Shown here: piece by piece, positions 1 through 64,000 of the stretch
How the letters are laid out: each line of letters begins with the position of its first letter
How positions within the stretch are numbered: the first letter of the stretch is position 1
Origin: Desulfurispirillum indicum S5
GTDB taxonomy: Bacteria > Chrysiogenota > Chrysiogenetes > Chrysiogenales > Chrysiogenaceae
Direction of reading: 5' to 3'
NCBI RefSeq assembly: GCF_000177635.2
Contig: NC_014836.1
Span: forward strand, 353,501 to 417,500
DNA: 64,000 nucleotides
Position numbers and translations under genes: made by a program
The notes under the pieces: generated by a model
Database searches by the model: none
What the model was told of the DNA's origin: nothing
What the model saw: only the letters and a program-made list of their open reading frames with translations

Positions 1-1606
1 TGGTTCGCAGGTATTTGTCGGTAACAATGGTGCCATCGGCAGCCGTCTCTATGCCCAGCTCCGCCAGGCCGAAATCTTCGGTGCGCGGTTTGCGTCCCAA
101 GGCGACCAGAATGGCATCGCAAACTATGGCGAACTCCTGCCCCGTTTCACGGTCAACCGCCAGCAGGGCTGGTGAATTCTCACCGGAACTCTGCACTTCC
201 CTGGCTTCATGGTTGACCAGAACTTCGACCCCTTCGCCCTGCAGCACGTTGGCCATCAGCTGCGCCACGTCCCGGTCCTCCTTGGGCAGCAGCTGTGCAT
301 TGCGCTGGACAATGGTCACTGCGGAGCCAAGGCGCGCAAAGGCCTGAGCCAGTTCGCAGCCAATGGGGCCGCCCCCCAGTACTACCAGGCGCTGGGGCAG
401 GGCTTTCATGTCCCAGATGGTATCGCTGGTGTAGTGGGGAATCTGTGCCAGTCCCGGCAGATCGGGAGTCCACGGGGAGGCGCCAGTGGCGATGAGAATG
501 CTGCGGGTGCTGATGGTCTGGTCGCCTACCTTCACATGGTACGGGTCTACAATGCGGGCGTGGCCGTGCAGGCAGTGGGTCCCCAGCTCATCCTGGTAGC
601 GCTCCACGCTGTCGTGGGGTTCAATGCGGGCAATGGCGGCGCGGACGTGATCCATAACCCGTTCAAAGTCCAGGGCCTGCTCCTGCCACGGCATGCCCAG
701 TTTGTTTCCCTGGCGCTGGATATGGCGCACCTTGGCCGCGTGCAGCAGGGCCTTGCTGGGGACACAGCCCGTATTCAGGCAGTCACCGCCCATCTTGTCC
801 CGCTCGATCAGGGCTACGCGGGCCTTCAGGGTGCGCCCCACATAGGCGCTGACCAGTCCTGCAGATCCGGCACCGATAATGGCCAGATCGTAGTCAAAGC
901 GCTTGGGTTTGGGGAAGCGCACCAGGCGTTTGCGGGCCACCAGCAGCTCCACCACTTTTTTGGCGACGAGGGGAAAAACGCCGATCAGGGCAAAGGAGAA
1001 AATCAGCGCAGGTGAGAGAATGCCCTGCAGGGAATCGAGCCGAGCCAGCTGGGTTCCCGCGTTGACATAGACCGCCGTGCCCGCCAGCATGCCCACCTGG
1101 CTGACCGCAAAGAACGTGACCGTGCGCATGGGGGTCAGGGCCATGAGAATATTGATGAGAAAAAACGGAAAGACGGGGATCAGCCGCAGGGTAAAGAGGT
1201 AAAAGGCCCCTTCGCGTTCCACACCGGCATTGACGCGTTTGAGGTGCTCTCCAAAGCGCTGTTGGACAAAATCACGCAAGAGAAAGCGCGCCACCAGGAA
1301 GGCACAGGTAGCACCGATGGTGCTGGCAAAGGAGACCGCCACCAGCCCGGTAGCAAAGCCGAAGATGGCCCCGCCCGCCAGGGTCATGATTACCGCCCCC
1401 GGAATAGAGAGGGCCGTAACCACCACATAGAGAGCCATGTACAGGGCGATGACCGGCGCCTGGTTGTCGCGGTAGTAATTCACCAGCTGCCCATGCTGGC
1501 TTTTGAGGGCATCCAGGCTCAAATAGGTCCCGAAAAAGTGGGAGAGAACAAGCCAGGCCGCTGCCAGCAGGGCCAGGATGGCGACAATACGTAAAGTGGA
1601 TTTCAT
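1..1606 (-). CDS. VTT-domain (TVP38/TMEM64) fused FAD-dependent disulfide oxidoreductase, C-terminus cut by window edge
   Basis: Reading leftward from an ATG at 1606, the frame stays open to the window edge, giving 535 residues. Residues 5-22 form a membrane helix, and about 55-215 are a hydrophobic VTT (SNARE-associated/DedA-like) region. A GxGxxG FAD motif follows near residue 240, then the redox-active pair C276/C281 in GGDCLNTGCVPSK, typical of dihydrolipoamide dehydrogenase and mercuric reductase. A second Rossmann motif (VLGGGPIGCELAQAF) binds NAD(P)H. Around 180 residues, including the dimerisation domain, should lie outside the window. The protein would couple NAD(P)H oxidation to an unknown disulfide or metal substrate at the membrane. 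No mercury-binding N-terminal domain is seen, so mercuric reductase activity is not claimed. It is transcribed divergently from the sigma factor gene. Confidence 0.85.
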   Translation of the reverse strand, partial: MKSTLRIVAILALLAAAWLVLSHFFGTYLSLDALKSQHGQLVNYYRDNQAPVIALYMALYVVVTALSIPGAVIMTLAGGAIFGFATGLVAVSFASTIGATCAFLVARFLLRDFVQQRFGEHLKRVNAGVEREGAFYLFTLRLIPVFPFFLINILMALTPMRTVTFFAVSQVGMLAGTAVYVNAGTQLARLDSLQGILSPALIFSFALIGVFPLVAKKVVELLVARKRLVRFPKPKRFDYDLAIIGAGSAGLVSAYVGRTLKARVALIERDKMGGDCLNTGCVPSKALLHAAKVRHIQRQGNKLGMPWQEQALDFERVMDHVRAAIARIEPHDSVERYQDELGTHCLHGHARIVDPYHVKVGDQTISTRSILIATGASPWTPDLPGLAQIPHYTSDTIWDMKALPQRLVVLGGGPIGCELAQAFARLGSAVTIVQRNAQLLPKEDRDVAQLMANVLQGEGVEVLVNHEAREVQSSGENSPALLAVDRETGQEFAIVCDAILVALGRKPRTEDFGLAELGIETAADGTIVTDKYLRT

Positions 1607-1753
1607 GGGTGCTCACATAATAGTTGATTGCGATTCGACATTCTGGATAGTGTACGTCCAGCTGCTTGTTCACGCATCCCGTATTTCGCCGTGGGATGGA
1701 AAAGGTTACCCGCTGAGTAGCTATATCGCGGAATACTGAAACAAGGACACCTG

Positions 1754-2314
1754 ATGCCCCGCTCCAGCCATACCGACCAGCAGCTGGCCCAGGCCATGCG
1801 CAAGGCCCAGACTGGTGACCAGAGCGCCTACCACCAGCTGCTGGTGAAAATCACCCCCATGATCCGGGGCTTCCTCGCCAAACGCCTGGGAGGCCATGAG
1901 GATCTGGAAGACCGGGTACAGGACGTGTTGCTGGCCATTCACCGTGCCAGCCACACCTTCAACACCGAGCGCTCCTTCCTGAACTGGATGTTTGCCATTG
2001 CCGACCATAAACTCAAAGACTATCTGCGGGCTCACTACCGGCGCAAGGCTGCAGGCAGCAGTGTGGATGTGGACGATGTGAAGGAGCAACTTCCGGCAGC
2101 AGATGAGCCGCTGGATTTGGGCGATCGGCAACTTCTGCAACGATTACTTGAAACCTTATCGCCTCGGGAGCGAACCATAATACAGATGATGAAAATAGAA
2201 GGATACAGCGCCCGTGAAGTAGGTGCCGAACTGAAGATGAATGAAACCGCCGTCAAAGTGGCCGCCCACCGGGCCATGAGGACCCTGACCAATATGGCTC
2301 GCCAGGAAACGTAA
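1754..2314 (+). CDS. ECF-type RNA polymerase sigma factor
   Basis: The 186-residue product has a sigma-70 region 2 at about residues 20-95 (LEDRVQDVLLAIHRA, then SFLNWMFAIADHKLKDYLR) and a region 4 helix-turn-helix at about 128-180 (LSPRERTIIQMMKIEGYSAREVGAEL). Region 3 is missing, as in ECF factors. The stop is followed at once by the gene for its likely membrane anti-sigma factor, so the two form a unit. In Caulobacter the equivalent SigF-NrsF pair answers chromium and cadmium stress; a redox or metal role here is inferred from that and from the neighbours. Targets are unknown. Confidence 0.88.
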   Translation: MPRSSHTDQQLAQAMRKAQTGDQSAYHQLLVKITPMIRGFLAKRLGGHEDLEDRVQDVLLAIHRASHTFNTERSFLNWMFAIADHKLKDYLRAHYRRKAAGSSVDVDDVKEQLPAADEPLDLGDRQLLQRLLETLSPRERTIIQMMKIEGYSAREVGAELKMNETAVKVAAHRAMRTLTNMARQET

Positions 2315-2315
2315 C

Positions 2316-2972
2316 ATGCAGACAAACGAACTTATAGCCCAGCTCGCCCGTGAGGGTGCACATAAGCCCGCACCACCGCCAGCTCGCATTCTGGTGAGCT
2401 GGCTGGGATTTATGATTCTCTACTTTTTCGTCCTGCTGGCCATCCACGGACTGCGCAGCGACATCGGGCAGAAGCTCCAGCAGAGCCTGTACTTCAGCGA
2501 AATTCTCTTGATGCTCGCCATCGCGCTGCTCAGCGCTCTGGCCGCCAGCTGGCTGAGCCTGCCCGATGCCAACCAGAAAGCCTGGATACGTTTTGTGCCC
2601 CTGCTGCCCCTGGGAGCGTTTGCCGGCATGCTCATCTACGGTATGCTGACCACCAGTGCCCTCACCCTCAGCCAGTGCCTGCAGCTGGCCCGCTACGACT
2701 GCGTCATCCGTATCATCCTCTATGGCCTGCTGCCAGGGGGCATCATGTTCTCTGTCACCTCGCGGGCCGCCCCTACACGTTGTTGCTGGGCCGGCAGCAT
2801 GATCGGCCTCAGCGTTGCCAGTCTCGGCTACATCCTGCTGCGCCTGGTGGACCCCAGCGACGATCCCACCCAGCTCATCATCTGGCACTTTCTGCCCGTA
2901 CTCTTTATGACCGTCATAGGAATGATGCTGGGGGGATGGCTGTTGGGGAGAGTGTGGCGTAAGGCAGGATAA
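2316..2972 (+). CDS. NrsF/DUF1109-type membrane anti-sigma factor
   Basis: The 218-residue protein has about six hydrophobic segments and a short basic cytoplasmic N-terminus. It starts one base after the sigma factor stop. Its layout matches the DUF1109/NrsF family, which holds a cognate ECF sigma factor at the membrane and releases it on stress. Two cysteines lie in a loop (QCLQLARYDC, near residues 121-130) and another pair is at TRCCWA. Conserved periplasmic cysteines are needed for signalling in Caulobacter NrsF, but alignment is required to say whether these are the equivalent ones. Confidence 0.75.
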   Translation: MQTNELIAQLAREGAHKPAPPPARILVSWLGFMILYFFVLLAIHGLRSDIGQKLQQSLYFSEILLMLAIALLSALAASWLSLPDANQKAWIRFVPLLPLGAFAGMLIYGMLTTSALTLSQCLQLARYDCVIRIILYGLLPGGIMFSVTSRAAPTRCCWAGSMIGLSVASLGYILLRLVDPSDDPTQLIIWHFLPVLFMTVIGMMLGGWLLGRVWRKAG

Positions 2973-3036
2973 GGAACCAGGGAAAGCGCGAAACGGGAAG
3001 GTTCCACACAAAACCAGCTAAGTAACCGGAGGAAAA

Positions 3037-3810
3037 ATGGAATTTCTCATCGTCTGTATCGCTGCGTTGACGGCCTCTTTGCTGACACTCTTTTCCGGTT
3101 TTGGACTGGGCACACTGCTCATGCCAGTGATTGCGCTGTTCTTTCCACTGGAGCTGGCCATAGCCATGACGGCCATGGTTCATCTGGCCAATAATATTTT
3201 CAAGGTTGGACTCATGGGGCGGAAGGCCGATGTGTCGGTGCTGGTGCGGTTTGGCCTGCCTGCCGTGGCAGCAGCCTTTGCGGGTGCCGTGGTGCTGCTC
3301 TGGCTTGGGGAGATGCCTTCGCTGCACACCTATGCCGTGGGGGGACGGGAATTCCACATTTCTGCCCTGAAACTTGTTATCGGCTTTCTCATCATGTTTT
3401 TCGTCATACTGGAAATTTCTCCGGCATTTTCCCGCCTCGCCCTGGATCGCAAGTGGCTTCCCTTTGGGGGAGTGATCAGCGGGTTCTTTGGGGGACTATC
3501 GGGCCACCAGGGGGCGTTTCGCAGCATGTTTCTGATCAAGGCTGGTTTGAGCAAGGAAGCTTTTGTGGCCACTGGTGTGGTGTTGGCGGTCATGGTGGAT
3601 ATATCCCGCCTGGTAATCTACGGCACGGATATTCTGGCGCGCAGCCAGGCGGTTGATTGGCAACTTGTGATTGCTGCCAGTGGAGCGGCCTTTGCGGGGG
3701 CGTACCTGGGCGCGAAAATCCTGGGAAAGATAACCCTGCATACAGTACGTGCCGTGGTATCCGTTGTGCTGGCGCTGGTCGCCGCTGGGATGATGACGGG
3801 ACTGCTGTAA
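3037..3810 (+). CDS. TauE/SafE family membrane transporter
   Basis: The 257-residue product is almost wholly hydrophobic with about eight membrane segments and two related halves, as in the TauE/SafE (TSUP) family of sulfite, sulfoacetate or organic anion exporters. The glycine-rich SGFFGGLSGHQGAFRS stretch near residue 150 is a family signature. A good ribosome site (GGAGG) lies eight bases before the ATG. The gene starts 64 bases after the anti-sigma gene on the same strand, so it could belong to that unit. The substrate cannot be read from the sequence; sulfite or a related sulfur anion is a reasonable guess. Confidence 0.8.
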   Translation: MEFLIVCIAALTASLLTLFSGFGLGTLLMPVIALFFPLELAIAMTAMVHLANNIFKVGLMGRKADVSVLVRFGLPAVAAAFAGAVVLLWLGEMPSLHTYAVGGREFHISALKLVIGFLIMFFVILEISPAFSRLALDRKWLPFGGVISGFFGGLSGHQGAFRSMFLIKAGLSKEAFVATGVVLAVMVDISRLVIYGTDILARSQAVDWQLVIAASGAAFAGAYLGAKILGKITLHTVRAVVSVVLALVAAGMMTGLL

Positions 3811-3861
3811 TCTGTCTTCAGCCAGGTTCTCCTTTGGTGGGACGCATATGTTATGTATAAA

Positions 3862-4557
3862 CTAATGCAGTTCCAGCAACTTGTCGCAGTCGCTTTTTTT
3901 TCCGAAGACGACAATTCGGTCGCCACTGAGAAACTTTGTCGTTGGTTCAGGAATGCCAAGAGTCTTCAGTATGCTCTCGGTTTCTCCTTCTCCCTGACTT
4001 GGCCGACGAATGGTAAGGACGTTGATTCCATAGCGCTCGCGCAACTTCAGTTCCACGATGCTGTAATTCAGCATGCTGTTCGGAACTTCAATTTCAAGGA
4101 TGGAAAAGCCATCACCAAGTTCCAGCAGATCGCGCATGCCATTGCGATTCAGGGATATTCCCATGCGCTCTCCCACCTGCCGTTCGGGGTGAATAACTTC
4201 TGTGACGCCTATGCGTTTGAGGATTTCCTCCTGAGTTTCGGTGGCTGCCCTTGCGTATACCTCCCGGACGCCGGATTTCAGAAGTTCCATGGCGATAATA
4301 ACGACGGGCTCAAATGTTTTGCCAATTGCTATAACGGCCTTATCAACTTCTGTAATGCCATGGTTGCGCAACTGGCGAACATCTGTGGCATCGAAGCAGA
4401 TGGTATCCCTGGTGAGATGCTTTACCTCATCCAGATGATCCATGTTGGTGTCAACGGCAATGACATTGGCACCTTCGCGCCCGAGGGTTTTGACCAGCGC
4501 CATCCCGAAGGCTCCCAGGCCAATGACGGCTATTTGTGGTTTGGTGCGTTTCTTCAT
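3862..4557 (-). CDS. ktrA: KtrA/TrkA-type potassium channel regulatory subunit (RCK protein)
   Basis: The 231-residue protein has an RCK_N Rossmann domain (IAVIGLGAFGMALVKTL at residues 9-25, with an acidic residue at the end of strand 2 in VIAVDTN) and an RCK_C domain after about residue 140. It is the cytoplasmic ring that binds nucleotide and gates the KtrB channel. It lies 19 bases downstream of the channel gene, on the same strand, and is presumably co-transcribed. The length matches KtrA rather than the double-length TrkA of enterobacteria. Confidence 0.9.
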   Translation of the reverse strand: MKKRTKPQIAVIGLGAFGMALVKTLGREGANVIAVDTNMDHLDEVKHLTRDTICFDATDVRQLRNHGITEVDKAVIAIGKTFEPVVIIAMELLKSGVREVYARAATETQEEILKRIGVTEVIHPERQVGERMGISLNRNGMRDLLELGDGFSILEIEVPNSMLNYSIVELKLRERYGINVLTIRRPSQGEGETESILKTLGIPEPTTKFLSGDRIVVFGKKSDCDKLLELH

Positions 4558-4576
4558 TTTCAGCTCCAGTGGTATA

Positions 4577-6439
4577 TCAGTTTACCAGTACTACTTCTTC
4601 GGGATAGCTATAGGTGCGGTTGTCTGAGCGAACGGCAAAGGCGACGGCAAAGGTAAGCAGGCCCACCCTCCCTAAAAACATGGAGAACACCAGCACCAGT
4701 TTGCCAATATTGGTGAGGTCTGCGGTAATGCCTCGGGAGAGCCCAACAGTCATAAAAGCGGAAATCTGTTCAAAGAGAATATCGAGAAACGGAAAATCCT
4801 CGGTGATAGTCAGAATAATGGTGCAGACGCTGAGAATCAGAAACGCCAGAAAGGTTGCACTGATGGCACGAAAAATCACAGATTGCGGCAGGGTACGGCT
4901 GGCGATTTCCACACGGTCTTTCCCCTGGATTGTCGCGATCATGGAGGCGAAGAGCACGTACACCGTTGTGGTTTTCAGGCCACCCGCCGTGGAGGAAGGC
5001 GAAGCTCCAATAATCATCAGCAGCATAATGATCAGGGATGTGGCGGCGCTCAAGGCTCCCGTATCCAGGGTATTGAATCCGGCTGTGCGGGAGGTGACGC
5101 TTTGAAAAAGGGAAAGGAGAAATTTTTCGCTGGTGCTGTAACCTGCCAGAACCCCATGCCATTCAATCGCCAGCACCAACAGGGTTCCTGCCACGATCAG
5201 GCCAGCGGTCATTCGCAGTACGATGAGGCTGTGGACACTCAGGCACCGGTGCCTGGTGGCGGGTGCACCGAAATATTTCTGCACAAGTTCCGATACGGTG
5301 GTGAACCCCAACCCTCCAACAATAATCAGGGACATGGTCACGATATTGATGGGGAGAGACACCGCGTTACTAGGATCGGCAAGACTGTTGGAAAAAACGG
5401 AGAAGCCAGCGTTGCAGAATGCGGATACTGTGTGAAAGACCGCAAAAAACAAGCGCTCTCCCATATCCGGTATGAACTCTTTCCAACTGAAAAAATACAC
5501 CGCTGCTCCTATTCCCTCGAAACCGAGGGTAAACAGGACAATGCGTTTGAGGGTGCGGGAAACCGCACGCACATCATCCTGTTGAACCACTCCGCGCAGC
5601 AGGCTGCGTTCGCTGACTCCAATGCCCCCTGAGAGGTAGAGGGCGAGGTAGGTGGCAAAGGTTATGACGCCAATACCTCCCAGCTGAATAAGGATCAGAA
5701 TCACTGACTGTCCGAAGCGGCTCAGGTGGGTGGCCGTATCAACCACAATCAACCCGGTGACACAAACCGCACTGGTGGACATGAAAAGGGCATTGATAAG
5801 TTCAAGTCCGCTTCGGTCATGGGTGCTTGCCGGAAGCATAAGCAGTAGGGTGCCCACCAGAATGACACCGAGAAAGCTCGACAGAATGAGCTTTGCGGGA
5901 TTGTCACTGTTGGCGATGGTCTCGGGGATGGCCTGGATAATCTTGATGGTGACCAGGGTAACCAGGTAGATCTGGATAGCCAGGAGCATAAGGGTATCTG
6001 AACCATAAACACCAATCCCTTGCAATGCTGAAACAAGGTGGCGTCCATCGGCGAGGAGGAGATCCAGACCCATGGCGCAGGCAAGGGTTGCTCCGGTGCC
6101 TTCAGCCCAGCGCTTTCGCAGGAGCTCTTTTTTGCGGGGTGTCAGGAGAAGCCGCGTAAAAAAGTGCAGACCAAATGCTACGAGCAAAGTTTGTTCAACA
6201 AGCATTGCTACGGGTGACTGGCGTGAGGAATCCATTGCGAGGGGGATCAGCAGCGACCCGAACACAAGAACCCCAAGCACAATGGAAAGGGCTTTCAGGA
6301 CAGGGTGTGCGCGCTGACTGAAATCGTAAAGATCATCCTGGAAAAACTGATAGGTAAGCCTGGCCCTGCGGTAGTGCTTTTTCCAGGCAAGGTCAAGGCG
6401 TGCAATCCGGCGGCGCCAGTGGTATGGAAGCTGGCTCAT
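4577..6439 (-). CDS. ktrB: KtrB/TrkH-type potassium transporter
   Basis: The 620-residue membrane protein carries the four pore-loop signatures of the Trk/Ktr/HKT superfamily, each with the filter glycine: SAVCVTGL, SAFCNAGFSVF, TSRTAGFNTL and SAFMTVGLSRG. It is longer than typical KtrB (about 450 residues) because of an N-terminal extension of some 150 residues: a basic cytoplasmic stretch followed by several extra hydrophobic segments. It forms a sodium- or proton-coupled potassium uptake system with KtrA, encoded just downstream. The promoter should lie in the 241-base gap at its right side, where I see no clear sigma-70 match. Confidence 0.9.
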   Translation of the reverse strand: MSQLPYHWRRRIARLDLAWKKHYRRARLTYQFFQDDLYDFSQRAHPVLKALSIVLGVLVFGSLLIPLAMDSSRQSPVAMLVEQTLLVAFGLHFFTRLLLTPRKKELLRKRWAEGTGATLACAMGLDLLLADGRHLVSALQGIGVYGSDTLMLLAIQIYLVTLVTIKIIQAIPETIANSDNPAKLILSSFLGVILVGTLLLMLPASTHDRSGLELINALFMSTSAVCVTGLIVVDTATHLSRFGQSVILILIQLGGIGVITFATYLALYLSGGIGVSERSLLRGVVQQDDVRAVSRTLKRIVLFTLGFEGIGAAVYFFSWKEFIPDMGERLFFAVFHTVSAFCNAGFSVFSNSLADPSNAVSLPINIVTMSLIIVGGLGFTTVSELVQKYFGAPATRHRCLSVHSLIVLRMTAGLIVAGTLLVLAIEWHGVLAGYSTSEKFLLSLFQSVTSRTAGFNTLDTGALSAATSLIIMLLMIIGASPSSTAGGLKTTTVYVLFASMIATIQGKDRVEIASRTLPQSVIFRAISATFLAFLILSVCTIILTITEDFPFLDILFEQISAFMTVGLSRGITADLTNIGKLVLVFSMFLGRVGLLTFAVAFAVRSDNRTYSYPEEVVLVN

Positions 6440-6680
6440 AGCTTCTCGCGATCTCCCTTAGGGCAATGTCCCCCCCCATATACGCCTTTTACAGGCAAGA
6501 GGCAATATGCGGGTGGAACGATTCGGTCCGGCAGAAGAATGTAGTGACTCGCAAATGCTGAATACTTCGCTTTCTTGCACGTCACTTTGAGTTTTTTGTC
6601 CATTGGCCAACATACCCCGGCAACATCCTCAGGGCACCCAGTTTGCCCCATGGGTTATCCCTGGTACAGTCTTTGTCTTC

Positions 6681-7253
6681 CTACGCTTTGCGCAGTATCA
6701 GGCCGTAGTGGTAGGGCGGGAAGTCAAACACAGTGCCAGGGCTGCATTCCAGCCCTGCCTGCTTGCCCCATTGTATGCACTGCTGCGGCGTGGGGCGGAT
6801 ATCCATGGCTGGCCCTCTGGGAGTAGCGGGATCGGGATTCCAGTGGATAATAGCAATGCGACCGCCTCGAACCAGTGCAGAGCTGGCTTCTCGCAACAGT
6901 GTCAGGGGCTGCTCGTGGTGGAGAATATTGAAGAGCAGGGCGACATCCATGCTGCCAGGCGGCAGACCGGTACCCTCGACGATGAAATCACGAACCTGAA
7001 CATGTACGTTTGCGATATTGCTTCGGGCACATTTCTCTTTTACTCGCTGGACCATGGAGGGTTCGATATCCAGAGCGTAGACAGTTCCATGAATCAAGGC
7101 GGCAGCCGCCAGGGTGAATGTTCCATAGCCACTGCCAAATTCCACGATGTCCTGCGTGTCTTTGTTCAGGCCCAAACTTTGCAAAATACGCTCAGCGTCA
7201 AAAAAGCTCTCCCACAGCATCTCTTCGGGCATGCCACTGTCACGGACTTTCAT
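6681..7253 (-). CDS. class I SAM-dependent methyltransferase
   Basis: The 190-residue protein has SAM motif I (VEFGSGYGTFTLAAA, about residue 39), an acidic motif II (YALDIEPSMV) and the motif IV region (VALLFNILHHEQP), the usual class I Rossmann methyltransferase order. The substrate is not evident. It is the last gene of an ArsR-led operon, 14 bases after the DsrE-like gene. It is too short for an arsenite methyltransferase, and its cysteines (KEKCARS, PQQCIQW, LECSPG) do not form the spaced set of ArsM, so ArsM is unlikely. Confidence 0.8.
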   Translation of the reverse strand: MKVRDSGMPEEMLWESFFDAERILQSLGLNKDTQDIVEFGSGYGTFTLAAAALIHGTVYALDIEPSMVQRVKEKCARSNIANVHVQVRDFIVEGTGLPPGSMDVALLFNILHHEQPLTLLREASSALVRGGRIAIIHWNPDPATPRGPAMDIRPTPQQCIQWGKQAGLECSPGTVFDFPPYHYGLILRKA

Positions 7254-7267
7254 ATGGTATCACTCCA

Positions 7268-7624
7268 TCAAAAACTCAGGACGCGATCGCTGTCCACAAC
7301 CCACTGGGAAAGCTGCTGCATGGTGGACTTTTCGGCACCTTCGAAATAGGGTTCATTTTTGTAAATTCCGCAACGGGCCATGCAGGTACCGCACACTTTG
7401 ACGGGGATGCCCTGGGCTATCAGTTCCCGGAGCATCTGGCTCAGGTCCTGATCATAACCCTCGGGCGGAACGCAGCTATTGCGGGCCATATCCACGGCAT
7501 CGTTCATCAGAAAGACGCGCACTTCCTGAGCGTCCTTATGCAGCTGTTCCGCCAGGCGCAGGCCATTCCAGGTGACGTCGGTGTTATCGTAGGGTTCGCG
7601 ATTGAAGATGAGCAGAACTTTCAT
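7268..7624 (-). CDS. DsrE/DsrF-like sulfur-transfer family protein
   Basis: The 118-residue protein has the DsrE fold signature (MKVLLIFNREPYD, then GLRLAEQLHK and VRVFLMNDAV) and a cysteine cluster VCGTCMARCGI near residues 78-88, in the position where DsrE/TusD-type proteins carry their persulfide cysteine. Such proteins accept sulfane sulfur from desulfurases or rhodaneses and pass it on. It sits 11 bases after a cysteine desulfurase gene, which makes it the probable acceptor. The three-cysteine motif (C-x2-C-x3-C) could also bind a metal or metalloid. Confidence 0.8.
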   Translation of the reverse strand: MKVLLIFNREPYDNTDVTWNGLRLAEQLHKDAQEVRVFLMNDAVDMARNSCVPPEGYDQDLSQMLRELIAQGIPVKVCGTCMARCGIYKNEPYFEGAEKSTMQQLSQWVVDSDRVLSF

Positions 7625-7635
7625 GATAGCCTCCT

Positions 7636-8769
7636 TTATGTTGGGTTATGGGTATTCACAACTTGTGTCAGGAGCTCCAGCACCCTCTGCAGCTCCGCAT
7701 ATTTGGTGTTACGCCCCAGGCTGAAGCGCACCGCTCCCATGCCCGCACTTACGGGAACTCCCATGGCTTCAAGCACCGGCGAGAGGCTGATAGCGCCAGC
7801 GTGGCAGGCCGAGCCAGTGGATGCCGCCACTTCCGGCATTTGCTCCAGGATTTCCGCGCCGATAGCACCGTGAAAGTTCACGTTGAGAGTATTGGGAAGG
7901 CGTTCAGTGGGGTGTCCGTTAAGACTGATGCGGTTGCCGAATTGGTTTTGCAGGTGTTGCCAGAATTCATCACGCATGGCGATCATTTCAGCGGCTCCTG
8001 TCCACTCTCCTGCCAGTTCGCAGGCAGCACCCAGGGCTACATTCAGCAGAACGTTTTCCGTTCCTGCGCGGCGGCCTGCCTCGTGGGCCGCCCCATGCAC
8101 AAGAGGCACGATGGGCGTTCCTTCGCGGATGTACAGGGCTCCCACCCCCTTGGGTGCAGAGAGCTTGTGTCCGGCAACACTGAGCAAATCAACGCCCAAG
8201 GCATCCATCACCGTGGGAATTTTCCCCACACTCTGGGCAGCATCGGTGTGGAACAGTATGCCTGCTGCCCTGGCAATTTCCCCAATGGCTTCTATTGGTT
8301 GAATGGTTCCGGTTTCATTATTGGCGTGCATGATGGAAATAAGGATGGTGTCTTTGTCGATTGCCCGGCGCACCTGCTCCGGGTCAACCATTCCGTAGCC
8401 GTCAACCGGCAGTCTGGTTATCCGCGCGCCCAGGCTTTCCAGAAAGCGACAGGGCTCCAGTACAGCTGGATGCTCCACAGCGCTGGTAATAATGTGGTTT
8501 CCTTGATAGCGCAGGGCAAAATAGACGCCCTTGATGGCGTGGTTGTTGGCTTCGCTGCCACCACTGGTAAAGACGACTTCGGTCGGGTCGCAATCCAGCA
8601 GGTTGGCCACCTGGCCGCGTGCTGCCTCCAGGGCATCTTTGGCACCGCTGCTGGCCCAGTGCTGGCTGGAAGGATTACCGAAGTGATCCTCCAGATATGG
8701 CTGCATGGCAGCCAGTACTTCCGGGGCAACGGGAGTACTGGCGTTGGAGTCAAGGTAGATCAGGCTCAC
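7636..8769 (-). CDS. cysteine desulfurase, NifS/IscS-like
   Basis: The 377-residue class V aminotransferase has the N-terminal IYLDSNASTPVAPEV motif, the PLP lysine in SVAGHKLSAPKGVGAL, the HTDAAQ motif and a catalytic cysteine loop STGSACHAGA near residue 320, resembling group I (IscS/NifS) desulfurases. It removes sulfur from L-cysteine to make a protein persulfide and alanine. The start overlaps the upstream arsR stop by four bases (ATGA). The ArsR lead gene and absence of iscU suggest a dedicated sulfur-trafficking role rather than housekeeping Fe-S assembly. Confidence 0.9.
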   Translation of the reverse strand: MSLIYLDSNASTPVAPEVLAAMQPYLEDHFGNPSSQHWASSGAKDALEAARGQVANLLDCDPTEVVFTSGGSEANNHAIKGVYFALRYQGNHIITSAVEHPAVLEPCRFLESLGARITRLPVDGYGMVDPEQVRRAIDKDTILISIMHANNETGTIQPIEAIGEIARAAGILFHTDAAQSVGKIPTVMDALGVDLLSVAGHKLSAPKGVGALYIREGTPIVPLVHGAAHEAGRRAGTENVLLNVALGAACELAGEWTGAAEMIAMRDEFWQHLQNQFGNRISLNGHPTERLPNTLNVNFHGAIGAEILEQMPEVAASTGSACHAGAISLSPVLEAMGVPVSAGMGAVRFSLGRNTKYAELQRVLELLTQVVNTHNPT

Positions 8770-9110
8770 TCTTTCACCTCCGCAGATAACTCCTTCTCCC
8801 GCTGAATCTGCTCCTTTGTCTTGTGGATAGGACTACGCTCCTGGGCCAGCAAGTCAAAGAAACCGGCCACCAACTGGGGGCGGCTGAGGTAGTAGCAGCG
8901 CAGGGCACCGTCCTGGGCAAAGTCCACAAGGCCGGCATGGCGCAGCACCGCCAGGTGCTGGGAGATATTGGCCTGGGATACGGGCAGGATGTCTTCCATG
9001 TCCGTAACACAGCGCGTTCCCTGCAGCAGTTCAGCGGCAATCAGCAGACGGGTTGGATGGGCCAGGGCTTTGAGTATGGCCGCCCAGTTTTGCGACTGTT
9101 CAGAGTGCAT
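8766..9110 (-). CDS. ArsR/SmtB family transcriptional repressor
   Basis: The 114-residue winged-helix protein matches ArsR/SmtB repressors (LKALAHPTRLLIAAELL, then SQANISQHLAVLRHAGLVDFAQDG). Only one cysteine is visible, in GTRCVTDMEDIL, at the site where ArsR itself has two or three, so the inducer is uncertain: redox, persulfide or metal sensing are all possible. It is the first gene of a four-gene operon and its start is preceded by AAGGAG. A perfect 16-bp palindrome covers its own -10 region, implying self-repression. Confidence 0.88.
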   Translation of the reverse strand: MHSEQSQNWAAILKALAHPTRLLIAAELLQGTRCVTDMEDILPVSQANISQHLAVLRHAGLVDFAQDGALRCYYLSRPQLVAGFFDLLAQERSPIHKTKEQIQREKELSAEVKE

Positions 9111-9124
9111 GGGTACTCCTTAAT

Positions 9125-9168
9125 GGATATTCGAATATCCTTATATGTCATAATAAGGGCTATGGCAA
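9125..9168 (-). promoter_or_regulatory. promoter and palindromic operator of the arsR-desulfurase operon
   Basis: On the minus strand, TTGCCA (9163-9168) and TATAAG (9140-9145) are separated by 17 bases. A perfect 16-bp palindrome, GGATATTCGAATATCC, at 9125-9140 starts within the -10 hexamer and covers the expected start point, a typical place for an ArsR-family operator. The repressor gene begins 15 bases beyond the palindrome. Operator function is inferred. Confidence 0.7.
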
Positions 9169-9339
9169 GGAAGTTTCATGGCGAAAGAGAAAAAACCGCG
9201 CGCTTTCCCTAACGCTCATTGCTCATCGCCAGCCAGAGAGGCTTTCTCCGGCGGTTTTGATCTTTGCTGGTAGCGAGCAGCAGGCAGTGTGTGGGAGGCA
9301 AGGCGCCCGTTCAGGTTGAGGATTAGAAGTGGGTTGCTT

Positions 9340-9960
9340 TCAACTCTTTATTTCTTGGTGTTTTGGTGGGCTTTGCGTGACACTTGTCCCCGTCTTTTCT
9401 GTGTCCTGACTCTCAGGCGTTTTCACCTGGCAGAATCCCTGGGCTGGCACATCCAAAGCGGCGTTGAACTTGCTGGAGAGGTTCTGAAAGGCAATAAGGC
9501 CGGTGAGCTCCACCAGCGCGTCATCGTCAAAGTACATCCGCAGCCGCGCCATCAGATCATCACTGACCTGCCCATCGGTGCGGGTTATGGCTTCGGTGTA
9601 CTCCAGCACCGTCCGCTCTTTTTCATCAAACAGGTCGCTTTCACGCCAGCCACTCAGCGCTTCCACCTTGTCCATGCTGCTGCTGCGCCTGGCCAGGGTA
9701 GCGGAGTTGATATCCACGCAGAAGTGGCACCAGTTTATCTGGGATACCCGCACGGTGACCAGGGAACGCAACACGGGATCGATGGGGGATGAGCGGCGAT
9801 CAAGCACGCCGTAGAGTATAGCCACGGCGGCGAAGAGTCTGGGCACCCGGCCCCAGAGCAGGCCCGGTTGCAGTACGCTGCCATAGCGGCGTTTCTGGCT
9901 CCAGAAGAAGGGTTTCAGCCACCAGGGATAGGCATTCAGTGGCTTGGTGGGTATGTGCAT
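9340..9960 (-). CDS. carboxymuconolactone decarboxylase / AhpD-like protein
   Basis: The 206-residue product has the AhpD/CMD core, with a CxxC pair in INWCHFCVDINSATLARR near residues 80-97. In AhpD such a pair is a peroxidase/thiol-disulfide site, but the histidine usually following it is an asparagine here. The start at 9960 is chosen because AAGGAG lies seven bases before it. It is the third gene of an operon after the radical SAM and DUF3047 genes, 13 bases from the latter. The hydrophilic C-terminal 40 residues are poorly conserved in kind. A redox role is likely; the substrate is unknown. Confidence 0.8.
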   Translation of the reverse strand: MHIPTKPLNAYPWWLKPFFWSQKRRYGSVLQPGLLWGRVPRLFAAVAILYGVLDRRSSPIDPVLRSLVTVRVSQINWCHFCVDINSATLARRSSSMDKVEALSGWRESDLFDEKERTVLEYTEAITRTDGQVSDDLMARLRMYFDDDALVELTGLIAFQNLSSKFNAALDVPAQGFCQVKTPESQDTEKTGTSVTQSPPKHQEIKS

Positions 9961-9973
9961 ATGGTTCTCCTTT

Positions 9974-10654
9974 TCATGGGCAATACTCCTGTGGATCGGC
10001 ATGGGAATCTGCGGCTAGCAATCGAATATCGGCGTACCAGGCGCGGGCCTGGCTGCCGGTATTGTCAGTATCGGTCATCAGGGCAATGGCGCCAGCTTTT
10101 GGAGGTATGCTTCCAAATATTTCCCGGTAGTCCTGGTAGACATTGCGGCACTGGGTAATCCAGGTTCCGGCATGCTGGTTGCCACTTTGCACGGCTACCA
10201 TACGGGCATTGCTGAAGAAGGGGTTGGGTACCACCTGCCCCTGGGGCAAATGGTTGGCCCAGATATAGTTGATACTTTTGGTATTGGGGCGAAACCAGTG
10301 GGGAAAGACCACATACACCCGTGCTGCGTAGTCGTCCCCGGCTTTGGTCAGGGCATTGCCATCGGGGATGATGTTTTCCACCTTCCAGCGCCACTGCAGA
10401 ATGGGGTATGTGGCGAGATCAATCTCAACTTCATGCACCAGGCCCGATGCCTGGTTCTGGCTGCTGGCCTGCAATGCCAGCGTTCCTTCCTCTTCCACCA
10501 GCTCATAATGGGTGGGGCTGGTGCCGCGAAACTCCTGGGCTTGCCACTGCGGGCTGATACCGTCCTGTATACTCCCAAAGGGCAGGGGAATAGATGAAGC
10601 CCCGAAGGCAGCTGAACCCAGGAGAAACACCAGGGCCATGGAGCCGACTCTCAT
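9974..10654 (-). CDS. exported DUF3047 family protein
   Basis: The 226-residue protein begins with a signal-like stretch (MRVGSMALVFLLGSAAFGAS) and then fits the DUF3047 family: a beta-rich region with PILQWRWKVE, GDDYAARVYVVF, SINYIWANHLP and a C-terminal IALMTDTDNTGSQARAWYADI. The family has no assigned function. The start is fixed by a four-base ATGA overlap with the radical SAM stop; any longer reading would overlap that gene further. In my recollection of genomes, DUF3047 genes recur beside ArsS-type radical SAM and TVP38 genes, as here. Confidence 0.75.
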   Translation of the reverse strand: MRVGSMALVFLLGSAAFGASSIPLPFGSIQDGISPQWQAQEFRGTSPTHYELVEEEGTLALQASSQNQASGLVHEVEIDLATYPILQWRWKVENIIPDGNALTKAGDDYAARVYVVFPHWFRPNTKSINYIWANHLPQGQVVPNPFFSNARMVAVQSGNQHAGTWITQCRNVYQDYREIFGSIPPKAGAIALMTDTDNTGSQARAWYADIRLLAADSHADPQEYCP

Positions 10655-11625
10655 GCGATGGCCCCGCCACAGGAGCTGCCCGCCCCGGCGGTGCAGCCGA
10701 AGCAGTGCGAGGCGGTGGCGATGGAGCGGGGGATCTGCTCCAGGTTTTGCACATCCCAGATATGCAGAGGTGTACCACCTATGGGCAGGCCTGCCATCTG
10801 GTTGAAGTCGCAGTCGTAGAGGCTGCCATCCCAGGCTACTGATACTTGCTGCATGCACATAAGGTTGTGGGCGGCCGCAGGGTTGAAGTTGTCCACCAGC
10901 AGCTGCATATAGTCGTCATACTGCCCGTGCTGTCGCAGGTGGCGGGCGTAGCGGGTGACGGGAATATTGGTAAGAGTGTAGAGATGGTTGAAGAGGATGC
11001 CGTAGTGCTGGGCCAGCTGCTGACGGTAGGATTCCTCCAGTGCCGACTGGCTGGGGGGCAGGTGGGCGCCGCCGGGGTTATACACCAGGTTCAACTTCAG
11101 GCTGCTGCCCGGCTGGCCATAGCCCAGTCCATTGAGCAGGTGCAGCCCCCGTATGCTTTTGTCAAAAACACCTTCGCCCCGCTGGCGGTTGACGTTGTCT
11201 TCCAGGTAGCAGGGCAGGGAGGCGATGACTTCCACACCATGTTCGGCCAGAAAGGCGGCGGTATCTTCCTGCCCGGGTTCAAAGAGCACACTGAGGTTGC
11301 AGCGATGCAAAAGCGTTCTGCCCATGGCATGCACTGTGCGCACAAAGGCCCGGAAGTGGGGATTTAATTCCGGCGCGCCCCCGGTGATGTCCACGGTGTG
11401 CACTCCAGGAGCATTCTGCAGCAGCTCCACCAGTCGCTGGAAAGTGGTGGCCTCCATCATCTCGCTGCGCAGCGGACCAGCTTCCACATGGCAGTGGGTA
11501 CAGGACTGGTTGCAGACCTTGCCTACATTGATCTGCAGGGTAGTGATGGGCTGACGTTTGATGGCAATTCCATAGGTATCAAGAACATGCCCAAACGTGG
11601 GAATATGGCACTGCAGACTTGGCAT
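10651..11625 (-). CDS. arsS: radical SAM protein, arsenosugar biosynthesis ArsS family
   Basis: The product has the radical SAM cluster motif CNQSCTHC (C-x3-C-x2-C) near residue 42, followed by the SAM-binding VDITGGAPELN, and a C-terminal cysteine-rich region (LMCMQQVSVAWDGSLYDCDFN, then CFGCTAGAGSSCGG). This layout matches the ArsS group, which in cyanobacteria adds a deoxyadenosyl group to dimethylarsenite with ArsM as partner. Some relatives use selenocysteine, but all codons at those sites here are cysteine. The start at 11625 (MPSLQCHIP) has GGAG eight bases upstream. No arsM is in the window, so an arsenosugar product is uncertain. Confidence 0.8.
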   Translation of the reverse strand: MPSLQCHIPTFGHVLDTYGIAIKRQPITTLQINVGKVCNQSCTHCHVEAGPLRSEMMEATTFQRLVELLQNAPGVHTVDITGGAPELNPHFRAFVRTVHAMGRTLLHRCNLSVLFEPGQEDTAAFLAEHGVEVIASLPCYLEDNVNRQRGEGVFDKSIRGLHLLNGLGYGQPGSSLKLNLVYNPGGAHLPPSQSALEESYRQQLAQHYGILFNHLYTLTNIPVTRYARHLRQHGQYDDYMQLLVDNFNPAAAHNLMCMQQVSVAWDGSLYDCDFNQMAGLPIGGTPLHIWDVQNLEQIPRSIATASHCFGCTAGAGSSCGGAIA

Positions 11626-11704
11626 ATGAGCTCCGGGTAATAGTTTTCCTGTATATTCGCCATTTAATAAGGAAAAGTTACAGCATAAGTAACTCTTCAC
11701 GGTG

Positions 11705-11814
11705 TAGCAGCACTTGCGCCCGCATTCCTCCCGGAGACACTCGCTTTCATCCGTGGCTCGAGTCTCCGTTGCTCGCCATCCGGGCTCGCTCTCGGAATAC
11801 TGGCGCTCCTGCTA
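11705..11814. repeat. imperfect long palindrome in the 349-base arsS upstream gap
   Basis: The gap 11626-11974 has no convincing gene. It contains a 110-base imperfect palindrome bounded by TAGCAG (11705-11710) and CTGCTA (11809-11814), with inner matching pairs GCGCC/GGCGC (11716-11720 with 11802-11806), ATTCC/GGAAT (11724-11728 with 11794-11798) and GGAGAC/GTCTCC (11733-11738 with 11762-11767). It may be a terminator or mobile hairpin relic between the oxoprolinase and arsS units. The rest, 11815-11974, is GC-skewed with no clear feature. Confidence 0.45.
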
Positions 11815-11974
11815 AAATATTACTGTGAGACCGTGAATGGTTGCCAGCGAAATTATTCCACCTTGCGTCTTGAGTAAGCGGAGCGAACGGGAGTGAGATA
11901 CTCTTGTTGCCTTTCTTTGAGCTTTTGAGAGCTTTGCGTGGGGTACTGCCTTTTCCCATCTCGGCTTTTTCCGC

Positions 11975-14900
11975 TCAACCAGCGCCAAATCCTCCGCCTC
12001 CCGGTGTCTGTACCACAACCACATCACCCTTTTGCATGGTGGCTTTACCGGTGCTCAGCAGCACTTCTTTCGTGCCGTCGCGGCGCTCCACCCAGCAGTG
12101 GCCGGTGGCTCCATTGCTTCCGCCCTGCAGGCCGCTGGGGGCGACCTGGTGGCTGTTGGCGAGGATGGCGACTTCCATGGGCTCCAGGGTGCGGATGCGC
12201 CGCTCGGCGCCATTGCCGCCTTGCCACGTGCCTGCGCCTCCCGATCCATGGCGAATGGAGAAGCTTTCCAGCAGGACGGGGAAGCGGGTTTCCAGGATTT
12301 CGGGGTCGGTGAGGCGGCTGTTGGTCATGTGGACGTGGACGGCGCTGGCGCCGTGAAAGCCGTTACCGGCTCCAGCTCCGCCACAGAGGGTTTCGTAGTG
12401 CTGGTAGCGGCTGTTGCCAAAGGTGAGGTTGTTCATGGTGCCCTGGCTGTTGGCCAGTACGCCCAGGGCGGCGTAGAGGGTATCGGTGATGACCTGGCTG
12501 ACTTCCACGTTGCCGGCGACGACGGCGGCGGGGTAAGTGGGGCTGAGCATGGAGCCCTGGGGGATGATGAGCTGGATGGGCTTGAGGCAGCCGTCGTTGA
12601 GGGGGATATTGTCCTGCACGAGGGTGCGCAGGGCGTAGAGCACGGCGGCGCGGGTGACGGCGCGGGGCGCGTTGAAGTTGCCGGGCTGCTGGGGGGAGCT
12701 GCCGGTGAAGTCGACGGTGGCGCTGCGATGGTGGCGGTCGACGCGGATGGTTACGCGGATGCGGGCACCGCAATCCATGATTTTTTCCCACTGGCCATCT
12801 TCCAGGACGTGGAGCACCCGGCGCACCTGCTCCTCGGCGTTGTCCTGCACGTGCTGCATATAGGCGTGGACGACGGGCAGGCTGTAGTGGTCGACCATTT
12901 TATGGAGTTCCCGCACGCCGCAGTTGTTGGCGGCGATCTGGGCTTTGAGGTCGCTGATGTTCTGGTCGGGGTTGCGGGCTGGGTGAGCACCGCTGCTGAA
13001 GAGTCGGCGCACTTGCGGTTCCAGCAGTTGGCCGTCCCTGACCACCTGGAAGTTGGTGATCAGGACCCCTTCGTCTTCAATGGCCCGGCTGTCGGGGGGC
13101 ATGGAACCGGGGGTAATGCCACCGATATCGGCGTGGTGGGCGCGGCTGGCCACATAGAAGAGAATTTCGGCGCCGCTGTGGTCAAAGACGGGGGTGACCA
13201 CGGTGACATCGGGCAGGTGGGTGCCGCCCTGGTAGGGGTCGTTGAGCATATACACATCGCCGGGCCGCATGGTGCCCTGGCGCTGCTGAAGAATGGCCCG
13301 TACGCTTTCGCCCATGGAGCCAAGGTGCACGGGCACGTGGGGAGCATTGGCCACCAGGGCGCCGCCATGGTCGAAGATGGCGCAGGAGAAGTCCAGGCGT
13401 TCCTTGATGTTGGCGGAGCTGGCGGTCTTTTCCAGGGTGGTGCCCATCTGCTCGGCGATGGACATGAAGAGGTTGTTGAACACTTCCAGCATGACCGGGT
13501 CCACCTCCGTGCCCACGGCGTACTGCCGGGGGCGCGCCTGATAGCGCTCCAGGATGATGTGTCCCTTGGGGTTGACGCTGGCCTGCCAGCCTGGCTCCAC
13601 CACGATGGTGCCCACCGGCTCCTGAATAATGGCCGGGCCCTGCAGGCAGTGGCCGGGCTGCAGGTACTGGCGGTCATGGACGGGGGTGGCGTCGTGAAAG
13701 GTGCCCGCCATGAAGGTGCGCACCAGGTCCAGGGGCTTGGGGAGTGGGCCTGCGGGGGAAGGAAGGTCGGGTTCGTCCTGCAGGCTGGCGCTTCGGCTGA
13801 TGACTTCCACCACGGCGGCACTGACCAGCAGGGGCGTATCGGGGGTGCAGAAGCCAAACTGCTGCTGATGGAGGGCTTCGAAGCCATGGCGAATGGATCC
13901 GACGCTTCCGAAATCCACCAGCAGGGAGGTGTCGGTACCCTGGTAGCGCACCAGCAGCTGATGTCGGCTGTGGATGCTTTCCGGCGCGGCTCCCTGATCC
14001 AGCAGCTCCCTGCGGCCCTGCTGTTCCAGTTCATGGATGACCTGTTGCAGGCGCTCGCACAGGGTGGGGCTCAGGGGCTCCTCCACGGTGGCTTCGCCGA
14101 TGGTGGTCATGTCGGCCAGACCCATGCCATAGGCGGACAGAACTCCGGCCAGGGGATGAATCAGCACCCGTGGCATGCCCAGGGTATCGGCCACCAGGCA
14201 GGCGTGCTGGCCTCCGGCTCCGCCGAAGCAGTTGAGGGTGTAGTGGGTGATATCGTGGCCGCGCTGTACGGAAATGCGTTTGATGGCGTTGGCCATGTTT
14301 TCCACGGCGATCTTCAGGAAGCCTTCGGCCACCTCTTCGGGGCTGCGTGCATCGCCGGTGGCCGCGCGGATCTGCCGGGTCAGCTCCTGGAAATGCTCGG
14401 CGACAATTTCGGCATCCAGGGGCTCGTTGCCATGGGGGCCGAAGACGGCGGGGAAGAAGCGGGGCTGCAGCTTGCCCAGCATGACGTTGATATCGGTGAC
14501 GCTCAGGGGGCCACCGCGCCGGTAGCAGGCGGGGCCGGGGTCGGCTCCGGCGGAATCGGGGCCGACCCGGTAGCGGGAGCCATCAAAATGGAGGATGGAG
14601 CCGCCGCCAGCGGCCACGGTGTGAATGGTCATCATGGGGACGCGCATGCGCACTCCGGCGATGACGGTTTCAAAGCTGCGTTCCAGTTCGCCGCTATAGT
14701 GGGAAACATCGGTGGAGGTACCCCCCATGTCAAAGCCGATGACCTGGTCGTACCCCGCAATGCGGGCGGTGTGAATGCAGCCCACAATGCCGCCCGCCGG
14801 GCCGGACAGAATGGCGTCCTTGCCCGCAAAGCAGCGGGCATTGGTCAGGCCGCCATCGGATTTCATGAACTGCAGGCGGGTGTTGCCAAGGGCGGCTGCC

Positions 14901-15589
14901 ACCCGGTTGGCGTAACGCCGCAGGATGGGGGAGAGGTAGGCATCCACCACAGTGGTATCGCCCCGCCCCACAAACTTGATGAGGGGGCTGACCTGGTGGG
15001 AGACACTGACCTGGGGAAAACCCAGATCGCGGGCGATCCGGGCTACCTGCTGTTCGTGGCGGGGAAAGCGGTAGCCGTGGAGAAAGGCGATGGCACAAGA
15101 GCGCAGTCCACTGTTATATGCCCGCTGCAGCGCGTTTCGCACCTGCTGTTCGTCGGGGGCCTGCAGCACGGTGCCGTCGGCCATGATTCGCTCATCCACT
15201 TCCACCACATCGCCATAGAGCAGTTCTGGCAGGGCGATTTCCAGGGCGAAGATATGGGGACGGGCCTGATAGCCAATGCGCAGGGCATCGGCAAAGCCTT
15301 TGGTTATCAACAGGAGTGTGGGCTCGCCCTTGCGCTCCAGCAAGGCGTTGGTGGCGACGGTGGTGCCCATTTTCACCGCGTCGATGTGTTCGGGGGGAAT
15401 GGGGGCAGTGGTGTCCAGGCCCAGCAGGTCGCGAATGCCCTGGAGGGCGGCGTCATCATAGTGGCCGGGATTTTCAGAAAGCAGCTTGCGGGTGAGGATG
15501 GAGCCGTCTGGTGTGCGGGCGATGACATCGGTGAAGGTGCCGCCCCGGTCGATCCAGAACTGCCACTGTCTGGGGTTGCTTGGGTTCAT
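11975..15589 (-). CDS. 5-oxoprolinase / hydantoinase A-B fusion protein
   Basis: The 1204-residue protein joins a HyuA-type half ([14 protein letters not shown] at the N-terminus; [33 protein letters not shown]) to a HyuB-type half from about residue 700 ([58 protein letters not shown]). That is the full layout of ATP-dependent 5-oxoprolinase, which opens 5-oxoproline to glutamate in glutathione or peptide salvage; N-methylhydantoinase or acetophenone-carboxylase-like activities cannot be excluded. The start at 15589 has GGAG eight bases upstream. It stands alone in its unit. Confidence 0.88.
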
Positions 15590-15662
15590 GTCTGTCTCCG
15601 GTGAAGTTTCTTCCGGTGCCTGACTGTACCATGGACGGGCGCTGCTGAAAATTCCCCGACGC

Positions 15663-15693
15663 AAAAGGCCCTGAATCTTTACGATTCAGGGCC
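15663..15693 (-). terminator. intrinsic terminator after tRNA-Ser
   Basis: An 11-bp perfect stem (15667-15677 with 15683-15693, loop of five bases) is followed on the minus strand by TTTT. It lies 14 bases beyond the encoded CCA of the tRNA and ends that transcript. Confidence 0.85.
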
Positions 15694-15706
15694 GGGCTGT
15701 GCGTAA

Positions 15707-15796
15707 TGGCGGAAAAGGGGGGATTCGAACCCCCGATACCCTTGCAGGTATACACGCTTTCCAGGCGTGCTCCTTCAACCGCTCGGACACTTTTCC
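15707..15796 (-). tRNA. tRNA-Ser (anticodon GGA), CCA encoded
   Basis: Read leftward from 15796, the acceptor GGAAAAG pairs with CTTTTCC near the end, followed by discriminator G and an encoded CCA. The anticodon stem CACGC/GCGTG encloses the loop CTGGAAA, giving anticodon GGA for UCC and UCU codons. A long variable arm (TATACCTGCAAGGGTATC) marks a class II serine tRNA, and the T loop GGTTCGAATCC is standard. Its promoter and terminator are both visible. Confidence 0.95.
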
Positions 15797-15813
15797 ATAT
15801 TGACAGCCTGCGA

Positions 15814-15841
15814 ATTATACAAATTTTTTCTGCCGGTGCAA
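15814..15841 (-). promoter_or_regulatory. sigma-70 promoter of tRNA-Ser
   Basis: On the minus strand TTGCAC (15836-15841) and TATAAT (15814-15819) are 16 bases apart, and the tRNA begins 18 bases past the -10 hexamer. The consensus -10 is strong. Confidence 0.75.
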
Positions 15842-15903
15842 TGAAAAAATGCGTGCCGTCTGCCAAGTCCTTTTTACAGCATGAAAAAAAACGTTCAATC
15901 TCC

Positions 15904-15932
15904 TTGACAGACCCCACGGGGTTTGATAACTT
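15904..15932 (+). promoter_or_regulatory. probable promoter of the str/ribosomal operon
   Basis: A consensus TTGACA at 15904-15909 is followed 17 bases later by TAACTT (15927-15932); GATAAC at 15925-15930 is the alternative -10 with shorter spacing. Transcription would start near 15938, giving a leader of about 65 bases before rpsL. Confidence 0.6.
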
Positions 15933-15950
15933 CCGTAGGTTTTTTGCACA

Positions 15951-15983
15951 CGGCACAAGTGCGTCTTGTGCCGGGATTTTTTT
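15951..15983 (+). terminator. terminator-like hairpin in the rpsL leader (possible attenuator)
   Basis: A perfect 9-bp stem (15951-15959 with 15965-15973, five-base loop) is followed within three bases by a run of seven T at 15977-15983. No gene upstream on this strand needs a terminator, and the hairpin lies between the likely promoter and the rpsL ribosome site (GGGAGG near 15990). This is the arrangement of a transcription attenuator for the long ribosomal operon. Confidence 0.65.
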
Positions 15984-16004
15984 GATGTAGGGAGGTAACT
16001 ACGG

Positions 16005-16379
16005 ATGCCAACAATTAATCAGTTGGTCCGCAAGAACCGTCAGTTGCAGTTGTCCAAGACGGGCTCACCTGCCCTGAAGAACTGCCCCCAGAAGCGGGGA
16101 GTGTGTACGCGCGTGTACACGACGACGCCCAAGAAGCCGAACTCGGCGCTGCGTAAAGTAGCTCGTGTAAGGCTCACAAACGGCATCGAAGTGACGTCGT
16201 ACATCCCCGGTATCGGGCACAATCTTCAGGAGCACTCGGTTGTCCTGTGTCGTGGCGGCCGTACCAAAGACCTTCCCGGTGTTCGGTACAAGGTCATTCG
16301 CGGCGCGCTGGATACGGCGGGCGTCAATGGTCGGCTTCAGTCGCGTTCCAAGTATGGCGCGAAAAAGCCGAAGAAGTAA
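16005..16379 (+). CDS. rpsL: 30S ribosomal protein S12
   Basis: The 124-residue protein of the decoding centre begins [13 protein letters not shown] and has the [14 protein letters not shown] and [16 protein letters not shown] motifs. Both lysines where streptomycin-resistance changes usually occur are wild type. It is the first gene of the str set, preceded by GGGAGG nine to ten bases before the ATG and by a possible attenuator. The length is normal. Confidence 0.98.
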
Positions 16380-16402
16380 CTGTCGTTTTGAGGAGTTGAG
16401 GA

Positions 16403-16876
16403 ATGCCTAGAAGAAGAGTGCCGGAGAAACGGGAAGTACTGCCTGATCCCATTTACGGGAGCGTGCTGGTTTCCAAGTTCGTCAACCGCTTGATGCGGGA
16501 CGGCAAGAAGAGCGTGGCCGAGAGTATTCTCTACGGTGCGCTTGACAAGGTGAAAGAGCGATTTGGTGATGACGAGGCCCTGAACGTTTTCCAGCAGGCG
16601 GTGGAAAATGTGAAGCCGGCTCTGGAAGTCAAGTCGCGTCGCGTCGGTGGAGCAACTTACCAGGTTCCCGTTGAAGTGAAGCCCCGTCGTCAGGAGACAC
16701 TGAGTATCCGTTGGATCATTGCCTATGCCAAGAAGCGCAAGGGCAAGGGTATGGTTGAAAAACTGGCCAACGAGATTACAGATGCGTCAAAGAGTTCCGG
16801 GGAAGCTGTGAAGAAGCGGGAAGACACTCACAAGATGGCGGAAGCAAACAAAGCGTTTGCCCACTATCGCTGGTAA
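16403..16876 (+). CDS. rpsG: 30S ribosomal protein S7
   Basis: The 157-residue protein starts [16 protein letters not shown] and nucleates the head of the small subunit on 16S rRNA. The [15 protein letters not shown] and [15 protein letters not shown] blocks are typical. It lies 23 bases after rpsL and 13 bases before the TTG start of fusA, whose ribosome site (AAGGAGAGG) overlaps its stop codon. Confidence 0.98.
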
Positions 16877-16889
16877 GGAGAGGATTCAA

Positions 16890-18965
16890 TTGGCTAGAGA
16901 GATTTCACTGCAAAACACGCGCAACATCGGCATCATGGCCCATATTGATGCAGGAAAGACGACGACAACCGAGCGTATTCTTTTCTACACCGGCGTAAGC
17001 CACAAGATTGGCGAAGTGCACGATGGCGCGGCGACCATGGACTGGATGGAGCAGGAGAAAGAGCGCGGGATTACGATCCAATCCGCTGCAACGACCTGTT
17101 TCTGGAAAGAAAACCGCATCAATATTATCGATACTCCAGGACACGTGGACTTCACCGTAGAGGTGGAACGGTCCCTTCGCGTTCTCGATGGCGCTATCGC
17201 CGTGTTCTGCTCTGTCGGTGGTGTGGAGCCCCAGTCTGAGACTGTGTGGCGCCAGGCGGACAAGTACCATGTACCCCGCATGGCCTTTGTAAACAAAATG
17301 GATCGTATTGGCGCGGATTTCTTCCGTGGCGTGAAAATGATCCGTGAGCGCCTGGGGGCGAACCCTGTTCCCCTGTGCCTGCCCATTGGTGCCGAGGACG
17401 AGTTCCGCGGTATCGTTGACCTGGTGCAGATGCGCGGTATCGTCTGGAATGACGAGACCATGGGCGCCAAGTATGACATCATTGATATTCCCGCTGATCT
17501 GCAGGAGCAGGCAGAGGAATATCGTGAGAAACTCCTTGAAGCAGTTGCCGAGGTCAATGACACCCTTCTTGAAAAATACCTGGGCGGAGAAGAACTCTCC
17601 CTGGAAGAAGTGAAAGCGGCTATCCGCAAGGGAACCATTGACCTGTTGTTTACTCCAGTGCTGTGTGGCTCATCCTTCAAAAACAAGGGTGTGCAGACAT
17701 TGCTGGATGCGGTTATCGATTACATGCCGAGTCCTGTCGATATCCCCGCCATCAAGGGCGTGGACATGCAGGGTGAGGAAATCGAGCGCCATGCTGACGA
17801 TACCGAGCCCTTCAGCGCTCTGGCATTTAAAATCATGACCGACCCCTTTGTGGGAACCCTGACCTTCTTCCGCGTTTACTCCGGTGTGCTCCAGAGTGGC
17901 TCCTATGTGCAGAACAGCACCAAGGAAAAAAAGGAGCGCGTTGGTCGTCTGCTGAAGATGCATGCCAACAAGCGTGAAGAGATCAAGGAAGTGTATTCCG
18001 GTGATATCGCTGCTGCGGTTGGCCTGAAGTACACCACCACCGGGGACACCCTGTGCGATCCCGATAAGCTGGTTATCCTGGAGTCCATGGTATTCCCGGA
18101 TCCCGTTATCTCGGTTGCCATTGAACCCAAGACCAAAGCGGATCAGGAAAAGCTGGGTATTTCCCTGCAGAAGCTGGCCCAGGAAGATCCAACCTTCCGC
18201 GTGAACAGTGATCTCGAAACAGGTCAGACGATCATCTCCGGTATGGGCGAACTGCACCTGGAGATCATCGTAGACCGCCTGCTGCGCGAGTTCAAGGTAG
18301 ATGCCAACGTGGGCGCTCCTCAGGTTGCCTACCGTGAAACTATTCGCAGCACGGTTTCCCAGGAGCACAAATACGCCAAGCAGACTGGTGGTAAAGGTCA
18401 GTATGGCCACGTGTTTCTGCGTATCGAGCCCCTTGAGCCCGGCGCTGGTTTTGAATTCATTGACGAGATCAAAGGCGGTGTTATTCCCCGCGAATACATC
18501 CCTGCTGTCGAGAAGGGTATTGTCGAAGCTCTGGACAGTGGCGTCATGGCCGGCTACCCCATGGTCGATGTGCGTGCTGCCGTATACGACGGCTCCTATC
18601 ACGATGTTGACTCCTCGGAGATGGCGTTCAAGATCGCAGCCAGCATCTGTTTCAAGGAAGCGTGCCGCAAGGCCAGCCCTGTGCTGCTTGAGCCAATCAT
18701 GGCCGTCGAGGTGGTGACACCCGAGGACTACATGGGCGACGTTATGGGCGACCTTAACTCCCGCCGTGGTCGTATCGAAGGAATGTCAGACCAGGCAGCC
18801 GCCAAGGTCATCAAGGCAATGGTTCCTCTGGCCCAGATGTTCGGATATGCGACAGATCTGCGCAGCGCCACCCAGGGTCGCGCCGCGTACAGCATGCAGT
18901 TCGATCACTATGAGGAAGTTCCCAAGAACATCGCTCAAGAAATCATTGAGAAGGTGAAGGGGTAA
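16890..18965 (+). CDS. fusA: translation elongation factor G
   Basis: The 691-residue GTPase catalyses ribosomal translocation. G motifs are AHIDAGKTT near residue 18, DTPGHVDF and NKMDR, followed by domains II-V. The start is a TTG at 16890 ([14 protein letters not shown] read from M), set by AAGGAGAGG six bases upstream; a longer reading would run into rpsG. Unlike many bacteria, the next gene is rpsJ, not tuf. Confidence 0.97.
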
Positions 18966-18992
18966 CCCCCCTTCTGAAGAGGATAGTAAGCT

Positions 18993-19307
18993 ATGACAGC
19001 AGCAAACCAGAAGATCCGTATCAAGTTACGGGCCTATGACCACAAGATCCTGGACGCCGCAGCCAAGGAAATCGTGGAAACGGCTGGTCGTACGGATGCT
19101 AAGGTGGCAGGTCCCGTACCTCTGCCCACGAAGATCGAGAAGTTCTGCGTCATCCGCAGCCCCCACGTGAACAAAAACTCCAGGGAACAATTTGAGATGA
19201 GGACCCATGTGCGACTCATTGATATCCTGGACCCGACTTCCAAAACCACTGACGCTTTGATGAAGTTAAATCTTCCCAGCGGTGTGGAAGTCGAGATCAA
19301 GCTCTAA
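18993..19307 (+). CDS. rpsJ: 30S ribosomal protein S10
   Basis: The 104-residue protein ([15 protein letters not shown] at the N-terminus; [16 protein letters not shown]) belongs to the 30S head and is the NusE component of antitermination complexes. It opens the S10 set 27 bases after fusA with no terminator between, so the str and S10 sets probably form one transcription unit. Confidence 0.98.
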
Positions 19308-19341
19308 GAGCCTGTAACACACTCTAGAGAGGGTTGGTTCG

Positions 19342-19971
19342 ATGAAGTCTCTAATCGGGAAAAAAATAGGTATGACTCAGATCTTCTGTGAAGATGGTAC
19401 AGTCATTCCCGTTACAGTTGTGGAAGCTGGTCCTTGCACGGTTGTGCAGGTGAAAACAGTGGATAGTGACGGTTATGCCGCTGTGCAGGTTGGCTTTGAA
19501 GAGGCGCTGAAGGAAAAAAGAGTTTCCAAGCCCCTCAAAGGCCACTTTGCCAAGTCCGGGGTTGCTCCCCAGCGGCATTTGAAGGAGTTCCGTGTAGAAG
19601 ACCCCGCTGGTTTCAGCGTAGGTCAGCAACTCACGGCTGAAGTTTTTGCTGCTGGTGATAAAATTGATGTCACCGGCACTTCTAAAGGTAAAGGTTTCCA
19701 GGGCGTTATCAAACGCCATGGCTTCGGCGGAGGTCGGGCAACTCACGGCTCCACATTCCACCGTGCCCCTGGTTCCATCGGTATGTGTGCTACCCCCAGC
19801 CGCACCTTCAAGAACAAGAAGATGCCTGGCCGTATGGGTGGAAAGACCACAACCGTGCAGTGCCTTGAAGTAGTGAAGGTCATGGCTGATCAGAACCTGT
19901 TGCTGGTGAAAGGGGCCATCCCCGGTTCCAAAGGCGGGATCATTGAAATCAGCCAGTCGCAAAAGGCCTAA
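19342..19971 (+). CDS. rplC: 50S ribosomal protein L3
   Basis: The 209-residue protein ([57 protein letters not shown]) is an early 50S assembly protein whose loop reaches the peptidyl transferase centre. The loop containing the methylated glutamine of enterobacteria (here [17 protein letters not shown]) is intact. Length and order are standard. Confidence 0.97.
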
Positions 19972-19993
19972 CAAAGGATATTGGAGTTTGTAG

Positions 19994-20617
19994 ATGCCTG
20001 TAGTAAGCGTTATAAACGTGAATAACGAAAAGGTGGGAGAGGTTGCCCTGAGCGATGAGCTCTTCGGTGGCGCCGTAAAACCCCACCTCATGCATGAAGT
20101 GGTAGTAGCCCAGCTTGCTGCCCGCAGGCAGGGAACCCATGCGGTGAAAAACCGCAGCGCGGTTTCCGGTGGCGGCTCAAAGCCGTGGCGTCAGAAGGGT
20201 ACCGGTCGCGCCCGCGCTGGTACTTCCCGTTCGCCTCTGTGGCGTACTGGTGGAGTCATCTTCGGACCAACTCCCCGCAGCTACGAGAAAAAGGTGAACA
20301 AAAAGGTTCGTCGCCAGGCACTGGTTTCAGCTCTCAGCGAAAAAGCCGCTCAGCAGAGCATCGTGGTATTTGACGATTTCGCGCTGGAGTCCCCCAAGAC
20401 AAAGCTGGCCAACCAGGTATTTGCCAAGTGCTCCCTGGATCGCAAGGTTCTGTTTGTGGTGGATGAGATGGACAGCCCCAAGGCGCTGGCCATGCGCAAC
20501 CTGCCCTTCGTCAAACTGATCAAGCCCGAGGGCCTGAATGTGTACGACGTGGTAAATGCCAAAGTGCTGGCCTTTGAAAAGTCAACGGCTGAACGTCTGA
20601 GTGTGGGGGAGCAGTAA
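19994..20617 (+). CDS. rplD: 50S ribosomal protein L4
   Basis: The 207-residue protein lines the exit tunnel. The conserved extended loop is visible (RSAVSGGGSKPWRQKGTGRARAG, residues about 55-77). In E. coli L4 also represses the S10 operon; no leader structure like the E. coli one is seen before rpsJ here. It lies 22 bases after rplC and its stop is one base from the rplW start. Confidence 0.97.
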   Translation: MPVVSVINVNNEKVGEVALSDELFGGAVKPHLMHEVVVAQLAARRQGTHAVKNRSAVSGGGSKPWRQKGTGRARAGTSRSPLWRTGGVIFGPTPRSYEKKVNKKVRRQALVSALSEKAAQQSIVVFDDFALESPKTKLANQVFAKCSLDRKVLFVVDEMDSPKALAMRNLPFVKLIKPEGLNVYDVVNAKVLAFEKSTAERLSVGEQ

Positions 20618-20618
20618 T

Positions 20619-20903
20619 ATGCAGATGTATGACATTATCAAGCGTCCCATCATGACTGAGCGTTCCTTTGTCCTCAATGAACAGCGCAACCAGGTGGCCT
20701 TTGAAGTGGACACCCGCGCCAACAAGATTGAGATCAAGAATGCCGTTGAGAAGATCTTCGATGTGAAGGTTGCCAATGTCAACGTCATGAACATGAACGG
20801 GAAAGTGAAACGTACCCGCATGGGCATGGGCAAACGCAAAGACTGGAAAAAGGCCATCGTAACCCTGGAAGCGGGCAGCCAGATCAAGATCTTCGAGGAA
20901 TAA
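20619..20903 (+). CDS. rplW: 50S ribosomal protein L23
   Basis: The 94-residue protein ([16 protein letters not shown]) sits at the tunnel exit and docks trigger factor and SRP. The ATG at 20619, one base after the rplD stop, has GGGGGAG upstream inside rplD and gives the family length; an earlier start would overlap rplD. Confidence 0.95.
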
Positions 20904-20925
20904 CCCAAGAGCGAGGAATGACACA

Positions 20926-21750
20926 ATGGGTGTGAAAAGACATAAGCCGACTTCTCCGGGTCGACGCCAGCTGGTCACCATGGATTTTGCCGCCGTAACG
21001 GCGTCAAAGCCTGAAAAAAAGCTGGTTGAAGCTCTGCCGAAGTCCGGTGGACGTAACAACAACGGTCGTATCACCAGCCGTCACCGTGGCGGCGGGCATA
21101 AGCGCAAATATCGTATCATCGACTTCCGTCGTGATAAATTCGGTATCGAGGGCAAGGTTGCCACGATCGAATATGATCCAAATCGCAGTGCCCTGATTGC
21201 TCTGGTGAACTACCGTGACGGCGAGAAACGCTACATTCTGGCTCCCAAGCAGCTGCAGGTTGGCGCAACCGTGGTTGCCGACGAAGCTGCTGACATTGTC
21301 ATCGGGAACGCCATGAAGCTGAAGAACATCCCGGTTGGTACCATTGTACACAACATCGAGATGCGTCCCGGCAAGGGAGCTCAGCTGGTTCGCAGTGCTG
21401 GAGCCTTCGCCCAGGTTATGGGTAAGGAAGAGCGCTATGTTCTGGTAAAACTCACCAGTGGCGAAGTTCGTTACATTCTGGCAGAGTGCATGGCCACTAT
21501 CGGCCAGGTTGGGAATCTCGAACACGAGCAGCGCAGTCTGGGCAAAGCCGGACGCAACCGCTGGATGGGCGTTCGTCCCCAGAGCCGGGGCGTTGTCATG
21601 AACCCCGTCGATCACCCCCATGGTGGTGGTGAAGGTCGCACCAGTGGTGGCCGTCATCCCGTAACTCCATGGGGCAAACCGACCAAGGGTTACAAGACGC
21701 GCAATAAGAAGAAGCTCTCCAGCAAATTTATCGTGAACCGCAGAAAGTAA
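20926..21750 (+). CDS. rplB: 50S ribosomal protein L2
   Basis: The 274-residue protein is needed for subunit joining and peptidyl transfer. The N-terminal [15 protein letters not shown], the central [19 protein letters not shown] and the C-terminal [17 protein letters not shown] with its essential histidine are all present. Length is normal. Confidence 0.98.
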
Positions 21751-21766
21751 GACGAGGAGGTATCCT

Positions 21767-22048
21767 TTGCCACGTTCAATTAAAAAGGGGCCCTTCGTGG
21801 ATAACTACCTGATCGTAAAGGTAGAGAAGCTTAACGAGGCCAAAGACAAAAAGGTCATTAAGACCTGGTCCCGTCGCAGTACCATTATTCCCGAGTTTAT
21901 CGGCCACACTTTTGCTGTACACAACGGCAAGCAGTTTATCCCTGTGTATATCACAGAGGAGATGATCGGTCACAAGCTGGGCGAGTTCAGCCCGACGAGG
22001 ACATACCGTGGTCACGACAAGGACAAGAAAAAAGGTTCCAAGCGTTAA
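21767..22048 (+). CDS. rpsS: 30S ribosomal protein S19
   Basis: The 93-residue protein ([37 protein letters not shown]) forms a head complex with S13. The start is TTG at 21767, with GAGGAGG seven bases upstream; no ATG is near. C-terminal [16 protein letters not shown] is standard. Confidence 0.96.
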
Positions 22049-22069
22049 ACGGGATCCATGGAGCGGTAG

Positions 22070-22399
22070 ATGGAAGTAAAAGCTAAAGCCAGATTCGTGC
22101 GGGTCTCCCCGCGCAAAGCCAGATTGGTTATCGACCAGATTCGCGGGAAGAAGGTCAACGATGCCAACAATATTCTGAAGTTCTCCCCCAAGGGCGCTGC
22201 AGAGGATATCAAGAAGGTTCTTGATAGCGCTGTTGCCAATGCCCGTGAGAACTTCCAGCTCACCAACATCGATGAGATGGTGGTGACCGAAGCATATGTC
22301 GATCAGGGTCCTACCATGAAACGCTTCATGCCCCGTGCAATGGGTAGGGCGTATGAAATCAAAAAACGCACCAGCCACATCACCATTGTACTGGGCTAG
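22070..22399 (+). CDS. rplV: 50S ribosomal protein L22
   Basis: The 109-residue protein ([20 protein letters not shown]) contacts all 23S domains, and its beta hairpin ([24 protein letters not shown]) lines the exit tunnel at the macrolide site. It follows rpsS by 21 bases. Confidence 0.97.
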
Positions 22400-22416
22400 T
22401 TGACTGGAGGTACATT

Positions 22417-23109
22417 TTGGGTCAGAAGGTTCATCCAACGGGTTTACGCCTGGGAATCATAAAGACATGGAATTCCAAATGGTATGCCAACAAGGACTAT
22501 GCAGATTTTCTGCATGAGGACCTGCGCATCGAGAAGCACCTGCGCAAGGAGCTTTACCATGCCGGCATCTCCCGTGTTGAAATCGAGCGCGCGCCGGGGA
22601 AGGTAAACATTACCCTGCACACCGCTCGTCCAGGCATTGTCATCGGGAAAAAAGGTGCAGAGATTGAGAAAGTCCGCAAGTCGCTTTCCGACATGACCAA
22701 GAAGAATATCTTCGTCAATGTCAAGGAAGTGAAGAAGCCGGAGCTCGACGCCCAACTGGTGGCCGAGAACGTAGCTATGCAGCTTGAGCGTCGTGTGGCA
22801 TTCCGCCGCGCCATGAAGAAAGCTGTTGGCATGACGATGAAGATGGGTGGCGAAGGGATTCGAATCGCCTGTGCCGGCCGACTTGGTGGCGCTGAAATCG
22901 CCCGTACCGAATGGTACCGCGAAGGACGAGTTCCCCTGCATACCCTCAGAGCGGACATTGACTATGGCTTTGCTGAAGCCAAGACCACGTACGGCATCAT
23001 CGGTGTCAAGGTGTGGATGTCCCATGGTGAAATACTCGACACTTCCAAGAAGGCGCAGAAGGTCGAGGCGGCTGCCGGTGCAACCCGTGAAGCCGTAAAA
23101 GAAGCTTGA
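22417..23109 (+). CDS. rpsC: 30S ribosomal protein S3
   Basis: The 230-residue protein has an N-terminal [14 protein letters not shown], a KH domain with the GxxG-type loop ([16 protein letters not shown]) and the C-terminal domain ([12 protein letters not shown]). It forms part of the mRNA entry helicase. The start is TTG at 22417, with TGGAGG eight bases upstream. Confidence 0.97.
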
Positions 23110-23122
23110 GGAGTCACAAGAT

Positions 23123-23548
23123 ATGTTGATGCCGAAAAAGCAGAAATACCGTAAACAGTTCCGTGGCAAAATCAAGGGCACTGCACAAAAGGGCAATGAA
23201 GTCAGCTTTGGCGATTTTGGCCTGCAGGCTCTGGAGCCAGCCTGGATAACTTCACGGCAGATTGAAGCGGCACGTATCGCCATGACCCGCTCCATTCGTC
23301 GTGGTGGTAAGATCTGGATCCGCATTTTCCCCCACAAGCCGATTTCCGCACGTCCTGCTGAAACGCGCATGGGTAAGGGAAAGGGCAGCGTAGAAGGATT
23401 TGTAGCCGTGGTGAAGCCCGGTACAATGCTGTATGAAATGGATGGTGTAAGCGAAGAGCTGGCTCGCGAGGCGATGCGGCTTGCCATGCACAAGCTTCCC
23501 ATCAAGTGCCGCTTCGTGAAGCGAACAGAGCAAGAGGGTGAGAAGTAA
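23123..23548 (+). CDS. rplP: 50S ribosomal protein L16
   Basis: The 141-residue protein ([55 protein letters not shown]) organises tRNA binding in the 50S. The first of two in-frame ATGs, at 23123, gives the family N-terminus MLMPK and a proper ribosome-site distance. Confidence 0.97.
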
Positions 23549-23746
23549 ATGATGGAAGAGCTCAGACAATTATCCGTGGAAGATCTCCACTCAAAAGAGC
23601 AGGACTTGCGTCAGGAAATCTTTCACCTGAAGTATCAACTGGCGATGAATCAGCTGGAGGATACTGCTTCCGTGAAAAAGAAGCGCAAGGAAATTGCCCG
23701 TATCAAGACCGTTCTGCGTGAAAAATCCGCGCAGAGCTCTGTGTAA
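23549..23746 (+). CDS. rpmC: 50S ribosomal protein L29
   Basis: The 65-residue, two-helix protein (EELRQLSVEDLHSKEQDLRQEIFHLKYQLA) stands beside L23 at the tunnel exit. Its ATG directly follows the rplP stop; a second ATG three bases on is equally possible. Confidence 0.95.
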   Translation: MMEELRQLSVEDLHSKEQDLRQEIFHLKYQLAMNQLEDTASVKKKRKEIARIKTVLREKSAQSSV

Positions 23747-23778
23747 GCAATTTCAAGGTCTTTTAAGGAGATTTCCCA

Positions 23779-24042
23779 ATGGAAGAACAAAGCAAAAGTG
23801 GCAAGAAGTCCTTTGTTGGGGTTGTGCTCAGCGATAAGATGGACAAGACCGTCGTGGTTTCTGTCGAGTCCCGCAAGCCGCACCCCAAGTTCAAGAAGTT
23901 TGTTAAGCACCGCAAGAAGTACAAGGCTCATGACGAGCAGAATCAGTGCAATGCCGGAGATACCGTTCGTATCATCGAAAGCCGTCCTCTGAGCAAGGAA
24001 AAGCACTGGGTCGTCACCGAGATCTTGGAACGCGCGAAGTAA
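23779..24042 (+). CDS. rpsQ: 30S ribosomal protein S17
   Basis: The 87-residue OB-fold protein ([39 protein letters not shown]) binds 16S rRNA early in assembly. It closes the S10 set, with AAGGAG before the ATG. Confidence 0.97.
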
Positions 24043-24058
24043 GGAACGGGAGAACCAC

Positions 24059-24427
24059 ATGATTCAGATGCAGACCAGGCTTAACGTGGCCGACAACTCT
24101 GGAGCCAAGCAGCTCATGTGTATCAAGGTGCTTGGTGGTTCAAAGAAACGTTATGCCTCGCTGGGTGACGTGGTGATCTGCTCAGTGAAAACTGCCCTGC
24201 CCAACTCCAACGTCAAGAAGGGTTCAGTGGTAAGGGCTGTTGTTGTGCGAACCACCAAGGAAGTCCGTCGTGCCGATGGCTCCTATGTGAAGTTTGACAG
24301 TAACGCGGCAGTAATCATCAATAAGAACAATGAGCCGGTTGGTTCACGTATTTTCGGTGCAGTAGCCCGTGAGCTCAGAGCCAAGAACTATATGAAGATA
24401 GTTTCCCTGGCGCCAGAAGTCGTCTGA
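24059..24427 (+). CDS. rplN: 50S ribosomal protein L14
   Basis: The 122-residue protein ([27 protein letters not shown]) forms an intersubunit bridge and binds the silencing factor RsfS. It opens the spc set. A gap of 100 bases, long for this operon, separates it from rplX and holds a hairpin. Confidence 0.98.
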
Positions 24428-24485
24428 GCGGGCCCGATGTTCCCTATGCCATTGTCCCGTCCGGGAAACGTGGTAAGGAACGAAC

Positions 24486-24504
24486 CCGGAGCTGCCAGCT
24501 CCGG
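24486..24504 (+). promoter_or_regulatory. hairpin between rplN and rplX
   Basis: A perfect 8-bp stem (24486-24493 with 24497-24504, loop GCC) lies seven bases before the AGGAGG of rplX. There is no T run, so it is not a terminator. It may be a binding site for a ribosomal protein or set local mRNA stability. Confidence 0.5.
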
Positions 24505-24527
24505 AGCAACAGGAGGCAGTGTTAAAC

Positions 24528-24848
24528 ATGTCCAAAGCAAAGCTGAAGATCAAGCGCGACGATCAGGTTATCGTGATTGCCGGGAAGGACAAGGGTAAAA
24601 CTGGTCGTGTGACCAAAGTCTACCCCCAGAAAAGCAGAGTGATCGTTGAAGGTATCAATGTGGTCAAGCGTCATCGCAAGCCCACGCAAATGAGTGAAGG
24701 TGGCATTGTGGAAAAAGAGATGCCCCTGCACGTTTCAAACGTCATGTACTATGACGCCGACGCCGGCAAAGGCTGCAGGATCGGGTTCAAGATTGAAGAT
24801 GGGAAAAAAGTCCGTTACTGCAAGCAAACGGGAAAAGTCATTGACTAG
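24528..24848 (+). CDS. rplX: 50S ribosomal protein L24
   Basis: The 106-residue KOW-domain protein (AKLKIKRDDQVIVIAGKDKGKTGRV) is an assembly initiator of the 50S. The ATG at 24528 is chosen over an upstream GTG because AGGAGG is 11 bases before the ATG but only two before the GTG. Confidence 0.95.
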   Translation: MSKAKLKIKRDDQVIVIAGKDKGKTGRVTKVYPQKSRVIVEGINVVKRHRKPTQMSEGGIVEKEMPLHVSNVMYYDADAGKGCRIGFKIEDGKKVRYCKQTGKVID

Positions 24849-24866
24849 GCCGGGAAGGAGTGATTC

Positions 24867-25406
24867 ATGTCTGGCTTGAAGGAAAAATTTCAACAGGAAA
24901 CCATTCCTGCTCTTATGAAAGAGTTTTCCTATAAGAACGTCAACCAGGTTCCGAAACTGGAGAAAATTGTCGTCAATATGGGCCTTGGTGAAGCGGTGCA
25001 AAACGCGAAGATTATCGAGTTTGCAGAACAGGAGCTTATTGCCATTACTGGTCAGAAGCCCCTTCTGTGCCGCGCCAAGAAATCAGTGGCAACCTTTCGC
25101 CTGCGCGAAGGAATGCCCATCGGGCTGAAAGTGACCCTGCGCGGTCAGCGTATGTACGAGTTCCTCAACCGACTCGTCAACATCGCGCTGCCCCGTGTAC
25201 GCGACCTCAAGCCCCTGAGTGAGAAGTCCTTTGATGGACGGGGGAACTATTCGCTGGGTGTGAAGGAACAGATTATCTTCCCTGAGATCACCTACGATAA
25301 GATCGACAAGTTGCGCGGGATGGACATCACGCTTGTAACTACCGCCAAAACGGATGAAGAAGGGCGCGCTCTCCTGAGGGAAATGGGCCTGCCTTTCAAG
25401 AAATAG
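24867..25406 (+). CDS. rplE: 50S ribosomal protein L5
   Basis: The 179-residue protein ([40 protein letters not shown]) binds 5S rRNA and contacts P-site tRNA. The order rplX-rplE-rpsN-rpsH-rplF is the canonical spc order. Confidence 0.98.
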
Positions 25407-25419
25407 CCAGGAGGAAATT

Positions 25420-25605
25420 GTGGCGAAAAAGTCCATGATAGCGAAAGCGAAGCGCAAGCCCAAGTTCGCCGTTCAACAATATAACCGATGCGAAATATGT
25501 GGCAGACCTCGGGCTTACATCAGAAAGTTCCGTATTTGCCGTGTATGTTTCCGCAAACTCGCAGGCGAGGGCCGATTGCCTGGGGTAACCAAGTCAAGCT
25601 GGTAA
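25420..25605 (+). CDS. rpsN: 30S ribosomal protein S14, zinc-binding type
   Basis: The 61-residue short form carries the two CxxC pairs of the zinc ribbon ([20 protein letters not shown]), so it is the C+ type rather than the 100-residue zinc-free form. The start is GTG at 25420, with AGGAGG seven bases upstream. Confidence 0.96.
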
Positions 25606-25620
25606 GAAGGAGAACAAGGC

Positions 25621-26022
25621 ATGTACCTGACATCGGATCCAATTGCAGATATGCTTACCAGGATACGCAACGCCAACCAGGAAAAGCACGATAAAGTGGA
25701 TGTTCCCCTGTCCAAGCTCAAGCTTCACGTTGTGAAGCTGCTGAAGGAAGAGGGTTTTATCCGCGGTTACAATGTTATGAAGAAGGGCAAGTTCGATGTG
25801 ATTCGAATCAGCCTGAAGTACACTCCAAGTGGAGATCGCGTTATCAGCGGTCTGAAGCGTGTATCCCGTCCGGGACGCAGAGTGTATGTGAAGAGTGAAG
25901 AGATTCCCAAGGTTTTCAACGGCCTGGGTATAGCCATCGTATCCACGTCCAGTGGCGTTATCGTGGATCGTCTGGCGCGCAAACAAAAAGTGGGCGGGGA
26001 ACTTCTCGCCTATGTATGGTAA
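25621..26022 (+). CDS. rpsH: 30S ribosomal protein S8
   Basis: The 133-residue protein ([41 protein letters not shown]) binds the central domain of 16S rRNA, and in E. coli it represses spc translation. No clear copy of the E. coli S8 target was recognised near rplE. Confidence 0.98.
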
Positions 26023-26031
26023 GGAGGGGCT

Positions 26032-26574
26032 GTGTCTCGAATAGGCAATAAACCAATCGAAGTACCGGCGAATGTGACCCTCACCATTGAAGAGAGTGTG
26101 GTCAAAGCCAAGGGACCCCAGGGCGAACTTACCTGTAAGGTTCATCCCAATATGAAGCTGGAAATGGAAGGGAACGTCGTGCGCGTCGTGCGCCCTGACG
26201 ACTCCAAGGAAAACCGCAGCCTGCACGGCCTGACCCGCACCCTGGTGAACAACATGGTGGTGGGAGTAGGCACTGGGTTCAAGAAGAGCCTTGAACTGGT
26301 CGGTGTTGGTTACCGTGCGGCCCTCAAGGGCAATAACCTTGAACTGAGCCTCGGTTTCAGCCACCCGGTTGTCTACCCGACACCCAGCGGACTGAAAATC
26401 GAAGTCGAGGGTCAGAACAAGATTCATATTCTTGGTGCCGATAAACAGCTTGTAGGTCAGGCCGCAGCGGAGATCCGATTCTTCCGTAAGCCCGAGCCCT
26501 ACAAGGGCAAAGGTGTTCGCTACGCTGGCGAGCGCATTCGCATGAAAGCCGGCAAGTCCGGTAAGAAGAAGTAA
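26032..26574 (+). CDS. rplF: 50S ribosomal protein L6
   Basis: The 180-residue protein (SRIGNKPIEVPANVTLTIEE; PEPYKGKGVRYAGERIRMKAGKSGKKK) supports the factor-binding site. It starts with GTG at 26032, behind AAGGAGG. Confidence 0.97.
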   Translation: MSRIGNKPIEVPANVTLTIEESVVKAKGPQGELTCKVHPNMKLEMEGNVVRVVRPDDSKENRSLHGLTRTLVNNMVVGVGTGFKKSLELVGVGYRAALKGNNLELSLGFSHPVVYPTPSGLKIEVEGQNKIHILGADKQLVGQAAAEIRFFRKPEPYKGKGVRYAGERIRMKAGKSGKKK

Positions 26575-26593
26575 GCGCAAGGAGTAGTGAAAG

Positions 26594-26959
26594 ATGGCAA
26601 AGACCAGTAATACAGTCATCCGCAGACAGGCTCGCCATCGCAGGGTGCGCAAGAAGGTCCAGGGTTCGACCCAGCGGCCTCGCCTGGCGGTGTTCCGTAG
26701 CAACTCCCACATATACGCCCAGATTATCGATGACGCTCAGGGTATCACCCTCGCCGCAGCCAGCTCTTTGTCAAAAGAGCTGGAGTCACTGCAGAACGGT
26801 GGCAACATTGAGGCCGCCAAGCAGGTGGGTGCTCTTCTGGCCCGCAAGGCCAAGGAGCAGAACATCGAATCAGTGGTGTTTGACAGGGGCGGATTTATCT
26901 ATCATGGTCGCGTTCAGGCCCTTGCCGAAGCTGCAAGGGAAAACGGCCTGAAGTTTTAA
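26594..26959 (+). CDS. rplR: 50S ribosomal protein L18
   Basis: The 121-residue protein ([51 protein letters not shown]) binds 5S rRNA with L5. The ATG is preceded by AAGGAG. Confidence 0.98.
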
Positions 26960-26980
26960 CGGCAGGCAAGGGAGGATAAT

Positions 26981-27484
26981 TTGCGAGACGAAATTCGTTC
27001 TGAGCAACCTGAGCTTCAGGATAAGATCATACACATTGGCCGCGTGGCCAAAGTGGTAAAAGGCGGAAGAAGGTTCAGCTTTACAGCACTGGTTGTTGTC
27101 GGTGACGGTAATGGCAGTGTTGGCGTAGCAAAAGGCAAGGCCCGTGAGGTTCCCGAAGCTATTCGCAAGGGAATTGAGAAGGCGAAGAAGAATATGGTTA
27201 CGGTTCCCCTGCGCAAGGGCACTATCCCCTGCGAAATTATCGGTAAATTCGGCGGCGGCCAGGTGCTCCTGAAGCCCGCCTCCGAAGGTACGGGTATTAT
27301 CGCCGGGTCTGCGGTGCGCGCTGTGCTGGAAGTAGCCGGTGTTACCAATATCCTCAGCAAGAGCCTCGGCAGCAACAACCCACAGAATATGGCCAAGGCC
27401 ACCATCGAGGGACTGCGCAACCTCAAGTCACCGGAAGAAGTGGCTGAGATGCGGGGTATCCCGGTGGAACAACTCAGGGGGTAA
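26981..27484 (+). CDS. rpsE: 30S ribosomal protein S5
   Basis: The 167-residue protein has the double-stranded RNA binding N-domain ([21 protein letters not shown]) and the C-domain ([19 protein letters not shown]), and takes part in decoding fidelity. The start is TTG at 26981 behind GGGAGG. Confidence 0.97.
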
Positions 27485-27486
27485 AC

Positions 27487-27675
27487 ATGGCAGCAAAAGT
27501 CAAAGTGACTCTGGTGCGTAGTGTCATCGGACGTCCTGAAAAGCAGCGCCGGGTTGTCAAGTCCCTGGGACTGGGCAAAATCGGCAGCTCCAGTATCGTG
27601 GAAAATGTGCCAACCATGGCAGGGCAGATCCGCAAGGTTCAGCACCTGATCAAAGTGGAAGAAGTGGAGATATAA
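27487..27675 (+). CDS. rpmD: 50S ribosomal protein L30
   Basis: The 62-residue protein ([28 protein letters not shown]) is a small 50S protein. It starts two bases after the rpsE stop. Confidence 0.96.
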
Positions 27676-27677
27676 GC

Positions 27678-28118
27678 ATGGGTTTGCATGACCTGCAGCC
27701 GGCTCCCGGCTCAAGAAAAAATCGCAAGCGCATCGGTCGCGGCCCCGGTAGTGGCTGGGGCAAGACCGCCGGCAAGGGCCATAAGGGACAGAAGTCCCGC
27801 AGTGGTGGTAAGGTTGCCGTTGGTTTTGAGGGTGGTCAGATGCCTCTGTATCGTCGCCTGCCCAAGCGCGGCTTCAAAAACCCCTGTGGCAAGGAATATG
27901 CCATTGTGAATCTTTCACAGCTGAATTCCTTTGATGAGGGCACCGTTGTTGACCTGGACCTGCTGTGCAAGACCGGAGTGGTGAAAAGCTCCCTTGATGG
28001 CATTAAAGTTCTGGGGAATGGCGAACTGGAGAAGAAACTGGTCGTCAAGGCCGTGAAATTCAGCAAATCCGCCCGTGAAGCCATCGAGGCTAAAGGCGGT
28101 CAGGCCGAGGTTGTGTAG
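27678..28118 (+). CDS. rplO: 50S ribosomal protein L15
   Basis: The 146-residue protein ([41 protein letters not shown]) is a late-assembling 50S protein. Its stop shares one base with the secY start, implying coupled translation. Confidence 0.97.
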
Positions 28119-29419
28119 TGCTGGGAGCATTCAAGCACATTTTCACGCTGCCCGACCTGCGCAAGAAGGTACTGTTTACGCTGGGAGTCCTGGCAGTGTA
28201 CCGTCTGGGTGCTCATATCCCCTTACCGGGGATTGACCCCCAGGCGCTGTCTGAGTTTTTCTCAGCCCAAAGCAGTGCCCTCCTGACGTTTTTCGACATG
28301 TTCAGTGGTGGCGCGCTCGGGAGGGTGACCCTCTTTGCCCTGGGAGTTATCCCCTATATCAGCGCCTCCATTGTGCTGCAGCTGATGACGGTAGTGGTTC
28401 CAGCCCTTGAGAAACTCAAGAAGGAACCCGATGGTCAGAAGAAAATCACCGAGTATACCCGCTATGCCACCGTGGTTCTGGCATTTGTACAGGGCTATGG
28501 CATAGGAATTGGACTGGAGGCCATGACCTCTCCCAGCGGCATGCCCATCGTCATGTATGGAGGCTTCAGCTTCCAGCTGATGACGGCGATCTCCCTGGCT
28601 GCGGGAACCACCTTCCTGATGTGGCTGGGTGAGCAGGTGACTGAACGTGGTGTTGGAAACGGGATTTCCCTGCTGATATTCGCTGGTATTGTGGCGGCTA
28701 TCCCAGGCGCTATCGTACAGTCCTACACGCTTCTGCAGTCCGGCGAGATGAGCATATTCCTGGCCCTTGGGCTGGTATTTGCGGCACTGTTCATGATTGC
28801 CGCCATCGTATTCATCGAGCGTGGTCAGCGTAAAATACCCGTGGCCTATGCCAAGCGTATGGTCTCCGGGAAGGTTGTGGGTGGCAAAAACACCTACATC
28901 CCCCTGAAGGTCAACACCGCTGGTGTTATCCCGGTTATCTTTGCTTCCAGTATCATCGCTTTTCCCCTGACGTTTGGCGACATGCTGGAGCGGACGCCCA
29001 ACGTGGAAATGTTCATGCAGCTGTTCTCTCCGGGAGGCTGGCTCTATACCGGACTGCTGGCGGCCTTCATTATCTTCTTCTGCTACTTCTATACGGCGAT
29101 TATCTTTAATACCAAGGATGTTGCCGAGAACCTGCGCAAGAATGGCGGGTACATACCCTCAATCCGCCCGGGTGCAGAAACTTCCATGTACCTGGATAAT
29201 GTGCTTTCGCGTCTGACCTTTGGCGGATCACTTTACCTGACTCTCGTGGCAGTGAGTCCAACTTTCCTGATCAAATACCTCAGCGTGCCCTTTTATTTCG
29301 GTGGAACGGCACTGCTGATCGTGGTCAGCGTCGGCATGGACACCATGAATCAAATAGAAGCCCATCTGCTCTCACGCAGCTATGACGGCTTCCTCACCAA
29401 CAGATCGGGAGGCAGATAA
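28118..29419 (+). CDS. secY: preprotein translocase subunit SecY
   Basis: The 433-residue protein has about ten membrane helices with the usual signatures (RLGAHIPLPGID, QGYGIGIGLE, TPSGMPIVMYGG-like loop, EQVTERGVGNGISLLIF, GGKNTYIPLKVNTAGVIP). It forms the protein-conducting channel. The GTG start overlaps the rplO stop and its stop overlaps the adk ATG. Confidence 0.97.
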   Translation: MLGAFKHIFTLPDLRKKVLFTLGVLAVYRLGAHIPLPGIDPQALSEFFSAQSSALLTFFDMFSGGALGRVTLFALGVIPYISASIVLQLMTVVVPALEKLKKEPDGQKKITEYTRYATVVLAFVQGYGIGIGLEAMTSPSGMPIVMYGGFSFQLMTAISLAAGTTFLMWLGEQVTERGVGNGISLLIFAGIVAAIPGAIVQSYTLLQSGEMSIFLALGLVFAALFMIAAIVFIERGQRKIPVAYAKRMVSGKVVGGKNTYIPLKVNTAGVIPVIFASSIIAFPLTFGDMLERTPNVEMFMQLFSPGGWLYTGLLAAFIIFFCYFYTAIIFNTKDVAENLRKNGGYIPSIRPGAETSMYLDNVLSRLTFGGSLYLTLVAVSPTFLIKYLSVPFYFGGTALLIVVSVGMDTMNQIEAHLLSRSYDGFLTNRSGGR

Positions 29420-30066
29420 TGCGACTGATTCTTTTGGGAGCGCCGGGATCAGGCAAGGGCACTCAGGGCCCTCGCCTGGCAGACAAGCTCGCGATTCCCG
29501 TTATCTCGACAGGGGATATTCTGCGCGCTGCGGTAGCTGCGGGCAGTGAGTTGGGTGTACTTGCCAAGTCGTTCATGGATAAAGGTGAACTGGTGCCCGA
29601 TGATGTGATCATCGGAATCGTGCGCGATCGCCTAGCCCTGGATGATGCGGCAAACGGATTCATCCTTGATGGTTTTCCCCGCACGGTTGTTCAGGCGCAG
29701 GCCTTGGACGAGATGCTGAAGAATGCATTCAGCGTGCGTATCGACCACGTCCTGAACCTTGAAGTTTCTGAAACGGAACTGGTGAGTCGCCTGGCTGGTC
29801 GCCGCGTCTGTTCCGGTTGCGGTGCGACCTACCATGTAGTCGCTGCTCCTTCCCGGGTGGAGGGAATATGCGATCAGTGTGGAGGCCATGTCGTGCAGCG
29901 GGACGATGACCGCGAAGAGACGGTGCGTAAACGCATGCAGGTCTTCCAGAGTCAGACGGAGCCGCTGATCGGTTACTATGGCGGCCATAATCTTCTGCGT
30001 ACCATCCGTGCGACAGGCGATGTGGAACACATCTTCAGCGCTATCCTAACCGCCATTGGAAAATAG
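29419..30066 (+). CDS. adk: adenylate kinase (zinc-lid type)
   Basis: The 215-residue enzyme converts ATP and AMP to two ADP. It has the P-loop GAPGSGKGTQ at residues 7-16, the DGFPRT motif, and a LID domain with four cysteines (CSGC and CDQC) that bind zinc. In many genomes map follows; here the next gene is infA after a gap of about 150 bases. Confidence 0.97.
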   Translation: MRLILLGAPGSGKGTQGPRLADKLAIPVISTGDILRAAVAAGSELGVLAKSFMDKGELVPDDVIIGIVRDRLALDDAANGFILDGFPRTVVQAQALDEMLKNAFSVRIDHVLNLEVSETELVSRLAGRRVCSGCGATYHVVAAPSRVEGICDQCGGHVVQRDDDREETVRKRMQVFQSQTEPLIGYYGGHNLLRTIRATGDVEHIFSAILTAIGK

Positions 30067-30199
30067 ACTTGCATATGGCATTTGAATAGTGTACATATAG
30101 AACGTTTTGTTTCTGGTGCCGTTTTGGCGTGGCGATAATAGCGAAGCTCCTTTTGTGGAGCGCTTTAGCGACAATGACAGTCGCGCGGAGGAATTACCT

Positions 30200-30220
30200 G
30201 TGAGCAATAGAGGATGTTGA
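30200..30220 (+). CDS. six-codon leader ORF coupled to infA
   Basis: A GTG at 30200 has a full GGAGG (30187-30191) eight bases before it and encodes only MSNRGC before a TGA whose last base is the first base of the infA ATG. The strong ribosome site and TGATG junction suggest a translated mini-ORF coupled to infA. There is no further evidence that the peptide is made. Confidence 0.35.
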
Positions 30221-30438
30221 TGGCGAAGGAAGGTGCGATAGAGGTTGAAGGCACGGTTGTGGAACCGCTGCCCAATGCGATGTTCCGGGTTGAACTGGAA
30301 AACGGGCATCGGGTACTGGCCCATATCTCTGGTAAGATGCGAATGCACTTTATCAAGATTCTTCCTGGCGACAAAGTGACTATAGAGCTCTCTCCCTATG
30401 ATCTGACCCGTGGGAGAATTACGTATCGTTTTAAGTAG
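30220..30438 (+). CDS. infA: translation initiation factor IF-1
   Basis: The 72-residue OB-fold protein ([36 protein letters not shown]) binds the ribosomal A site during initiation. The ATG at 30220 gives the exact family length and has AGAGG six bases upstream; an in-frame ATG at 30214 abuts that site and is less likely. Confidence 0.96.
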
Positions 30439-30455
30439 TATAGGAGTGGGATGCC

Positions 30456-30569
30456 ATGAAGGTTAAGGCAAGTGTGAAGCCTTTGTGTGATAAGTGTAAG
30501 GTCATTAAACGCAAAGGCATCGTGAGGATTATCTGTGATAATCCCCGACATAAACAACGGCAAGGATAA
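30456..30569 (+). CDS. rpmJ: 50S ribosomal protein L36, zinc-binding type
   Basis: The 37-residue protein starts [15 protein letters not shown] and ends PRHKQRQG. The zinc ribbon C-x2-C (CDKC), C (IICDN) and H (PRH) are all present, so it is the C+ form. A TAGGAG site precedes the ATG. It falls between infA and rpsM, its usual place. Confidence 0.97.
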
Positions 30570-30581
30570 GCTGGAGGTAGC

Positions 30582-30944
30582 ATGGCGCGAGTTGCTGGTG
30601 TTGATTTACCAAAAAACAAACGTGTTGAGATTGGATTGACGTATATATACGGTGTTGGACGTTCCCGTTCCCGCCAGATTCTGGCCAATGTGTCCATCGA
30701 CATGGACAAGAAGGTCGGCGAGCTGTCTGAAGATGAAGTGAATACCCTGCGTAAGGCCCTCGAAGAGTACGATGTCGAAGGTGATCTGCGCAAGAATGTC
30801 TCCCTTGATATCAAGCGCCTGAAGGATCTGGGTTGTTACCGTGGCCTGCGTCACCGTTCAGGCCTGCCTGTCAGAGGACAGAACACCAAGAACAACTCAC
30901 GTACCCGCAAAGGTCCCAAGCGGACTGTGGGCAAGAAAAAGTAA
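30582..30944 (+). CDS. rpsM: 30S ribosomal protein S13
   Basis: The 120-residue protein ([48 protein letters not shown]) contacts P-site tRNA and bridges to L5. It opens the alpha set, behind TGGAGG. Confidence 0.98.
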
Positions 30945-30956
30945 GGAGTACGCTTT

Positions 30957-31340
30957 ATGGCGAAGCCTCGGACCCGTAAAAGGGAAAAGAAAAATGTACC
31001 CAAGGGTGTAGTACACATAAAAGCTTCTTTCAACAATACCCTGATCACCATAACCGACCCTCAGGGGAATGCGGTTTCCTGGAACAGCGCTGGCTCCCAG
31101 GGCTTCAAGGGCTCCAAGAAATCCACACCCTTTGCCGCCCAGGTTGCTGCAGACGTGGCAGCCAAGGCAGCTGTTGACCATGGAATGAAAGAAGTTGAAG
31201 TGGAAGTACGCGGACCGGGATCCGGCCGTGAGTCATCCATCCGCGCACTGCAGGCTGCTGGTTTGAGGATCCTGTCCATCAAGGACGTGACACCTATTCC
31301 GCATAATGGCTGCAGGCCACCGAAACGTAGAAGAGTGTAA
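30957..31340 (+). CDS. rpsK: 30S ribosomal protein S11
   Basis: The 127-residue protein ([43 protein letters not shown]) lies on the platform near the mRNA exit. Its C-terminal [13 protein letters not shown] is the conserved end of the family. Confidence 0.98.
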
Positions 31341-31350
31341 GGGGGAAGCA

Positions 31351-31977
31351 TTGGCTCGATATACTGGCCCAGTCTGCCGCATGTGCCGACGGGAAAATCA
31401 AAAACTCTATCTGAAGGGGCTGCGTTGCGAAACCAGCAAATGTGCATTTGAGCGACGCGCCTACGCGCCGGGCAGCCATGGTCAACGCCGCGGAAAGCCC
31501 AGTGACTACGCCATTCAGCTGCGCGAAAAGCAAAAGGTTCGCCGCACCTACGGTCTGCTGGAAACACAATTCCGCCGTACCTTTGACAAAGCGGTTCGCA
31601 TGAAGGGTGTTACCGGCAGCAATCTGCTGACCCTGCTGGAGCTGCGTTTCGATAACGTGGTGTATCGTCTTGGCCTCGGCGTCAGCCGCTCCCAGTCCCG
31701 CCAGCTGATCACACACGGTCACTTTCTGCTCAACGGCAAGAAAGCCAATATTCCCTCTATCCAGCTGCGTGCTGGTGACGTGATTTCGCTGCGTGAAAAG
31801 TCTGCCAATCTTGATGTGGTCAGAGGAAGCGTTGAAGCAGGTCCCAGCCGTACTGTTCCCCAGTGGCTGGAGTTTGATGCGGAAAAGCTTACCGGCAAAG
31901 TCAAGCAGCTGCCTGTACGCGAAGATGTCACAGAGCCTGTGACAGAAAACCTGATTGTCGAACTGTACAGTAGGTAA
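31351..31977 (+). CDS. rpsD: 30S ribosomal protein S4
   Basis: The 208-residue primary 16S-binding protein starts at TTG 31351 (ARYTGPVCRMCRRENQK), with GGGGGAAG upstream; a longer reading overlaps rpsK. Four cysteines near the N-terminus (CRMC, then LRCETSKC) form the zinc site of the C+ type. The S4 RNA-binding domain spans about 95-155. Confidence 0.96.
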   Translation: MARYTGPVCRMCRRENQKLYLKGLRCETSKCAFERRAYAPGSHGQRRGKPSDYAIQLREKQKVRRTYGLLETQFRRTFDKAVRMKGVTGSNLLTLLELRFDNVVYRLGLGVSRSQSRQLITHGHFLLNGKKANIPSIQLRAGDVISLREKSANLDVVRGSVEAGPSRTVPQWLEFDAEKLTGKVKQLPVREDVTEPVTENLIVELYSR

Positions 31978-32015
31978 TCACAACGAACACAACAGCGAGT
32001 GGGGCCTGATATATT

Positions 32016-33080
32016 ATGATGATGAACTGGAATGAAGTCATACGCCCAAGAGCCTTGGTATGTGATACCAAAACTGCGACGGATTCATACGGGAAGTTTA
32101 TTGCGGAACCCCTTGAGCGCGGTTTCGGAATAACTCTAGGCAACGCGCTGCGCCGTGTACTGCTCTCCAGCCTTGAAGGGGCGGCGGTAACGGCCATTCG
32201 CATTGATAACGTCCTGCATGAGTTTTCTACGGTTTCTGGTGTGGTGGAAGATGTGACGGATATCATCCTGAACGTGAAACAGCTGCGCTTCAAACTGTTG
32301 AGTCCCGGCGAAAAGGTGCTGACCCTGAAGGCCAGCTCTGTTGGCCCCGTCACCGCGGCATCCCTTGAGTGCCCACCTGATGTGAAGGTGCTCAACAGCG
32401 ATTGTGTGATTGCCACCCTGGGCCGTGAAGATGCGGAGCTCAACATGGAGCTGCGCGTTGACATCGGACGGGCGTACCGTTTGGCTGAAGAGAACAAGAA
32501 AGCGGACGATGTGATTGACATGATCCCGGTGGACTCCCTGTTCAATCCGGTGGTCAAGGTGAATTACACGGTCGAGCAGGCGCGGGTTGTTCAGGACACA
32601 AACTTCGATAAGCTCATTCTCGAGGTGTGGACTGACGGCAGCGTGAAGCCTGAGGATGCAGTGGCCTTTGCCGCCAAGATCATCAAGGATCAGCTGGCCA
32701 TCTTTATTAACTTTGAAGATGTGGAAGAGCCGGTGGCACTGGAAAGCGTTGAAGATGGCAGCGAGGAGCTGTTTGCGCTTCTGAGCAAATCCGTTGAGGA
32801 GCTGGAGCTGAGTGTCCGATCCTACAACTGCCTGAACAATATCGATATCCGCACGATTGCCGACCTGGTGGCGCGCTCTGAGAACGAGCTGCTGAAAACC
32901 AAGAATTTCGGCAAAAAGTCGTTGCTGGAAATCAAGGAAATCCTCAAAGAGATGAACCTGACCCTGGGAATGGATCTTGATGCCCTGGGTTATCAACCGG
33001 TTGTCGCCGCTGAGTCTGGTGATGAGCAGGACAGTGACGATGAAACCGTGGAAGAAACCGAAGAAAGTACACGAGGTTAA
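32016..33080 (+). CDS. rpoA: RNA polymerase alpha subunit
   Basis: The 354-residue protein has the N-terminal assembly domain ([32 protein letters not shown]), a linker near residue 240, and a C-terminal domain ([31 protein letters not shown]) that binds UP elements and activators. An acidic tail of about 25 residues ([17 protein letters not shown]) extends it beyond E. coli length. Three tandem ATGs begin the frame. Confidence 0.97.
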
Positions 33081-33082
33081 TC

Positions 33083-33502
33083 ATGCGTCACAATAACGGT
33101 TACAAAAAACTCGGGCGTAACAGTTCGCACCGCAAGGCGATGATGAGAAATCTGGCCTCCAGCCTGATTCTCCATGGTCGCATTGAGACCACCCTGGCTC
33201 GCGCCAAGGCGATTCGTCCTTATGTGGAAAAGCTTATCACACTTGGAAAAAAAGGCGATCTTCACGCGCGTCGCGTCGTGCTGAGCCGTGTTCCCAACAA
33301 GAATGTTGTCGGAACGCTTTTCCATGAAGTGGCTCCGCGCTTCAACGAGCGTGCTGGTGGCTATACGCGAATCTACAAGACGGGATATCGCGCCGGGGAC
33401 AATGCTCCCATGGCGATCATTGAGCTGGTGGAAGGTGCAGACACCACTGAGCTGCAAGTCAACCAAGGGCAAGGCGAGCAGGAAACTTCTGCAGCTGAAT
33501 AA
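33083..33502 (+). CDS. rplQ: 50S ribosomal protein L17
   Basis: The 139-residue protein ([29 protein letters not shown]) is the last gene of the alpha set, two bases after rpoA. The C-terminal 20 residues are acidic and variable. A terminator follows. Confidence 0.97.
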
Positions 33503-33525
33503 TCGCCTCTTGTAAACGAGAAGCG

Positions 33526-33560
33526 GGCATTGTACTTTTTACGGGTGCAATGCCTTTTTT
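33526..33560 (+). terminator. intrinsic terminator of the ribosomal operon
   Basis: A 7-bp stem (33526-33532 with 33548-33554) is followed by six T at 33555-33560, 24 bases after the rplQ stop. It ends the long operon before serA. Confidence 0.8.
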
Positions 33561-33599
33561 CGTTCTCTGCGAACGTCACTATTACTCAGGAGTACCACA

Positions 33600-35234
33600 T
33601 TGGAACAGCAATTCAACGTACTGGTATCTGATGATATATCTGAAAAGGGTATCGAGCTGCTGGAACAGGAGCCGGGCATCCATGTTGACGTGAAGACCAA
33701 GCTGACCCGCGAGGAGCTTTACGCCATTATCGCCAATTACGATGGTCTGGTGACGCGCAGCATGACCACCGTGGACCAGGAGCTGCTTGACCATACATCG
33801 GGACGCTTGCGCGTAGTGGGTCGAGCCGGGGTTGGGCTGGATAATGTTGATGTGGAAGCCGCTTCCAAGAAGGGTATTGTGGTACTGAATACGCCAACCG
33901 GAAACACTCTGGCGGCCACGGAACACACCATGGCCATGCTGCTGGCAGCGTGCCGCATGATTCCCAAGGCCCATAACACCCTGGTTGGAGGCAAATGGGA
34001 TCGTAAAAGCTTCATGGGATTTGAGCTCTACAAGCGAAAGCTTGGAGTTATCGGTCTTGGTCGCATTGGCAGCCAGGTTGCGCGCCGCGCCCGTGGCTTT
34101 GAGATGGATGTTTACGCCTATGATCCCTATATCCTCAAGGACAAGGCTGAGGCGCTGGGTGTGAAGCTGTTGGGCAGTCTTGATGAACTGCTGCGGACGG
34201 TGGATGTTATCACCCTGCATACTCCCCGAACGCCCGAGACGCTTGGCATGATCGGCAAGCGTGAGCTGGAGCTTCTGCCCGATGGCGCTATTGTGGTCAA
34301 TGTGGCCCGGGGCGGATTGATCAATGAAAAGGATCTCCACGATGCCCTGAAGTCCGGCAAACTGCGTGCTGCGGCTGTGGATGTATTTGATAAGGAACCC
34401 GCCACGGATAATATTCTGTTGGGACTTGATAATGTGATCGTCACCCCCCACCTGGGAGCGAATACCGATGCCAGCCAGATCAACGTGGCGGTCATGGTGG
34501 CTCAGCAGGTGATCAACGTGCTGAAGGACAGAGATTATGAAGGCGCGGTGAATATTCCCTCGGTACTCACCAAGCTGGCCGATGACTTCCGCGTCTACTT
34601 CGAGCTGGCGGAAAAAATGGGCAAGGTACTCGGCAGCATGATCGGCGAAGCCATTGAGGAGTGCTCCATTGTGTATCGCGGCAGCCTCTTTGATCGTGAG
34701 TTCGGCCCCCGCTCCTTTGACGTGCCACTGAACCTGATGCCCTTTTCTGTCGCAGCCCTCAAGGGAATTCTGGAGCCGAAGATGCAGGAGGGCGTCAGTT
34801 ATATTTCCGCACCCTATATCATGCGGGAGCGCGGTGTCGCCATAGAAGAGAAGAAGATCTCCCAGAGTCGCGACTATCTTTCCAGCGTGGAAATCATCGT
34901 CAAGACAGAGAACTCCACCCGTTCCATTGTGGGTACCGTATTTGAAAACGCCATGGCACGGGTTATCCGCCTTGACGAATACGATGTGGACTTCAACCCC
35001 GAAGCGCCCATGCTGATCTTCAAAAATCAGGATCGCAATGGTTTGATTGGAGAGGTGGCAACGCTGCTGGGTGAGGCCGGTATCAATATTTCCCACTTTG
35101 CCCTGAACCGCCACCCCCGTGGAGAGACAGCGCTTGGTGTTGTGAATACCGGAGTGGCCGTATCCGCAGAACTGCTTACTCGTCTGAACCGTGTTCCGGG
35201 AATCATGAATGCCTGGGTAATACGCAGCCGCTGA
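33600..35234 (+). CDS. serA: D-3-phosphoglycerate dehydrogenase
   Basis: The 544-residue enzyme makes 3-phosphohydroxypyruvate, the first step of serine synthesis. It has the NAD fold (LGVIGLGRIGSQVARRARGF near residue 143), catalytic regions NVARGGLINE and VTPHLGANTDASQ, a middle allosteric-type domain and a C-terminal ACT domain (NGLIGEVATLLGEAGINISHFALNR), the long type I form. The start is TTG at 33600 with CAGGAG ten bases upstream. It is followed two bases later by ribF. Confidence 0.96.
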   Translation: MEQQFNVLVSDDISEKGIELLEQEPGIHVDVKTKLTREELYAIIANYDGLVTRSMTTVDQELLDHTSGRLRVVGRAGVGLDNVDVEAASKKGIVVLNTPTGNTLAATEHTMAMLLAACRMIPKAHNTLVGGKWDRKSFMGFELYKRKLGVIGLGRIGSQVARRARGFEMDVYAYDPYILKDKAEALGVKLLGSLDELLRTVDVITLHTPRTPETLGMIGKRELELLPDGAIVVNVARGGLINEKDLHDALKSGKLRAAAVDVFDKEPATDNILLGLDNVIVTPHLGANTDASQINVAVMVAQQVINVLKDRDYEGAVNIPSVLTKLADDFRVYFELAEKMGKVLGSMIGEAIEECSIVYRGSLFDREFGPRSFDVPLNLMPFSVAALKGILEPKMQEGVSYISAPYIMRERGVAIEEKKISQSRDYLSSVEIIVKTENSTRSIVGTVFENAMARVIRLDEYDVDFNPEAPMLIFKNQDRNGLIGEVATLLGEAGINISHFALNRHPRGETALGVVNTGVAVSAELLTRLNRVPGIMNAWVIRSR

Positions 35235-35236
35235 TC

Positions 35237-36175
35237 ATGGAAGTTTACACAAGCATTGATCAGGTACCGCCGGGGCGTTATCAGTGCCCGGTGCTCACCA
35301 TCGGGAATTTTGACGGAGTGCACCTCGGGCACCGTCGTGTTTTTGAGCGGCTGCTGGCCAGTGCCGATGAGACCGGCAGCCCTGCGCTGTGTCTGAGTTT
35401 CGACCCCCACCCGCTGAAAGTCCTTGGCCGACGTGACCTCAAACTCCTTATTTCCCGTGAGGAGAAGATCCAGGTTATCCGCTCCCTGGGCGTGAACGGC
35501 CTGATCCTGCACCCCTTTGACATGGATTTTGCTGCCCTTGAACCGCAGCGCTTTGTGGAACAGGTGCTGCTGGAGAAGCTGGGTATCCGCAAGCTGGTGG
35601 TCGGTTACGACTATGCCTTTGGCAGAAACCGCGCCGGTGATCACCATTTTTTCCGGCATTTGCGGCAACAGGGGCTGCTTGATGTGGAAATAGTGGAACC
35701 GGTGAGCGTGGATGGGACCATTGTCAGCTCTTCGCTGATCCGGCAACTGGTGCAGGATGGCGACATGTCTGCCGTGGCCAGGTACCTGGGGCGTCCCTAT
35801 TGCCTCTCGGGCACCGTGGTTGAGGGGGACATGCGCGGCAAGAAGATCGGGTTTCCCACGGCAAATCTCGCCTATATTCAGGAGATTCTGCCCCCCACTG
35901 GGGTCTATGCCACTGTGGCCAGGGTCGGCAACAAGTCATTTGTGGCGTTGACCAATATCGGGTATAATCCTACTTTTGTGGAGCGTCGAGTTGTTTCCGT
36001 GGAAACCCATATCCTTGATTTTTCACGAAACCTGTACGGATTTCCCCTGGAGTTGCTTTTCCTGGAACGCATTCGGGGAGAGGTGAAGTTTGCCTCCGCA
36101 CAGGACCTGATCGCTCAGATCCACAAGGATATTGAACACACACGACAGCGCATTGACTCCCACAAACACCCATGA
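35237..36175 (+). CDS. ribF: bifunctional riboflavin kinase / FAD synthetase
   Basis: The 312-residue enzyme turns riboflavin into FMN and FAD. The N-terminal adenylyltransferase half has GNFDGVHLGHRRVF near residue 23 and SSSLIRQLVQDGD; the C-terminal kinase half has GDMRGKKIGFPTANL and LLFLERIRGEVKF. It lies two bases after serA, and its stop precedes the chemotaxis gene by 14 bases. Confidence 0.96.
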   Translation: MEVYTSIDQVPPGRYQCPVLTIGNFDGVHLGHRRVFERLLASADETGSPALCLSFDPHPLKVLGRRDLKLLISREEKIQVIRSLGVNGLILHPFDMDFAALEPQRFVEQVLLEKLGIRKLVVGYDYAFGRNRAGDHHFFRHLRQQGLLDVEIVEPVSVDGTIVSSSLIRQLVQDGDMSAVARYLGRPYCLSGTVVEGDMRGKKIGFPTANLAYIQEILPPTGVYATVARVGNKSFVALTNIGYNPTFVERRVVSVETHILDFSRNLYGFPLELLFLERIRGEVKFASAQDLIAQIHKDIEHTRQRIDSHKHP

Positions 36176-36189
36176 CTGGAGGACGCCCC

Positions 36190-37164
36190 ATGCCGGACGC
36201 CAAGCGAACTGAAAACTACCGTGGTGACCATATTCCCAAGCGCCCCCTGGAAGTACTTGAATTTATTATTCAAAGTCAGGAAAAGGGCGTCCTGGTTGAG
36301 AAGTCCTTTGCCATAAACGTCATTCGCGTCAAGGAGATTATCAAGCGTCCACGGGTGACGAAAATCATTGAATCCGGAACCAACGTGCTGGGTGTCTTCC
36401 ACCTGCGTGAAGACCTGATTCCCCTGGTTGACCTGCCTGGCTGGCTGGGCCTGGAAAGCGAAAAGCCCGGTGACGTGGTTATCGTGACGGACCTTGGCGA
36501 TAATCTCAACGGCTTTGTGGTTCACAGCATCAAGAAAATCCACCATCTCAGCTGGGATAATGTCAAGGTTCCCGACAAGATCGACCGCAACCAGTCGGAG
36601 TTTATTGCCGGTATTATCAGCACCGAAGGCCGCCTGATCATGATGCTGGACTTTGAAACCATCTTTGCGGAACTCTCCCAGAGTGAAATCAAATATGATA
36701 TCTCCCGCTTTGAACCCATGTACTTTGCCAAGCGTGAAGAGCACACGATCATGGTCGTGGATGACTCCGTTTTCTCCCGCAACTATGCTCAGCGGGTGTT
36801 CACGACCATCGGTTATCAGGTCGTCACTGCCGCCAATGGGGTGGAAGCCCTTGACATGCTGCGGGGCGGTACCCGGGTTGACTTTATCTTTACGGACCTG
36901 GAAATGCCTCAGATGGATGGCGGCGAACTCCTGGCCACCGTGCGCCATGATCGCGATATCGAGGATATTCCCGGGCTGATTGCCACTTCACTCACCAATC
37001 TGGTCACCCTGCAGGAGCAGCAGGATGAAAGCCAGCGCGCCGGTCAGCCGAAAATCCTCGCCAAGAAAGACATGTTCACCATTATTGAAACCATAGATGA
37101 CGCCCTGGGCGTCGATCCCAACGAACTGCCCAGCCAGTGGGACTCCTATGGCAAGGAAGGCTGA
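36190..37164 (+). CDS. cheV: CheV-type chemotaxis coupling protein (CheW-REC)
   Basis: The 324-residue product joins a CheW-like domain (residues about 30-175: FAINVIRVKEIIKRP, FHLREDLIPLVDLPGWLG, EFIAGIISTEGRLIMMLDFE) to a receiver domain (about 195-310: IMVVDDSVFSRNYAQRVF, phosphoryl site in DFIFTDLEMPQMDG, lysine in ILAKKD). CheV couples receptors to CheA and buffers phosphoryl flow. The ATG at 36190 has GGAGG ten bases upstream and is preferred to one overlapping the ribF stop. No other chemotaxis gene is nearby. Confidence 0.9.
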   Translation: MPDAKRTENYRGDHIPKRPLEVLEFIIQSQEKGVLVEKSFAINVIRVKEIIKRPRVTKIIESGTNVLGVFHLREDLIPLVDLPGWLGLESEKPGDVVIVTDLGDNLNGFVVHSIKKIHHLSWDNVKVPDKIDRNQSEFIAGIISTEGRLIMMLDFETIFAELSQSEIKYDISRFEPMYFAKREEHTIMVVDDSVFSRNYAQRVFTTIGYQVVTAANGVEALDMLRGGTRVDFIFTDLEMPQMDGGELLATVRHDRDIEDIPGLIATSLTNLVTLQEQQDESQRAGQPKILAKKDMFTIIETIDDALGVDPNELPSQWDSYGKEG

Positions 37165-37196
37165 GAGCCGTTTTAATTGTTGATACCTCAACCTCG

Positions 37197-37235
37197 CGCC
37201 TGTACTTTTCTGGCAGCAGCCAGTGGGTGCAGGCG
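37197..37235 (+). promoter_or_regulatory. nested hairpin in the cheV-prfC gap
   Basis: CGCCTG (37197-37202) pairs with CAGGCG (37230-37235), and inside it CTGGC (37210-37214) pairs with GCCAG (37219-37223) around an AGCA loop. It lies 65 bases before the prfC start and lacks a T run. The 135-base gap shows nothing else clear. Confidence 0.35.
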
Positions 37236-37299
37236 TACTGCATTGCACCATAACCGTTTTGGAAATACTTTTCATCAGGCAACCTGCCAAGGAGTAACC

Positions 37300-38880
37300 G
37301 TGTCACGCCTTTCCACTGAAATCCAAAAGCGCCGTACCTTTGGCATCATCTCCCATCCCGACGCCGGGAAAACCACCCTCACCGAAAAACTCCTGCTCTT
37401 CGGCGGTGCCATTCAGATGGCTGGAACCGTCAAATCCCGCAAATCCGACCGCCACGCCACCAGCGACTGGATGGCCATAGAAAAGGAGCGCGGCATTTCC
37501 GTGACTTCATCGGTTATGAAGTTCCACTACCGCGACTTCGACGTCAACCTGCTGGACACCCCCGGCCACAAGGACTTCTCCGAAGACACCTACCGCGTGC
37601 TGACCGCCGTGGACAGCGCCATGATGGTCATCGACAGCGCCAAAGGCGTGGAGGCCCAGACCGAAAAGCTCATGGAAGTGTGCCGCATGCGCAACACGCC
37701 CATCATCACCTTTATCAATAAGTTGGACCGCGAAGGCATGGACCCGCTGGATATCATGGCTGACATAGAAAACAAGCTGCAGGTGGAGTGCGTTCCCATG
37801 ACCTGGCCCATTGGCATGGGCAAACGCTTTCGCGGCGTCTACGACCGCTATCGACGCCAGATTCAGCTCTTTACCGCAGGCAAGGCCATGCGCGGTGACG
37901 AAAAGGGCATCCTGATCAATGACCTGAATGACCCTCGCCTGGATGAAATTCTGGGCAGCCAGGCCGATGAGCTGCGCGCTGAGCTGGAACTGCTGGAAGC
38001 CTCTTCACCCCTGGAACGGGAGGAGTTCCTCAAGGGCAGCCAGACCCCCGTCTTCTTCGGCAGCGCCATCAATAACTTCGGCGTGCGCGAACTGCTGGAC
38101 GCCTTCGTGGAAATGGCCCCGGCCCCCGGACCTCGCGAGACCGTGCAGCGCATGGTTGAACCCGCCGAAGAGGACTTCTCCGGCTTTGTGTTCAAGATCC
38201 AGGCCAACATGGACCCGGCCCACCGCGACCGCATCGCCTTTCTGCGCATCTGTTCCGGCACCTTCACCCGTGGCATGAAAGTGCGCCACCACCGCATTGG
38301 CAAGGATGTGACCATCTCCAACGCCACCATCTTCATGGCCCAGGATCGCACCGGCGTCGAAGAAGCCTTCCCCGGTGATATCATCGGCCTGCACAACCAT
38401 GGCACCATCAAGATCGGCGATACCTTTACCGCCAAGGAACTCCTGCAGTTCACCGGCATCCCCAACTTCGCCCCCGAAATCTTCCAGAAAGTCGTGCTGC
38501 GCGACCCCCTGCGCTCCAAGCAGCTGCAAAAAGGCCTGCTGCAGCTTTCGGAAGAAGGGGCCGTGCAGGTTTTCCGCCCCCTTATGGGGAATGAAATTAT
38601 CCTGGGAGCCGTGGGCGTTCTGCAGTTCGACGTCACCATGGCCCGCCTGAAAAACGAATACAACGTGGATGCCATCTACCAGCCCGCCCAGTACTTCACC
38701 GCCCGCTGGATCGACGGCGAAAAGAAGCAGCTGGCCGAGTTTGAGAAAAAGCTGCGCGCCAATCTCTTCCACGACGCCGAAGATCACCTCACCTACCTGG
38801 CCCCCAACAAGTGGAACCTGGACTACGTCATGGAACAGTGGCCCGACATACACTTCCTGAAGACCCGGGAGCATGGCTGA
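37300..38880 (+). CDS. prfC: peptide chain release factor 3
   Basis: The 526-residue GTPase removes RF1/RF2 from the ribosome after termination. G motifs are [15 protein letters not shown] near residue 20, [14 protein letters not shown] and NKLDRE. The GTG at 37300 follows AAGGAG by seven bases and gives the E. coli-like N-terminus [13 protein letters not shown]. Codon use is richer in C than in its neighbours, but the gene is intact. Confidence 0.95.
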
Positions 38881-39001
38881 GGGCAATACCAGGGTTTTCA
38901 GAAGCTGGCAGGAACGAGTATTCTCCAGAGAGTGCAAAGGCATCATTGCGGGAATTTCGTTCAGATTTCCCCTTGTTCCATAATCGTGCCCAAAATTTAT
39001 A

Positions 39002-39077
39002 GCAGCTTATGAGTTGCTTTATCAGTAAAAGCAATATATAAGCTTCTTTATGAGGCCATAGGCAACTTATATATTGC
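39002..39077 (+). promoter_or_regulatory. three related 16-bp operator-like sites before hipB
   Basis: GCAGCTTATGAGTTGC (39002-39017), GCAATATATAAGCTTC (39031-39046) and GCAACTTATATATTGC (39062-39077) are variants of one partly palindromic 16-mer; the third is nearly the reverse complement of the second. Spacings of 29 and 31 bases put them on the same DNA face. They sit in an AT-rich stretch just before the antitoxin gene, as expected for autoregulation. Confidence 0.6.
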
Positions 39078-39089
39078 AGGGTGCACGGT

Positions 39090-39404
39090 ATGAGCAAAAT
39101 ACTTGAACAACTCAGACAGCGACGCAAGGAGCTGGGGCTGACGCAGGCACAGATGATGCTGCGTGTCGGCATGTCCCGCCAGCAATACCAGCGGCTGGAG
39201 TCAAAGGGGAATCCGCGTCTCGATAATCTTGAGCTGCTCGCCAAGGGGCTGAAGCTTGAGCTGATGCTGATCCCACAGGAAAAGCTCTCAGCTGTGAAGG
39301 CCCTTCTTGAAGGTGGCGCAGAGCCTGGAGATTCTCCATCCGCCCAGGCAGAGGTGTCCGGTGGAGAAAATCCCTGGAAGGGCCTGCTGGAGGATGAAGA
39401 ATGA
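39090..39404 (+). CDS. hipB: HipB-like antitoxin, XRE-type DNA-binding protein
   Basis: The 104-residue protein has a helix-turn-helix at residues 8-60 (RRKELGLTQAQMMLRVGMSRQQYQRLESKGNPRLDNLELLAKGL). It would bind the HipA-like kinase and repress the operon. The ATG at 39090 is chosen over a GTG nine bases earlier because AGGG lies at a workable distance. Its stop overlaps the hipA start (ATGA), the normal antitoxin-toxin arrangement. Confidence 0.88.
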   Translation: MSKILEQLRQRRKELGLTQAQMMLRVGMSRQQYQRLESKGNPRLDNLELLAKGLKLELMLIPQEKLSAVKALLEGGAEPGDSPSAQAEVSGGENPWKGLLEDEE

Positions 39405-40672
39405 AAGCGGCTGAGCAGGTGCGCGTTCTTCAGTTGATGCTGCATGACACTCTGGTTGGGCATCTCGTTGGTTCCCAGGGAGGGCGCAACGCGCTGGTAT
39501 TCGATGAAGGATTTCGCAAGAACCCTCATCGCCCTACCCTCAGCTTGACCATCCATAGGGATTTTCCTGGTGCTGATAAACTGATCGGTGAGCCCTGGGT
39601 GCGCAACCAGCGGCTTCATCCCATACTGTCCAATTTGCTGCCGGAAGGGGCACTGCGTGAGCTTTTGGCTCAGGCGCTGAAAATTCATGTGGATAACGAA
39701 TTTGAGCTTTTTGCTCACCTGGGGCAGGACCTTCCCGGTGCCCTGGTGGCTACTGCCCTGGAGCCGGATCAGATTCCCGCCCATGTCCTTGACAGTTACC
39801 AGAACGCGGCTCCCATTTCCCTGGCGTCACCGCTGAGGCAGGGGCACTTCTCCCTCGCCGGTGTGCAGATGAAGTTTTCCATGCAGGAAAAGGATGGCCG
39901 CTACCGGCTTGCCCACAGCGGATGCCTGGGTGACTGGATTCTCAAAACACCCTCCACGCGTCACCGTGACGTCCCTCTGAATGAGTACAGCGCCATGACC
40001 CTGGCGAAGCACGCTGGGGTGAATATTCCCGATATCGCCCTGGTGCCCCTTGAAAAACTGGATACCCTGCCCCAGATCAACCTGCCCGCTGAACGCTTTG
40101 CCTTCGCCATTCGCCGCTTCGATCGTCATGACGGGCAGCGCATCCACATGGAGGACTTTGCCCAGGTTCTGGTGAAGTATCCCCATGAAAAGTATGGCTC
40201 TGCCAACTATGAGCAGATCGGCAAGGTGCTCTATCAGTACACGGGCGATGGGCTTGGGAATGTGCAGCAGTTTGCCCGCAGGCTGCTGGTGAATATTCTG
40301 CTGGCCAATGGCGATGCGCACCTGAAAAACTGGAGCCTGCTGTACGCCGATACGGTCACTCCTGAACTCTCCCCTGCTTACGACATGGTGACCACCAGCG
40401 TCTACATTCCCGACGAAAGCCAGTTTGCCTTGAATCTGGGTAAGACCAGGCAGTGGTATGATGTTGATTCTACCCACTTCGAAGCATGGGCCGGAAAAGC
40501 GGATATTCCATGGAAAGCCATCAGGCTTCATCTGGAAGATACCATGGAAAAGGCGCGATCACTCTGGCCCGATGCGCTCAGCGATTTACCCATGAATCAG
40601 GAGCACAAAGCTCAGCTCATTGCCCATTGGAAAAGGCTCCAGCCAGATTTTTGCATAGAAGCAGGCAGCTGA
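39401..40672 (+). CDS. hipA: HipA-like serine/threonine kinase toxin
   Basis: The 423-residue protein is a full-length HipA: an N-terminal subdomain, the SLAGVQMKFSM loop near residue 150, an ATP lysine in DWILKTPST, the FAIRRFDRH motif, a catalytic NGDAHLKNWSLLY near residue 306 and the metal-binding YDMVTTS. E. coli HipA phosphorylates glutamyl-tRNA synthetase and causes persistence. No inactivating change is visible. A dispersed hairpin repeat starts at its stop codon. Confidence 0.9.
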   Translation: MKAAEQVRVLQLMLHDTLVGHLVGSQGGRNALVFDEGFRKNPHRPTLSLTIHRDFPGADKLIGEPWVRNQRLHPILSNLLPEGALRELLAQALKIHVDNEFELFAHLGQDLPGALVATALEPDQIPAHVLDSYQNAAPISLASPLRQGHFSLAGVQMKFSMQEKDGRYRLAHSGCLGDWILKTPSTRHRDVPLNEYSAMTLAKHAGVNIPDIALVPLEKLDTLPQINLPAERFAFAIRRFDRHDGQRIHMEDFAQVLVKYPHEKYGSANYEQIGKVLYQYTGDGLGNVQQFARRLLVNILLANGDAHLKNWSLLYADTVTPELSPAYDMVTTSVYIPDESQFALNLGKTRQWYDVDSTHFEAWAGKADIPWKAIRLHLEDTMEKARSLWPDALSDLPMNQEHKAQLIAHWKRLQPDFCIEAGS

Positions 40673-40776
40673 AAATTCTCCATCTGTGGTGTTGCTTGTC
40701 AGTGCAACGTACGGGGAGTACGTTGCAATTCTCGCTCTGTGGGCGCCTTGCACCTGGAGGCTTTTATTTGCCCGCT
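40671..40776 (+). repeat. dispersed hairpin repeat, copy A
   Basis: This stretch shares its ends with 41912-42016: CATCTGTGGTGTTGC (40681-40695) and GCGCCTTGCACCTG (40743-40756) lie 62 bases apart, against 60 in copy B. Between them is a perfect 9-bp hairpin (40704-40712 with 40718-40726, loop GGGGA). The stem differs in sequence from that of copy B, while the flanks are kept. It fills the gap between hipA and the Gate-domain gene. Confidence 0.6.
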
Positions 40777-40810
40777 TGTATTGAGGTACTTCCGAGGAGG
40801 AGCCAATACC

Positions 40811-41902
40811 GTGGCTCTTGTTTTTTCCACTGACTGGAGTATAAGGGGAGTCCAAAATACCGTGAAGGAAATCGGTGCCAGAATGACTCACCACTATCCC
40901 GTTGCCTTTTCCCTGCTTGCCAGAGGCATAGCGAATATCTTCAAGGACACCATTCGCATCAGTATGGTGCTCTTTCGTATTCTGATTCCCATTGTGATCA
41001 TCATCAAGATCCTGGAGGAGCTGGGTCTGATTGCCGTGATCGGCTCGGTGCTGGCTCCCCTGATGTCGTTGGCCGGATTGCCGGGCAGCATGGGCATTGT
41101 GCTGGCTACGGCCATATTCACCAATATCTACGGTGGCATGGTGGCCTTTGCGGCTATTTTCGCGTCGGAGCAGCTGACGGTAGCCCAGGTGACGGTGATT
41201 GCCACCATGATGCTGGTGGCCCATAACTTCCCCATCGAGCTGGCGGTGGCACGCAAGGCTGGCATGCGGGTGGGAGTGGCTTTTGGCGTGCGCATGGTGG
41301 GGGCATTTGTGCTTGGGGCCGTCCTGTACCACACCTACCGACTGGGAGACTGGCTGCAGCAGGAGGCGGTGCTGCTGTGGCGTCCGCCCTATGAGAATCC
41401 CACCCTGGTGCAGTGGGCGCTGGGAGAAGTGCAGAAGCTGCTGATCATCTTCGTGATTATCTTTGCGTTGCTGCTGGTGCTGAAAATCCTGGAGCGTCTT
41501 GGGGTCAATGAATTCCTGAAATGGGCGCTGCGCCCACTATTGGGGCGAATGGGTATCGGGCCGGAGGCCACCAACATCACCCTGGTGGGTATGATGCTGG
41601 GGCTGGCCTACGGCGGGGGGTTGATCATCCGTGAAGCCCAGTCAGGGAATATTCCCCACCGGGATATCTTTGCTTCCCTGACCCTCATGGGTCTGACCCA
41701 CAGCCTGATTGAGGACACCCTGCTGATGATGCTTATTGGTGGTCATTTTTCCGGGCTTTTCTGGGGAAGGCTGCTCTTTTCTCTGGTGGCGGTCTACCTG
41801 ATCATGCGCCTGCTCAGCCGGGTTCCCGATCACACCTTCTACCGTTTTGCCTTTCATCCCGCCAGGCGGGAGGATGGCGGGGTACAGGAGCCACAGCGCT
41901 GA
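40811..41902 (+). CDS. Gate-domain (nucleoside recognition) membrane protein
   Basis: The 363-residue protein has about nine membrane helices in two halves, each with a Gate/nucleoside-recognition block (PGSMGIVLATAIFTNIYGGMVAF; LVGMMLGLAYGGGLIIREAQSG, LTLMGLTHSLIEDTLLMMLIG). Related proteins include SpmA/SpmB and transport subunits, but most have no known substrate. The GTG at 40811 follows AGGAGG by ten bases and leaves the upstream repeat untranslated; the ATG at 40883 is the alternative. Repeat copies flank the gene on both sides. Confidence 0.75.
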   Translation: MALVFSTDWSIRGVQNTVKEIGARMTHHYPVAFSLLARGIANIFKDTIRISMVLFRILIPIVIIIKILEELGLIAVIGSVLAPLMSLAGLPGSMGIVLATAIFTNIYGGMVAFAAIFASEQLTVAQVTVIATMMLVAHNFPIELAVARKAGMRVGVAFGVRMVGAFVLGAVLYHTYRLGDWLQQEAVLLWRPPYENPTLVQWALGEVQKLLIIFVIIFALLLVLKILERLGVNEFLKWALRPLLGRMGIGPEATNITLVGMMLGLAYGGGLIIREAQSGNIPHRDIFASLTLMGLTHSLIEDTLLMMLIGGHFSGLFWGRLLFSLVAVYLIMRLLSRVPDHTFYRFAFHPARREDGGVQEPQR

Positions 41903-41911
41903 GAGGCTGCA

Positions 41912-42016
41912 GAAAAACCCTCATCTGCGGCGTTGCCCGCCGTCGTGAAGCACGGCGGCGGGCGCTTTCTTCGCTCCGCCAGCGCCTTGCGCCTGAGCAT
42001 TTTTCAATTGCCTGCT
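41912..42016 (+). repeat. dispersed hairpin repeat, copy B
   Basis: The flanks CATCTGCGGCGTTGC (41922-41936) and GCGCCTTGCGCCTG (41982-41995) match copy A at 13 of 15 and 13 of 14 positions. The inner stem here is GCCCGCCG (41935-41942) with CGGCGGGC (41956-41963), different from copy A but in a similar place. It lies between two convergent genes. Confidence 0.6.
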
Positions 42017-42037
42017 GCTGTGCGCTATTTCGAGCTG

Positions 42038-42763
42038 CTAGGCTTCCAGAGCCTCCATGGGAACTTCCATACACAGAATCCTGGTGGCGCTGGATGCCTG
42101 CAGCATCACCGTGGATTCGGCGCTGATACCCATTCCATCACGCTTCGTCAGAGCTTCGCCGTGGGCTTTGACATTTCCCTCCAGCACAAACAGGTACAGT
42201 CCGGAATGTTTCCCGTGCAGATGGTAGATTGCCGATGTGTTGGCCTGCAGGTCGATCATGGAGAACCAGGCCTGCTGGTTGATCACCAGGGATTCTTCGC
42301 GGCCATCGGGTGAAACCAGCAGTTGAAAGCGGTTATGGCGGCGGGCGGGGTCAAAGGCCTTCTGGAAGTAGCGTGGCTCTGTATTCTTGGTGGCCGGATA
42401 GACCCAGATTTGCAGGAAAGCGACGCTCTCGTGGTCAGAGGCGTTGTACTCGGAGTGGGAAACGCCGCTGCCCGCTGACATCAGCTGAATCTCTCCGGCT
42501 GGTATTACCGTATTGTGGCCCATGCTGTCGGCGTGGCGGAGGGCCCCTTGCAGCGGGATGGAAATGATTTCCATATTACGGTGGGGGTGGGTGTCAAAAC
42601 CCTTGCCCGGAGCCACGATATCATCGTTGATCACACGCAGCAGGCCAAAGCCCATGCGCTCAGGATCGTGGTAGTCGGCAAAGCTGAAGGTATGCCTGCT
42701 CAGGAGCCAGCCATGGTCGGCAGTGCCCCGTGTTTCGGCGCGGTGGATCGTGATAGGTGCCAT
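42038..42763 (-). CDS. pirin family protein (bicupin)
   Basis: The 241-residue product has the pirin N-terminal cupin with metal ligands (FDTHPHRNMEIIS near residue 57; SVSHSEYNAS and the following glutamate) and a degenerate C-terminal cupin. The opening RGTADHGWLLSRHTFSFADYHDP is typical of the YhhW/quercetinase-like group. Some members are iron-dependent quercetin dioxygenases; the physiological substrate is unknown. It is divergent from arsR with a gap of 148 bases. Confidence 0.9.
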   Translation of the reverse strand: MAPITIHRAETRGTADHGWLLSRHTFSFADYHDPERMGFGLLRVINDDIVAPGKGFDTHPHRNMEIISIPLQGALRHADSMGHNTVIPAGEIQLMSAGSGVSHSEYNASDHESVAFLQIWVYPATKNTEPRYFQKAFDPARRHNRFQLLVSPDGREESLVINQQAWFSMIDLQANTSAIYHLHGKHSGLYLFVLEGNVKAHGEALTKRDGMGISAESTVMLQASSATRILCMEVPMEALEA

Positions 42764-42849
42764 GATGTGTGCCTCCTGTGAAATTTCAGCTGTCTGGAGA
42801 CACTATAGCAGTAATCAGGAATATGTTGAAATAGCCTCTGTCTCTTTCC

Positions 42850-42896
42850 TTGACAGTTCCCGGTGATGGGCGTATACGTTTCGTCAAATAGCGAAA
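42850..42896 (+). promoter_or_regulatory. ars operon promoter with inverted-repeat operator
   Basis: A consensus TTGACA (42850-42855) and TATACG (42873-42878) are exactly 17 bases apart. Directly after the -10 hexamer is the inverted repeat TTTCG-N8-CGAAA (42879-42883 with 42892-42896), well placed for ArsR. AAGGAG follows just before the arsR GTG start. Confidence 0.75.
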
Positions 42897-42911
42897 TATC
42901 AAGGAGCCCCT

Positions 42912-43334
42912 GTGGAACAAACCCTGGACACCCTCAAAGCGCTTTCCGACGCCAGTCGCATGCGCGTTATCCTGGCGTTGTGCTCCCATGATGAGCTGTG
43001 TGCCTGCCAGCTGATTGAAATGCTGGACCTGGCCGCCGCCACTGTTTCCCGGCACATGGCTATTCTGCAGGAGGCCAATCTGGTGCGCAGTCGGCGCGAC
43101 GGGCGTTGGATGTATTATGCCATATCAGAGTCTTTTCCTTCGCTCCTTCACCACTGGCTCCAGGGGAGCACTCATGATTCTCCGCTGATTGAGGCTGACC
43201 GGCAGAAGCTGCGCAGGATTGTGCAGTGCGATCGCGCTGAGCTGTTCCGTGCCCAGGAGGCGCGCCGCAAGTGCTGCGAACAGCCTGAACCCTCAACCAA
43301 AGCACCTCACGCAACACAAGGAACTCACCAATGA
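42912..43334 (+). CDS. arsR: arsenical-responsive repressor ArsR
   Basis: The 140-residue winged-helix repressor carries two cysteines in [13 protein letters not shown] near residues 32-34, equivalent to the ELCVCDL arsenite site of classical ArsR, and a DNA-recognition helix ([23 protein letters not shown]). A further CC pair lies near residue 117 (RRKCCEQP). The start is GTG at 42912 behind AAGGAG. Its stop overlaps the acr3 ATG. Arsenite binding should release the operator just upstream. Confidence 0.92.
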
Positions 43335-44437
43335 AGAACTGTCCGGCGCAACCCCGCGTCAGCCACCGCATGACCTTTCTCGATCGCTATCTGACCCTGT
43401 GGATTTTTCTGGCCATGGCGGTGGGAGTGGGTCTTGGCTCCCTCTTTCCCGCTGGTATTGCCGCTTTTAATGAAGCTCTGACGGTGTGGGAACACACCAA
43501 CCTGCTGATTGCGGTCGGCTTGATCCTGATGATGTATCCGCCTCTGGCCAAGGTGAAGTATGGCCTTATGCCCAAGGTCTTTGCCGACTATCGCGTCCTG
43601 GGGCTGTCATTCTTCCAGAACTGGGTGGCGGGGCCGCTGCTGATGTTTGCGCTGGCGGTGGGTTTCTTTGGATTTCTCGCTCCGGCCGTGCTGGGCCCCG
43701 ACCCGCGCTGGGGATATTACATGGTGGGGCTGATTCTGGTGGGCATTGCCCGCTGCATCGCCATGGTGCTGGTGTGGAACCAGCTGGCCCGTGGCAGCAG
43801 CGAATACGCCGCCGGGCTGGTGGCCATTAACAGCCTCTTCCAGATCGTCACCTTCAGCCTCTACGCCTGGATTTTCGTCACCGTGCTGCCACCCCTGTTC
43901 GGTCTGGAGGGCATGGTGGTGGATGTGAGCATCGGGGATATCTTTGTCAGCGTCATGATCTACCTGGGTATTCCCTTTGCCGCCGGTATCCTCAGCCGGA
44001 TACTGCTGGTGCCAGCCAAAGGAGAAGAGTGGTACGAGAAGAAATTTATCCCCACCATTTCCCCCATCACCCTGGTGGCCCTGCTCTTCACCATCGTGGT
44101 CATGTTCAGCACCCAGGGGCAGCAGATCCTGCAGCGTCCCCTGGACGTAATGTGGATTGCCCTTCCCCTGATGCTGTACTTCGCCTTCATGTTTCTCATC
44201 AGCTTCTTTATGGCCATGAAGCTGGGGGCCGACTATCCCCGCACCACTTCCCTGGCCTTCACCGCCTCCGGTAACAACTTTGAACTGGCCATCGCCGTAG
44301 CCATCGCCGTTTTCGGTATCGGCTCACCCATCGCCTTTGCCACGGTCATCGGGCCACTGGTGGAGGTACCGGTGCTGATCGGTCTGGTGCACGTGAGCCT
44401 TTATTTCAAACGTAAATTCTTCGGAGAAACGCCATGA
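43331..44437 (+). CDS. acr3: arsenite efflux permease Acr3
   Basis: The 368-residue protein has ten membrane segments and the Acr3 signatures: [19 protein letters not shown], the essential cysteine C142 in [22 protein letters not shown], and the glutamate in [13 protein letters not shown] near the C-terminus. It expels arsenite using the proton gradient. Its ATG overlaps the arsR stop and its stop overlaps arsC. An ATG 39 bases inside could be the true start. Confidence 0.94.
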
Positions 44438-44871
44438 AAACCCGTGTTGGCTTTATCTGTGTGCACAACTCCTGCCGCTCCCAGATGGCGGAGGCCCTGG
44501 GTACGCTGCTGGCAGCCGATGTCTTTGAATCCTATTCCGCCGGAACCCATGTGAAACCGGCAATCAATGCCGATGCCGTGCGTATTATCCGTGAACTCTA
44601 TGGCGTGGATATGGCCAGAACCCAGCGCTCTAAGCTGCTCGGCGATATCCCTGAGCTGGATATTGTCATCACCATGGGCTGTAATGTGGACTGCCCCATG
44701 CTGCCCTGCAAACACCGGGAGGACTGGGGGCTGGATGATCCGACGGGGCAGAGTGATGAAGTGTTTGTGCAGACGGCCCGCACCATCGAAGCCAAGGTGC
44801 GGGAGCTGGCACGACGGATAGAGGCAGGCGAGTTCAAGAAGGAGCATTCGGTGAAGTGCCCCGAAATATGA
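44434..44871 (+). CDS. arsC: arsenate reductase ArsC, low-molecular-weight phosphatase type
   Basis: The 145-residue cytoplasmic enzyme reduces arsenate to arsenite for export. The CX5R phosphatase loop is C9-VHNSC-R15. Further cysteines C83, C87 and C92 lie in [22 protein letters not shown] and would relay the disulfide to thioredoxin. The cysteine spacing differs from S. aureus ArsC (C82/C89), so the exact relay is uncertain. It overlaps acr3 by four bases. Confidence 0.94.
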
Positions 44872-44883
44872 AAGGGAATCAAT

Positions 44884-46197
44884 ATGGTGTCCTGGAAAGA
44901 GGAGTGGAAACCCCTGTTGCTGATCGTGGCCAGTTTTCTGGTCATCGTCACACTCCCCCTGGAGTGGATGCAGCAGGGACAGCGTCTGGAAAATGCTCTC
45001 TGGGAGTCCCTGTATCTGCTTCGCTGGTATGCCCAGGAACACGTTATTCTCTGTCTGATCCCGGCGTTTTTTATTGCGGGAGCCCTGGCGGCTTTTCTCA
45101 ATCAGGGGGCCATTCTCAAATTCTTTGGTGCCCAGGCCAGCAAGTGGCTCTCCTACTCAGTGGCCTCGGTTGCGGGAACCCTGCTGGCAGTATGCTCCTG
45201 TACGGTACTGCCCCTTTTTGCAGGTATCTATCGCATGGGAGCCGGGCTGGGGCCTGCCACGGCCTTTCTCTATGCCAGTCCGGCCATAAATGTTATGGCC
45301 ATTGTGCTCACCGCCCGGGTATTGGGTTTTGAGATGGGTGTGGCCCGCGCCGTGGGCGCCATCGGATTCAGTGTTCTTATCGGCTTGTGTATGCATGTTA
45401 TTTTCCACAGGGAAGAGCAGAAAAAAAAGGCCATTCAGGCCCAGTTACCTGAAGCCGAAGCAAGTCGCCCCCTGGGGCAGAGCGCCCTCTTCTTTGGCGC
45501 CATGGTGGGCATACTGATCTTCGCCAACTGGACAGAGCCCGCTTCGGGCACGGGCATGACAGCCCTTATTTTCTCGTTGAAGTGGCTCATCACCACGGCA
45601 CTGGCCATATTGCTCGGCATCGTCATGGTTCGCTGGTTTGGTTTTCGCTGGCAGTACCTGGCCATGATTGCCCTCCTGGGAGCCTTCGCCTTTGCCCTTT
45701 TTCCCCAGGTGCCCCTGGTACCCTTTACCGTGGTGGTGGTTGCTCTTTCGTGGTTTCTCAGCCGCCAGGAAGGGGAGATGGGCACCTGGATACAGACTGC
45801 CTGGGATTTTACCAAACAGATCATGCCCCTGCTCTTTTTCGGCATCCTCATTGCCGGAGCTCTGCTGGGGCGCCCCGGGCAGGAAGCTCTGATCCCCTCC
45901 CACTGGATAACCAGCGTGGTGGGCGATAACTCCTTCCAGGCAAATTTTCTGGCAGCCGTGGCTGGGGCTTTCATGTACTTTGCCACCTTGACGGAAATCC
46001 CCATCTTACAAGGGCTGATGGGCAGTGGCATGCACAAGGGGCCAGCTCTGGCCTTGCTGCTGGCCGGCCCAGCATTATCCCTGCCCAATATGCTGGTTAT
46101 CAGAAGTATTCTGGGAACCTACAAGACCATGGTGTTCGTGGTGCTGGTGGTGCTTATGGCCACACTCAGTGGCATGATGTATGGGTATATATTCTGA
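44884..46197 (+). CDS. ArsP/UPF0718-type permease
   Basis: The 437-residue membrane protein has two permease halves. The first carries the CSC motif (LLAVCSCTVLPLFAGIYRMGAGLGPATAFLYASPAINV, about residues 97-135), typical of the ArsP_1/DUF318 family; some members export methylarsenite. A charged loop (HREEQKKKAIQAQLPEAEASR) separates the halves near residue 180. The second half has GAFMYFATLTEIPILQGLM and GPALSLPNML. It is 12 bases after arsC and, with the next thioredoxin-like gene, forms a pair common in ars operons. Confidence 0.85.
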   Translation: MVSWKEEWKPLLLIVASFLVIVTLPLEWMQQGQRLENALWESLYLLRWYAQEHVILCLIPAFFIAGALAAFLNQGAILKFFGAQASKWLSYSVASVAGTLLAVCSCTVLPLFAGIYRMGAGLGPATAFLYASPAINVMAIVLTARVLGFEMGVARAVGAIGFSVLIGLCMHVIFHREEQKKKAIQAQLPEAEASRPLGQSALFFGAMVGILIFANWTEPASGTGMTALIFSLKWLITTALAILLGIVMVRWFGFRWQYLAMIALLGAFAFALFPQVPLVPFTVVVVALSWFLSRQEGEMGTWIQTAWDFTKQIMPLLFFGILIAGALLGRPGQEALIPSHWITSVVGDNSFQANFLAAVAGAFMYFATLTEIPILQGLMGSGMHKGPALALLLAGPALSLPNMLVIRSILGTYKTMVFVVLVVLMATLSGMMYGYIF

Positions 46198-46213
46198 CTT
46201 TCGGGAGGCTAGG

Positions 46214-46447
46214 ATGAAAAAACTGCAGATTCTCGGTACCGGCTGCGCCAAATGCCGACAACTCACCGCGAACGCCCAGAAGGCCATTGAGGAAAGTGGT
46301 GCCGATTATGAGCTGGAAAAGATCACTGACATCAATGAAATCGTCAAGATGGGCGTCATGATGACCCCCGGCGTTGCTATTGATGGTGAGCTGAAATCGA
46401 CGGGAAAACTGTTGAGTCCGGCGGATATCAAGAAGCTGCTGGTGTGA
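46214..46447 (+). CDS. small thioredoxin-like protein with CxxC
   Basis: The 77-residue protein (MKKLQILGTGCAKCRQLTANAQKA; MMTPGVAIDGELKSTGKLLS) has the redox-active CAKC site at residues 11-14 and the cis-proline loop TPGV, matching redox-active disulfide protein 2. It probably keeps the permease or ArsC reduced, or carries arsenite. The ATG at 46214 has a GGAGGCTAGG site. It is the last gene of the ars operon. Confidence 0.9.
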   Translation: MKKLQILGTGCAKCRQLTANAQKAIEESGADYELEKITDINEIVKMGVMMTPGVAIDGELKSTGKLLSPADIKKLLV

Positions 46448-46455
46448 CACGAAAA

Positions 46456-46483
46456 GCCGATGCCTTGTTGCCTGGGCATCGGC
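46456..46483. terminator. bidirectional terminator between the ars and arsenic-sensing operons
   Basis: A perfect 9-bp stem (46456-46464 with 46475-46483) lies in the 61-base gap between convergent genes. The minus-strand side is followed by TTTT, so it best fits the leftward operon; it may also stop ars transcripts. Confidence 0.65.
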
Positions 46484-46508
46484 GTTCGCAAGTGACACAG
46501 ACGCACCT

Positions 46509-46991
46509 TCACTCAGGCTGGGGCTCTCGGTTCAGGCGCAATACTTCATAATACTCCCTGGCGGTATCTCCTCGGAGCGTCTTCATCATGCCCAGCATCC
46601 CATCGGTCAGGTAACGCGCCTCAAAGCCGTTGAGGACCAGGTAAAGCCTGGCTATGGCTGCCCGGTCGTAAATGGGACACATGGTGATGACAAGTTTGTC
46701 GCGGTCCAGCTCGTCGAGCCTCTGGGGGAGCTCATTGAGGGGAATATGCTTGGCGAAGGAAATGGAGTACATGGCGTGCTCCTCGTGAAACCTTATGTCA
46801 AGGAGCTGCGCACGGCCTTCCTCAAGGAGAAGGAGGCTCTCGAAGGAATCGATCTTCATGGCTCGACGCTCATGGTAATCAAAGGTTTCAAGATATTTTC
46901 CCAGGTTGTTGTTGTCAGGAAGCTGCTCACTGCAGGCGAAGAGCGGGAACAGGGTCAGGGCAAGCAGTGCAGAAAGAAGAGGGCGGGTCAT
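46509..46991 (-). CDS. lipoprotein with rhodanese domain
   Basis: The 160-residue product begins with a lipoprotein signal (MTRPLLSALLALTLFPLFAC, C20 as lipid site) and continues as a rhodanese domain with LLDIRFHEEHAM and the active loop C105-PIYD-R110. It should act in the periplasm or outer face, moving sulfane sulfur or binding oxyanions. Its ATG overlaps the response regulator stop by four bases, so it belongs to the sensor operon, an unusual place for a rhodanese. Confidence 0.85.
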   Translation of the reverse strand: MTRPLLSALLALTLFPLFACSEQLPDNNNLGKYLETFDYHERRAMKIDSFESLLLLEEGRAQLLDIRFHEEHAMYSISFAKHIPLNELPQRLDELDRDKLVITMCPIYDRAAIARLYLVLNGFEARYLTDGMLGMMKTLRGDTAREYYEVLRLNREPQPE

Positions 46992-47662
46992 GAGAGCTCC
47001 TTATGCTGGTGTCCGGTAATCAGCCCGTGTGCCAGGGCGTACCGTACCAGTTCTGACCGTTTTTTGGTTCCCAGAGACTCCATGATATTGGCTTTGTGGG
47101 TCTCGATGGTCTTGATGCTGATTCCAAGCTGATCAGCCACCTCCTGCTGGGTGTAACCCAGGGCGATGAGCTGGAGTACCTCTGTCTCGCGCTTACTGAG
47201 GGACGCTTTGGGCGGTGCTGCCTCAATCGTGTGGCCCGAGAGCTTCCGGCTTTTCTGGCGGGCGATATTTTCCATCAGCCCTCGCTGCAGGACAAACTCG
47301 CCCCGCTTGACGGCCCGGATGGCATTGATGAGCTCAGTGTCCGCCGCATTTTTCAGGATATAGCCGGCGGCACCAATATGCAGCACGCGCCCTACGTATT
47401 CAGGCTCATCGTGCATGGTGAGGAAGAGGATTTTCACCAGGCCGTGTTTGCGCAGGATGTCTTCGGCCAGCTCCATGCCGTTTTTGTCGGGCAGGTTGAT
47501 GTCCAGAATGATGACATCGGGTTTGCTGCTCTTGAGAATTTCCATGGCTTCGGCAGCGGTAGCGGCTTCAGCGACGATCTCCATGTCATCCTGGGCGCCC
47601 AGCAGCATGGCAAGCCCGCTGCGCAGGACAATATGGTCATCAACGATCAGTATTTTTATCAT
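46988..47662 (-). CDS. NarL/FixJ-type response regulator, candidate arsenate-respiration regulator
   Basis: The 224-residue protein has a receiver domain ([19 protein letters not shown], phosphoryl site D54 in VIILDINLPDKNG) and a LuxR-type helix-turn-helix near residues 155-215 (LSKRETEVLQLIALGYTQQEVADQLGISIKTIETH). The ATG at 47662 has GAGGAG upstream and lies 23 bases inside the kinase gene. It is the natural partner of that kinase. Divergent orientation to arrA makes arrAB a likely target. Confidence 0.9.
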   Translation of the reverse strand: MIKILIVDDHIVLRSGLAMLLGAQDDMEIVAEAATAAEAMEILKSSKPDVIILDINLPDKNGMELAEDILRKHGLVKILFLTMHDEPEYVGRVLHIGAAGYILKNAADTELINAIRAVKRGEFVLQRGLMENIARQKSRKLSGHTIEAAPPKASLSKRETEVLQLIALGYTQQEVADQLGISIKTIETHKANIMESLGTKKRSELVRYALAHGLITGHQHKELS

Positions 47663-49136
47663 CAGGTTTCTCCTCAGTGGCAAACTGCAATGGGACATTC
47701 ACGTATATGGTGGTTCCGGCTTCCCGGCTTGACTCTATCTGCAGGATGCCACCGATAATTTCGACGCGCTCCTGCATGCCGTGCAGGCCCAGGTGCTCCT
47801 TGTAGGCATCGCTGCTGAAGTGCTGCTCCACATCGAAGCCTTTTCCATCGTCTTCTATGACAAGATACAGTTGATCGGGTGTCAGGGTGAAGATGATACT
47901 GACATTGCGGGCCTGGGCGTGTTTGGAAATGTTGGTCAGGGACTCCTGAACAATGCGGTAGAGAGCAATTTCCAATTCTGCCAGCAGCCGCTTTCCGGTG
48001 TTCTGTCCATACACGACCATATCCACATCGAAAGAGCCATTGGATTGATATTCTTCACACAGGTGATTCAGGGCGGAAAAGAGCCCCATATCATCCAGTA
48101 TGCTCGGGCGCAGTTGACGGGAGATACGCTTCACTTCATGAATGGTGCGGGCAATCAGCGAGCGGATATTCTCCATCTCCTCCTGCATCTCCCCCGTGAT
48201 GGGTCGATCCTTCATGGATTGCAGATGCAGCATCAGCGAACTGAGCACCTGACCGGTTTCGTCATGGAGCTCACGGCTGATGCGCTTGCGCTCTGTTTCC
48301 TGGGCGGTAATTACCGTTTTCAGGAGCGTGCGCAGCACCTCTTCTTTCTTCTTCAACTCAGCCCAAAGGGTATCATTTTCCTGCTCCTTATTGTGCAGGG
48401 TAACGCCCAGCTCGTTAAACGCCTGGGCCAGAGTGCCAATCTGATCTTTCGTCTGCACCTCGACCCTCTGCCGGTAATTGCCGCGAGACATGCGCCTTGT
48501 TGCCTCCACCAGCAGGTTGATGGGCTGGTGGAGCAGGCTTGTGAGAATACTGGCAGCGAAAATACCCACAACCGACATCAGCAGGGTGGTCTGGGTTATG
48601 GTGATGACGACCTTGCGGATGGAAGCCTGGATATTGCGCTCGTGCAGGCCAACCCGGGCGGTGCCGATATTGCCGGTGCTGATGCGGCTGGAAAAATCGT
48701 GGATAATCTGGTCCTCAATGCGGACCAGGGCCTTGCCGGGTAATTCCTTGCGTCGTACGGCATCGTCATGAATACCCAGCAGGTCTATGGGGAAGCCGTC
48801 CCTGAAGGTGTGGGCAATGACCTGGCCCTGGTTGTCGAGGACAAAGGCGTACTCCACGTTGGAGTTGTTCTGGAGCGTATTGCGCAGCAGCTGATGGAGG
48901 GCGAAGATGTTACTGGTCAGCAGCAGATCAGCGCTGCGGGCGGAGAGGTCGCTGGCAATGGACATACCCTGCTTTTCCAGTTCATCCTGCATCAGGTTGC
49001 TGACGATGGTGCGCATCTCGAAGGTAACTCCAGCACCGAGGAAGAGGATAAACCCCACGGTGATGCACAGAACCTTGGCTTCCATGTTCAGGCGGTCGGC
49101 GATCCAGGTGAAAATATCCCAGGTTTTAGTCAGCAT
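47640..49136 (-). CDS. NarX-type sensor histidine kinase (HisKA_3)
   Basis: The 498-residue kinase has a membrane helix at 20-40, a sensory stretch outside the membrane to about 175, a second helix at 178-202, a HAMP region, and a HisKA_3 block with phosphoryl site H291 ([17 protein letters not shown]), then a HATPase ([39 protein letters not shown]). It overlaps the binding-protein gene by 11 bases. The arsenite-sensing AioS and ArxS kinases have similar partners but feed NtrC-type regulators; here the regulator is NarL-type. Confidence 0.9.
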
Positions 49137-50067
49137 GAGCGGTGAGCTCCAGTTCGCGTCTGAGCTGGCGAATGTAGTTGTAATGAGTGTCGTCCCCCAT
49201 GACAAAGCGATCAATGTACAGGATATCCAGGGCGTCACGTCCGGTTGGTTCGTTGTGCATATAGAGGAATATGCGGCGGATCAGCTCGAACTCTTCATCA
49301 CTCAGTCCCGGGCGCGCCACCACCGGCGGGCTGCCTACCATGGGCGAAACATGAACGACCTGCAGATTTTCTGTCAGTTCAGGATAGATAAGGGCAGTGG
49401 AATAAAACACCAGGCTGTCCATGGTGGCTCCATCGACGATGCCGTCATGCACGGCGCGCAGGGAGTTATCATGGCTGTAGGTAAAGAACGTGCTGGAAAA
49501 GTAGTTTTCCGGTGTTTCATTGATCTTCAGCAGCTCGCCCCGCAGTGCCAGGTGACCGGAAAAGGAGATAGGATCGGTAAAGGCAAAGCGCTTGCCCTTG
49601 AGCTGTTCCAGGGAGTGAATTTCGCTGTCCTTGCGGGTGATGACATAGGCCTGATAGGACGCATGGCCGTTTACCTGGGGGGCCGCCACCAGGCGGGCGC
49701 CAAGCTCAGAGGCCTTGACATAGGCCAGGGTGCAGATAAAGCCGATATCGACTTTTCCCGCTTCAATCAGATCATTGACTTCCTGGTAGGTGCGTCGCTG
49801 CACCAGTTTGATTTTACGGCCGAGCTTCTCTTCCAGGTGATCCAGCAAGGGGCCGTAGCCCCGCAGCGTTTCCAGGGGAGAGATCATGGAGGACACTGCC
49901 ACGCGGAAGACTTCTGGCTGGGTGGTTATGGGATCGGAATCTATGACCCTGCTGCTGTCGATCGCGATGATTTCCGTGTCGTTGAAATCAAGGCTGTTGT
50001 AGAGGGTGAGGCTGATCAAGAGCAGCAGGGAAACAGACCACAGCAGAATAATGACTTTATTGTTCAT
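49126..50067 (-). CDS. PhnD-like periplasmic binding protein, candidate arsenic sensor (AioX/ArxX-like)
   Basis: The 313-residue protein has an N-terminal membrane anchor or signal ([19 protein letters not shown]) and a PhnD/phosphate-phosphonate binding fold ([45 protein letters not shown]). The only cysteine is C112, in [12 protein letters not shown]. In Agrobacterium AioX a single cysteine at nearly this place is needed for arsenite sensing. First gene of a tight operon with kinase and regulator, so it is the probable input. The ATG at 50067 has AGGTG upstream; a GTG nine bases earlier is possible. Confidence 0.85.
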
Positions 50068-50388
50068 GGTGTACACCTGATTTTTTTCGTTATGGGTGCA
50101 AAGGTGGCAAATAGAATCTCAGTGGGAAATATAAAGGCTATTGGCGGGGGCGTCCAGTAGAACAAGGATTTTTCTTTGTGTGTCTATGTGGCTGTGAGGG
50201 AATGGTTTATTGGGTTTCTCGGGGTTTTCCCCTGAGCAAAAAGCTGGTTTTCACCGATGGTTTTTCACTGCTCACTCTCCTATCGTATGCATCACAGGTA
50301 TCCCATCTGCTTGGTGTCCTTGTGAAGAAAAGCTCTTCTCGCCAATGGATGAGTATCCCATTACCCCATCTATCTTAAGGAGGTAGAA
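50068..50388. promoter_or_regulatory. divergent control region between the sensor operon and arrAB
   Basis: This 321-base gap has no gene. For the leftward operon, TGGACG (50151-50156) and TATATT (50128-50133) are 17 bases apart on the minus strand. A small hairpin around GGGGTTTTCCCC lies at 50217-50235. No good sigma-70 or sigma-54 promoter is seen before arrA, which fits an activator-dependent promoter. A strong AAGGAGG precedes the arrA ATG. Confidence 0.5.
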
Positions 50389-52926
50389 ATGCGGATTAAA
50401 AGACGTGAGTTTCTGAAGGCAGGTGCGGCAGCCGGTGCTGTTGCCATGACCTCTCCCACTCTCAACGCCTTCGCCCAGACACGAAGTGGTGCAGGCAACA
50501 TGAGTGAGGCTGCTGGTGAGTGGATTCCCAACACCTGCCAGGGCTGCACTACCTGGTGCCCCATTGAAATCTTTGTGCAGAATGGACGTGCCGTCAAGGT
50601 GCGCGGCAACCAGCTCAGCAAGGCCAATGACGGTTACTGCTGTGTGCGCGGTCACCTGATTCTGCAGCAGATCTACGACCCCGATCGTATCAAGACTCCC
50701 ATGAAGCGTACCAACCCCAAGAAAGGTCGCACCGAGGATCCCAAATTTGTGCCCATCTCCTGGGACGAGGCCATGGACACCATTGCCGACAAGATCATGG
50801 AGCTGCGCAAAAACAACGAAACCCACAAGTTTCTGTTGATGCGCGGCCGCTACTCCGATCACAACCAGATTTTCTACGGTGATCTGCCCAAGATGATCGG
50901 CACCCCCAACAACATCTCCCACAGTGCCATCTGTGCCGAAGTGGAGAAAATGGGCTCCATGGCCACTGAAGGCTTCTGGGGCTATCGCGACTACGACCTG
51001 GACAACATGAAATACCTGATTGCCTGGGCCTGTGATCCTCTTTCCTCCAACCGTCAGATCCCTAATGCCATCCGCAAGATCAACAAGGTTCTGGAAAATG
51101 GTAAGGTGGCGGTTATCGACCCCCGCATGAACAACACCGCTGCCAAAGCCCAGGAATGGATGCCCATCAAGCCCGGAACCGATGGGGCCGTTGCCATTGC
51201 CATGGCCCACTACATCCTGGTCAATGGTTTGTGGAACAAAGAGTTCTGCGGTGATTTCAAGGATGGAAAAAACCAGTTTCGCAAAGGCCGCACCGTTAAT
51301 GAAGCGGATTTCGATGAGAAGCTGACCAACGGCCTGGTGAAGTGGTGGAACCTTGAACTCAAGGACAAGGATGCCGCCTGGGCTGCCAAAGAAGCCGGCG
51401 TTGACCGCCGTCAGATTGAGCGCATTGCCAAGGATTTTGCCGCTGCTGCTCCCCAGTGTGGCATCTGGTATGGCCCATACATGCACCCACGTGGCTCTTA
51501 TACCGTAATGGCTATCCACGCTCTCAATGGCCTGGTGGGCGCCACCGACAGCGAAGGAGGCCTGTGCACCGGCATGGGTGCCCCATCCAGCAGCTATCCC
51601 AAGTTCGACAAGTATCAGGACGATGTTGCCAAAGCCAATGTTGGCAAGCCAAAAATTGACCAGCGCGGTACGCTGACAATGCCTGCCATGGGAAGTGCCC
51701 GCCCTGGCTCAGGTGTTGTAACCAACAACGTTGCCAATGCCATCCTGGCCGAAGATCCCTACGACATCAAGGTTGCCATCGGCTATTTCTGCAACTTCAA
51801 CTTCTCCACAACCGAAGGGGCGCGCTGGGATAAGGCCATGGCCAAAGTTCCCTTCTTCGTGCACTGCGTGCCCATGTTCTCGGAAATGACCTATTTTGCC
51901 GACATCGTGCTGCCCTCCGCCCTGCACCATACGGAAGACTGGGCAGTTGTGCGCAGCAAGGCAAACCTCTATGGACATATCTCCATTCAGCAGCCTGTCA
52001 TTGAGCGCATGTTCGACGTCAAAGGAACGGAGACCGAGGTCACCTGGCTGCTGGCCGAGAAGCTGAAGGCCAAGGGCTTCTCCAACATGTACGACTGGCT
52101 CTACAATGAATACAAGGACCCCGAAACCGGCAAAAATCCCACCAACAGCCTGGAGTTCGCCCTCTACGCAACCAAGATCCGCAGTAAAAAAGCCTGGGAT
52201 CCGGAGGAAAACAAGGATTACAAAGGCGACAAGCTGAACGGTTGGGAAGATTTCCGTAAAAAAGGCGTCGTCAACTCACCAAAATTCACCTTCCGTCAGA
52301 AGTGGGAAAAAGGCTTCCCCACCGAAACCAAGAAGTTTGAATTCTACAGCGAAACCCTCAAGAAGGGACTGGAGGCCCACGCTGCCAAACACAACACAAC
52401 TGTAGACAAGGTAATGGAGCTGACCAACTATGAGGCTCGCGGTGAAAAAGCCTTTGTTCCCCACTACGAAACACCCAAACGCCATGGCGACCGTCGCCAG
52501 TACCCCTTTGACCTCATCGACATGAAGTCGCGCCTCAACCGCGAGGGCCGCAGCGCCAACCTCAGCTGGTACTACGCCTTCAAAAAGTGCGACCCCGGTG
52601 ATGTCAACCAGGAAGACGTCATCCAGCTCAACCCAGATGACGCCAGAAAGCTGGGTATCAGCGATGGCGACATGGTACGCGTCACGTCCACCATCGGCAG
52701 CCTGACTGTCAAGGCCCGCCTGTGGGAGGGTGTGCGTCCCGGAGTTGCCGCCAAGTGTTATGGTCAGGGCCACCACGCTTTCGGTCGCTTCGCTTCCAAG
52801 GACTTCGCCAAGGCTGAACCCCGTGGCGCCAACTTCAATGAAATCATGCCCGATGACTACGATCGTATCACCGGTTCCACCGCGCGTAATGGTGGTTTTA
52901 CCGGCGTCAAGATCGAAAAGGTCTGA
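50389..52926 (+). CDS. arrA: respiratory arsenate reductase catalytic subunit
   Basis: The 845-residue molybdopterin enzyme has a Tat signal (RREFLKAGAAAGA, residues 5-17), so it is exported folded. A [4Fe-4S] motif is C50-x2-C53-x3-C57-x27-C85. The arsenate-site residues known from Shewanella ArrA recur with the same spacing: R154 and Y155 in RGRYS, H178, the Mo-ligand cysteine C182 in SHSAICAE, K187 and Y199. It reduces arsenate to arsenite as terminal electron acceptor in the periplasm with ArrB. ArxA lacks the RGRY motif, and thiosulfate or polysulfide reductases lack this set. Length matches ArrA. Confidence 0.9.
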   Translation: MRIKRREFLKAGAAAGAVAMTSPTLNAFAQTRSGAGNMSEAAGEWIPNTCQGCTTWCPIEIFVQNGRAVKVRGNQLSKANDGYCCVRGHLILQQIYDPDRIKTPMKRTNPKKGRTEDPKFVPISWDEAMDTIADKIMELRKNNETHKFLLMRGRYSDHNQIFYGDLPKMIGTPNNISHSAICAEVEKMGSMATEGFWGYRDYDLDNMKYLIAWACDPLSSNRQIPNAIRKINKVLENGKVAVIDPRMNNTAAKAQEWMPIKPGTDGAVAIAMAHYILVNGLWNKEFCGDFKDGKNQFRKGRTVNEADFDEKLTNGLVKWWNLELKDKDAAWAAKEAGVDRRQIERIAKDFAAAAPQCGIWYGPYMHPRGSYTVMAIHALNGLVGATDSEGGLCTGMGAPSSSYPKFDKYQDDVAKANVGKPKIDQRGTLTMPAMGSARPGSGVVTNNVANAILAEDPYDIKVAIGYFCNFNFSTTEGARWDKAMAKVPFFVHCVPMFSEMTYFADIVLPSALHHTEDWAVVRSKANLYGHISIQQPVIERMFDVKGTETEVTWLLAEKLKAKGFSNMYDWLYNEYKDPETGKNPTNSLEFALYATKIRSKKAWDPEENKDYKGDKLNGWEDFRKKGVVNSPKFTFRQKWEKGFPTETKKFEFYSETLKKGLEAHAAKHNTTVDKVMELTNYEARGEKAFVPHYETPKRHGDRRQYPFDLIDMKSRLNREGRSANLSWYYAFKKCDPGDVNQEDVIQLNPDDARKLGISDGDMVRVTSTIGSLTVKARLWEGVRPGVAAKCYGQGHHAFGRFASKDFAKAEPRGANFNEIMPDDYDRITGSTARNGGFTGVKIEKV

Positions 52927-52945
52927 GGGGAAGGAGGACTGAGTA

Positions 52946-53728
52946 ATGGCTAAATACGGAATGGTTATAGATCTGCTGAAGTGCGCTGGCTGCGGTGCCT
53001 GTGGCCTGGCCTGCAAGACGCAGAATAATACAGATGATCCGAAAGATGGGCAGACCTTCAACTGGGCGGACTACTGCGAGAGCATTGAAGGGAAATACCC
53101 CAATGCCAGGTACACCATGTACCCCACCCTGTGTAACCACTGCACCGATGCTCCCTGCGTTACGGCTTGTCCCGTTAACCCCAAGGCCATGTACAAAAAG
53201 GACAATGGCATCACCATGCACAATGAAGCCCGCTGCATCGGCTGCGGCATGTGCCAGTCTGCCTGCCCTTACACCGTTGCCAGCCTGGATGCCGACAAGG
53301 CGGCCAAGTACAATGTTATCCACATGAACCGTGGTGAGGTACAGGCGAAATACAAGGACAAGACCGAGCTGTTCAAGGGCTCCACGTCCGGCGCGGAAAT
53401 CGCGGCCAAATCCGGCGGAACGCCTCCCTACCGCACGGATTTCAGCCACCCCGACTACAATCCTGTGCGCGCCACCAACAAGGTGGAAAAGTGCATCTTC
53501 TGTGAGCACCTGGTGGCCAGTGGCCAGCAGCCCTACTGCTCCCAGGCCTGCCCATCAGAAGCCCGCACCTTCGGCGATCTGGACAACCCCAACAGCGAAG
53601 CCAGCAAGCTGCTCAAGCAGTATGCCAGCACCGCCGTCTGTCTGAAGGACAACAAGGGAGCTACCCAGAAGCCCGGTGAAGGCATCAAGCCGAATGTGAT
53701 CTACATCCGCAAGTATGCTGCGCGCTGA
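52946..53728 (+). CDS. arrB: respiratory arsenate reductase iron-sulfur subunit
   Basis: The 260-residue protein has 16 cysteines in four groups for four [Fe-S] clusters: C13-x2-C16-x2-C19-x3-C23; CNHCTDAPCVTAC; CIGCGMCQSAC; CIFC and C-x3-C in QPYCSQAC. No signal sequence is visible, so it should ride out with the Tat-exported ArrA. It passes electrons to the catalytic subunit. No membrane anchor (NrfD-like or cytochrome) follows, consistent with a soluble two-subunit enzyme. It lies 19 bases after arrA, with AAGGAGG before its ATG. Confidence 0.92.
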   Translation: MAKYGMVIDLLKCAGCGACGLACKTQNNTDDPKDGQTFNWADYCESIEGKYPNARYTMYPTLCNHCTDAPCVTACPVNPKAMYKKDNGITMHNEARCIGCGMCQSACPYTVASLDADKAAKYNVIHMNRGEVQAKYKDKTELFKGSTSGAEIAAKSGGTPPYRTDFSHPDYNPVRATNKVEKCIFCEHLVASGQQPYCSQACPSEARTFGDLDNPNSEASKLLKQYASTAVCLKDNKGATQKPGEGIKPNVIYIRKYAAR

Positions 53729-53749
53729 GCTGATTGATCATTGAACTTT

Positions 53750-53786
53750 GCGGGTGGGTGGGTATAATCCCCCCACCCGCTTTTCT
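53750..53786 (+). terminator. strong terminator after arrB
   Basis: A 9-bp GC-rich stem (53750-53758 with 53772-53780) is followed by TTTTCTTT. The loop contains TATAAT (53763-53768), which could instead be the -10 of a new promoter for the chaperone gene; no good -35 is at the right distance. Confidence 0.85.
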
Positions 53787-53859
53787 TTCCCTTTCAGCAG
53801 GGGATTTTTGTGGATGAGCGCAGAGCTTGAGTCCGGTGCTGAGAAGGAAACTCTTTTAT

Positions 53860-54522
53860 ATGGGGGATAGTCACGTGGAAATTTTCGAATATGCCCAGTA
53901 CGAAGCGCAGCGGGCCAATGGCTTCAAGCTGCTGGCGGCACTGTTCTATGAGCCGGAAAAGGAGCTGTTTACTTCCGAGAAAATTTTTGCGCAGCTCACC
54001 GAAATAGTGAAAAAGGTCTGCCCCGATGAGCTGAAGTTCTTTACGGCTCTCGAGCCTGCTTTGCAGAAATACCATGATCAGGAGCTCCTGGTGGAATATG
54101 CACAGCTGTTTGTGGGGCCGGCGGAACTGATTGCGCCACCCTACGGGTCGGTGTATCTGGACGAGGAGCGGCAGCTGATGGGGGACTCCACCCTGGAAGT
54201 CATCAAGATTTACCGCGAGAATGGTCTGTCCATTGACGGGAGCTTTAAAGACGCTCCCGACCATATTGTGGCCGAGCTGGAATTCATGTACTATCTGCTC
54301 TTCCAGGAGGCACAGTACCTGCAGATCAATGATCTGCAGAAGGCTCAGAACATCTCGCTGACGCAGCAGATGTTTCTGGATAACTTTCTGCTTCCCTGGT
54401 TGAAACCTTTTTGTGAGAATATTCTGAATGGTACCGATAATGAATTCTACTGCGCACTGGCAAAAGCACTGCGCGCCTACGCAGAGTCAACACACTGGAC
54501 GAAGCAGAGTCCATTTGAATAA
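53860..54522 (+). CDS. TorD/DmsD-type molybdoenzyme chaperone
   Basis: The 220-residue all-helical protein matches the TorD family (FKLLAALFYEPEKELF; LLVEYAQLFVGPAELIAPPYGSVYLDEERQLMG; DAPDHIVAELEFMYYLL). It would bind the Tat signal of ArrA and hold it for cofactor insertion, the role of ArrD. Starts at ATG 53860 (AAGGA upstream) and GTG 53875 (GGGGGA upstream) are both workable. It is separated from arrB by a terminator, so it may be expressed at a lower level. Confidence 0.88.
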   Translation: MGDSHVEIFEYAQYEAQRANGFKLLAALFYEPEKELFTSEKIFAQLTEIVKKVCPDELKFFTALEPALQKYHDQELLVEYAQLFVGPAELIAPPYGSVYLDEERQLMGDSTLEVIKIYRENGLSIDGSFKDAPDHIVAELEFMYYLLFQEAQYLQINDLQKAQNISLTQQMFLDNFLLPWLKPFCENILNGTDNEFYCALAKALRAYAESTHWTKQSPFE

Positions 54523-54537
54523 AGGCCTGGTGGGGCT

Positions 54538-55533
54538 ATGATAGACCCCAATGCTTTGCTGGAGACGGTCAATCGCCTGGGCTCATCACTGCGGCTGGAG
54601 ACATCGCGGTGTCTGCGCATGCGGTTTTTCAAGAATGCCTGCCGCCAGTGCGTCGATATCTGTCCGGCAGAGGGCGCGATAGAGGTGGAACCGGCCCTCG
54701 TGCTGCGCCACGATGTCTGCACGGAGTGCATGCTGTGCGTTTCCACCTGTGTGAACGAGGCGATAGAGGTGAAATATACGGATTTTTCCCTGATGGTAAA
54801 GCAGCTCAGGGAGGTTGAGCAGCCCGTGCTCGGCTGTACGATTCGTGCCGGTGAGGTCAAGTGCCATGCCAGCGTTCCCTGCGTGGGTTTTCTTTCCACC
54901 GAACATCTGATTGCTCTGGGGCATTTTGTGAAAAAGCCGGTTCAGCTGAACCTCACCCGCTGTGCGGATTGTCGCAATGCCCCTGCACTTGAGGTTCTGC
55001 GCCAGCGGATCAAGGAAATTGGTCCGGCGGCCGGAGAGCTGCAATTGATCGACGATCCGGCACAGCTCAGGTTTCAGGAAAAGGCGGTGGGACGGCGCGG
55101 TCTGTTTACTTTTTTCCGGGAAAAGGCCACGGAGGAGACGGCGCGGATGTTCCACCAGCTCCATGGCGAGAGCTCACAGAGTCTCTCCTACAGCGATAAG
55201 CGCCTGCCTTTCAAGCGGCACCTGCTGAATCAGGTGGAAAAGCAGCAGCGCGCAGGGGAAGTCGATCCGGTGGTGGCGCGAGCCTATTACGGTGCCCGTG
55301 TCACGGAGAACTGCAACGTGTGTTCGGCGTGCAGTGCCATTTGCCCCACAGGCGCTTTGATTATGGAGGACGATAACGAAAGCGGCCTGCGGCGGCTTTC
55401 GTTTGCGTCAACGCTGTGTACGGGCTGTGGCGTATGCGCAGAGTTCTGCCCGAAGCTTGCCATCGGTATTTTTGGCTTACGTGAAGGGTCCGTGGAGCTT
55501 GAAGTGGTTGTGCTGGCGGAAGAAAATCCCTGA
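54538..55533 (+). CDS. polyferredoxin-like protein with four [4Fe-4S] motifs
   Basis: The 331-residue soluble protein has two cluster motifs near each end: C35-x2-C38-x3-C42 (with C25) and C61-x2-C64-x2-C67-x3-C71; C259-x2-C262-x2-C265-x3-C269 and C294-x2-C297-x2-C300-x3-C304. The middle holds five more cysteines (C100, C109, C115, C142, C145) that could bind another cluster. No signal is visible. It follows the chaperone gene by 15 bases. Similar genes sit beside molybdoenzyme chaperones in other anaerobes; the electron partner is unknown. Confidence 0.8.
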   Translation: MIDPNALLETVNRLGSSLRLETSRCLRMRFFKNACRQCVDICPAEGAIEVEPALVLRHDVCTECMLCVSTCVNEAIEVKYTDFSLMVKQLREVEQPVLGCTIRAGEVKCHASVPCVGFLSTEHLIALGHFVKKPVQLNLTRCADCRNAPALEVLRQRIKEIGPAAGELQLIDDPAQLRFQEKAVGRRGLFTFFREKATEETARMFHQLHGESSQSLSYSDKRLPFKRHLLNQVEKQQRAGEVDPVVARAYYGARVTENCNVCSACSAICPTGALIMEDDNESGLRRLSFASTLCTGCGVCAEFCPKLAIGIFGLREGSVELEVVVLAEENP

Positions 55534-55555
55534 GAACCGCCCCATGTCAACGTGA

Positions 55556-55589
55556 AAAAGCCCGGAGCATCTTTGTGCTCCGGGCTTTT
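55556..55589. terminator. bidirectional terminator
   Basis: A perfect 14-bp inverted repeat (55556-55569 with 55576-55589, loop TCTTTG) with A and T runs at both ends separates the convergent ferredoxin and bactofilin genes. Confidence 0.92.
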
Positions 55590-55603
55590 GAGTGTACGGT
55601 TTT

Positions 55604-56029
55604 TCAGGCAGACGCCGCGTCTTTGGTGCTGCCGGATCCGGTTCGATCCTCAATGATGATATCCTCTTTGAGGAGGGTGCAGTTGCCCTCAAACCAGCCA
55701 TTCTCCTCAATGATGAGGATGCGGTAGGCCATCTCGCCTTCAAAATAGCCGCCGCTTTTAATGACGACCTGGTTGGCGCGAACAACCCCCTGAACTTTAC
55801 CGGAAATGACCATTTTATCAGCATTGAATGTTCCGTCGACATTGCCGCCAGTGATGACGCTGATGGTCTTCTTGGCGTAGATGTCGCCTTTGAACTTTCC
55901 ATCAATAAACACATCAGTCTCGGAGCGTATCTCCCCGACAACGGTATCGCAGTTACCGATGACGGTAGGTGTCAGTTCACTTTTGCTGTTGTTTCCTGAT
56001 GACTCTTTTTCAGCTGAGAATATCGCCAT
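55604..56029 (-). CDS. bactofilin
   Basis: The 141-residue protein has the bactofilin beta-helix (VIGNCDTVVGEIRSETDVFIDGKFKGDI; GGNVDGTFNADKMVISGKVQGVVRAN) with disordered ends. Bactofilins polymerise without nucleotide and scaffold cell-wall enzymes. GGAGG lies seven bases before the ATG. Its start lies 58 bases inside the M23 peptidase gene, so the two are translated together. This pairing resembles CcmA and Csd1 of Helicobacter, which set helical shape. Confidence 0.93.
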   Translation of the reverse strand: MAIFSAEKESSGNNSKSELTPTVIGNCDTVVGEIRSETDVFIDGKFKGDIYAKKTISVITGGNVDGTFNADKMVISGKVQGVVRANQVVIKSGGYFEGEMAYRILIIEENGWFEGNCTLLKEDIIIEDRTGSGSTKDAASA

Positions 56030-57114
56030 TTGACCTCCGGGTATGAGAAAAATGTATGCAGATTCAGAATGGAGCTGTAGAGGAAGCCCCTGGGATCTAC
56101 GTGTCTGCCACGGTAGTGGATTTCATAGTGCAGGTGGGAGGCGGTTGACCTTCCCGTGTTGCCCATGTAGCCGATAAGCTGGCCTCCTAGTACCTGATCG
56201 CCTCTTTCTAGCACATATTCTGACAAATGGATATAGCGGGTGGTAAAACCGTGCTGGTGACGGATTTCAATATAGTTCCCCGCCAGATTGTCGTATCCGG
56301 CACGGGAGACCACGCCGGGAGCAGGCGCGAAGACCGGAGTTCCCTCGACATTGGCGATATCATAGCCCGCGTGGAATGAAGGTCGCCCGGTGATGGGGTG
56401 GATGCGTGGGCCGTAGCGGCTGCTTATGCGTCCTTCCGTGGGGAAGGAGACGGGAAGCTCCTTGATGAGATTGTTGCGCAGGACGATTTCATTTTCAATA
56501 CTGTCGATTTTTGCGTAGACATCATCAACCGTCAGGCGGGAGGCCTCCTTGACCGAAGAGCTGTGGGACATCCCCAGCTTGCTTTCGATATCCATGACGC
56601 GACTGGCCACCCGCTGCAGCTGTGAGCGGGCAAAGGTCAGCTCGCGCTCAATGGCGCGATTGGCGCTGGGGTCGTCAACGCGGCGCAGGGCGCCCTGCAG
56701 AATGAAATTCTCATTGAGCAGAACGTACTGGGAGAGCTCTTCCTTGTAGCGGTTGAGCAGGGAGTAGTTCTCCTGCAGCTCAAGCTGCGCCAGTTCCAGG
56801 GCGCTCTCCTTGCGGGCGCTTTCGTCGATGAGGTCGTCGATGCTTTTATTGAGGAATCCGATCTTGTCGTGAAGGGTGAGGATGCGCTGATGGCTGAGCT
56901 TTGTTTCAAAAATAAAATACAGTGCCACGCCCGTTATGATGACCAGGTAGGCAAATACCAGTACCACCAGGCGCGAGAGCTTGCGATGGGTAACCATTCC
57001 TCCCGAACCTGAAGCGGTGGAGAGGTAGATGTACTGCTCGTCATTGATCTTGCGCTGGCGTTTATGCTGAATCTGTTTGCGGTGGCGTTCTATGCTGTGG
57101 CGTGCTTCACTCAT
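55972..57114 (-). CDS. membrane-anchored M23 family endopeptidase
   Basis: The 380-residue protein has a basic cytoplasmic tail, one membrane helix at about 46-68, a coiled-coil stretch (about 75-200) and a LytM/M23 domain with zinc ligands in HAGYD, and HLHYE near residue 330. It should cut peptide cross-links in peptidoglycan. Both catalytic histidine motifs are present, so it is probably active. A bactofilin gene overlaps its 3' end, which suggests a localised wall-remodelling pair. Confidence 0.92.
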   Translation of the reverse strand: MSEARHSIERHRKQIQHKRQRKINDEQYIYLSTASGSGGMVTHRKLSRLVVLVFAYLVIITGVALYFIFETKLSHQRILTLHDKIGFLNKSIDDLIDESARKESALELAQLELQENYSLLNRYKEELSQYVLLNENFILQGALRRVDDPSANRAIERELTFARSQLQRVASRVMDIESKLGMSHSSSVKEASRLTVDDVYAKIDSIENEIVLRNNLIKELPVSFPTEGRISSRYGPRIHPITGRPSFHAGYDIANVEGTPVFAPAPGVVSRAGYDNLAGNYIEIRHQHGFTTRYIHLSEYVLERGDQVLGGQLIGYMGNTGRSTASHLHYEIHYRGRHVDPRGFLYSSILNLHTFFSYPEVKWRYSQLKKSHQETTAKVN

Positions 57115-57208
57115 AATGGGTATCTATACCACAGGATGAGTGTACTTGAAAAGTATTGCGCATAGTATGGGCTCTATTTTAAGAAATAGTCGCGAAAGAG
57201 CACAAAAA

Positions 57209-57245
57209 GAAAGACCCGGCACCGCAGGGAAAGTGCCATGCCGGG
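57209..57245 (-). terminator. terminator after the DUF4168 gene
   Basis: On the minus strand CCCGGCA (57239-57245) pairs with TGCCGGG (57215-57221), and then TCTTTCTTTTT follows. It closes the single-gene unit before the peptidase promoter. Confidence 0.75.
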
Positions 57246-57253
57246 CGCCGTGG

Positions 57254-57634
57254 TCAGCGTTGCAGCTGTTCGATTTTTTCCAGAATGCGACCGCGCAGCT
57301 CTTCGTTCATCTGTGCCATCAGCATGATTTCATTATAGGCGTCCACCTCCATGCCGCTATCAAGCACAACCTGGGTCATCTCTTCGTTAGCCTGCTGTTG
57401 AAGACGCTGTGCTTCTTCAGGATCCTGGACGTTGCCGAGTTTCGCCTGGTACTCCTGCTGGATGGCCGAAATTTCCACATAGGCTTCGGAGACCTGCCGG
57501 ATTTCCTGGCTGCTGACGTCACGCATTTCCACCTGCTGGTGTGGAGCCTGCTGGGCTGAGGCGATCGAGGTGACGGAAAAGACCAGGGCGAAGGCAAAGG
57601 CGATCGTTGCGGGGAGTTGAAGGTATGATTTCAT
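57254..57634 (-). CDS. small exported DUF4168 protein
   Basis: The 126-residue product has a signal peptide (MKSYLQLPATIAFAFALVFS, cleavage likely after SIASA) and a helical body (VSSQEIRQVSEAYVEISAIQQEYQAKL; LDSGMEVDAYNEIMLMAQMNEELRGRI) matching DUF4168. Function is unknown. The ATG at 57634 has a full AGGAGG upstream. A sigma-54-type promoter lies about 60 bases before it, and a sigma-54 regulator pair is encoded divergently. Confidence 0.82.
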   Translation of the reverse strand: MKSYLQLPATIAFAFALVFSVTSIASAQQAPHQQVEMRDVSSQEIRQVSEAYVEISAIQQEYQAKLGNVQDPEEAQRLQQQANEEMTQVVLDSGMEVDAYNEIMLMAQMNEELRGRILEKIEQLQR

Positions 57635-57692
57635 GAGAATCCTCCTGTAGGTTTTGGATATCCCCCATGGGGTATTCCGCTGCCCAGGGGTA

Positions 57693-57710
57693 GAGCACAT
57701 GGTATGCCAG
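57693..57710 (-). promoter_or_regulatory. sigma-54-type (-24/-12) promoter of the DUF4168 gene
   Basis: On the minus strand CTGGCATACCATGTGCTC has the required GG (57707-57708) and GC (57695-57696) exactly ten bases apart, within a good TGGCA/GTGCT context. Transcription would start near 57683. The next gene outward is an NtrB/NtrC-like pair, and a 14-bp palindrome lies at 57826-57839. Confidence 0.65.
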
Positions 57711-57857
57711 TTTGCGGATGGACAGGCTATGTTGTTTTGTTGCGGCATTTCGCCTTGTCTGATCCCGTTGGATGACTTGGAATATCGGGGAAAAAAGTGT
57801 ATACATATGGCACATGAGACATAATGGCGCGGCCGCGCCGTGGAAATGGAGCTGACT

Positions 57858-59309
57858 ATGGGCAGTCTGCGACTTGGATTGATTCTCTATATTGTCATCC
57901 CCCTGGGCGTGTTGATGGGAGTGGGGGGGTACCTGACCTTCAGCGCCCTGGAGCGCCATGTGGAAGAGCGTATGCAGAAGGATCTTGAGCTGGTTGCCCG
58001 TGCCATTCGCCTGCCCATCAGTCACGCGCTGGAACGCGATCGCAGTGGCAGTGTGCTGCGGGCGCTGGAGTCGGCATTTCGCATTGGCAGGGTGTACAGC
58101 GCCTATGTGTATGACGCCGATGGCCAGAGAATCGCCGTGGCTGGGGCGATAGACCCCGCGCCCCGTCAACGGGTGCTTTCACGGCTTGCCGCTGGCGGCG
58201 AACGCCATGGCGAGTATGGGGAGGTTGCCGGGCAGGATGTGTATTCGTATTTCGTCCCCCTTACCGACTCGGGAGGACGCATTAATGGTCTGCTGCAGCT
58301 GACTCGCCAGCAGAGCGAGTTTCAGGAGTATATCGCCAGAATGCGCCTGTGGTTTATCGGTGCTCTTGGGCTCAGTATTCTCGTCACGGCAGTTCTGGTG
58401 CTCTACGGGCACCACCGGGCGCTGGGAATCTCTTTCCGTCGGCTGGTCAGCAGCATGCACCGCGTGAAGCAGGGAGATATCCGCCATCGCTCAATTGTCG
58501 AAGGCCCTCGGGAGATCATGGCCCTGGCGGGAAGTTTTAATTCCATGCTGGATGGCATAGAAGAGGCGCAGCGGGAGATTGAATCCCGGCGTCAAGAGGA
58601 ACAGCGCCTGCAGCAGCGTCTGCGGCAGACAGAGAAACTGGCGGCGATCGGACAGCTGGCGGCGGGAGTTGCCCATGAGCTGGGAACTCCCCTCAGCGTG
58701 ATTGACGGCAAGGCTCAGCGCGCACTGCGCCGCCAGGATATGTGTGAACATGGCCGGGAGGCCCTGCAGCAGGTTCGCCATGAGGTGCAGCGCATGGAGC
58801 ACATTGTCCGCCAGTTGCTGGACTTCAGCACGAACAGCATGCACTGCCGGAACACCTCTGCGGCCCGGCTGGCTCAGAGCGCTGCCAGTGCCCTGGCAGA
58901 CCGGCAGAAGCGCAGCGCCGTGAGGCTGCAGCTTCGCGGGGAGAGCACCGCTCCGCTTTTCCGGGCTGATCCCATTCGCCTGGAGCAGGTTCTGGTGAAT
59001 CTGCTGGAAAACGCCATGGAGGCCGCTCCCGGCGGGGAAGTTCACCTTGCATGGGAGGTGTGTTCCCATCGACTCTGCTTCACCGTGGAAGACAGCGGCC
59101 CTGGTGTTCCTGAGTCCATCAGCCATCGCATTTTTGAGCCCTTCTTTACCACCTGGCCTGTGGGGCAGGGAACCGGTCTGGGTCTGGCCGTCGTCCATGG
59201 AATCATAGAGGAGCACGGTGGGACCATTGAAGTGGGACGGAGTGCCCTTGGCGGAGCACTTTTTCAGGTGGTGCTGCCGATAGGGCAGGGGGGAGCCGCC
59301 CATGGGTGA
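57858..59309 (+). CDS. NtrB-like membrane sensor histidine kinase
   Basis: The 483-residue kinase has helices at 5-28 and 165-184 around a periplasmic sensor region, a HAMP domain, a dimerisation domain with phosphoryl site H273 (LAAGVAHELGTPLSVI) and a HATPase domain (LVNLLENAMEAAPGGE; DSGPGVPESI; GTGLGLAVVHGIIEEHGG). The start at 57858 has TGGAG six bases upstream. It overlaps the regulator gene by eight bases. The signal is unknown. Confidence 0.92.
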   Translation: MGSLRLGLILYIVIPLGVLMGVGGYLTFSALERHVEERMQKDLELVARAIRLPISHALERDRSGSVLRALESAFRIGRVYSAYVYDADGQRIAVAGAIDPAPRQRVLSRLAAGGERHGEYGEVAGQDVYSYFVPLTDSGGRINGLLQLTRQQSEFQEYIARMRLWFIGALGLSILVTAVLVLYGHHRALGISFRRLVSSMHRVKQGDIRHRSIVEGPREIMALAGSFNSMLDGIEEAQREIESRRQEEQRLQQRLRQTEKLAAIGQLAAGVAHELGTPLSVIDGKAQRALRRQDMCEHGREALQQVRHEVQRMEHIVRQLLDFSTNSMHCRNTSAARLAQSAASALADRQKRSAVRLQLRGESTAPLFRADPIRLEQVLVNLLENAMEAAPGGEVHLAWEVCSHRLCFTVEDSGPGVPESISHRIFEPFFTTWPVGQGTGLGLAVVHGIIEEHGGTIEVGRSALGGALFQVVLPIGQGGAAHG

Positions 59310-60684
59310 TTTTGATCCCGGCCAATACCGTATTCTGCTGGTGGAGGATGACGAGAGCCTCTCTCAGCTGCTGCTGGATGAAATATCCGACGCAGGCTAC
59401 CAGGTGTTCCGCGAAATGACCGCGGAGCAGGGGTTGCGCATGGTGCGGGCTCAGGCAGTGGATCTGGTGATCAGCGACCTGCGTCTGCCGGGTATGACTG
59501 GGCTGGAGTTTCTTGAGGCGCTCCAGAGGCAGGACACCCCACCAGCCTGTATTGTGATCACGGGGTTCGGGACCATCAGCCAGGCCGTGCAGGCTCTCAA
59601 AGCCGGAGCCGATGATTTCCTGACCAAACCACTGCACCTGGAGCACCTGATGCTCAGTGTCCGGCGGGTTCTGGGAAATCGCCTGCTGCGTCAGGAGCTG
59701 GCCGCACTGCGCCTGGCTCCGACGCAGGAGAGCTTTCATGGCATGGTTGGCCACAGCGATCCCATGACCCACCTCTATGCCCAGATTCGCCAGGTAGCCA
59801 GGGCATATGGGCCGGTACTGATAACCGGCGAAAGCGGCGTAGGCAAGGAGCTGGTGGCGCGGGCCATTCACCGGGAAAGTGAGCGCCGCCAAGAGGCCTT
59901 TGTGGCCATTAACTGTGCGGGAATACCGGAAAATCTCATGGAAAGTGAGTTTTTTGGTCATGTTGCCGGTTCTTTTACCGGAGCGCGCTCCGAGCGCCGC
60001 GGACTGATCTCAGATGCCCATGGCGGAACCCTGCTGCTGGATGAAATCGGCGAGATGCCCTTGCCTTTGCAGGCCAAGCTGCTGCGGGTCATTCAGGAAG
60101 GGGTGCTGCGACCGGTGGGGGGGAACCGGGAGGAGAAAGTCGATGTGCGGGTGCTGGCGGCTACCAACCGTGACCTTGAAGAGGAGATGCGTCAGGGTCG
60201 CTTTCGCGAAGACCTCTTCTACCGCCTGGAGACCTTCGCGCTGCACGTTCCGCCCCTGCGGGACCGGGGTGATGATCTGGAACTCCTGGCGGCCAGATTC
60301 CTGGAACAGATGGAGCAGCGCCTGGGGCGTCGCTTCCAGGGATTCAGCGAAGAGGCGCTCAGCAAACTGCGGCAGTATCCTTTTCCGGGAAATGTGCGCG
60401 AGCTGCAAAATGCCATGGAGCGAGCAGCCACTTTCTGTCGCGGAAGCCGGATTCAGCCGCAGCATCTGCCCGCCCGTATTCGGCAGTACCGCAGCGGCAG
60501 CGATCCCTCTGCCCCTTTTCCCATTGCCCTGACGGGCGAGGACGGTTTTCTGAGTCTGGAAGAACTGCAGCGTCGCTACATACAGTATGTGGTGGAGCAG
60601 TTGGGGGGCAATAAGCGGCGGGCCGCCAGCGTGCTGGGCATCGGACGGCGAACCCTCTATCGCAAACTGGGTGTGGAGGAGTAG
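59302..60684 (+). CDS. NtrC-family sigma-54-dependent response regulator
   Basis: The 460-residue protein has a receiver domain with D59 (LVISDLRLPGMTG), an AAA+ domain with Walker A GESGVGKE at 176-183, the sigma-54 contact loop as GSFTGA at 223-228 (usual form GAFTGA), Walker B TLLLDEIGEM, and a Fis-type helix-turn-helix at the end (QLGGNKRRAASVLGIGRRTLYRKL). GSFTGA is a known working variant. It is the cognate partner of the kinase before it. Confidence 0.93.
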   Translation: MGDFDPGQYRILLVEDDESLSQLLLDEISDAGYQVFREMTAEQGLRMVRAQAVDLVISDLRLPGMTGLEFLEALQRQDTPPACIVITGFGTISQAVQALKAGADDFLTKPLHLEHLMLSVRRVLGNRLLRQELAALRLAPTQESFHGMVGHSDPMTHLYAQIRQVARAYGPVLITGESGVGKELVARAIHRESERRQEAFVAINCAGIPENLMESEFFGHVAGSFTGARSERRGLISDAHGGTLLLDEIGEMPLPLQAKLLRVIQEGVLRPVGGNREEKVDVRVLAATNRDLEEEMRQGRFREDLFYRLETFALHVPPLRDRGDDLELLAARFLEQMEQRLGRRFQGFSEEALSKLRQYPFPGNVRELQNAMERAATFCRGSRIQPQHLPARIRQYRSGSDPSAPFPIALTGEDGFLSLEELQRRYIQYVVEQLGGNKRRAASVLGIGRRTLYRKLGVEE

Positions 60685-60696
60685 CAGGAGTGGGGC

Positions 60697-61515
60697 TTAT
60701 GGAGCAGGGTGGCGCGAATTTTCCGTGTTGATCTTGTGCCCGGCACTGAGCAGGCGTTTGCGGGAAGTGTGGATGAGACCCATCAGGAGCGTCAGCTCCC
60801 GCTCGCTCCAGTCGCGCTTACGGATCATGATCGCCAGTTCCTGCCACAGGTGGTCGGGGTTCTGGGGATCGAGGTAGTCGATAAGCTCCAGATACTGGCG
60901 CAGCTTCTCCAGGAACTGCTCGCGCATGGAAGCCGGGGCAGCGGCCGGCATGGACGGGTCAATGCCGACGCCAGAAGCGCCGTGGCGGTGCAGCTCCCAC
61001 AGCACAATCAGCACGGCCTGGGCCAGATTCATGCTGGTGTAGCCGGAGTCGGTGGGCAGGGCCAGACGGTAGCGGCAGTGGCTCAGGGCAGCGTTATCAA
61101 GGCCATGGGCTTCATTGCCGAAAAGCAGCCCTACACGTTTGTGGGCAGCAGTGTGCTGCCCAACCAGAGCGGGCAGCTGGTCAAGGGTGATGTCGCATCC
61201 GTCAGACCAGGGCTGACGGGGACTCATGCCGATAACCACATCCATGGCGCGGCACAGCCCGCCGATATCCTCTACTCTGGTAAAATTCTCCCGCAGGTGT
61301 CCCGAGTGAACGGCATAACGCAGTACATCGGGGTCATCGGCACTGACTGGCCCGCAGAAGCGAAGCTGCGCGAAGCCGGTGTTGGCCATGGCGCGGCTGA
61401 TAAAACCAAGATTGACCGGTCCCTCTATATTGTTGAGGAGCACCCAGACACCATTCTTCCAGCCAGTGGACTCCTCAGCTGCGGGGGCTGGTCCGGACAA
61501 AGCTGCCCCCCTCAT
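60697..61515 (-). CDS. TrmJ-like SpoU-family RNA methyltransferase
   Basis: The 272-residue protein has the SPOUT knot motifs: VWVLLNNIEGPVNLGFISRAMANTGF (motif 1), VGLLFGNEAHGLDN (motif 2) and SGYTSMNLAQAVLIVLWEL (motif 3), followed by a helical C-terminal region as in TrmJ, which methylates ribose at position 32 of tRNAs. The start is uncertain: ATG 61515, ATG 61551 or TTG 61581 are possible, and each overlaps the small gene upstream. It is convergent with the regulator gene 12 bases away. Confidence 0.85.
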   Translation of the reverse strand: MRGAALSGPAPAAEESTGWKNGVWVLLNNIEGPVNLGFISRAMANTGFAQLRFCGPVSADDPDVLRYAVHSGHLRENFTRVEDIGGLCRAMDVVIGMSPRQPWSDGCDITLDQLPALVGQHTAAHKRVGLLFGNEAHGLDNAALSHCRYRLALPTDSGYTSMNLAQAVLIVLWELHRHGASGVGIDPSMPAAAPASMREQFLEKLRQYLELIDYLDPQNPDHLWQELAIMIRKRDWSERELTLLMGLIHTSRKRLLSAGHKINTENSRHPAP

Positions 61516-61675
61516 CCAGGTGGCCAAAGCCCTGGGCGACGGCAAATTCATCCCACCACTTTTCTCCCTGACAGTAGACAAAACGCGGGTCGCCCGTCAC
61601 CTCGACGGCCTTTTCCCAGACATCGCGGCCGTAAAACTCAAGGACGGCACAGCGCGGCTTGTTGAAATCTTCCAT
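61475..61675 (-). CDS. small protein of unknown function
   Basis: The 66-residue product (MEDFNKPRCAVLEFYGRDVW...) is acidic with several tryptophans (EKWWDEF) and two cysteines. I do not recognise the family. It begins three bases after the previous gene stop, with GGAG nearby, and its end overlaps the RNA methyltransferase start. The tight spacing on both sides supports it as a real gene of that three-gene unit. Confidence 0.6.
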   Translation of the reverse strand: MEDFNKPRCAVLEFYGRDVWEKAVEVTGDPRFVYCQGEKWWDEFAVAQGFGHLDEGGSFVRTSPRS

Positions 61676-61678
61676 GTA

Positions 61679-61930
61679 TCAGTACTCCGTACGAATTTTT
61701 CTCAGGGTCTCCTCCATGGAGGCTCCATCCTTGAGCATGCCGAAGGCGATGACCAGCTGGCGGTTGGAGTAGTCCCTGATGGCGAGGCCATAATTATGCT
61801 CTTTTTCCAGGATGGTTTCCAGGAAGATCCCACCATCATAGCGAGCCAGCATCAGATGGTCGCGATCCTCGTCGGGCAGCTTGCGCAGCTCGTCAAACAA
61901 TTCTCCCTGTGTGTGAATGCGCTTTTGCAT
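61679..61930 (-). CDS. small protein of unknown function
   Basis: The 83-residue product (MQKRIHTQGELFDELRKLPDEDRDHLMLARYDGG...) is charged, without cysteine or membrane segment. I do not recognise it. The ATG at 61930 has GGAAGGAGC six bases upstream, so the start is well set. First gene of the unit leading to the RNA methyltransferase. Confidence 0.65.
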   Translation of the reverse strand: MQKRIHTQGELFDELRKLPDEDRDHLMLARYDGGIFLETILEKEHNYGLAIRDYSNRQLVIAFGMLKDGASMEETLRKIRTEY

Positions 61931-62113
61931 CGGGTGCTCCTTCCGGGGAAAGGTTGGTGCTGTTGTCGGGTATGCCGCTGAAAACTGTGGGCATCTTAAT
62001 GGGAAATGGCGACGGGGGCAAGGCAGGGTTTTTGACCTGAAACTCCAGCATCCCGGGAAAGTGGCAAGGATCATGCAGGGTATACTGGCAAACACCAACA
62101 TCAGGAGGTTCCC

Positions 62114-62737
62114 ATGAACATCACCTCGTCCCTGGCATCCATACTCAACAGCAGTCCGCGAGCCCACGATGCTCTTGTGCGTAAGGGTCAGGGCCCCACG
62201 AAGAGTAACGAAGTCGACCTCCAGAAGATTGCAGAAAAGACTGCCAAGGCAGCAGAAAATATTTCTGTATCAAGTCTTGCCGATAAACTCCACACACTCA
62301 CCCACGAAAAAGTCATGGCGCTGCTGGATCCCGATGCCAAGCAGGCCCTGAACAGCGAGAGCGATGCCTTCACTTCCCTGCTGAACTTTCCTCCGGCCAG
62401 CGCCTCTGACGAACTCCTGCAGGCGTGGGGAGCGGCGACGGAAGGCTTTGAGGACAGCATCATCTCTTCCCTGCAGATTGACTTTTCCATTGAGCAGGTT
62501 CTGGCCAACGTCAAACGTCAGGTGGGCATGATCATCGGTGAGCATAATCCCGGTGAAAAAGAGTTCCGCGACATCTTCAGCGAAGAGAACTTCTCCTATC
62601 AGCAGGTTACAGAGCGAGTGATGATTCGCCTGGAAATTGCCAGTGAGTTCGGCAGCATCCGCATGGAAGAATTCTCCGAGAAAAAGGTCATGATCCAGAA
62701 TTTTCAGCAGCAGCTTGATTCCATGGGAATTGAATAA
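62114..62737 (+). CDS. protein of unknown function, 207 residues
   Basis: The soluble, largely helical, acidic product (MNITSSLASILNSSPRAHDA...; C-terminal KKVMIQNFQQQLDSMGIE) has no cysteine, signal or recognisable domain. AGGAGG lies five bases before the ATG and a terminator follows, so it is a single-gene unit. It may be lineage-specific. Its function is not known. Confidence 0.75.
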   Translation: MNITSSLASILNSSPRAHDALVRKGQGPTKSNEVDLQKIAEKTAKAAENISVSSLADKLHTLTHEKVMALLDPDAKQALNSESDAFTSLLNFPPASASDELLQAWGAATEGFEDSIISSLQIDFSIEQVLANVKRQVGMIIGEHNPGEKEFRDIFSEENFSYQQVTERVMIRLEIASEFGSIRMEEFSEKKVMIQNFQQQLDSMGIE

Positions 62738-62758
62738 GCGAAGATGAGAGAAGTTCTG

Positions 62759-62792
62759 AAAGCGCAGCGTCCTGTTGGCCTGCGCTTTTTTT
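62759..62792 (+). terminator. intrinsic terminator after the unknown 207-residue gene
   Basis: A 9-bp stem (62759-62767 with 62780-62788) runs straight into a T tract ending at 62792. It lies 21 bases after the stop. Confidence 0.88.
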
Positions 62793-62933
62793 CGTGAAAG
62801 AAACTCCCCTTGGGTGCCGGGGTGAAGTCACGCAAACCAGGGGTGTTGCAGGAAAACCTGCTGTTCAAGCCCCTTCTTGACTTGGTTCAGGGTGCGCAGT
62901 AAGATACGTCAAAATCAGACTCAGGAGACGTAC

Positions 62934-64000
62934 ATGGGTAAAACCGTAGCGCAAAAAATCTTTGACGCACATCTGCGCGATGAACCGTTCCCCGGCACCA
63001 AGGTGCTCAGCCTTGATATGGTATTCTGCCATGAAATCACTACTCCCATCGCCATAGACGACCTGGTACGCCTTGGCAAGGATCGTGTCTTCGACCCCAA
63101 CAAGATCAAAGCGGTCATCGATCACGTCACCCCCGCCAAAGACTCCAAAACCGCCCAGCAGGGCAAGGTTCTGCGCGACTGGGCCCGCCGCCACAGTATC
63201 AAGGACTTCTTCGACATCGGGCGCAACGGCGTCTGCCATGCCATCTTCCCCGAGAAGGGCTTTGTGCGCCCCGGCTATACCATCATCATGGGCGACTCCC
63301 ACACCTGCACCCACGGAGCCTTCGGCGCCTTTGCCGCCGGTGTCGGCACCACCGACCTGGAAGTGGGCATCCTCAAGGGCGTGTGCGCCTTCCGTCAGCC
63401 CAAAACCCTGCGCATTAACGTCAACGGTACGCTGCCCAAGGGCGTCTACGCCAAAGACGTGATTCTGCATATCATCGGCACCATCAGCGTCAACGGCGCC
63501 ACCGACATGGTCATTGAATTCGGTGGCAACGTGGTGGAAAACCTCTCCATGGAATCGCGCATGACCCTGTGCAACATGGCCATCGAAGCCGGTGGCACCA
63601 GTGGCATCTGCGCCCCCGACATGACCACCGTGGAATACCTGTGGCCCTTCATCAAGGACGACTACCCCTCCAAAGAAGCGGCCCTGGAAGATTACAAGCA
63701 GTGGCAGCCCGACGCCGATGCCGAGTATGAGCGGGTACTGGAAATTGACGCCAGCAGCCTGGAACCCATGTGCACCTACGGCTACAAACCCGACTGCGTC
63801 AAGCCCGTCAGCCAGATGACCGACAGTAAAATAGATCAGGTGTACATCGGCTCCTGCACCAACGGACGCATTGAAGACCTGCGCGAAGCCGCAGCCGTCC
63901 TCAAGGGCAAAACCATCGCCGACAGCGTGCGCGGCATCCTCTCCCCCGCCACCCCCGACATCTTCAAGCAGGCCAACCATGAGGGTCTTATCGACATCTT
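62934..64000 (+). CDS. leuC: 3-isopropylmalate dehydratase large subunit, cut by window edge
   Basis: The frame is open from the ATG at 62934 (CAGGAG upstream) to the window end, 355 residues. It is an aconitase-family protein: VFCHEITTPIAI, FPEKGFVRPGYTIIMGDSHTCTHGAFGAFAAGVGTTDLE, and the first cluster cysteine in YIGSCTNGRIEDL. The other two cluster cysteines lie past the edge. It isomerises isopropylmalate in leucine synthesis with LeuD. The shorter archaeal-type subgroup also contains homoaconitase, which cannot be fully excluded. Confidence 0.9.
   Translation, partial: MGKTVAQKIFDAHLRDEPFPGTKVLSLDMVFCHEITTPIAIDDLVRLGKDRVFDPNKIKAVIDHVTPAKDSKTAQQGKVLRDWARRHSIKDFFDIGRNGVCHAIFPEKGFVRPGYTIIMGDSHTCTHGAFGAFAAGVGTTDLEVGILKGVCAFRQPKTLRINVNGTLPKGVYAKDVILHIIGTISVNGATDMVIEFGGNVVENLSMESRMTLCNMAIEAGGTSGICAPDMTTVEYLWPFIKDDYPSKEAALEDYKQWQPDADAEYERVLEIDASSLEPMCTYGYKPDCVKPVSQMTDSKIDQVYIGSCTNGRIEDLREAAAVLKGKTIADSVRGILSPATPDIFKQANHEGLIDI

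Follow-up and report, generated by a model that had tools for sequence, protein, structure and literature searches.

The window, meaning the whole stretch of 64,000 nucleotides of Desulfurispirillum indicum S5 that was analysed (genome of 2,928,377 bp, one contig), carries on its minus strand an operon of four genes in the order ArsR, desulfurase, DsrE and methyltransferase (Table 1). The junctions of -4, +11 and +14 bases that a sequence-only reading had proposed are reproduced exactly by the open reading frame coordinates.

Table 1. Operon genes, control elements and an outlying transporter gene, in window positions
Feature	Position	Strand	Details
ArsR/SmtB-type repressor without rhodanese domain	9110-8766	minus	114 aa; C34, C72
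Class-V cysteine desulfurase	8769-7636	minus	377 aa, GTG start; Lys202, Cys322
YchN-like DsrE-family protein, presumed persulfide carrier	7624-7268	minus	118 aa; C78-x2-C81-x3-C85
Class I SAM-dependent methyltransferase, small family	7253-6681	minus	190 aa
TauE/SafE-type transporter, probable outlying module member	3037-3810	plus	TauE 80.7 bits
16-bp perfect palindrome, presumed ArsR operator	9125-9140	no strand	unique in the window; 14-bp core unique in the genome
Presumed promoter TTGCCA-17-TATAAG	9140-9168	minus	pattern check

The palindrome, GGATATTCGAATATCC, is the sole copy in the window; no copy arose in 100 shuffles, even with up to 2 mismatches allowed, and the genome contains its 14-bp core just once. 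When the 229-bp intergenic region was shuffled 5000 times by mononucleotide, a palindrome of at least 16 bp appeared 20 times. The putative promoter, found by eye and then by a pattern check, consists of a -35-like TTGCCA (9168-9163), a 17-nt gap and a -10-like TATAAG (9145-9140). An overlap of the palindrome with the -10 had been claimed and does exist, as one base is common to both. This site escapes a consensus promoter scan, as the scan accepts only T as the final base of the -10.

The repressor matches the NCBIfam model HTH_metalloreg (NF033788) at 79.5 bits, against a cut-off of 55, and Pfam HTH_5 as well. It had been read as a protein with one cysteine, which is wrong: there are two, with none beyond residue 72. 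What might they sense? In known ArsR sulfur sensors, reactive sulfur bridges two cysteines and repression is lifted (PMC12423496, in the part available). The operons of SqrR, BigR, SoxR and sHdrR resemble that of the window in having a two-cysteine ArsR repressor ahead of sulfur-handling genes, but the window cysteines are at other positions. An alanine aligns with the first sensing cysteine of SqrR, and the BigR model gives 53.7 against a cut-off of 155. As the cysteines are not the SqrR/BigR pair, the chemistry of sensing by C34 and C72 is a matter that we infer, and this difference, like the absence of a rhodanese domain from the window ArsR, speaks against a sulfur reading. The C34/C72 pair is common to four other rhodanese-less ArsRs that adjoin DsrE (L036, L059, L060, L084); two further rhodanese-less ArsRs (L023, L079) have neither residue. 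Most relatives have as their regulator an ArsR-rhodanese fusion, rhodanese being a fold that binds sulfane sulfur, and these fusion proteins lack C34 and C72. The distribution fits two alternative sulfur-sensing designs, the cysteine pair and the rhodanese fusion.

The desulfurase is a class-V PLP enzyme by its Aminotran_5 match (252 bits), and its Lys202 and Cys322 stand in the expected motifs, the latter within STGSACHAG. NifS and IscS are of the same class and share both residues (window numbering); the window enzyme differs in its SACH/SPVL signature and groups with the desulfurases of the recurring module described below. It falls short of the IscS equivalog (337, cut-off 643). In a tree it forms a clade of four with three plasmid copies (support 96/97), apart from its own-genome paralogues and E. 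coli IscS, and it is 62-68% identical to alphaproteobacterial plasmid copies from Microvirga, Rhizobium sullae, Nitratireductor and Methylocystis. A desulfurase of this kind was present in none of 200 in a Pseudomonadota sample and is therefore rare. A profile search with the desulfurase as anchor located it in 3 of 199 genomes of one order (L129-L131); in all of these DsrE immediately precedes the desulfurase, with an ArsR-rhodanese gene close by. Close desulfurases occur in eight plasmid records; in the six neighbourhoods that were read (H29 and H30 were left out), DsrE is present in two (L113, L121) and ArsR-rhodanese in three (L113, L121, L123).

Could this be a spare desulfurase for housekeeping whose neighbours are unrelated and adjoin it by chance? 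The enzyme does score 440 bits on the NifS equivalog, below the cut-off of 531. However, the genome has another desulfurase elsewhere, beside a NifU-like gene, and DsrE lies directly beside a desulfurase of the operon kind not only in the three anchor genomes but also in L061, L069, L081, L113 and L121. Such recurring neighbours contradict chance, and this explanation is very unlikely.

A selenium version of the pathway, in which the enzyme is a selenocysteine/cysteine lyase, selenium is bound by the DsrE protein and volatile methylselenides are the product of the methyltransferase, has more in its favour. The GSACH motif presumably resembles that of animal selenocysteine lyases, such lyases are among the PDB matches, and the family of the YciW-type protein next door includes selenoproteins. 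The host can respire selenate and, in selenium, produces electron-dense granules (PMC3368425, in the part available). Yet cysteine desulfurases head the PDB matches (318 bits, versus 226 for the best selenocysteine lyase), the selenocysteine lyase model SclA gives 117.5 bits against a cut-off of 525, and the module lies beside sulfur genes in Methylocystis, Azotobacter, Rhizobium and Streptomyces. The selenium version thus appears quite improbable.

The third gene product matches Pfam DsrE at 73 bits (cut-off 22.7) and has the active-site cysteines, including the three-cysteine motif that had been noticed earlier; its AlphaFold model has a mean pLDDT of 95. It matches E. coli YchN (PDB 1jx7) over its whole length (E 1.3e-18) and shares the CxxC site, but C85 is absent from YchN, for which we know of no function. 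The fetched loci, counting own and duplicate stretches, contain 117 DsrE matches; CxxCxxxC is present in 99 of them, CxxC alone in 15 and neither motif in 3. A candidate selenocysteine in DsrE was rejected, an in-frame stop being present in none of the matches at E 1e-20 or better. A contig scan gave 165 relatives, of which the best 80 are 72-81% identical and come from Bacteroidota, Proteobacteria, Cloacimonadota, Lentisphaerae and other phyla. The majority of relatives are not accompanied by the other operon genes, and this methyltransferase is missing from 67 of these best 80 loci, which counts against a sulfur module.

The methyltransferase matches Methyltransf_25 at 50 bits and is, by domain and by fold, a class I SAM methyltransferase. 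Its model (pLDDT 88) is closest among solved structures to the Aquifex methyltransferase 3dh0 (Z 24.4, rmsd 2.0 over 181 residues), which is, however, only 22% identical and whose entry title states no function; Foldseek and VIA gave nothing beyond the general class I fold. In an alignment of 10 sequences (A1), the motifs SGMP..W..FF and HW..D..TPRGP...IRP.P..C are invariant, as are many polar residues besides the SAM motifs. The gene is rare. With METHYLTRANSFERASE as anchor it was found in 6 of 398 Pseudomonadota genomes (two known beforehand), in 3/399 and 2/347 genomes of two orders and 1/247 of a third group, each count including the centre genome, and in 3 of 78 genomes of one class, all already found by other searches. 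This anchor gave ten new loci (L107-L110, L116-L118 and the three plasmids L111-L113). DsrE is in the same cluster in seven of them (L107, L110, L111, L112, L113, L116, L118) and ArsR-rhodanese in six (the same loci without L110); in L108, L109 and L117 neither gene is present within about 5 kb. The three of ten loci without DsrE, also labelled L134-L136, count against the sulfur reading. The L113 copy of the window-type methyltransferase is broken.

Small methyltransferases of several different families occur in these clusters, which suggests that methylation is among the module's functions. What is the methyl acceptor? Methyltransferases of the UbiE/UbiG type that act on H2S and methanethiol exist, and by this analogy a sulfur acceptor is plausible, not proven (PMC12904073, in the part available). 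These enzymes, MddH, MddM1 and MddM2, are like the window enzyme small class I proteins; a term search of the same paper finds no mention of ArsR, DsrE or rhodanese.

Alternatively, the DsrE protein might deliver sulfur to a tRNA base, a cofactor or a peptide, with the methyltransferase finishing the product. The TusBCD relatives of DsrE thiolate tRNA, and the many invariant polar residues of the methyltransferase suggest a definite acceptor. The TusD equivalog does match the DsrE-like protein, but weakly (28.8, cut-off 89.25), and among the ten proteins covered by the family scans, those of the operon and its flanks, there is no second DsrE-type gene such as would mark a TusBCD or DsrEFH set. 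The module is moreover rare, as the methyltransferase counts show, and mobile, and its regulators and partners look like those of a stress response. A thiolation pathway is unlikely.

Directly upstream, on the same strand, are ArsS, a DUF3047 gene and a CMD/YciW-like gene. They bear on the idea that the operon detoxifies a metal(loid), whereby ArsR would sense arsenite or a soft metal, and sulfur and methyl groups would serve to thiolate and methylate it. C34 of the repressor starts a CVTD motif that we take to resemble an ArsR metal site, and the radical SAM gene ArsS is 1.5 kb upstream of the operon. A chromate-transporter-family gene is found in the Tn3-linked locus L132, and DsrE lies beside arsenic and copper genes on a Legionella plasmid (L114). 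The host respires arsenate (PMC3368425, in the part available). Against this, the arsenite methyltransferase models give 20.7 against 263 (PRK11873) and 34 against 510 (ArsM_AhpD), and sulfur enzymes are commoner than metal genes among the partners. A link to arsenosugars was rejected, as ArsS, DUF3047 and the window-type CMD have no relative in any fetched foreign locus; these three genes are therefore treated as a separate cluster. Metal(loid) detoxification is, on these grounds, an improbable role. A different CMD gene was seen on the S. mirabilis plasmid, near its desulfurase.

Do the operon genes keep company elsewhere? The sequence-only reading had allowed that they might prove scattered in relatives. 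In part they are, as the exact order of the window was seen in no other fetched locus, but pairs and triples recur, and all four functions come together in L113 and L130, with order and methyltransferase families that differ from the window. Among the best 80 of the 165 DsrE loci, the methyltransferase is directly upstream of DsrE in 13 (L089 and L094 being near-duplicates), and a whole desulfurase gene is so placed in three (L061, L069, L081), with a fragment in L024. ArsR is within 3.5 kb in 12 of these 13 loci and in 13 of the 67 others (Fisher p 9e-7, a value that ignores relatedness and contig ends, the rows not being phylogenetically independent). Both the methyltransferase-DsrE pair and the desulfurase-DsrE pair span distant phyla and also occur on plasmids, for the most part with ArsR-rhodanese alongside. 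In L130, ArsR-rhodanese is divergent from MBL, DsrE, desulfurase, methyltransferase, MFS and a PNP-type gene; in L113, it is divergent from MBL, MFS, SHOCT, DsrE, desulfurase, a methyltransferase-PNP fusion and another methyltransferase. L132 reads TauE, ChrA-type transporter, PadR, ArsR-rhodanese, methyltransferase, DsrE, gamma-lyase and a second methyltransferase, followed by a Tn3 resolvase and transposase.

The further partners are rhodaneses, TusA, TauE-type transporters, a Cys/Met gamma-lyase, which is a PLP enzyme on sulfur amino acids (L076/L103, L098, L132), and a thiamine-pyrophosphate enzyme (L038, L061, L067). A persulfide-dioxygenase-like MBL occurs in L112, L113, L120, L121 and L130; the best PDB matches of this MBL partner include MBL-rhodanese enzymes and persulfide dioxygenases. 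Relatives of the window TauE gene, at 53-58% identity, turn up in four of the fetched loci and no others (L058, L071, L111, L132), all of which have the methyltransferase-DsrE module. By these relatives, the TauE gene, 3 kb from the operon and beyond the coordinates of the sequence-only reading, probably belongs to the module. Within its own phylum, the methyltransferase is present in 1 of 49 genomes, the window's own. DsrE was found in 10 of 50, where the window's genome is joined by five with copies at 51-58% and four with remote ones; inheritance within the phylum was therefore rejected as an explanation of the operon.

The three anchors, DsrE, methyltransferase and desulfurase, thus retrieve overlapping partners, and sulfur handling by the module is well supported by gene association. 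The operon resembles sulfide-stress operons of the BigR/SqrR/Cst kind and matches none of the named families tested. Operons of that kind typically contain a persulfide dioxygenase or sulfide-quinone reductase; in the window a desulfurase, a YchN-like protein and a methyltransferase take their place. No persulfide dioxygenase, sulfide-quinone reductase, MBL or rhodanese is among the ten scanned proteins, and the want of the last two counts against the sulfur reading. The gene combination appears in no title or abstract start found among open-licence PubMed Central papers, and the available part of PMC10433974 has nothing on this gene set. What emerges is a sulfur module that recurs and is in part mobile. 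Its general kind is known; for its composition, literature searches turned up no description.

How might such a module work? A reactive-sulfur response, inducible by sulfane sulfur, is the reading to which we give an even chance of being right. ArsR on the palindrome, in the -10/start region, would repress the operon. The inducer, we infer, is sulfane sulfur in the form of persulfide or polysulfide; it would bond to C34 and C72, so that ArsR is released and the operon expressed. With cysteine as its source, the desulfurase would carry sulfur as a Cys322 persulfide, and this sulfur could move on to the CxxCxxxC site of the DsrE-like carrier. Sulfur held or released by the carrier (sulfide, persulfide or a derived thiol) might then be converted by the methyltransferase to a less reactive methylated product, and the TauE-type transporter may move a sulfur anion. 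A dedicated persulfide-producing and methylating pathway had been suggested from the start; the recurring neighbourhoods support sulfur handling with a methylation step, but the acceptor of the methyl group is a presumed one.

A wider proposal is more tentative, and rather doubtful: a mobile pathway, induced by sulfane sulfur, in which the DsrE carrier presents persulfide to a dedicated methyltransferase and reactive sulfur (or selenium) leaves in methylated form, a route beside that of the persulfide dioxygenases. Its parts would be interchangeable: a desulfurase or a gamma-lyase as the sulfur source, a two-cysteine ArsR or an ArsR-rhodanese as the sensor, and one methyltransferase or another. 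If true, bacteria would own a transferable means to sense reactive sulfur and dispose of it by carrier-mediated methylation, and the DsrE/YchN-like proteins, which are very similar from phylum to phylum and for the most part have no function assigned, would gain a first testable job. The module might also be an added genetic source of methylated sulfur gases, and, because its partners recur, the pathway lends itself to tests in plasmid-bearing laboratory strains.

The YchN-like DsrE protein of the operon (118 aa) retains 72-81% identity over many bacterial phyla among the best 80 of its 165 relatives, and a constant neighbour is mostly absent beside the genes encoding these 80. One relative with 80% identity (locus L020, 3482-3835) carries arginine in place of the second cysteine of the CxxCxxxC motif.

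Recurring sets of the operon's genes, here termed the module, also have partners of other kinds. In Methylocystis (L113, 1440-2972), a PNP_UDP_1 (phosphorylase-superfamily) domain is fused to a methyltransferase; a standalone PNP-type gene adjoins the module in L044 and L120, lies within it in L130 and is close to an ArsR-rhodanese gene in L121. Tn3 resolvase and transposase genes adjoin a module with TauE, a ChrA-type transporter and a PadR regulator (L132, 1807-11619). A Streptomyces mirabilis plasmid (L123, 4276-9617) has the row ArsR-rhodanese, desulfurase, gamma-lyase-type enzyme, CMD, MFS and TusA, with MBL and MFS genes divergent from it. On a Nitratireductor plasmid, two frames share one split desulfurase (L122, 6001-7103), close to a methyltransferase that we take to be METTL7-like; the desulfurase match in L127 is reported with one in-frame TGA.

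Genes upstream of the operon in the window
Feature	Position	Strand	Remark
ArsS-type radical SAM gene	10651-11700	-	TIGR04167, 446 bits vs cut-off 300
Hydantoinase/oxoprolinase A and B domains	11975-15664	-	single fused 1229-aa reading frame

Downstream of the ArsS-type gene, in the same orientation, come DUF3047 and a YciW-like CMD gene. The ArsS-type assignment is made with confidence, and the three genes constitute a distinct arsenic-related cluster adjoining the operon.

Follow-up and report, generated by a model that had tools for sequence, protein, structure and literature searches.

An arrXSR regulatory operon carrying an additional rhodanese gene in the arsenate-respiration island of Desulfurispirillum indicum S5

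Why should a rhodanese gene stand at the end of an operon that encodes an arsenate sensor? Thioarsenates are major arsenic species in sulfidic sediments, in which arsenate respiration mobilises the element, and we know of no dedicated thioarsenate enzyme that has been established. A putative sulfur-transfer protein in an arsenate-sensor operon, together with an unrelated counterpart in reductase operons of Chloroflexota, is a concrete candidate that can be tested. We examined a window of 64,000 nucleotides, the whole stretch analysed here, from the genome of D. indicum S5 (2,928,377 bases, one contig), an organism that grows with arsenate, selenate, nitrate and nitrite (PMC3368425). The reading that we favour, with a probability of roughly 0.72, is that the locus is the arrXSR regulatory operon of an arsenate-respiration island with one extra gene, and that this gene, the rhodanese, is an accessory that lies outside the core of the sensor.

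The operon and its surroundings

The four genes of the unit are divergent from arrA and are listed with their neighbours in Table 1. As the initial annotation had stated, they overlap one another by 11, 23 and 4 bases, and these values are exact when taken from the reading-frame coordinates. The arrS ATG lies at 49136, the arrR ATG at 47662 and the rhodanese ATG at 46991, each ahead of the end of the preceding gene, and the 4-base overlap is an ATGA that makes the rhodanese gene the last of the overlapping unit. Clear Shine-Dalgarno sequences were found for arrR (gaggag) and the rhodanese gene (aaggag), with a weaker one for arrS (ggag). The start of arrX is most likely the ATG at 50067, which has aggtg upstream and was preferred over the GTG. 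The earlier assignments to PhnD-like, NarX-type and NarL-type families were borne out by the Pfam matches (Phosphonate-bd; HisKA_3; Response_reg with GerE, the LuxR/NarL type). ArrS has hydrophobic stretches at about residues 16-45 and 175-204 that point to two membrane spans, along with a cache-like periplasmic domain, a HAMP domain and an ELHD H-box at residue 289. Compared with the proteins of the two sister genera, ArrS is 75% and 62% identical and ArrR 78% and 73%.

Table 1. Features of the D. indicum arsenate island, in window coordinates
Feature	Position	Strand	Description	Basis
Arsenic resistance genes (convergent)	42912..46447	+	arsR-like, acr3, arsC-like, ArsP_1-type permease, thioredoxin-like	acr3 TIGR00832 405 bits; ArsP_1 8e-71; Thioredoxin_3 9e-26; arsR and arsC by sequence reading
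Intrinsic terminator	46452..46483	-	closes the arrXSR-rhodanese unit; 9-bp stem, then TTTT	-22.7 kcal/mol, z = -4.7
Rhodanese	46509..46991	-	exported, probably lipid-anchored, single-domain, 160 aa, loop C105-PIYD-R110	Pfam PF00581 2e-8
arrR	46988..47662	-	NarL/FixJ-type response regulator, 224 aa	Response_reg 3e-28; GerE 5e-19
arrS	47640..49136	-	NarX-type (HisKA_3) membrane histidine kinase, 498 aa	Pfam HisKA_3 7e-14, HATPase_c, HAMP
arrX	49126..50067	-	PhnD-type periplasmic arsenate-binding sensor (predicted), 313 aa; alternative GTG start 50076	Pfam PF12974 2e-62
CGGGGTTTTCCCCTGAG ... ACCGAT	50220..50258	+	conserved element upstream of arrA; candidate ArrR operator/promoter	aligned in three genera
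arrA	50389..52926	+	catalytic subunit of respiratory arsenate reductase, 845 aa	NF041714 1052 bits; solved ArrA 6cz7 1e-276
arrB	52946..53728	+	iron-sulfur subunit	NF041715 212 bits, best family
TorD-like chaperone	53842..54522	+		PF02613 6e-31
Polyferredoxin-like protein	54538..55533	+	downstream of arrAB	Fer4 domains

The arrA product was best matched over its whole length by the ArrA family, with the next family at 266 bits; its own score falls below the curated NCBIfam cut-off of 1600, as do those of both sister ArrA proteins. We found that the candidate operator upstream of arrA has the consensus TTTYYCCTGAG...ACCGAT. The pattern TTTYYCCTGAGN{15,17}ACCGAT occurs once per genome in all three Chrysiogenaceae genomes, always upstream of arrA, and had no match in reversed controls; since it was derived from these three sites, its presence is by construction, but its uniqueness is not. 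A FixJ-like site, tcaggtttttccctga, has been reported before C. arsenatis arrA (PMC5908839). The C. arsenatis genome (G001) carries exactly this site before arrA, and the D. indicum element corresponds to it. A three-genus view of the likely ArrR operator is added here to the published arrXSR system.

A sensor trio of a known kind

In a phmmer search of the PDB, the PhnD-like protein matched ArrX (6x6b) at 9e-117 and AioX at 4e-34, with transport proteins also far below ArrX. It is 62% identical to the ArrX of C. arsenatis, which has several PDB entries and whose PDB chain reads in the alignment as the protein of the C. arsenatis genome. On these comparisons, the protein is an ArrX orthologue. 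The initial annotation had pointed to its one cysteine, and a count gave exactly one, at residue 115 of a 316-aa reading or 112 from the preferred ATG. This is not a peculiarity of the D. indicum protein. Residues Y94, C112, Y138, S168, S170, H199 and D217 align with the AioX pocket residues Y88, C106, Y131, S161, S163, H192 and D210 (PMC5908839), and because all seven are present and show almost no variation among 78 X proteins, apart from one Ser that alternates with Thr, the single cysteine is the expected, conserved pocket residue. Orthology to ArrX, the identity of the pocket and the published arrXSR relative all argue for the earlier proposal that the trio serves arrAB as a sensor of an arsenic oxyanion.

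The trio itself is an already known system. Badilla et al. (2018) described arrXSR with a CitB/FixJ-like, non-NtrC ArrR in Chrysiogenes and Firmicutes (PMC5908839), and D. indicum adds only a second genus. We collected and annotated X loci from Chrysiogenaceae/Deferribacterota, Bacillota, Chloroflexota, Methanoperedens and others. From this survey, NarX/NarL-type S and R genes were found with about 48 of the 78 X genes; at least 11 of these adjoin a true arrA, and 30 adjoin other molybdoenzymes, most of them TtrA-like. This type of trio was encountered beside molybdoenzymes throughout Bacillota and Chloroflexota, and the Deferribacterota have long NtrC-type regulators with HisKA kinases beside arrA. 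The contrast with NtrC-type regulators, which had been raised as a distinction of this locus, therefore holds against the aio and arx systems, but the NarL type is both published and common outside Proteobacteria, and a non-NtrC XSR is no novelty.

The closest relative, arrXSR-arrAB of C. arsenatis, shares the divergent X-S-R / arrA-arrB order (X, S and R 62, 62 and 73% identical), the pocket, the non-NtrC ArrR and the FixJ-like element before arrA. Unlike D. indicum, it has no rhodanese gene behind arrR, where an 853-aa SBP_bac_3/PAS/GGDEF/EAL gene stands instead. The aioXSR and arxXSR systems of arsenite oxidisers likewise place a PhnD-type oxyanion sensor, a kinase and a regulator beside a molybdoenzyme and use the same pocket residues, but they use regulators of the NtrC type (AtoC family) together with RpoN promoters, and they bind arsenite (PMC5908839). 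The tetrathionate system TtrSR also pairs a PhnD-like sensing domain with a LuxR-type regulator; however, TtrS combines the PhnD-like part and the kinase in a single protein, and the weak family matches seen here lie far below the cut-off.

The rhodanese and its relatives

The product of the last gene matched the GlpE model at 9e-8, which is below the cut-off, and solved rhodaneses were also matched. Its AF2 model (pLDDT 76) found single-domain rhodaneses and the rhodanese domains of persulfide reductases as best Foldseek matches. The loop is of the CX4R form (C105-R110), the length usual for sulfurtransferases, and five homologues all keep the Cys and Arg. It is also bulky (CPIYDR) and without the glycines usual in active rhodaneses, and given this loop, sulfurtransferase activity is not certain. 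The initial annotation had described a lipid-anchored rhodanese. The rhodanese fold stands, and the protein is, by its N-terminus, an exported one; the lipid anchor is only probable, as the lipobox LFAC is imperfect, with Phe at -2 and Pro at -4, and the lipobox Cys is missing from the signal peptide of the closest homologue. In fold and CX4R loop, the protein resembles GlpE, PspE and the rhodanese domain of NPSR, and it differs from these in its export, probable anchor, CPIYDR sequence and place inside an arsenate-sensor operon.

The closest homologue, from a sister genus (G002), is 68% identical over 130 aa with the same loop, and it was found on a different contig from arrXSR, beside ClpB-like and restriction-like genes. 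A rhodanese beside arrXSR was absent in both sister genera (C. arsenatis and G002; 0/2), so that the four-gene order next to arrA, for which a search had been proposed, is not a conserved one. At other arr loci, we saw no more than a three-domain rhodanese lipoprotein encoded divergently (L081) or a rhodanese fragment (L169). Because both sister genera have arrXSR without the rhodanese, the order appears, as far as can be seen, to be specific to the D. indicum lineage, and the same observation tells against the rhodanese being integral to sensing. Our literature search found no paper linking a rhodanese to arrXSR, and searches of plasmids yielded no more than generic rhodanese domains and remotely related PhnD proteins.

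These relatives raise the possibility that the rhodanese is a general periplasmic sulfurtransferase that landed behind arrR by rearrangement and uses the promoter with no arsenic-specific role. We regard this as a serious alternative, somewhat short of even odds and nearly as likely as a periplasmic sulfane-sulfur transferase with a role at this locus. The unrelated position of the G002 orthologue and the lack of any at the C. arsenatis arr locus favour it. The nearest Deferribacterota homologues also adjoin CcdA-like and TSUP-like genes and not XSR, and the D. indicum protein groups in the tree with such unlinked Chrysiogenaceae/Deferribacterota rhodaneses (support 100/98), apart from an XSR-linked Anaerolineae group, although long branches leave deep placements unsure. 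Against a mere passenger stand the ATGA overlap with a strong ribosome-binding site of its own, and the recurrence of unrelated exported rhodaneses beside XSR elsewhere, above expectation from neighbouring genes.

This recurrence was assessed in a scan of 74 loci that relied on greedy ORF calling and on a rhodanese HMM built for this work, by which divergent rhodaneses may be missed. With the D. indicum locus left out, a rhodanese lay at most two genes from XSR in 4 of the 74 loci, compared to 0 of 565 more distant genes (Fisher exact test; p = 0.009, indicative only since the loci are not independent). Pfam confirmed the rhodanese in all four. They comprise an Anaerolineae operon of the order X-S-R-rhodanese lipoprotein-ttrB-nrfD-ttrA-like (L015), a Deferribacterota locus with arrABD in which the three-domain lipoprotein is divergent from arrX (L081), an exported two-domain rhodanese between a TtrA-like gene and X (L086), and a rhodanese fragment behind arrR, with arrABD (L169). 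The last does not repeat the four-gene order; only a C-terminal part is left, with a transposase-like ORF behind it, and it counts as a remnant.

Orthologues of the L015 rhodanese were found in 17 of 396 Anaerolineae genomes. They lie beside or near TtrA/B-like molybdoenzyme genes in 15, the other two being on short contigs, and at least 10 of the 17 share their contig with X, S or R genes, in two layouts. Like the D. indicum operon, the Anaerolineae operons of the L015 order (also L197, L198, L199 and L203) place an exported rhodanese directly after a NarX/NarL-type XSR, but that rhodanese, of about 228 aa with a CHTQKR loop and a clear lipobox, belongs to a different subfamily, and the reductase is TtrA-like and not ArrA. 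The pairing looks convergent because the tree sets the D. indicum rhodanese apart from the Anaerolineae group, which suggests that exported rhodaneses were recruited independently beside XSR. What is new here is this recurrence, with a rhodanese lipoprotein as a regular part of Anaerolineae XSR/TtrA-like operons, and the repeated association with XSR-controlled reductases is worth following.

Possible roles at the sensor locus

The ArrX of C. arsenatis binds arsenate (Kd 1 µM) and phosphate (150 µM), not arsenite (PMC5908839). From this relative and the strong conservation, we infer that periplasmic ArrX would bind arsenate in its Cys/Tyr/Ser/His/Asp pocket and signal to the membrane kinase ArrS, which would phosphorylate ArrR; ArrR would then bind the conserved element and switch on arrAB. 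The rhodanese would be translated from the same overlapping unit, exported and tethered to a membrane. The most economical reading of its chemistry is periplasmic sulfane-sulfur transfer, which would act on thiosulfate, polysulfide or monothioarsenate where arsenate respiration meets sulfide. Monothioarsenate is isosteric with thiosulfate. The resemblance of the two was noted in a study that also reported, for one Thioalkalivibrio strain, a rhodanese gene near arx/ars that was induced by 5 mM arsenite (PMC6620896). Much as thiosulfate yields sulfite, monothioarsenate would be left as arsenite once its sulfur was passed on. Because arsenite is not the ArrX ligand, a role in detoxification or sulfur handling is preferred over one in feeding the arsenate sensor.

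A broader proposal, which we offer as speculative, is that exported rhodaneses were recruited more than once (in Chrysiogenaceae, Deferribacterota and Anaerolineae) as functional members of reductase operons under XSR control. Such proteins would couple sulfane-sulfur chemistry (thiosulfate, polysulfide, monothioarsenate) to the respiration of arsenic or sulfur oxyanions, and in D. indicum the protein would strip or exchange sulfur on periplasmic thioarsenates under control of the arsenate sensor.

It is improbable that the rhodanese tunes the sensor directly, as the initial annotation had proposed, for example by persulfidating the single ArrX cysteine or by taking sulfur off thioarsenate where sensing occurs. 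The two proteins share an operon and a compartment, the pocket cysteine is invariant in 21 of 21 arrA-linked X proteins surveyed, and the X-S-R-rhodanese order is also seen in Anaerolineae. However, most XSR modules, including those of both sister genera, have no linked rhodanese, and the arsenite that sulfur transfer from monothioarsenate would yield is not bound by ArrX (PMC5908839).

That the trio senses arsenite instead of arsenate, as the initial annotation had implied in proposing an arsenite-binding assay, is very unlikely. AioX and ArxX do bind arsenite with the same pocket residues (PMC5908839), but the published binding data disfavour this ligand, having been obtained with the C. arsenatis ArrX, a closer relative of the D. 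indicum protein than AioX.

Acr2 proteins share the rhodanese/Cdc25 fold, and Cdc25/Acr2 loops are CX5R. A Cdc25/Acr2-type arsenate reductase, which the position of the gene in an arsenic island might suggest, can be given almost no weight, as the protein is exported, no Cdc25/Acr2-type structure was among the 50 Foldseek matches listed, and we reject the type for the CX4R loop length together with best fold matches to rhodaneses and persulfide reductases.

Oxyanion pocket of X and its partner molybdoenzyme

In the XSR sensor trios, which comprise an oxyanion-binding PhnD-like protein (X), a kinase (S) and a regulator (R), it was noted that modules keeping the full arsenic-oxyanion pocket, including its Cys, adjoin TtrA-like molybdoenzymes (46 X proteins) more frequently than ArrA (21) among the Bacillota, Chloroflexota and Deferribacterota sampled. 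Examples of full-pocket modules include the loci L015, L088, L094, L100, L142 and L156, among others. Either the TtrA-like enzymes adjoining such modules act on arsenic, or the pocket serves other oxyanions too.

Additional sensor features in D. indicum and other arr loci

A sequence that faces arrX is similar to one half of the conserved element upstream of arrA, the candidate ArrR operator or promoter, and might be an autoregulatory site. The D. indicum genome also encodes another XSR-like sensor, whose PhnD-like protein shares 27% identity with ArrX. The gene slot behind arrR differs between genera, because in C. arsenatis it holds a gene for an SBP_bac_3-PAS-GGDEF-EAL protein. In two Candidatus Methanoperedens loci (L010, L011), two arrA-like operons flank two tandem arrXSR-like modules.

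Features of the sensor loci and a rhodanese homologue
Feature	Location	Strand	Basis
tttcccactgag, facing arrX	window 50115-50128	-	sequence reading
Trio of a PhnD-like protein, a HisKA kinase and an ORF of 494 aa that is possibly NtrC-type	L038:6692-10615 (D. indicum genome, ~21.7-25.6 kb)		
SBP_bac_3-PAS-GGDEF-EAL protein gene, behind arrR in C. arsenatis	L037:5436-7997		
Deferribacterota locus with a homologue of the window rhodanese	L042:9807-10867		

Genomic contexts of the rhodaneses

Homologues of the window rhodanese in two Deferribacterota loci (L042, L043) look cytosolic. Their neighbors, named by sequence reading only, are CcdA-like, thioredoxin-lipoprotein-like and TSUP-like genes, a neighborhood hinting that an older role involved sulfur or disulfides. 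The Anaerolineae rhodanese lipoprotein, of another subfamily, is followed in its second layout by a B12-binding radical SAM protein of ~745 aa (L205, L206, L207, L209, L211), with an FmdE-like protein also following at L206 and L211 and acr3 present at L205.
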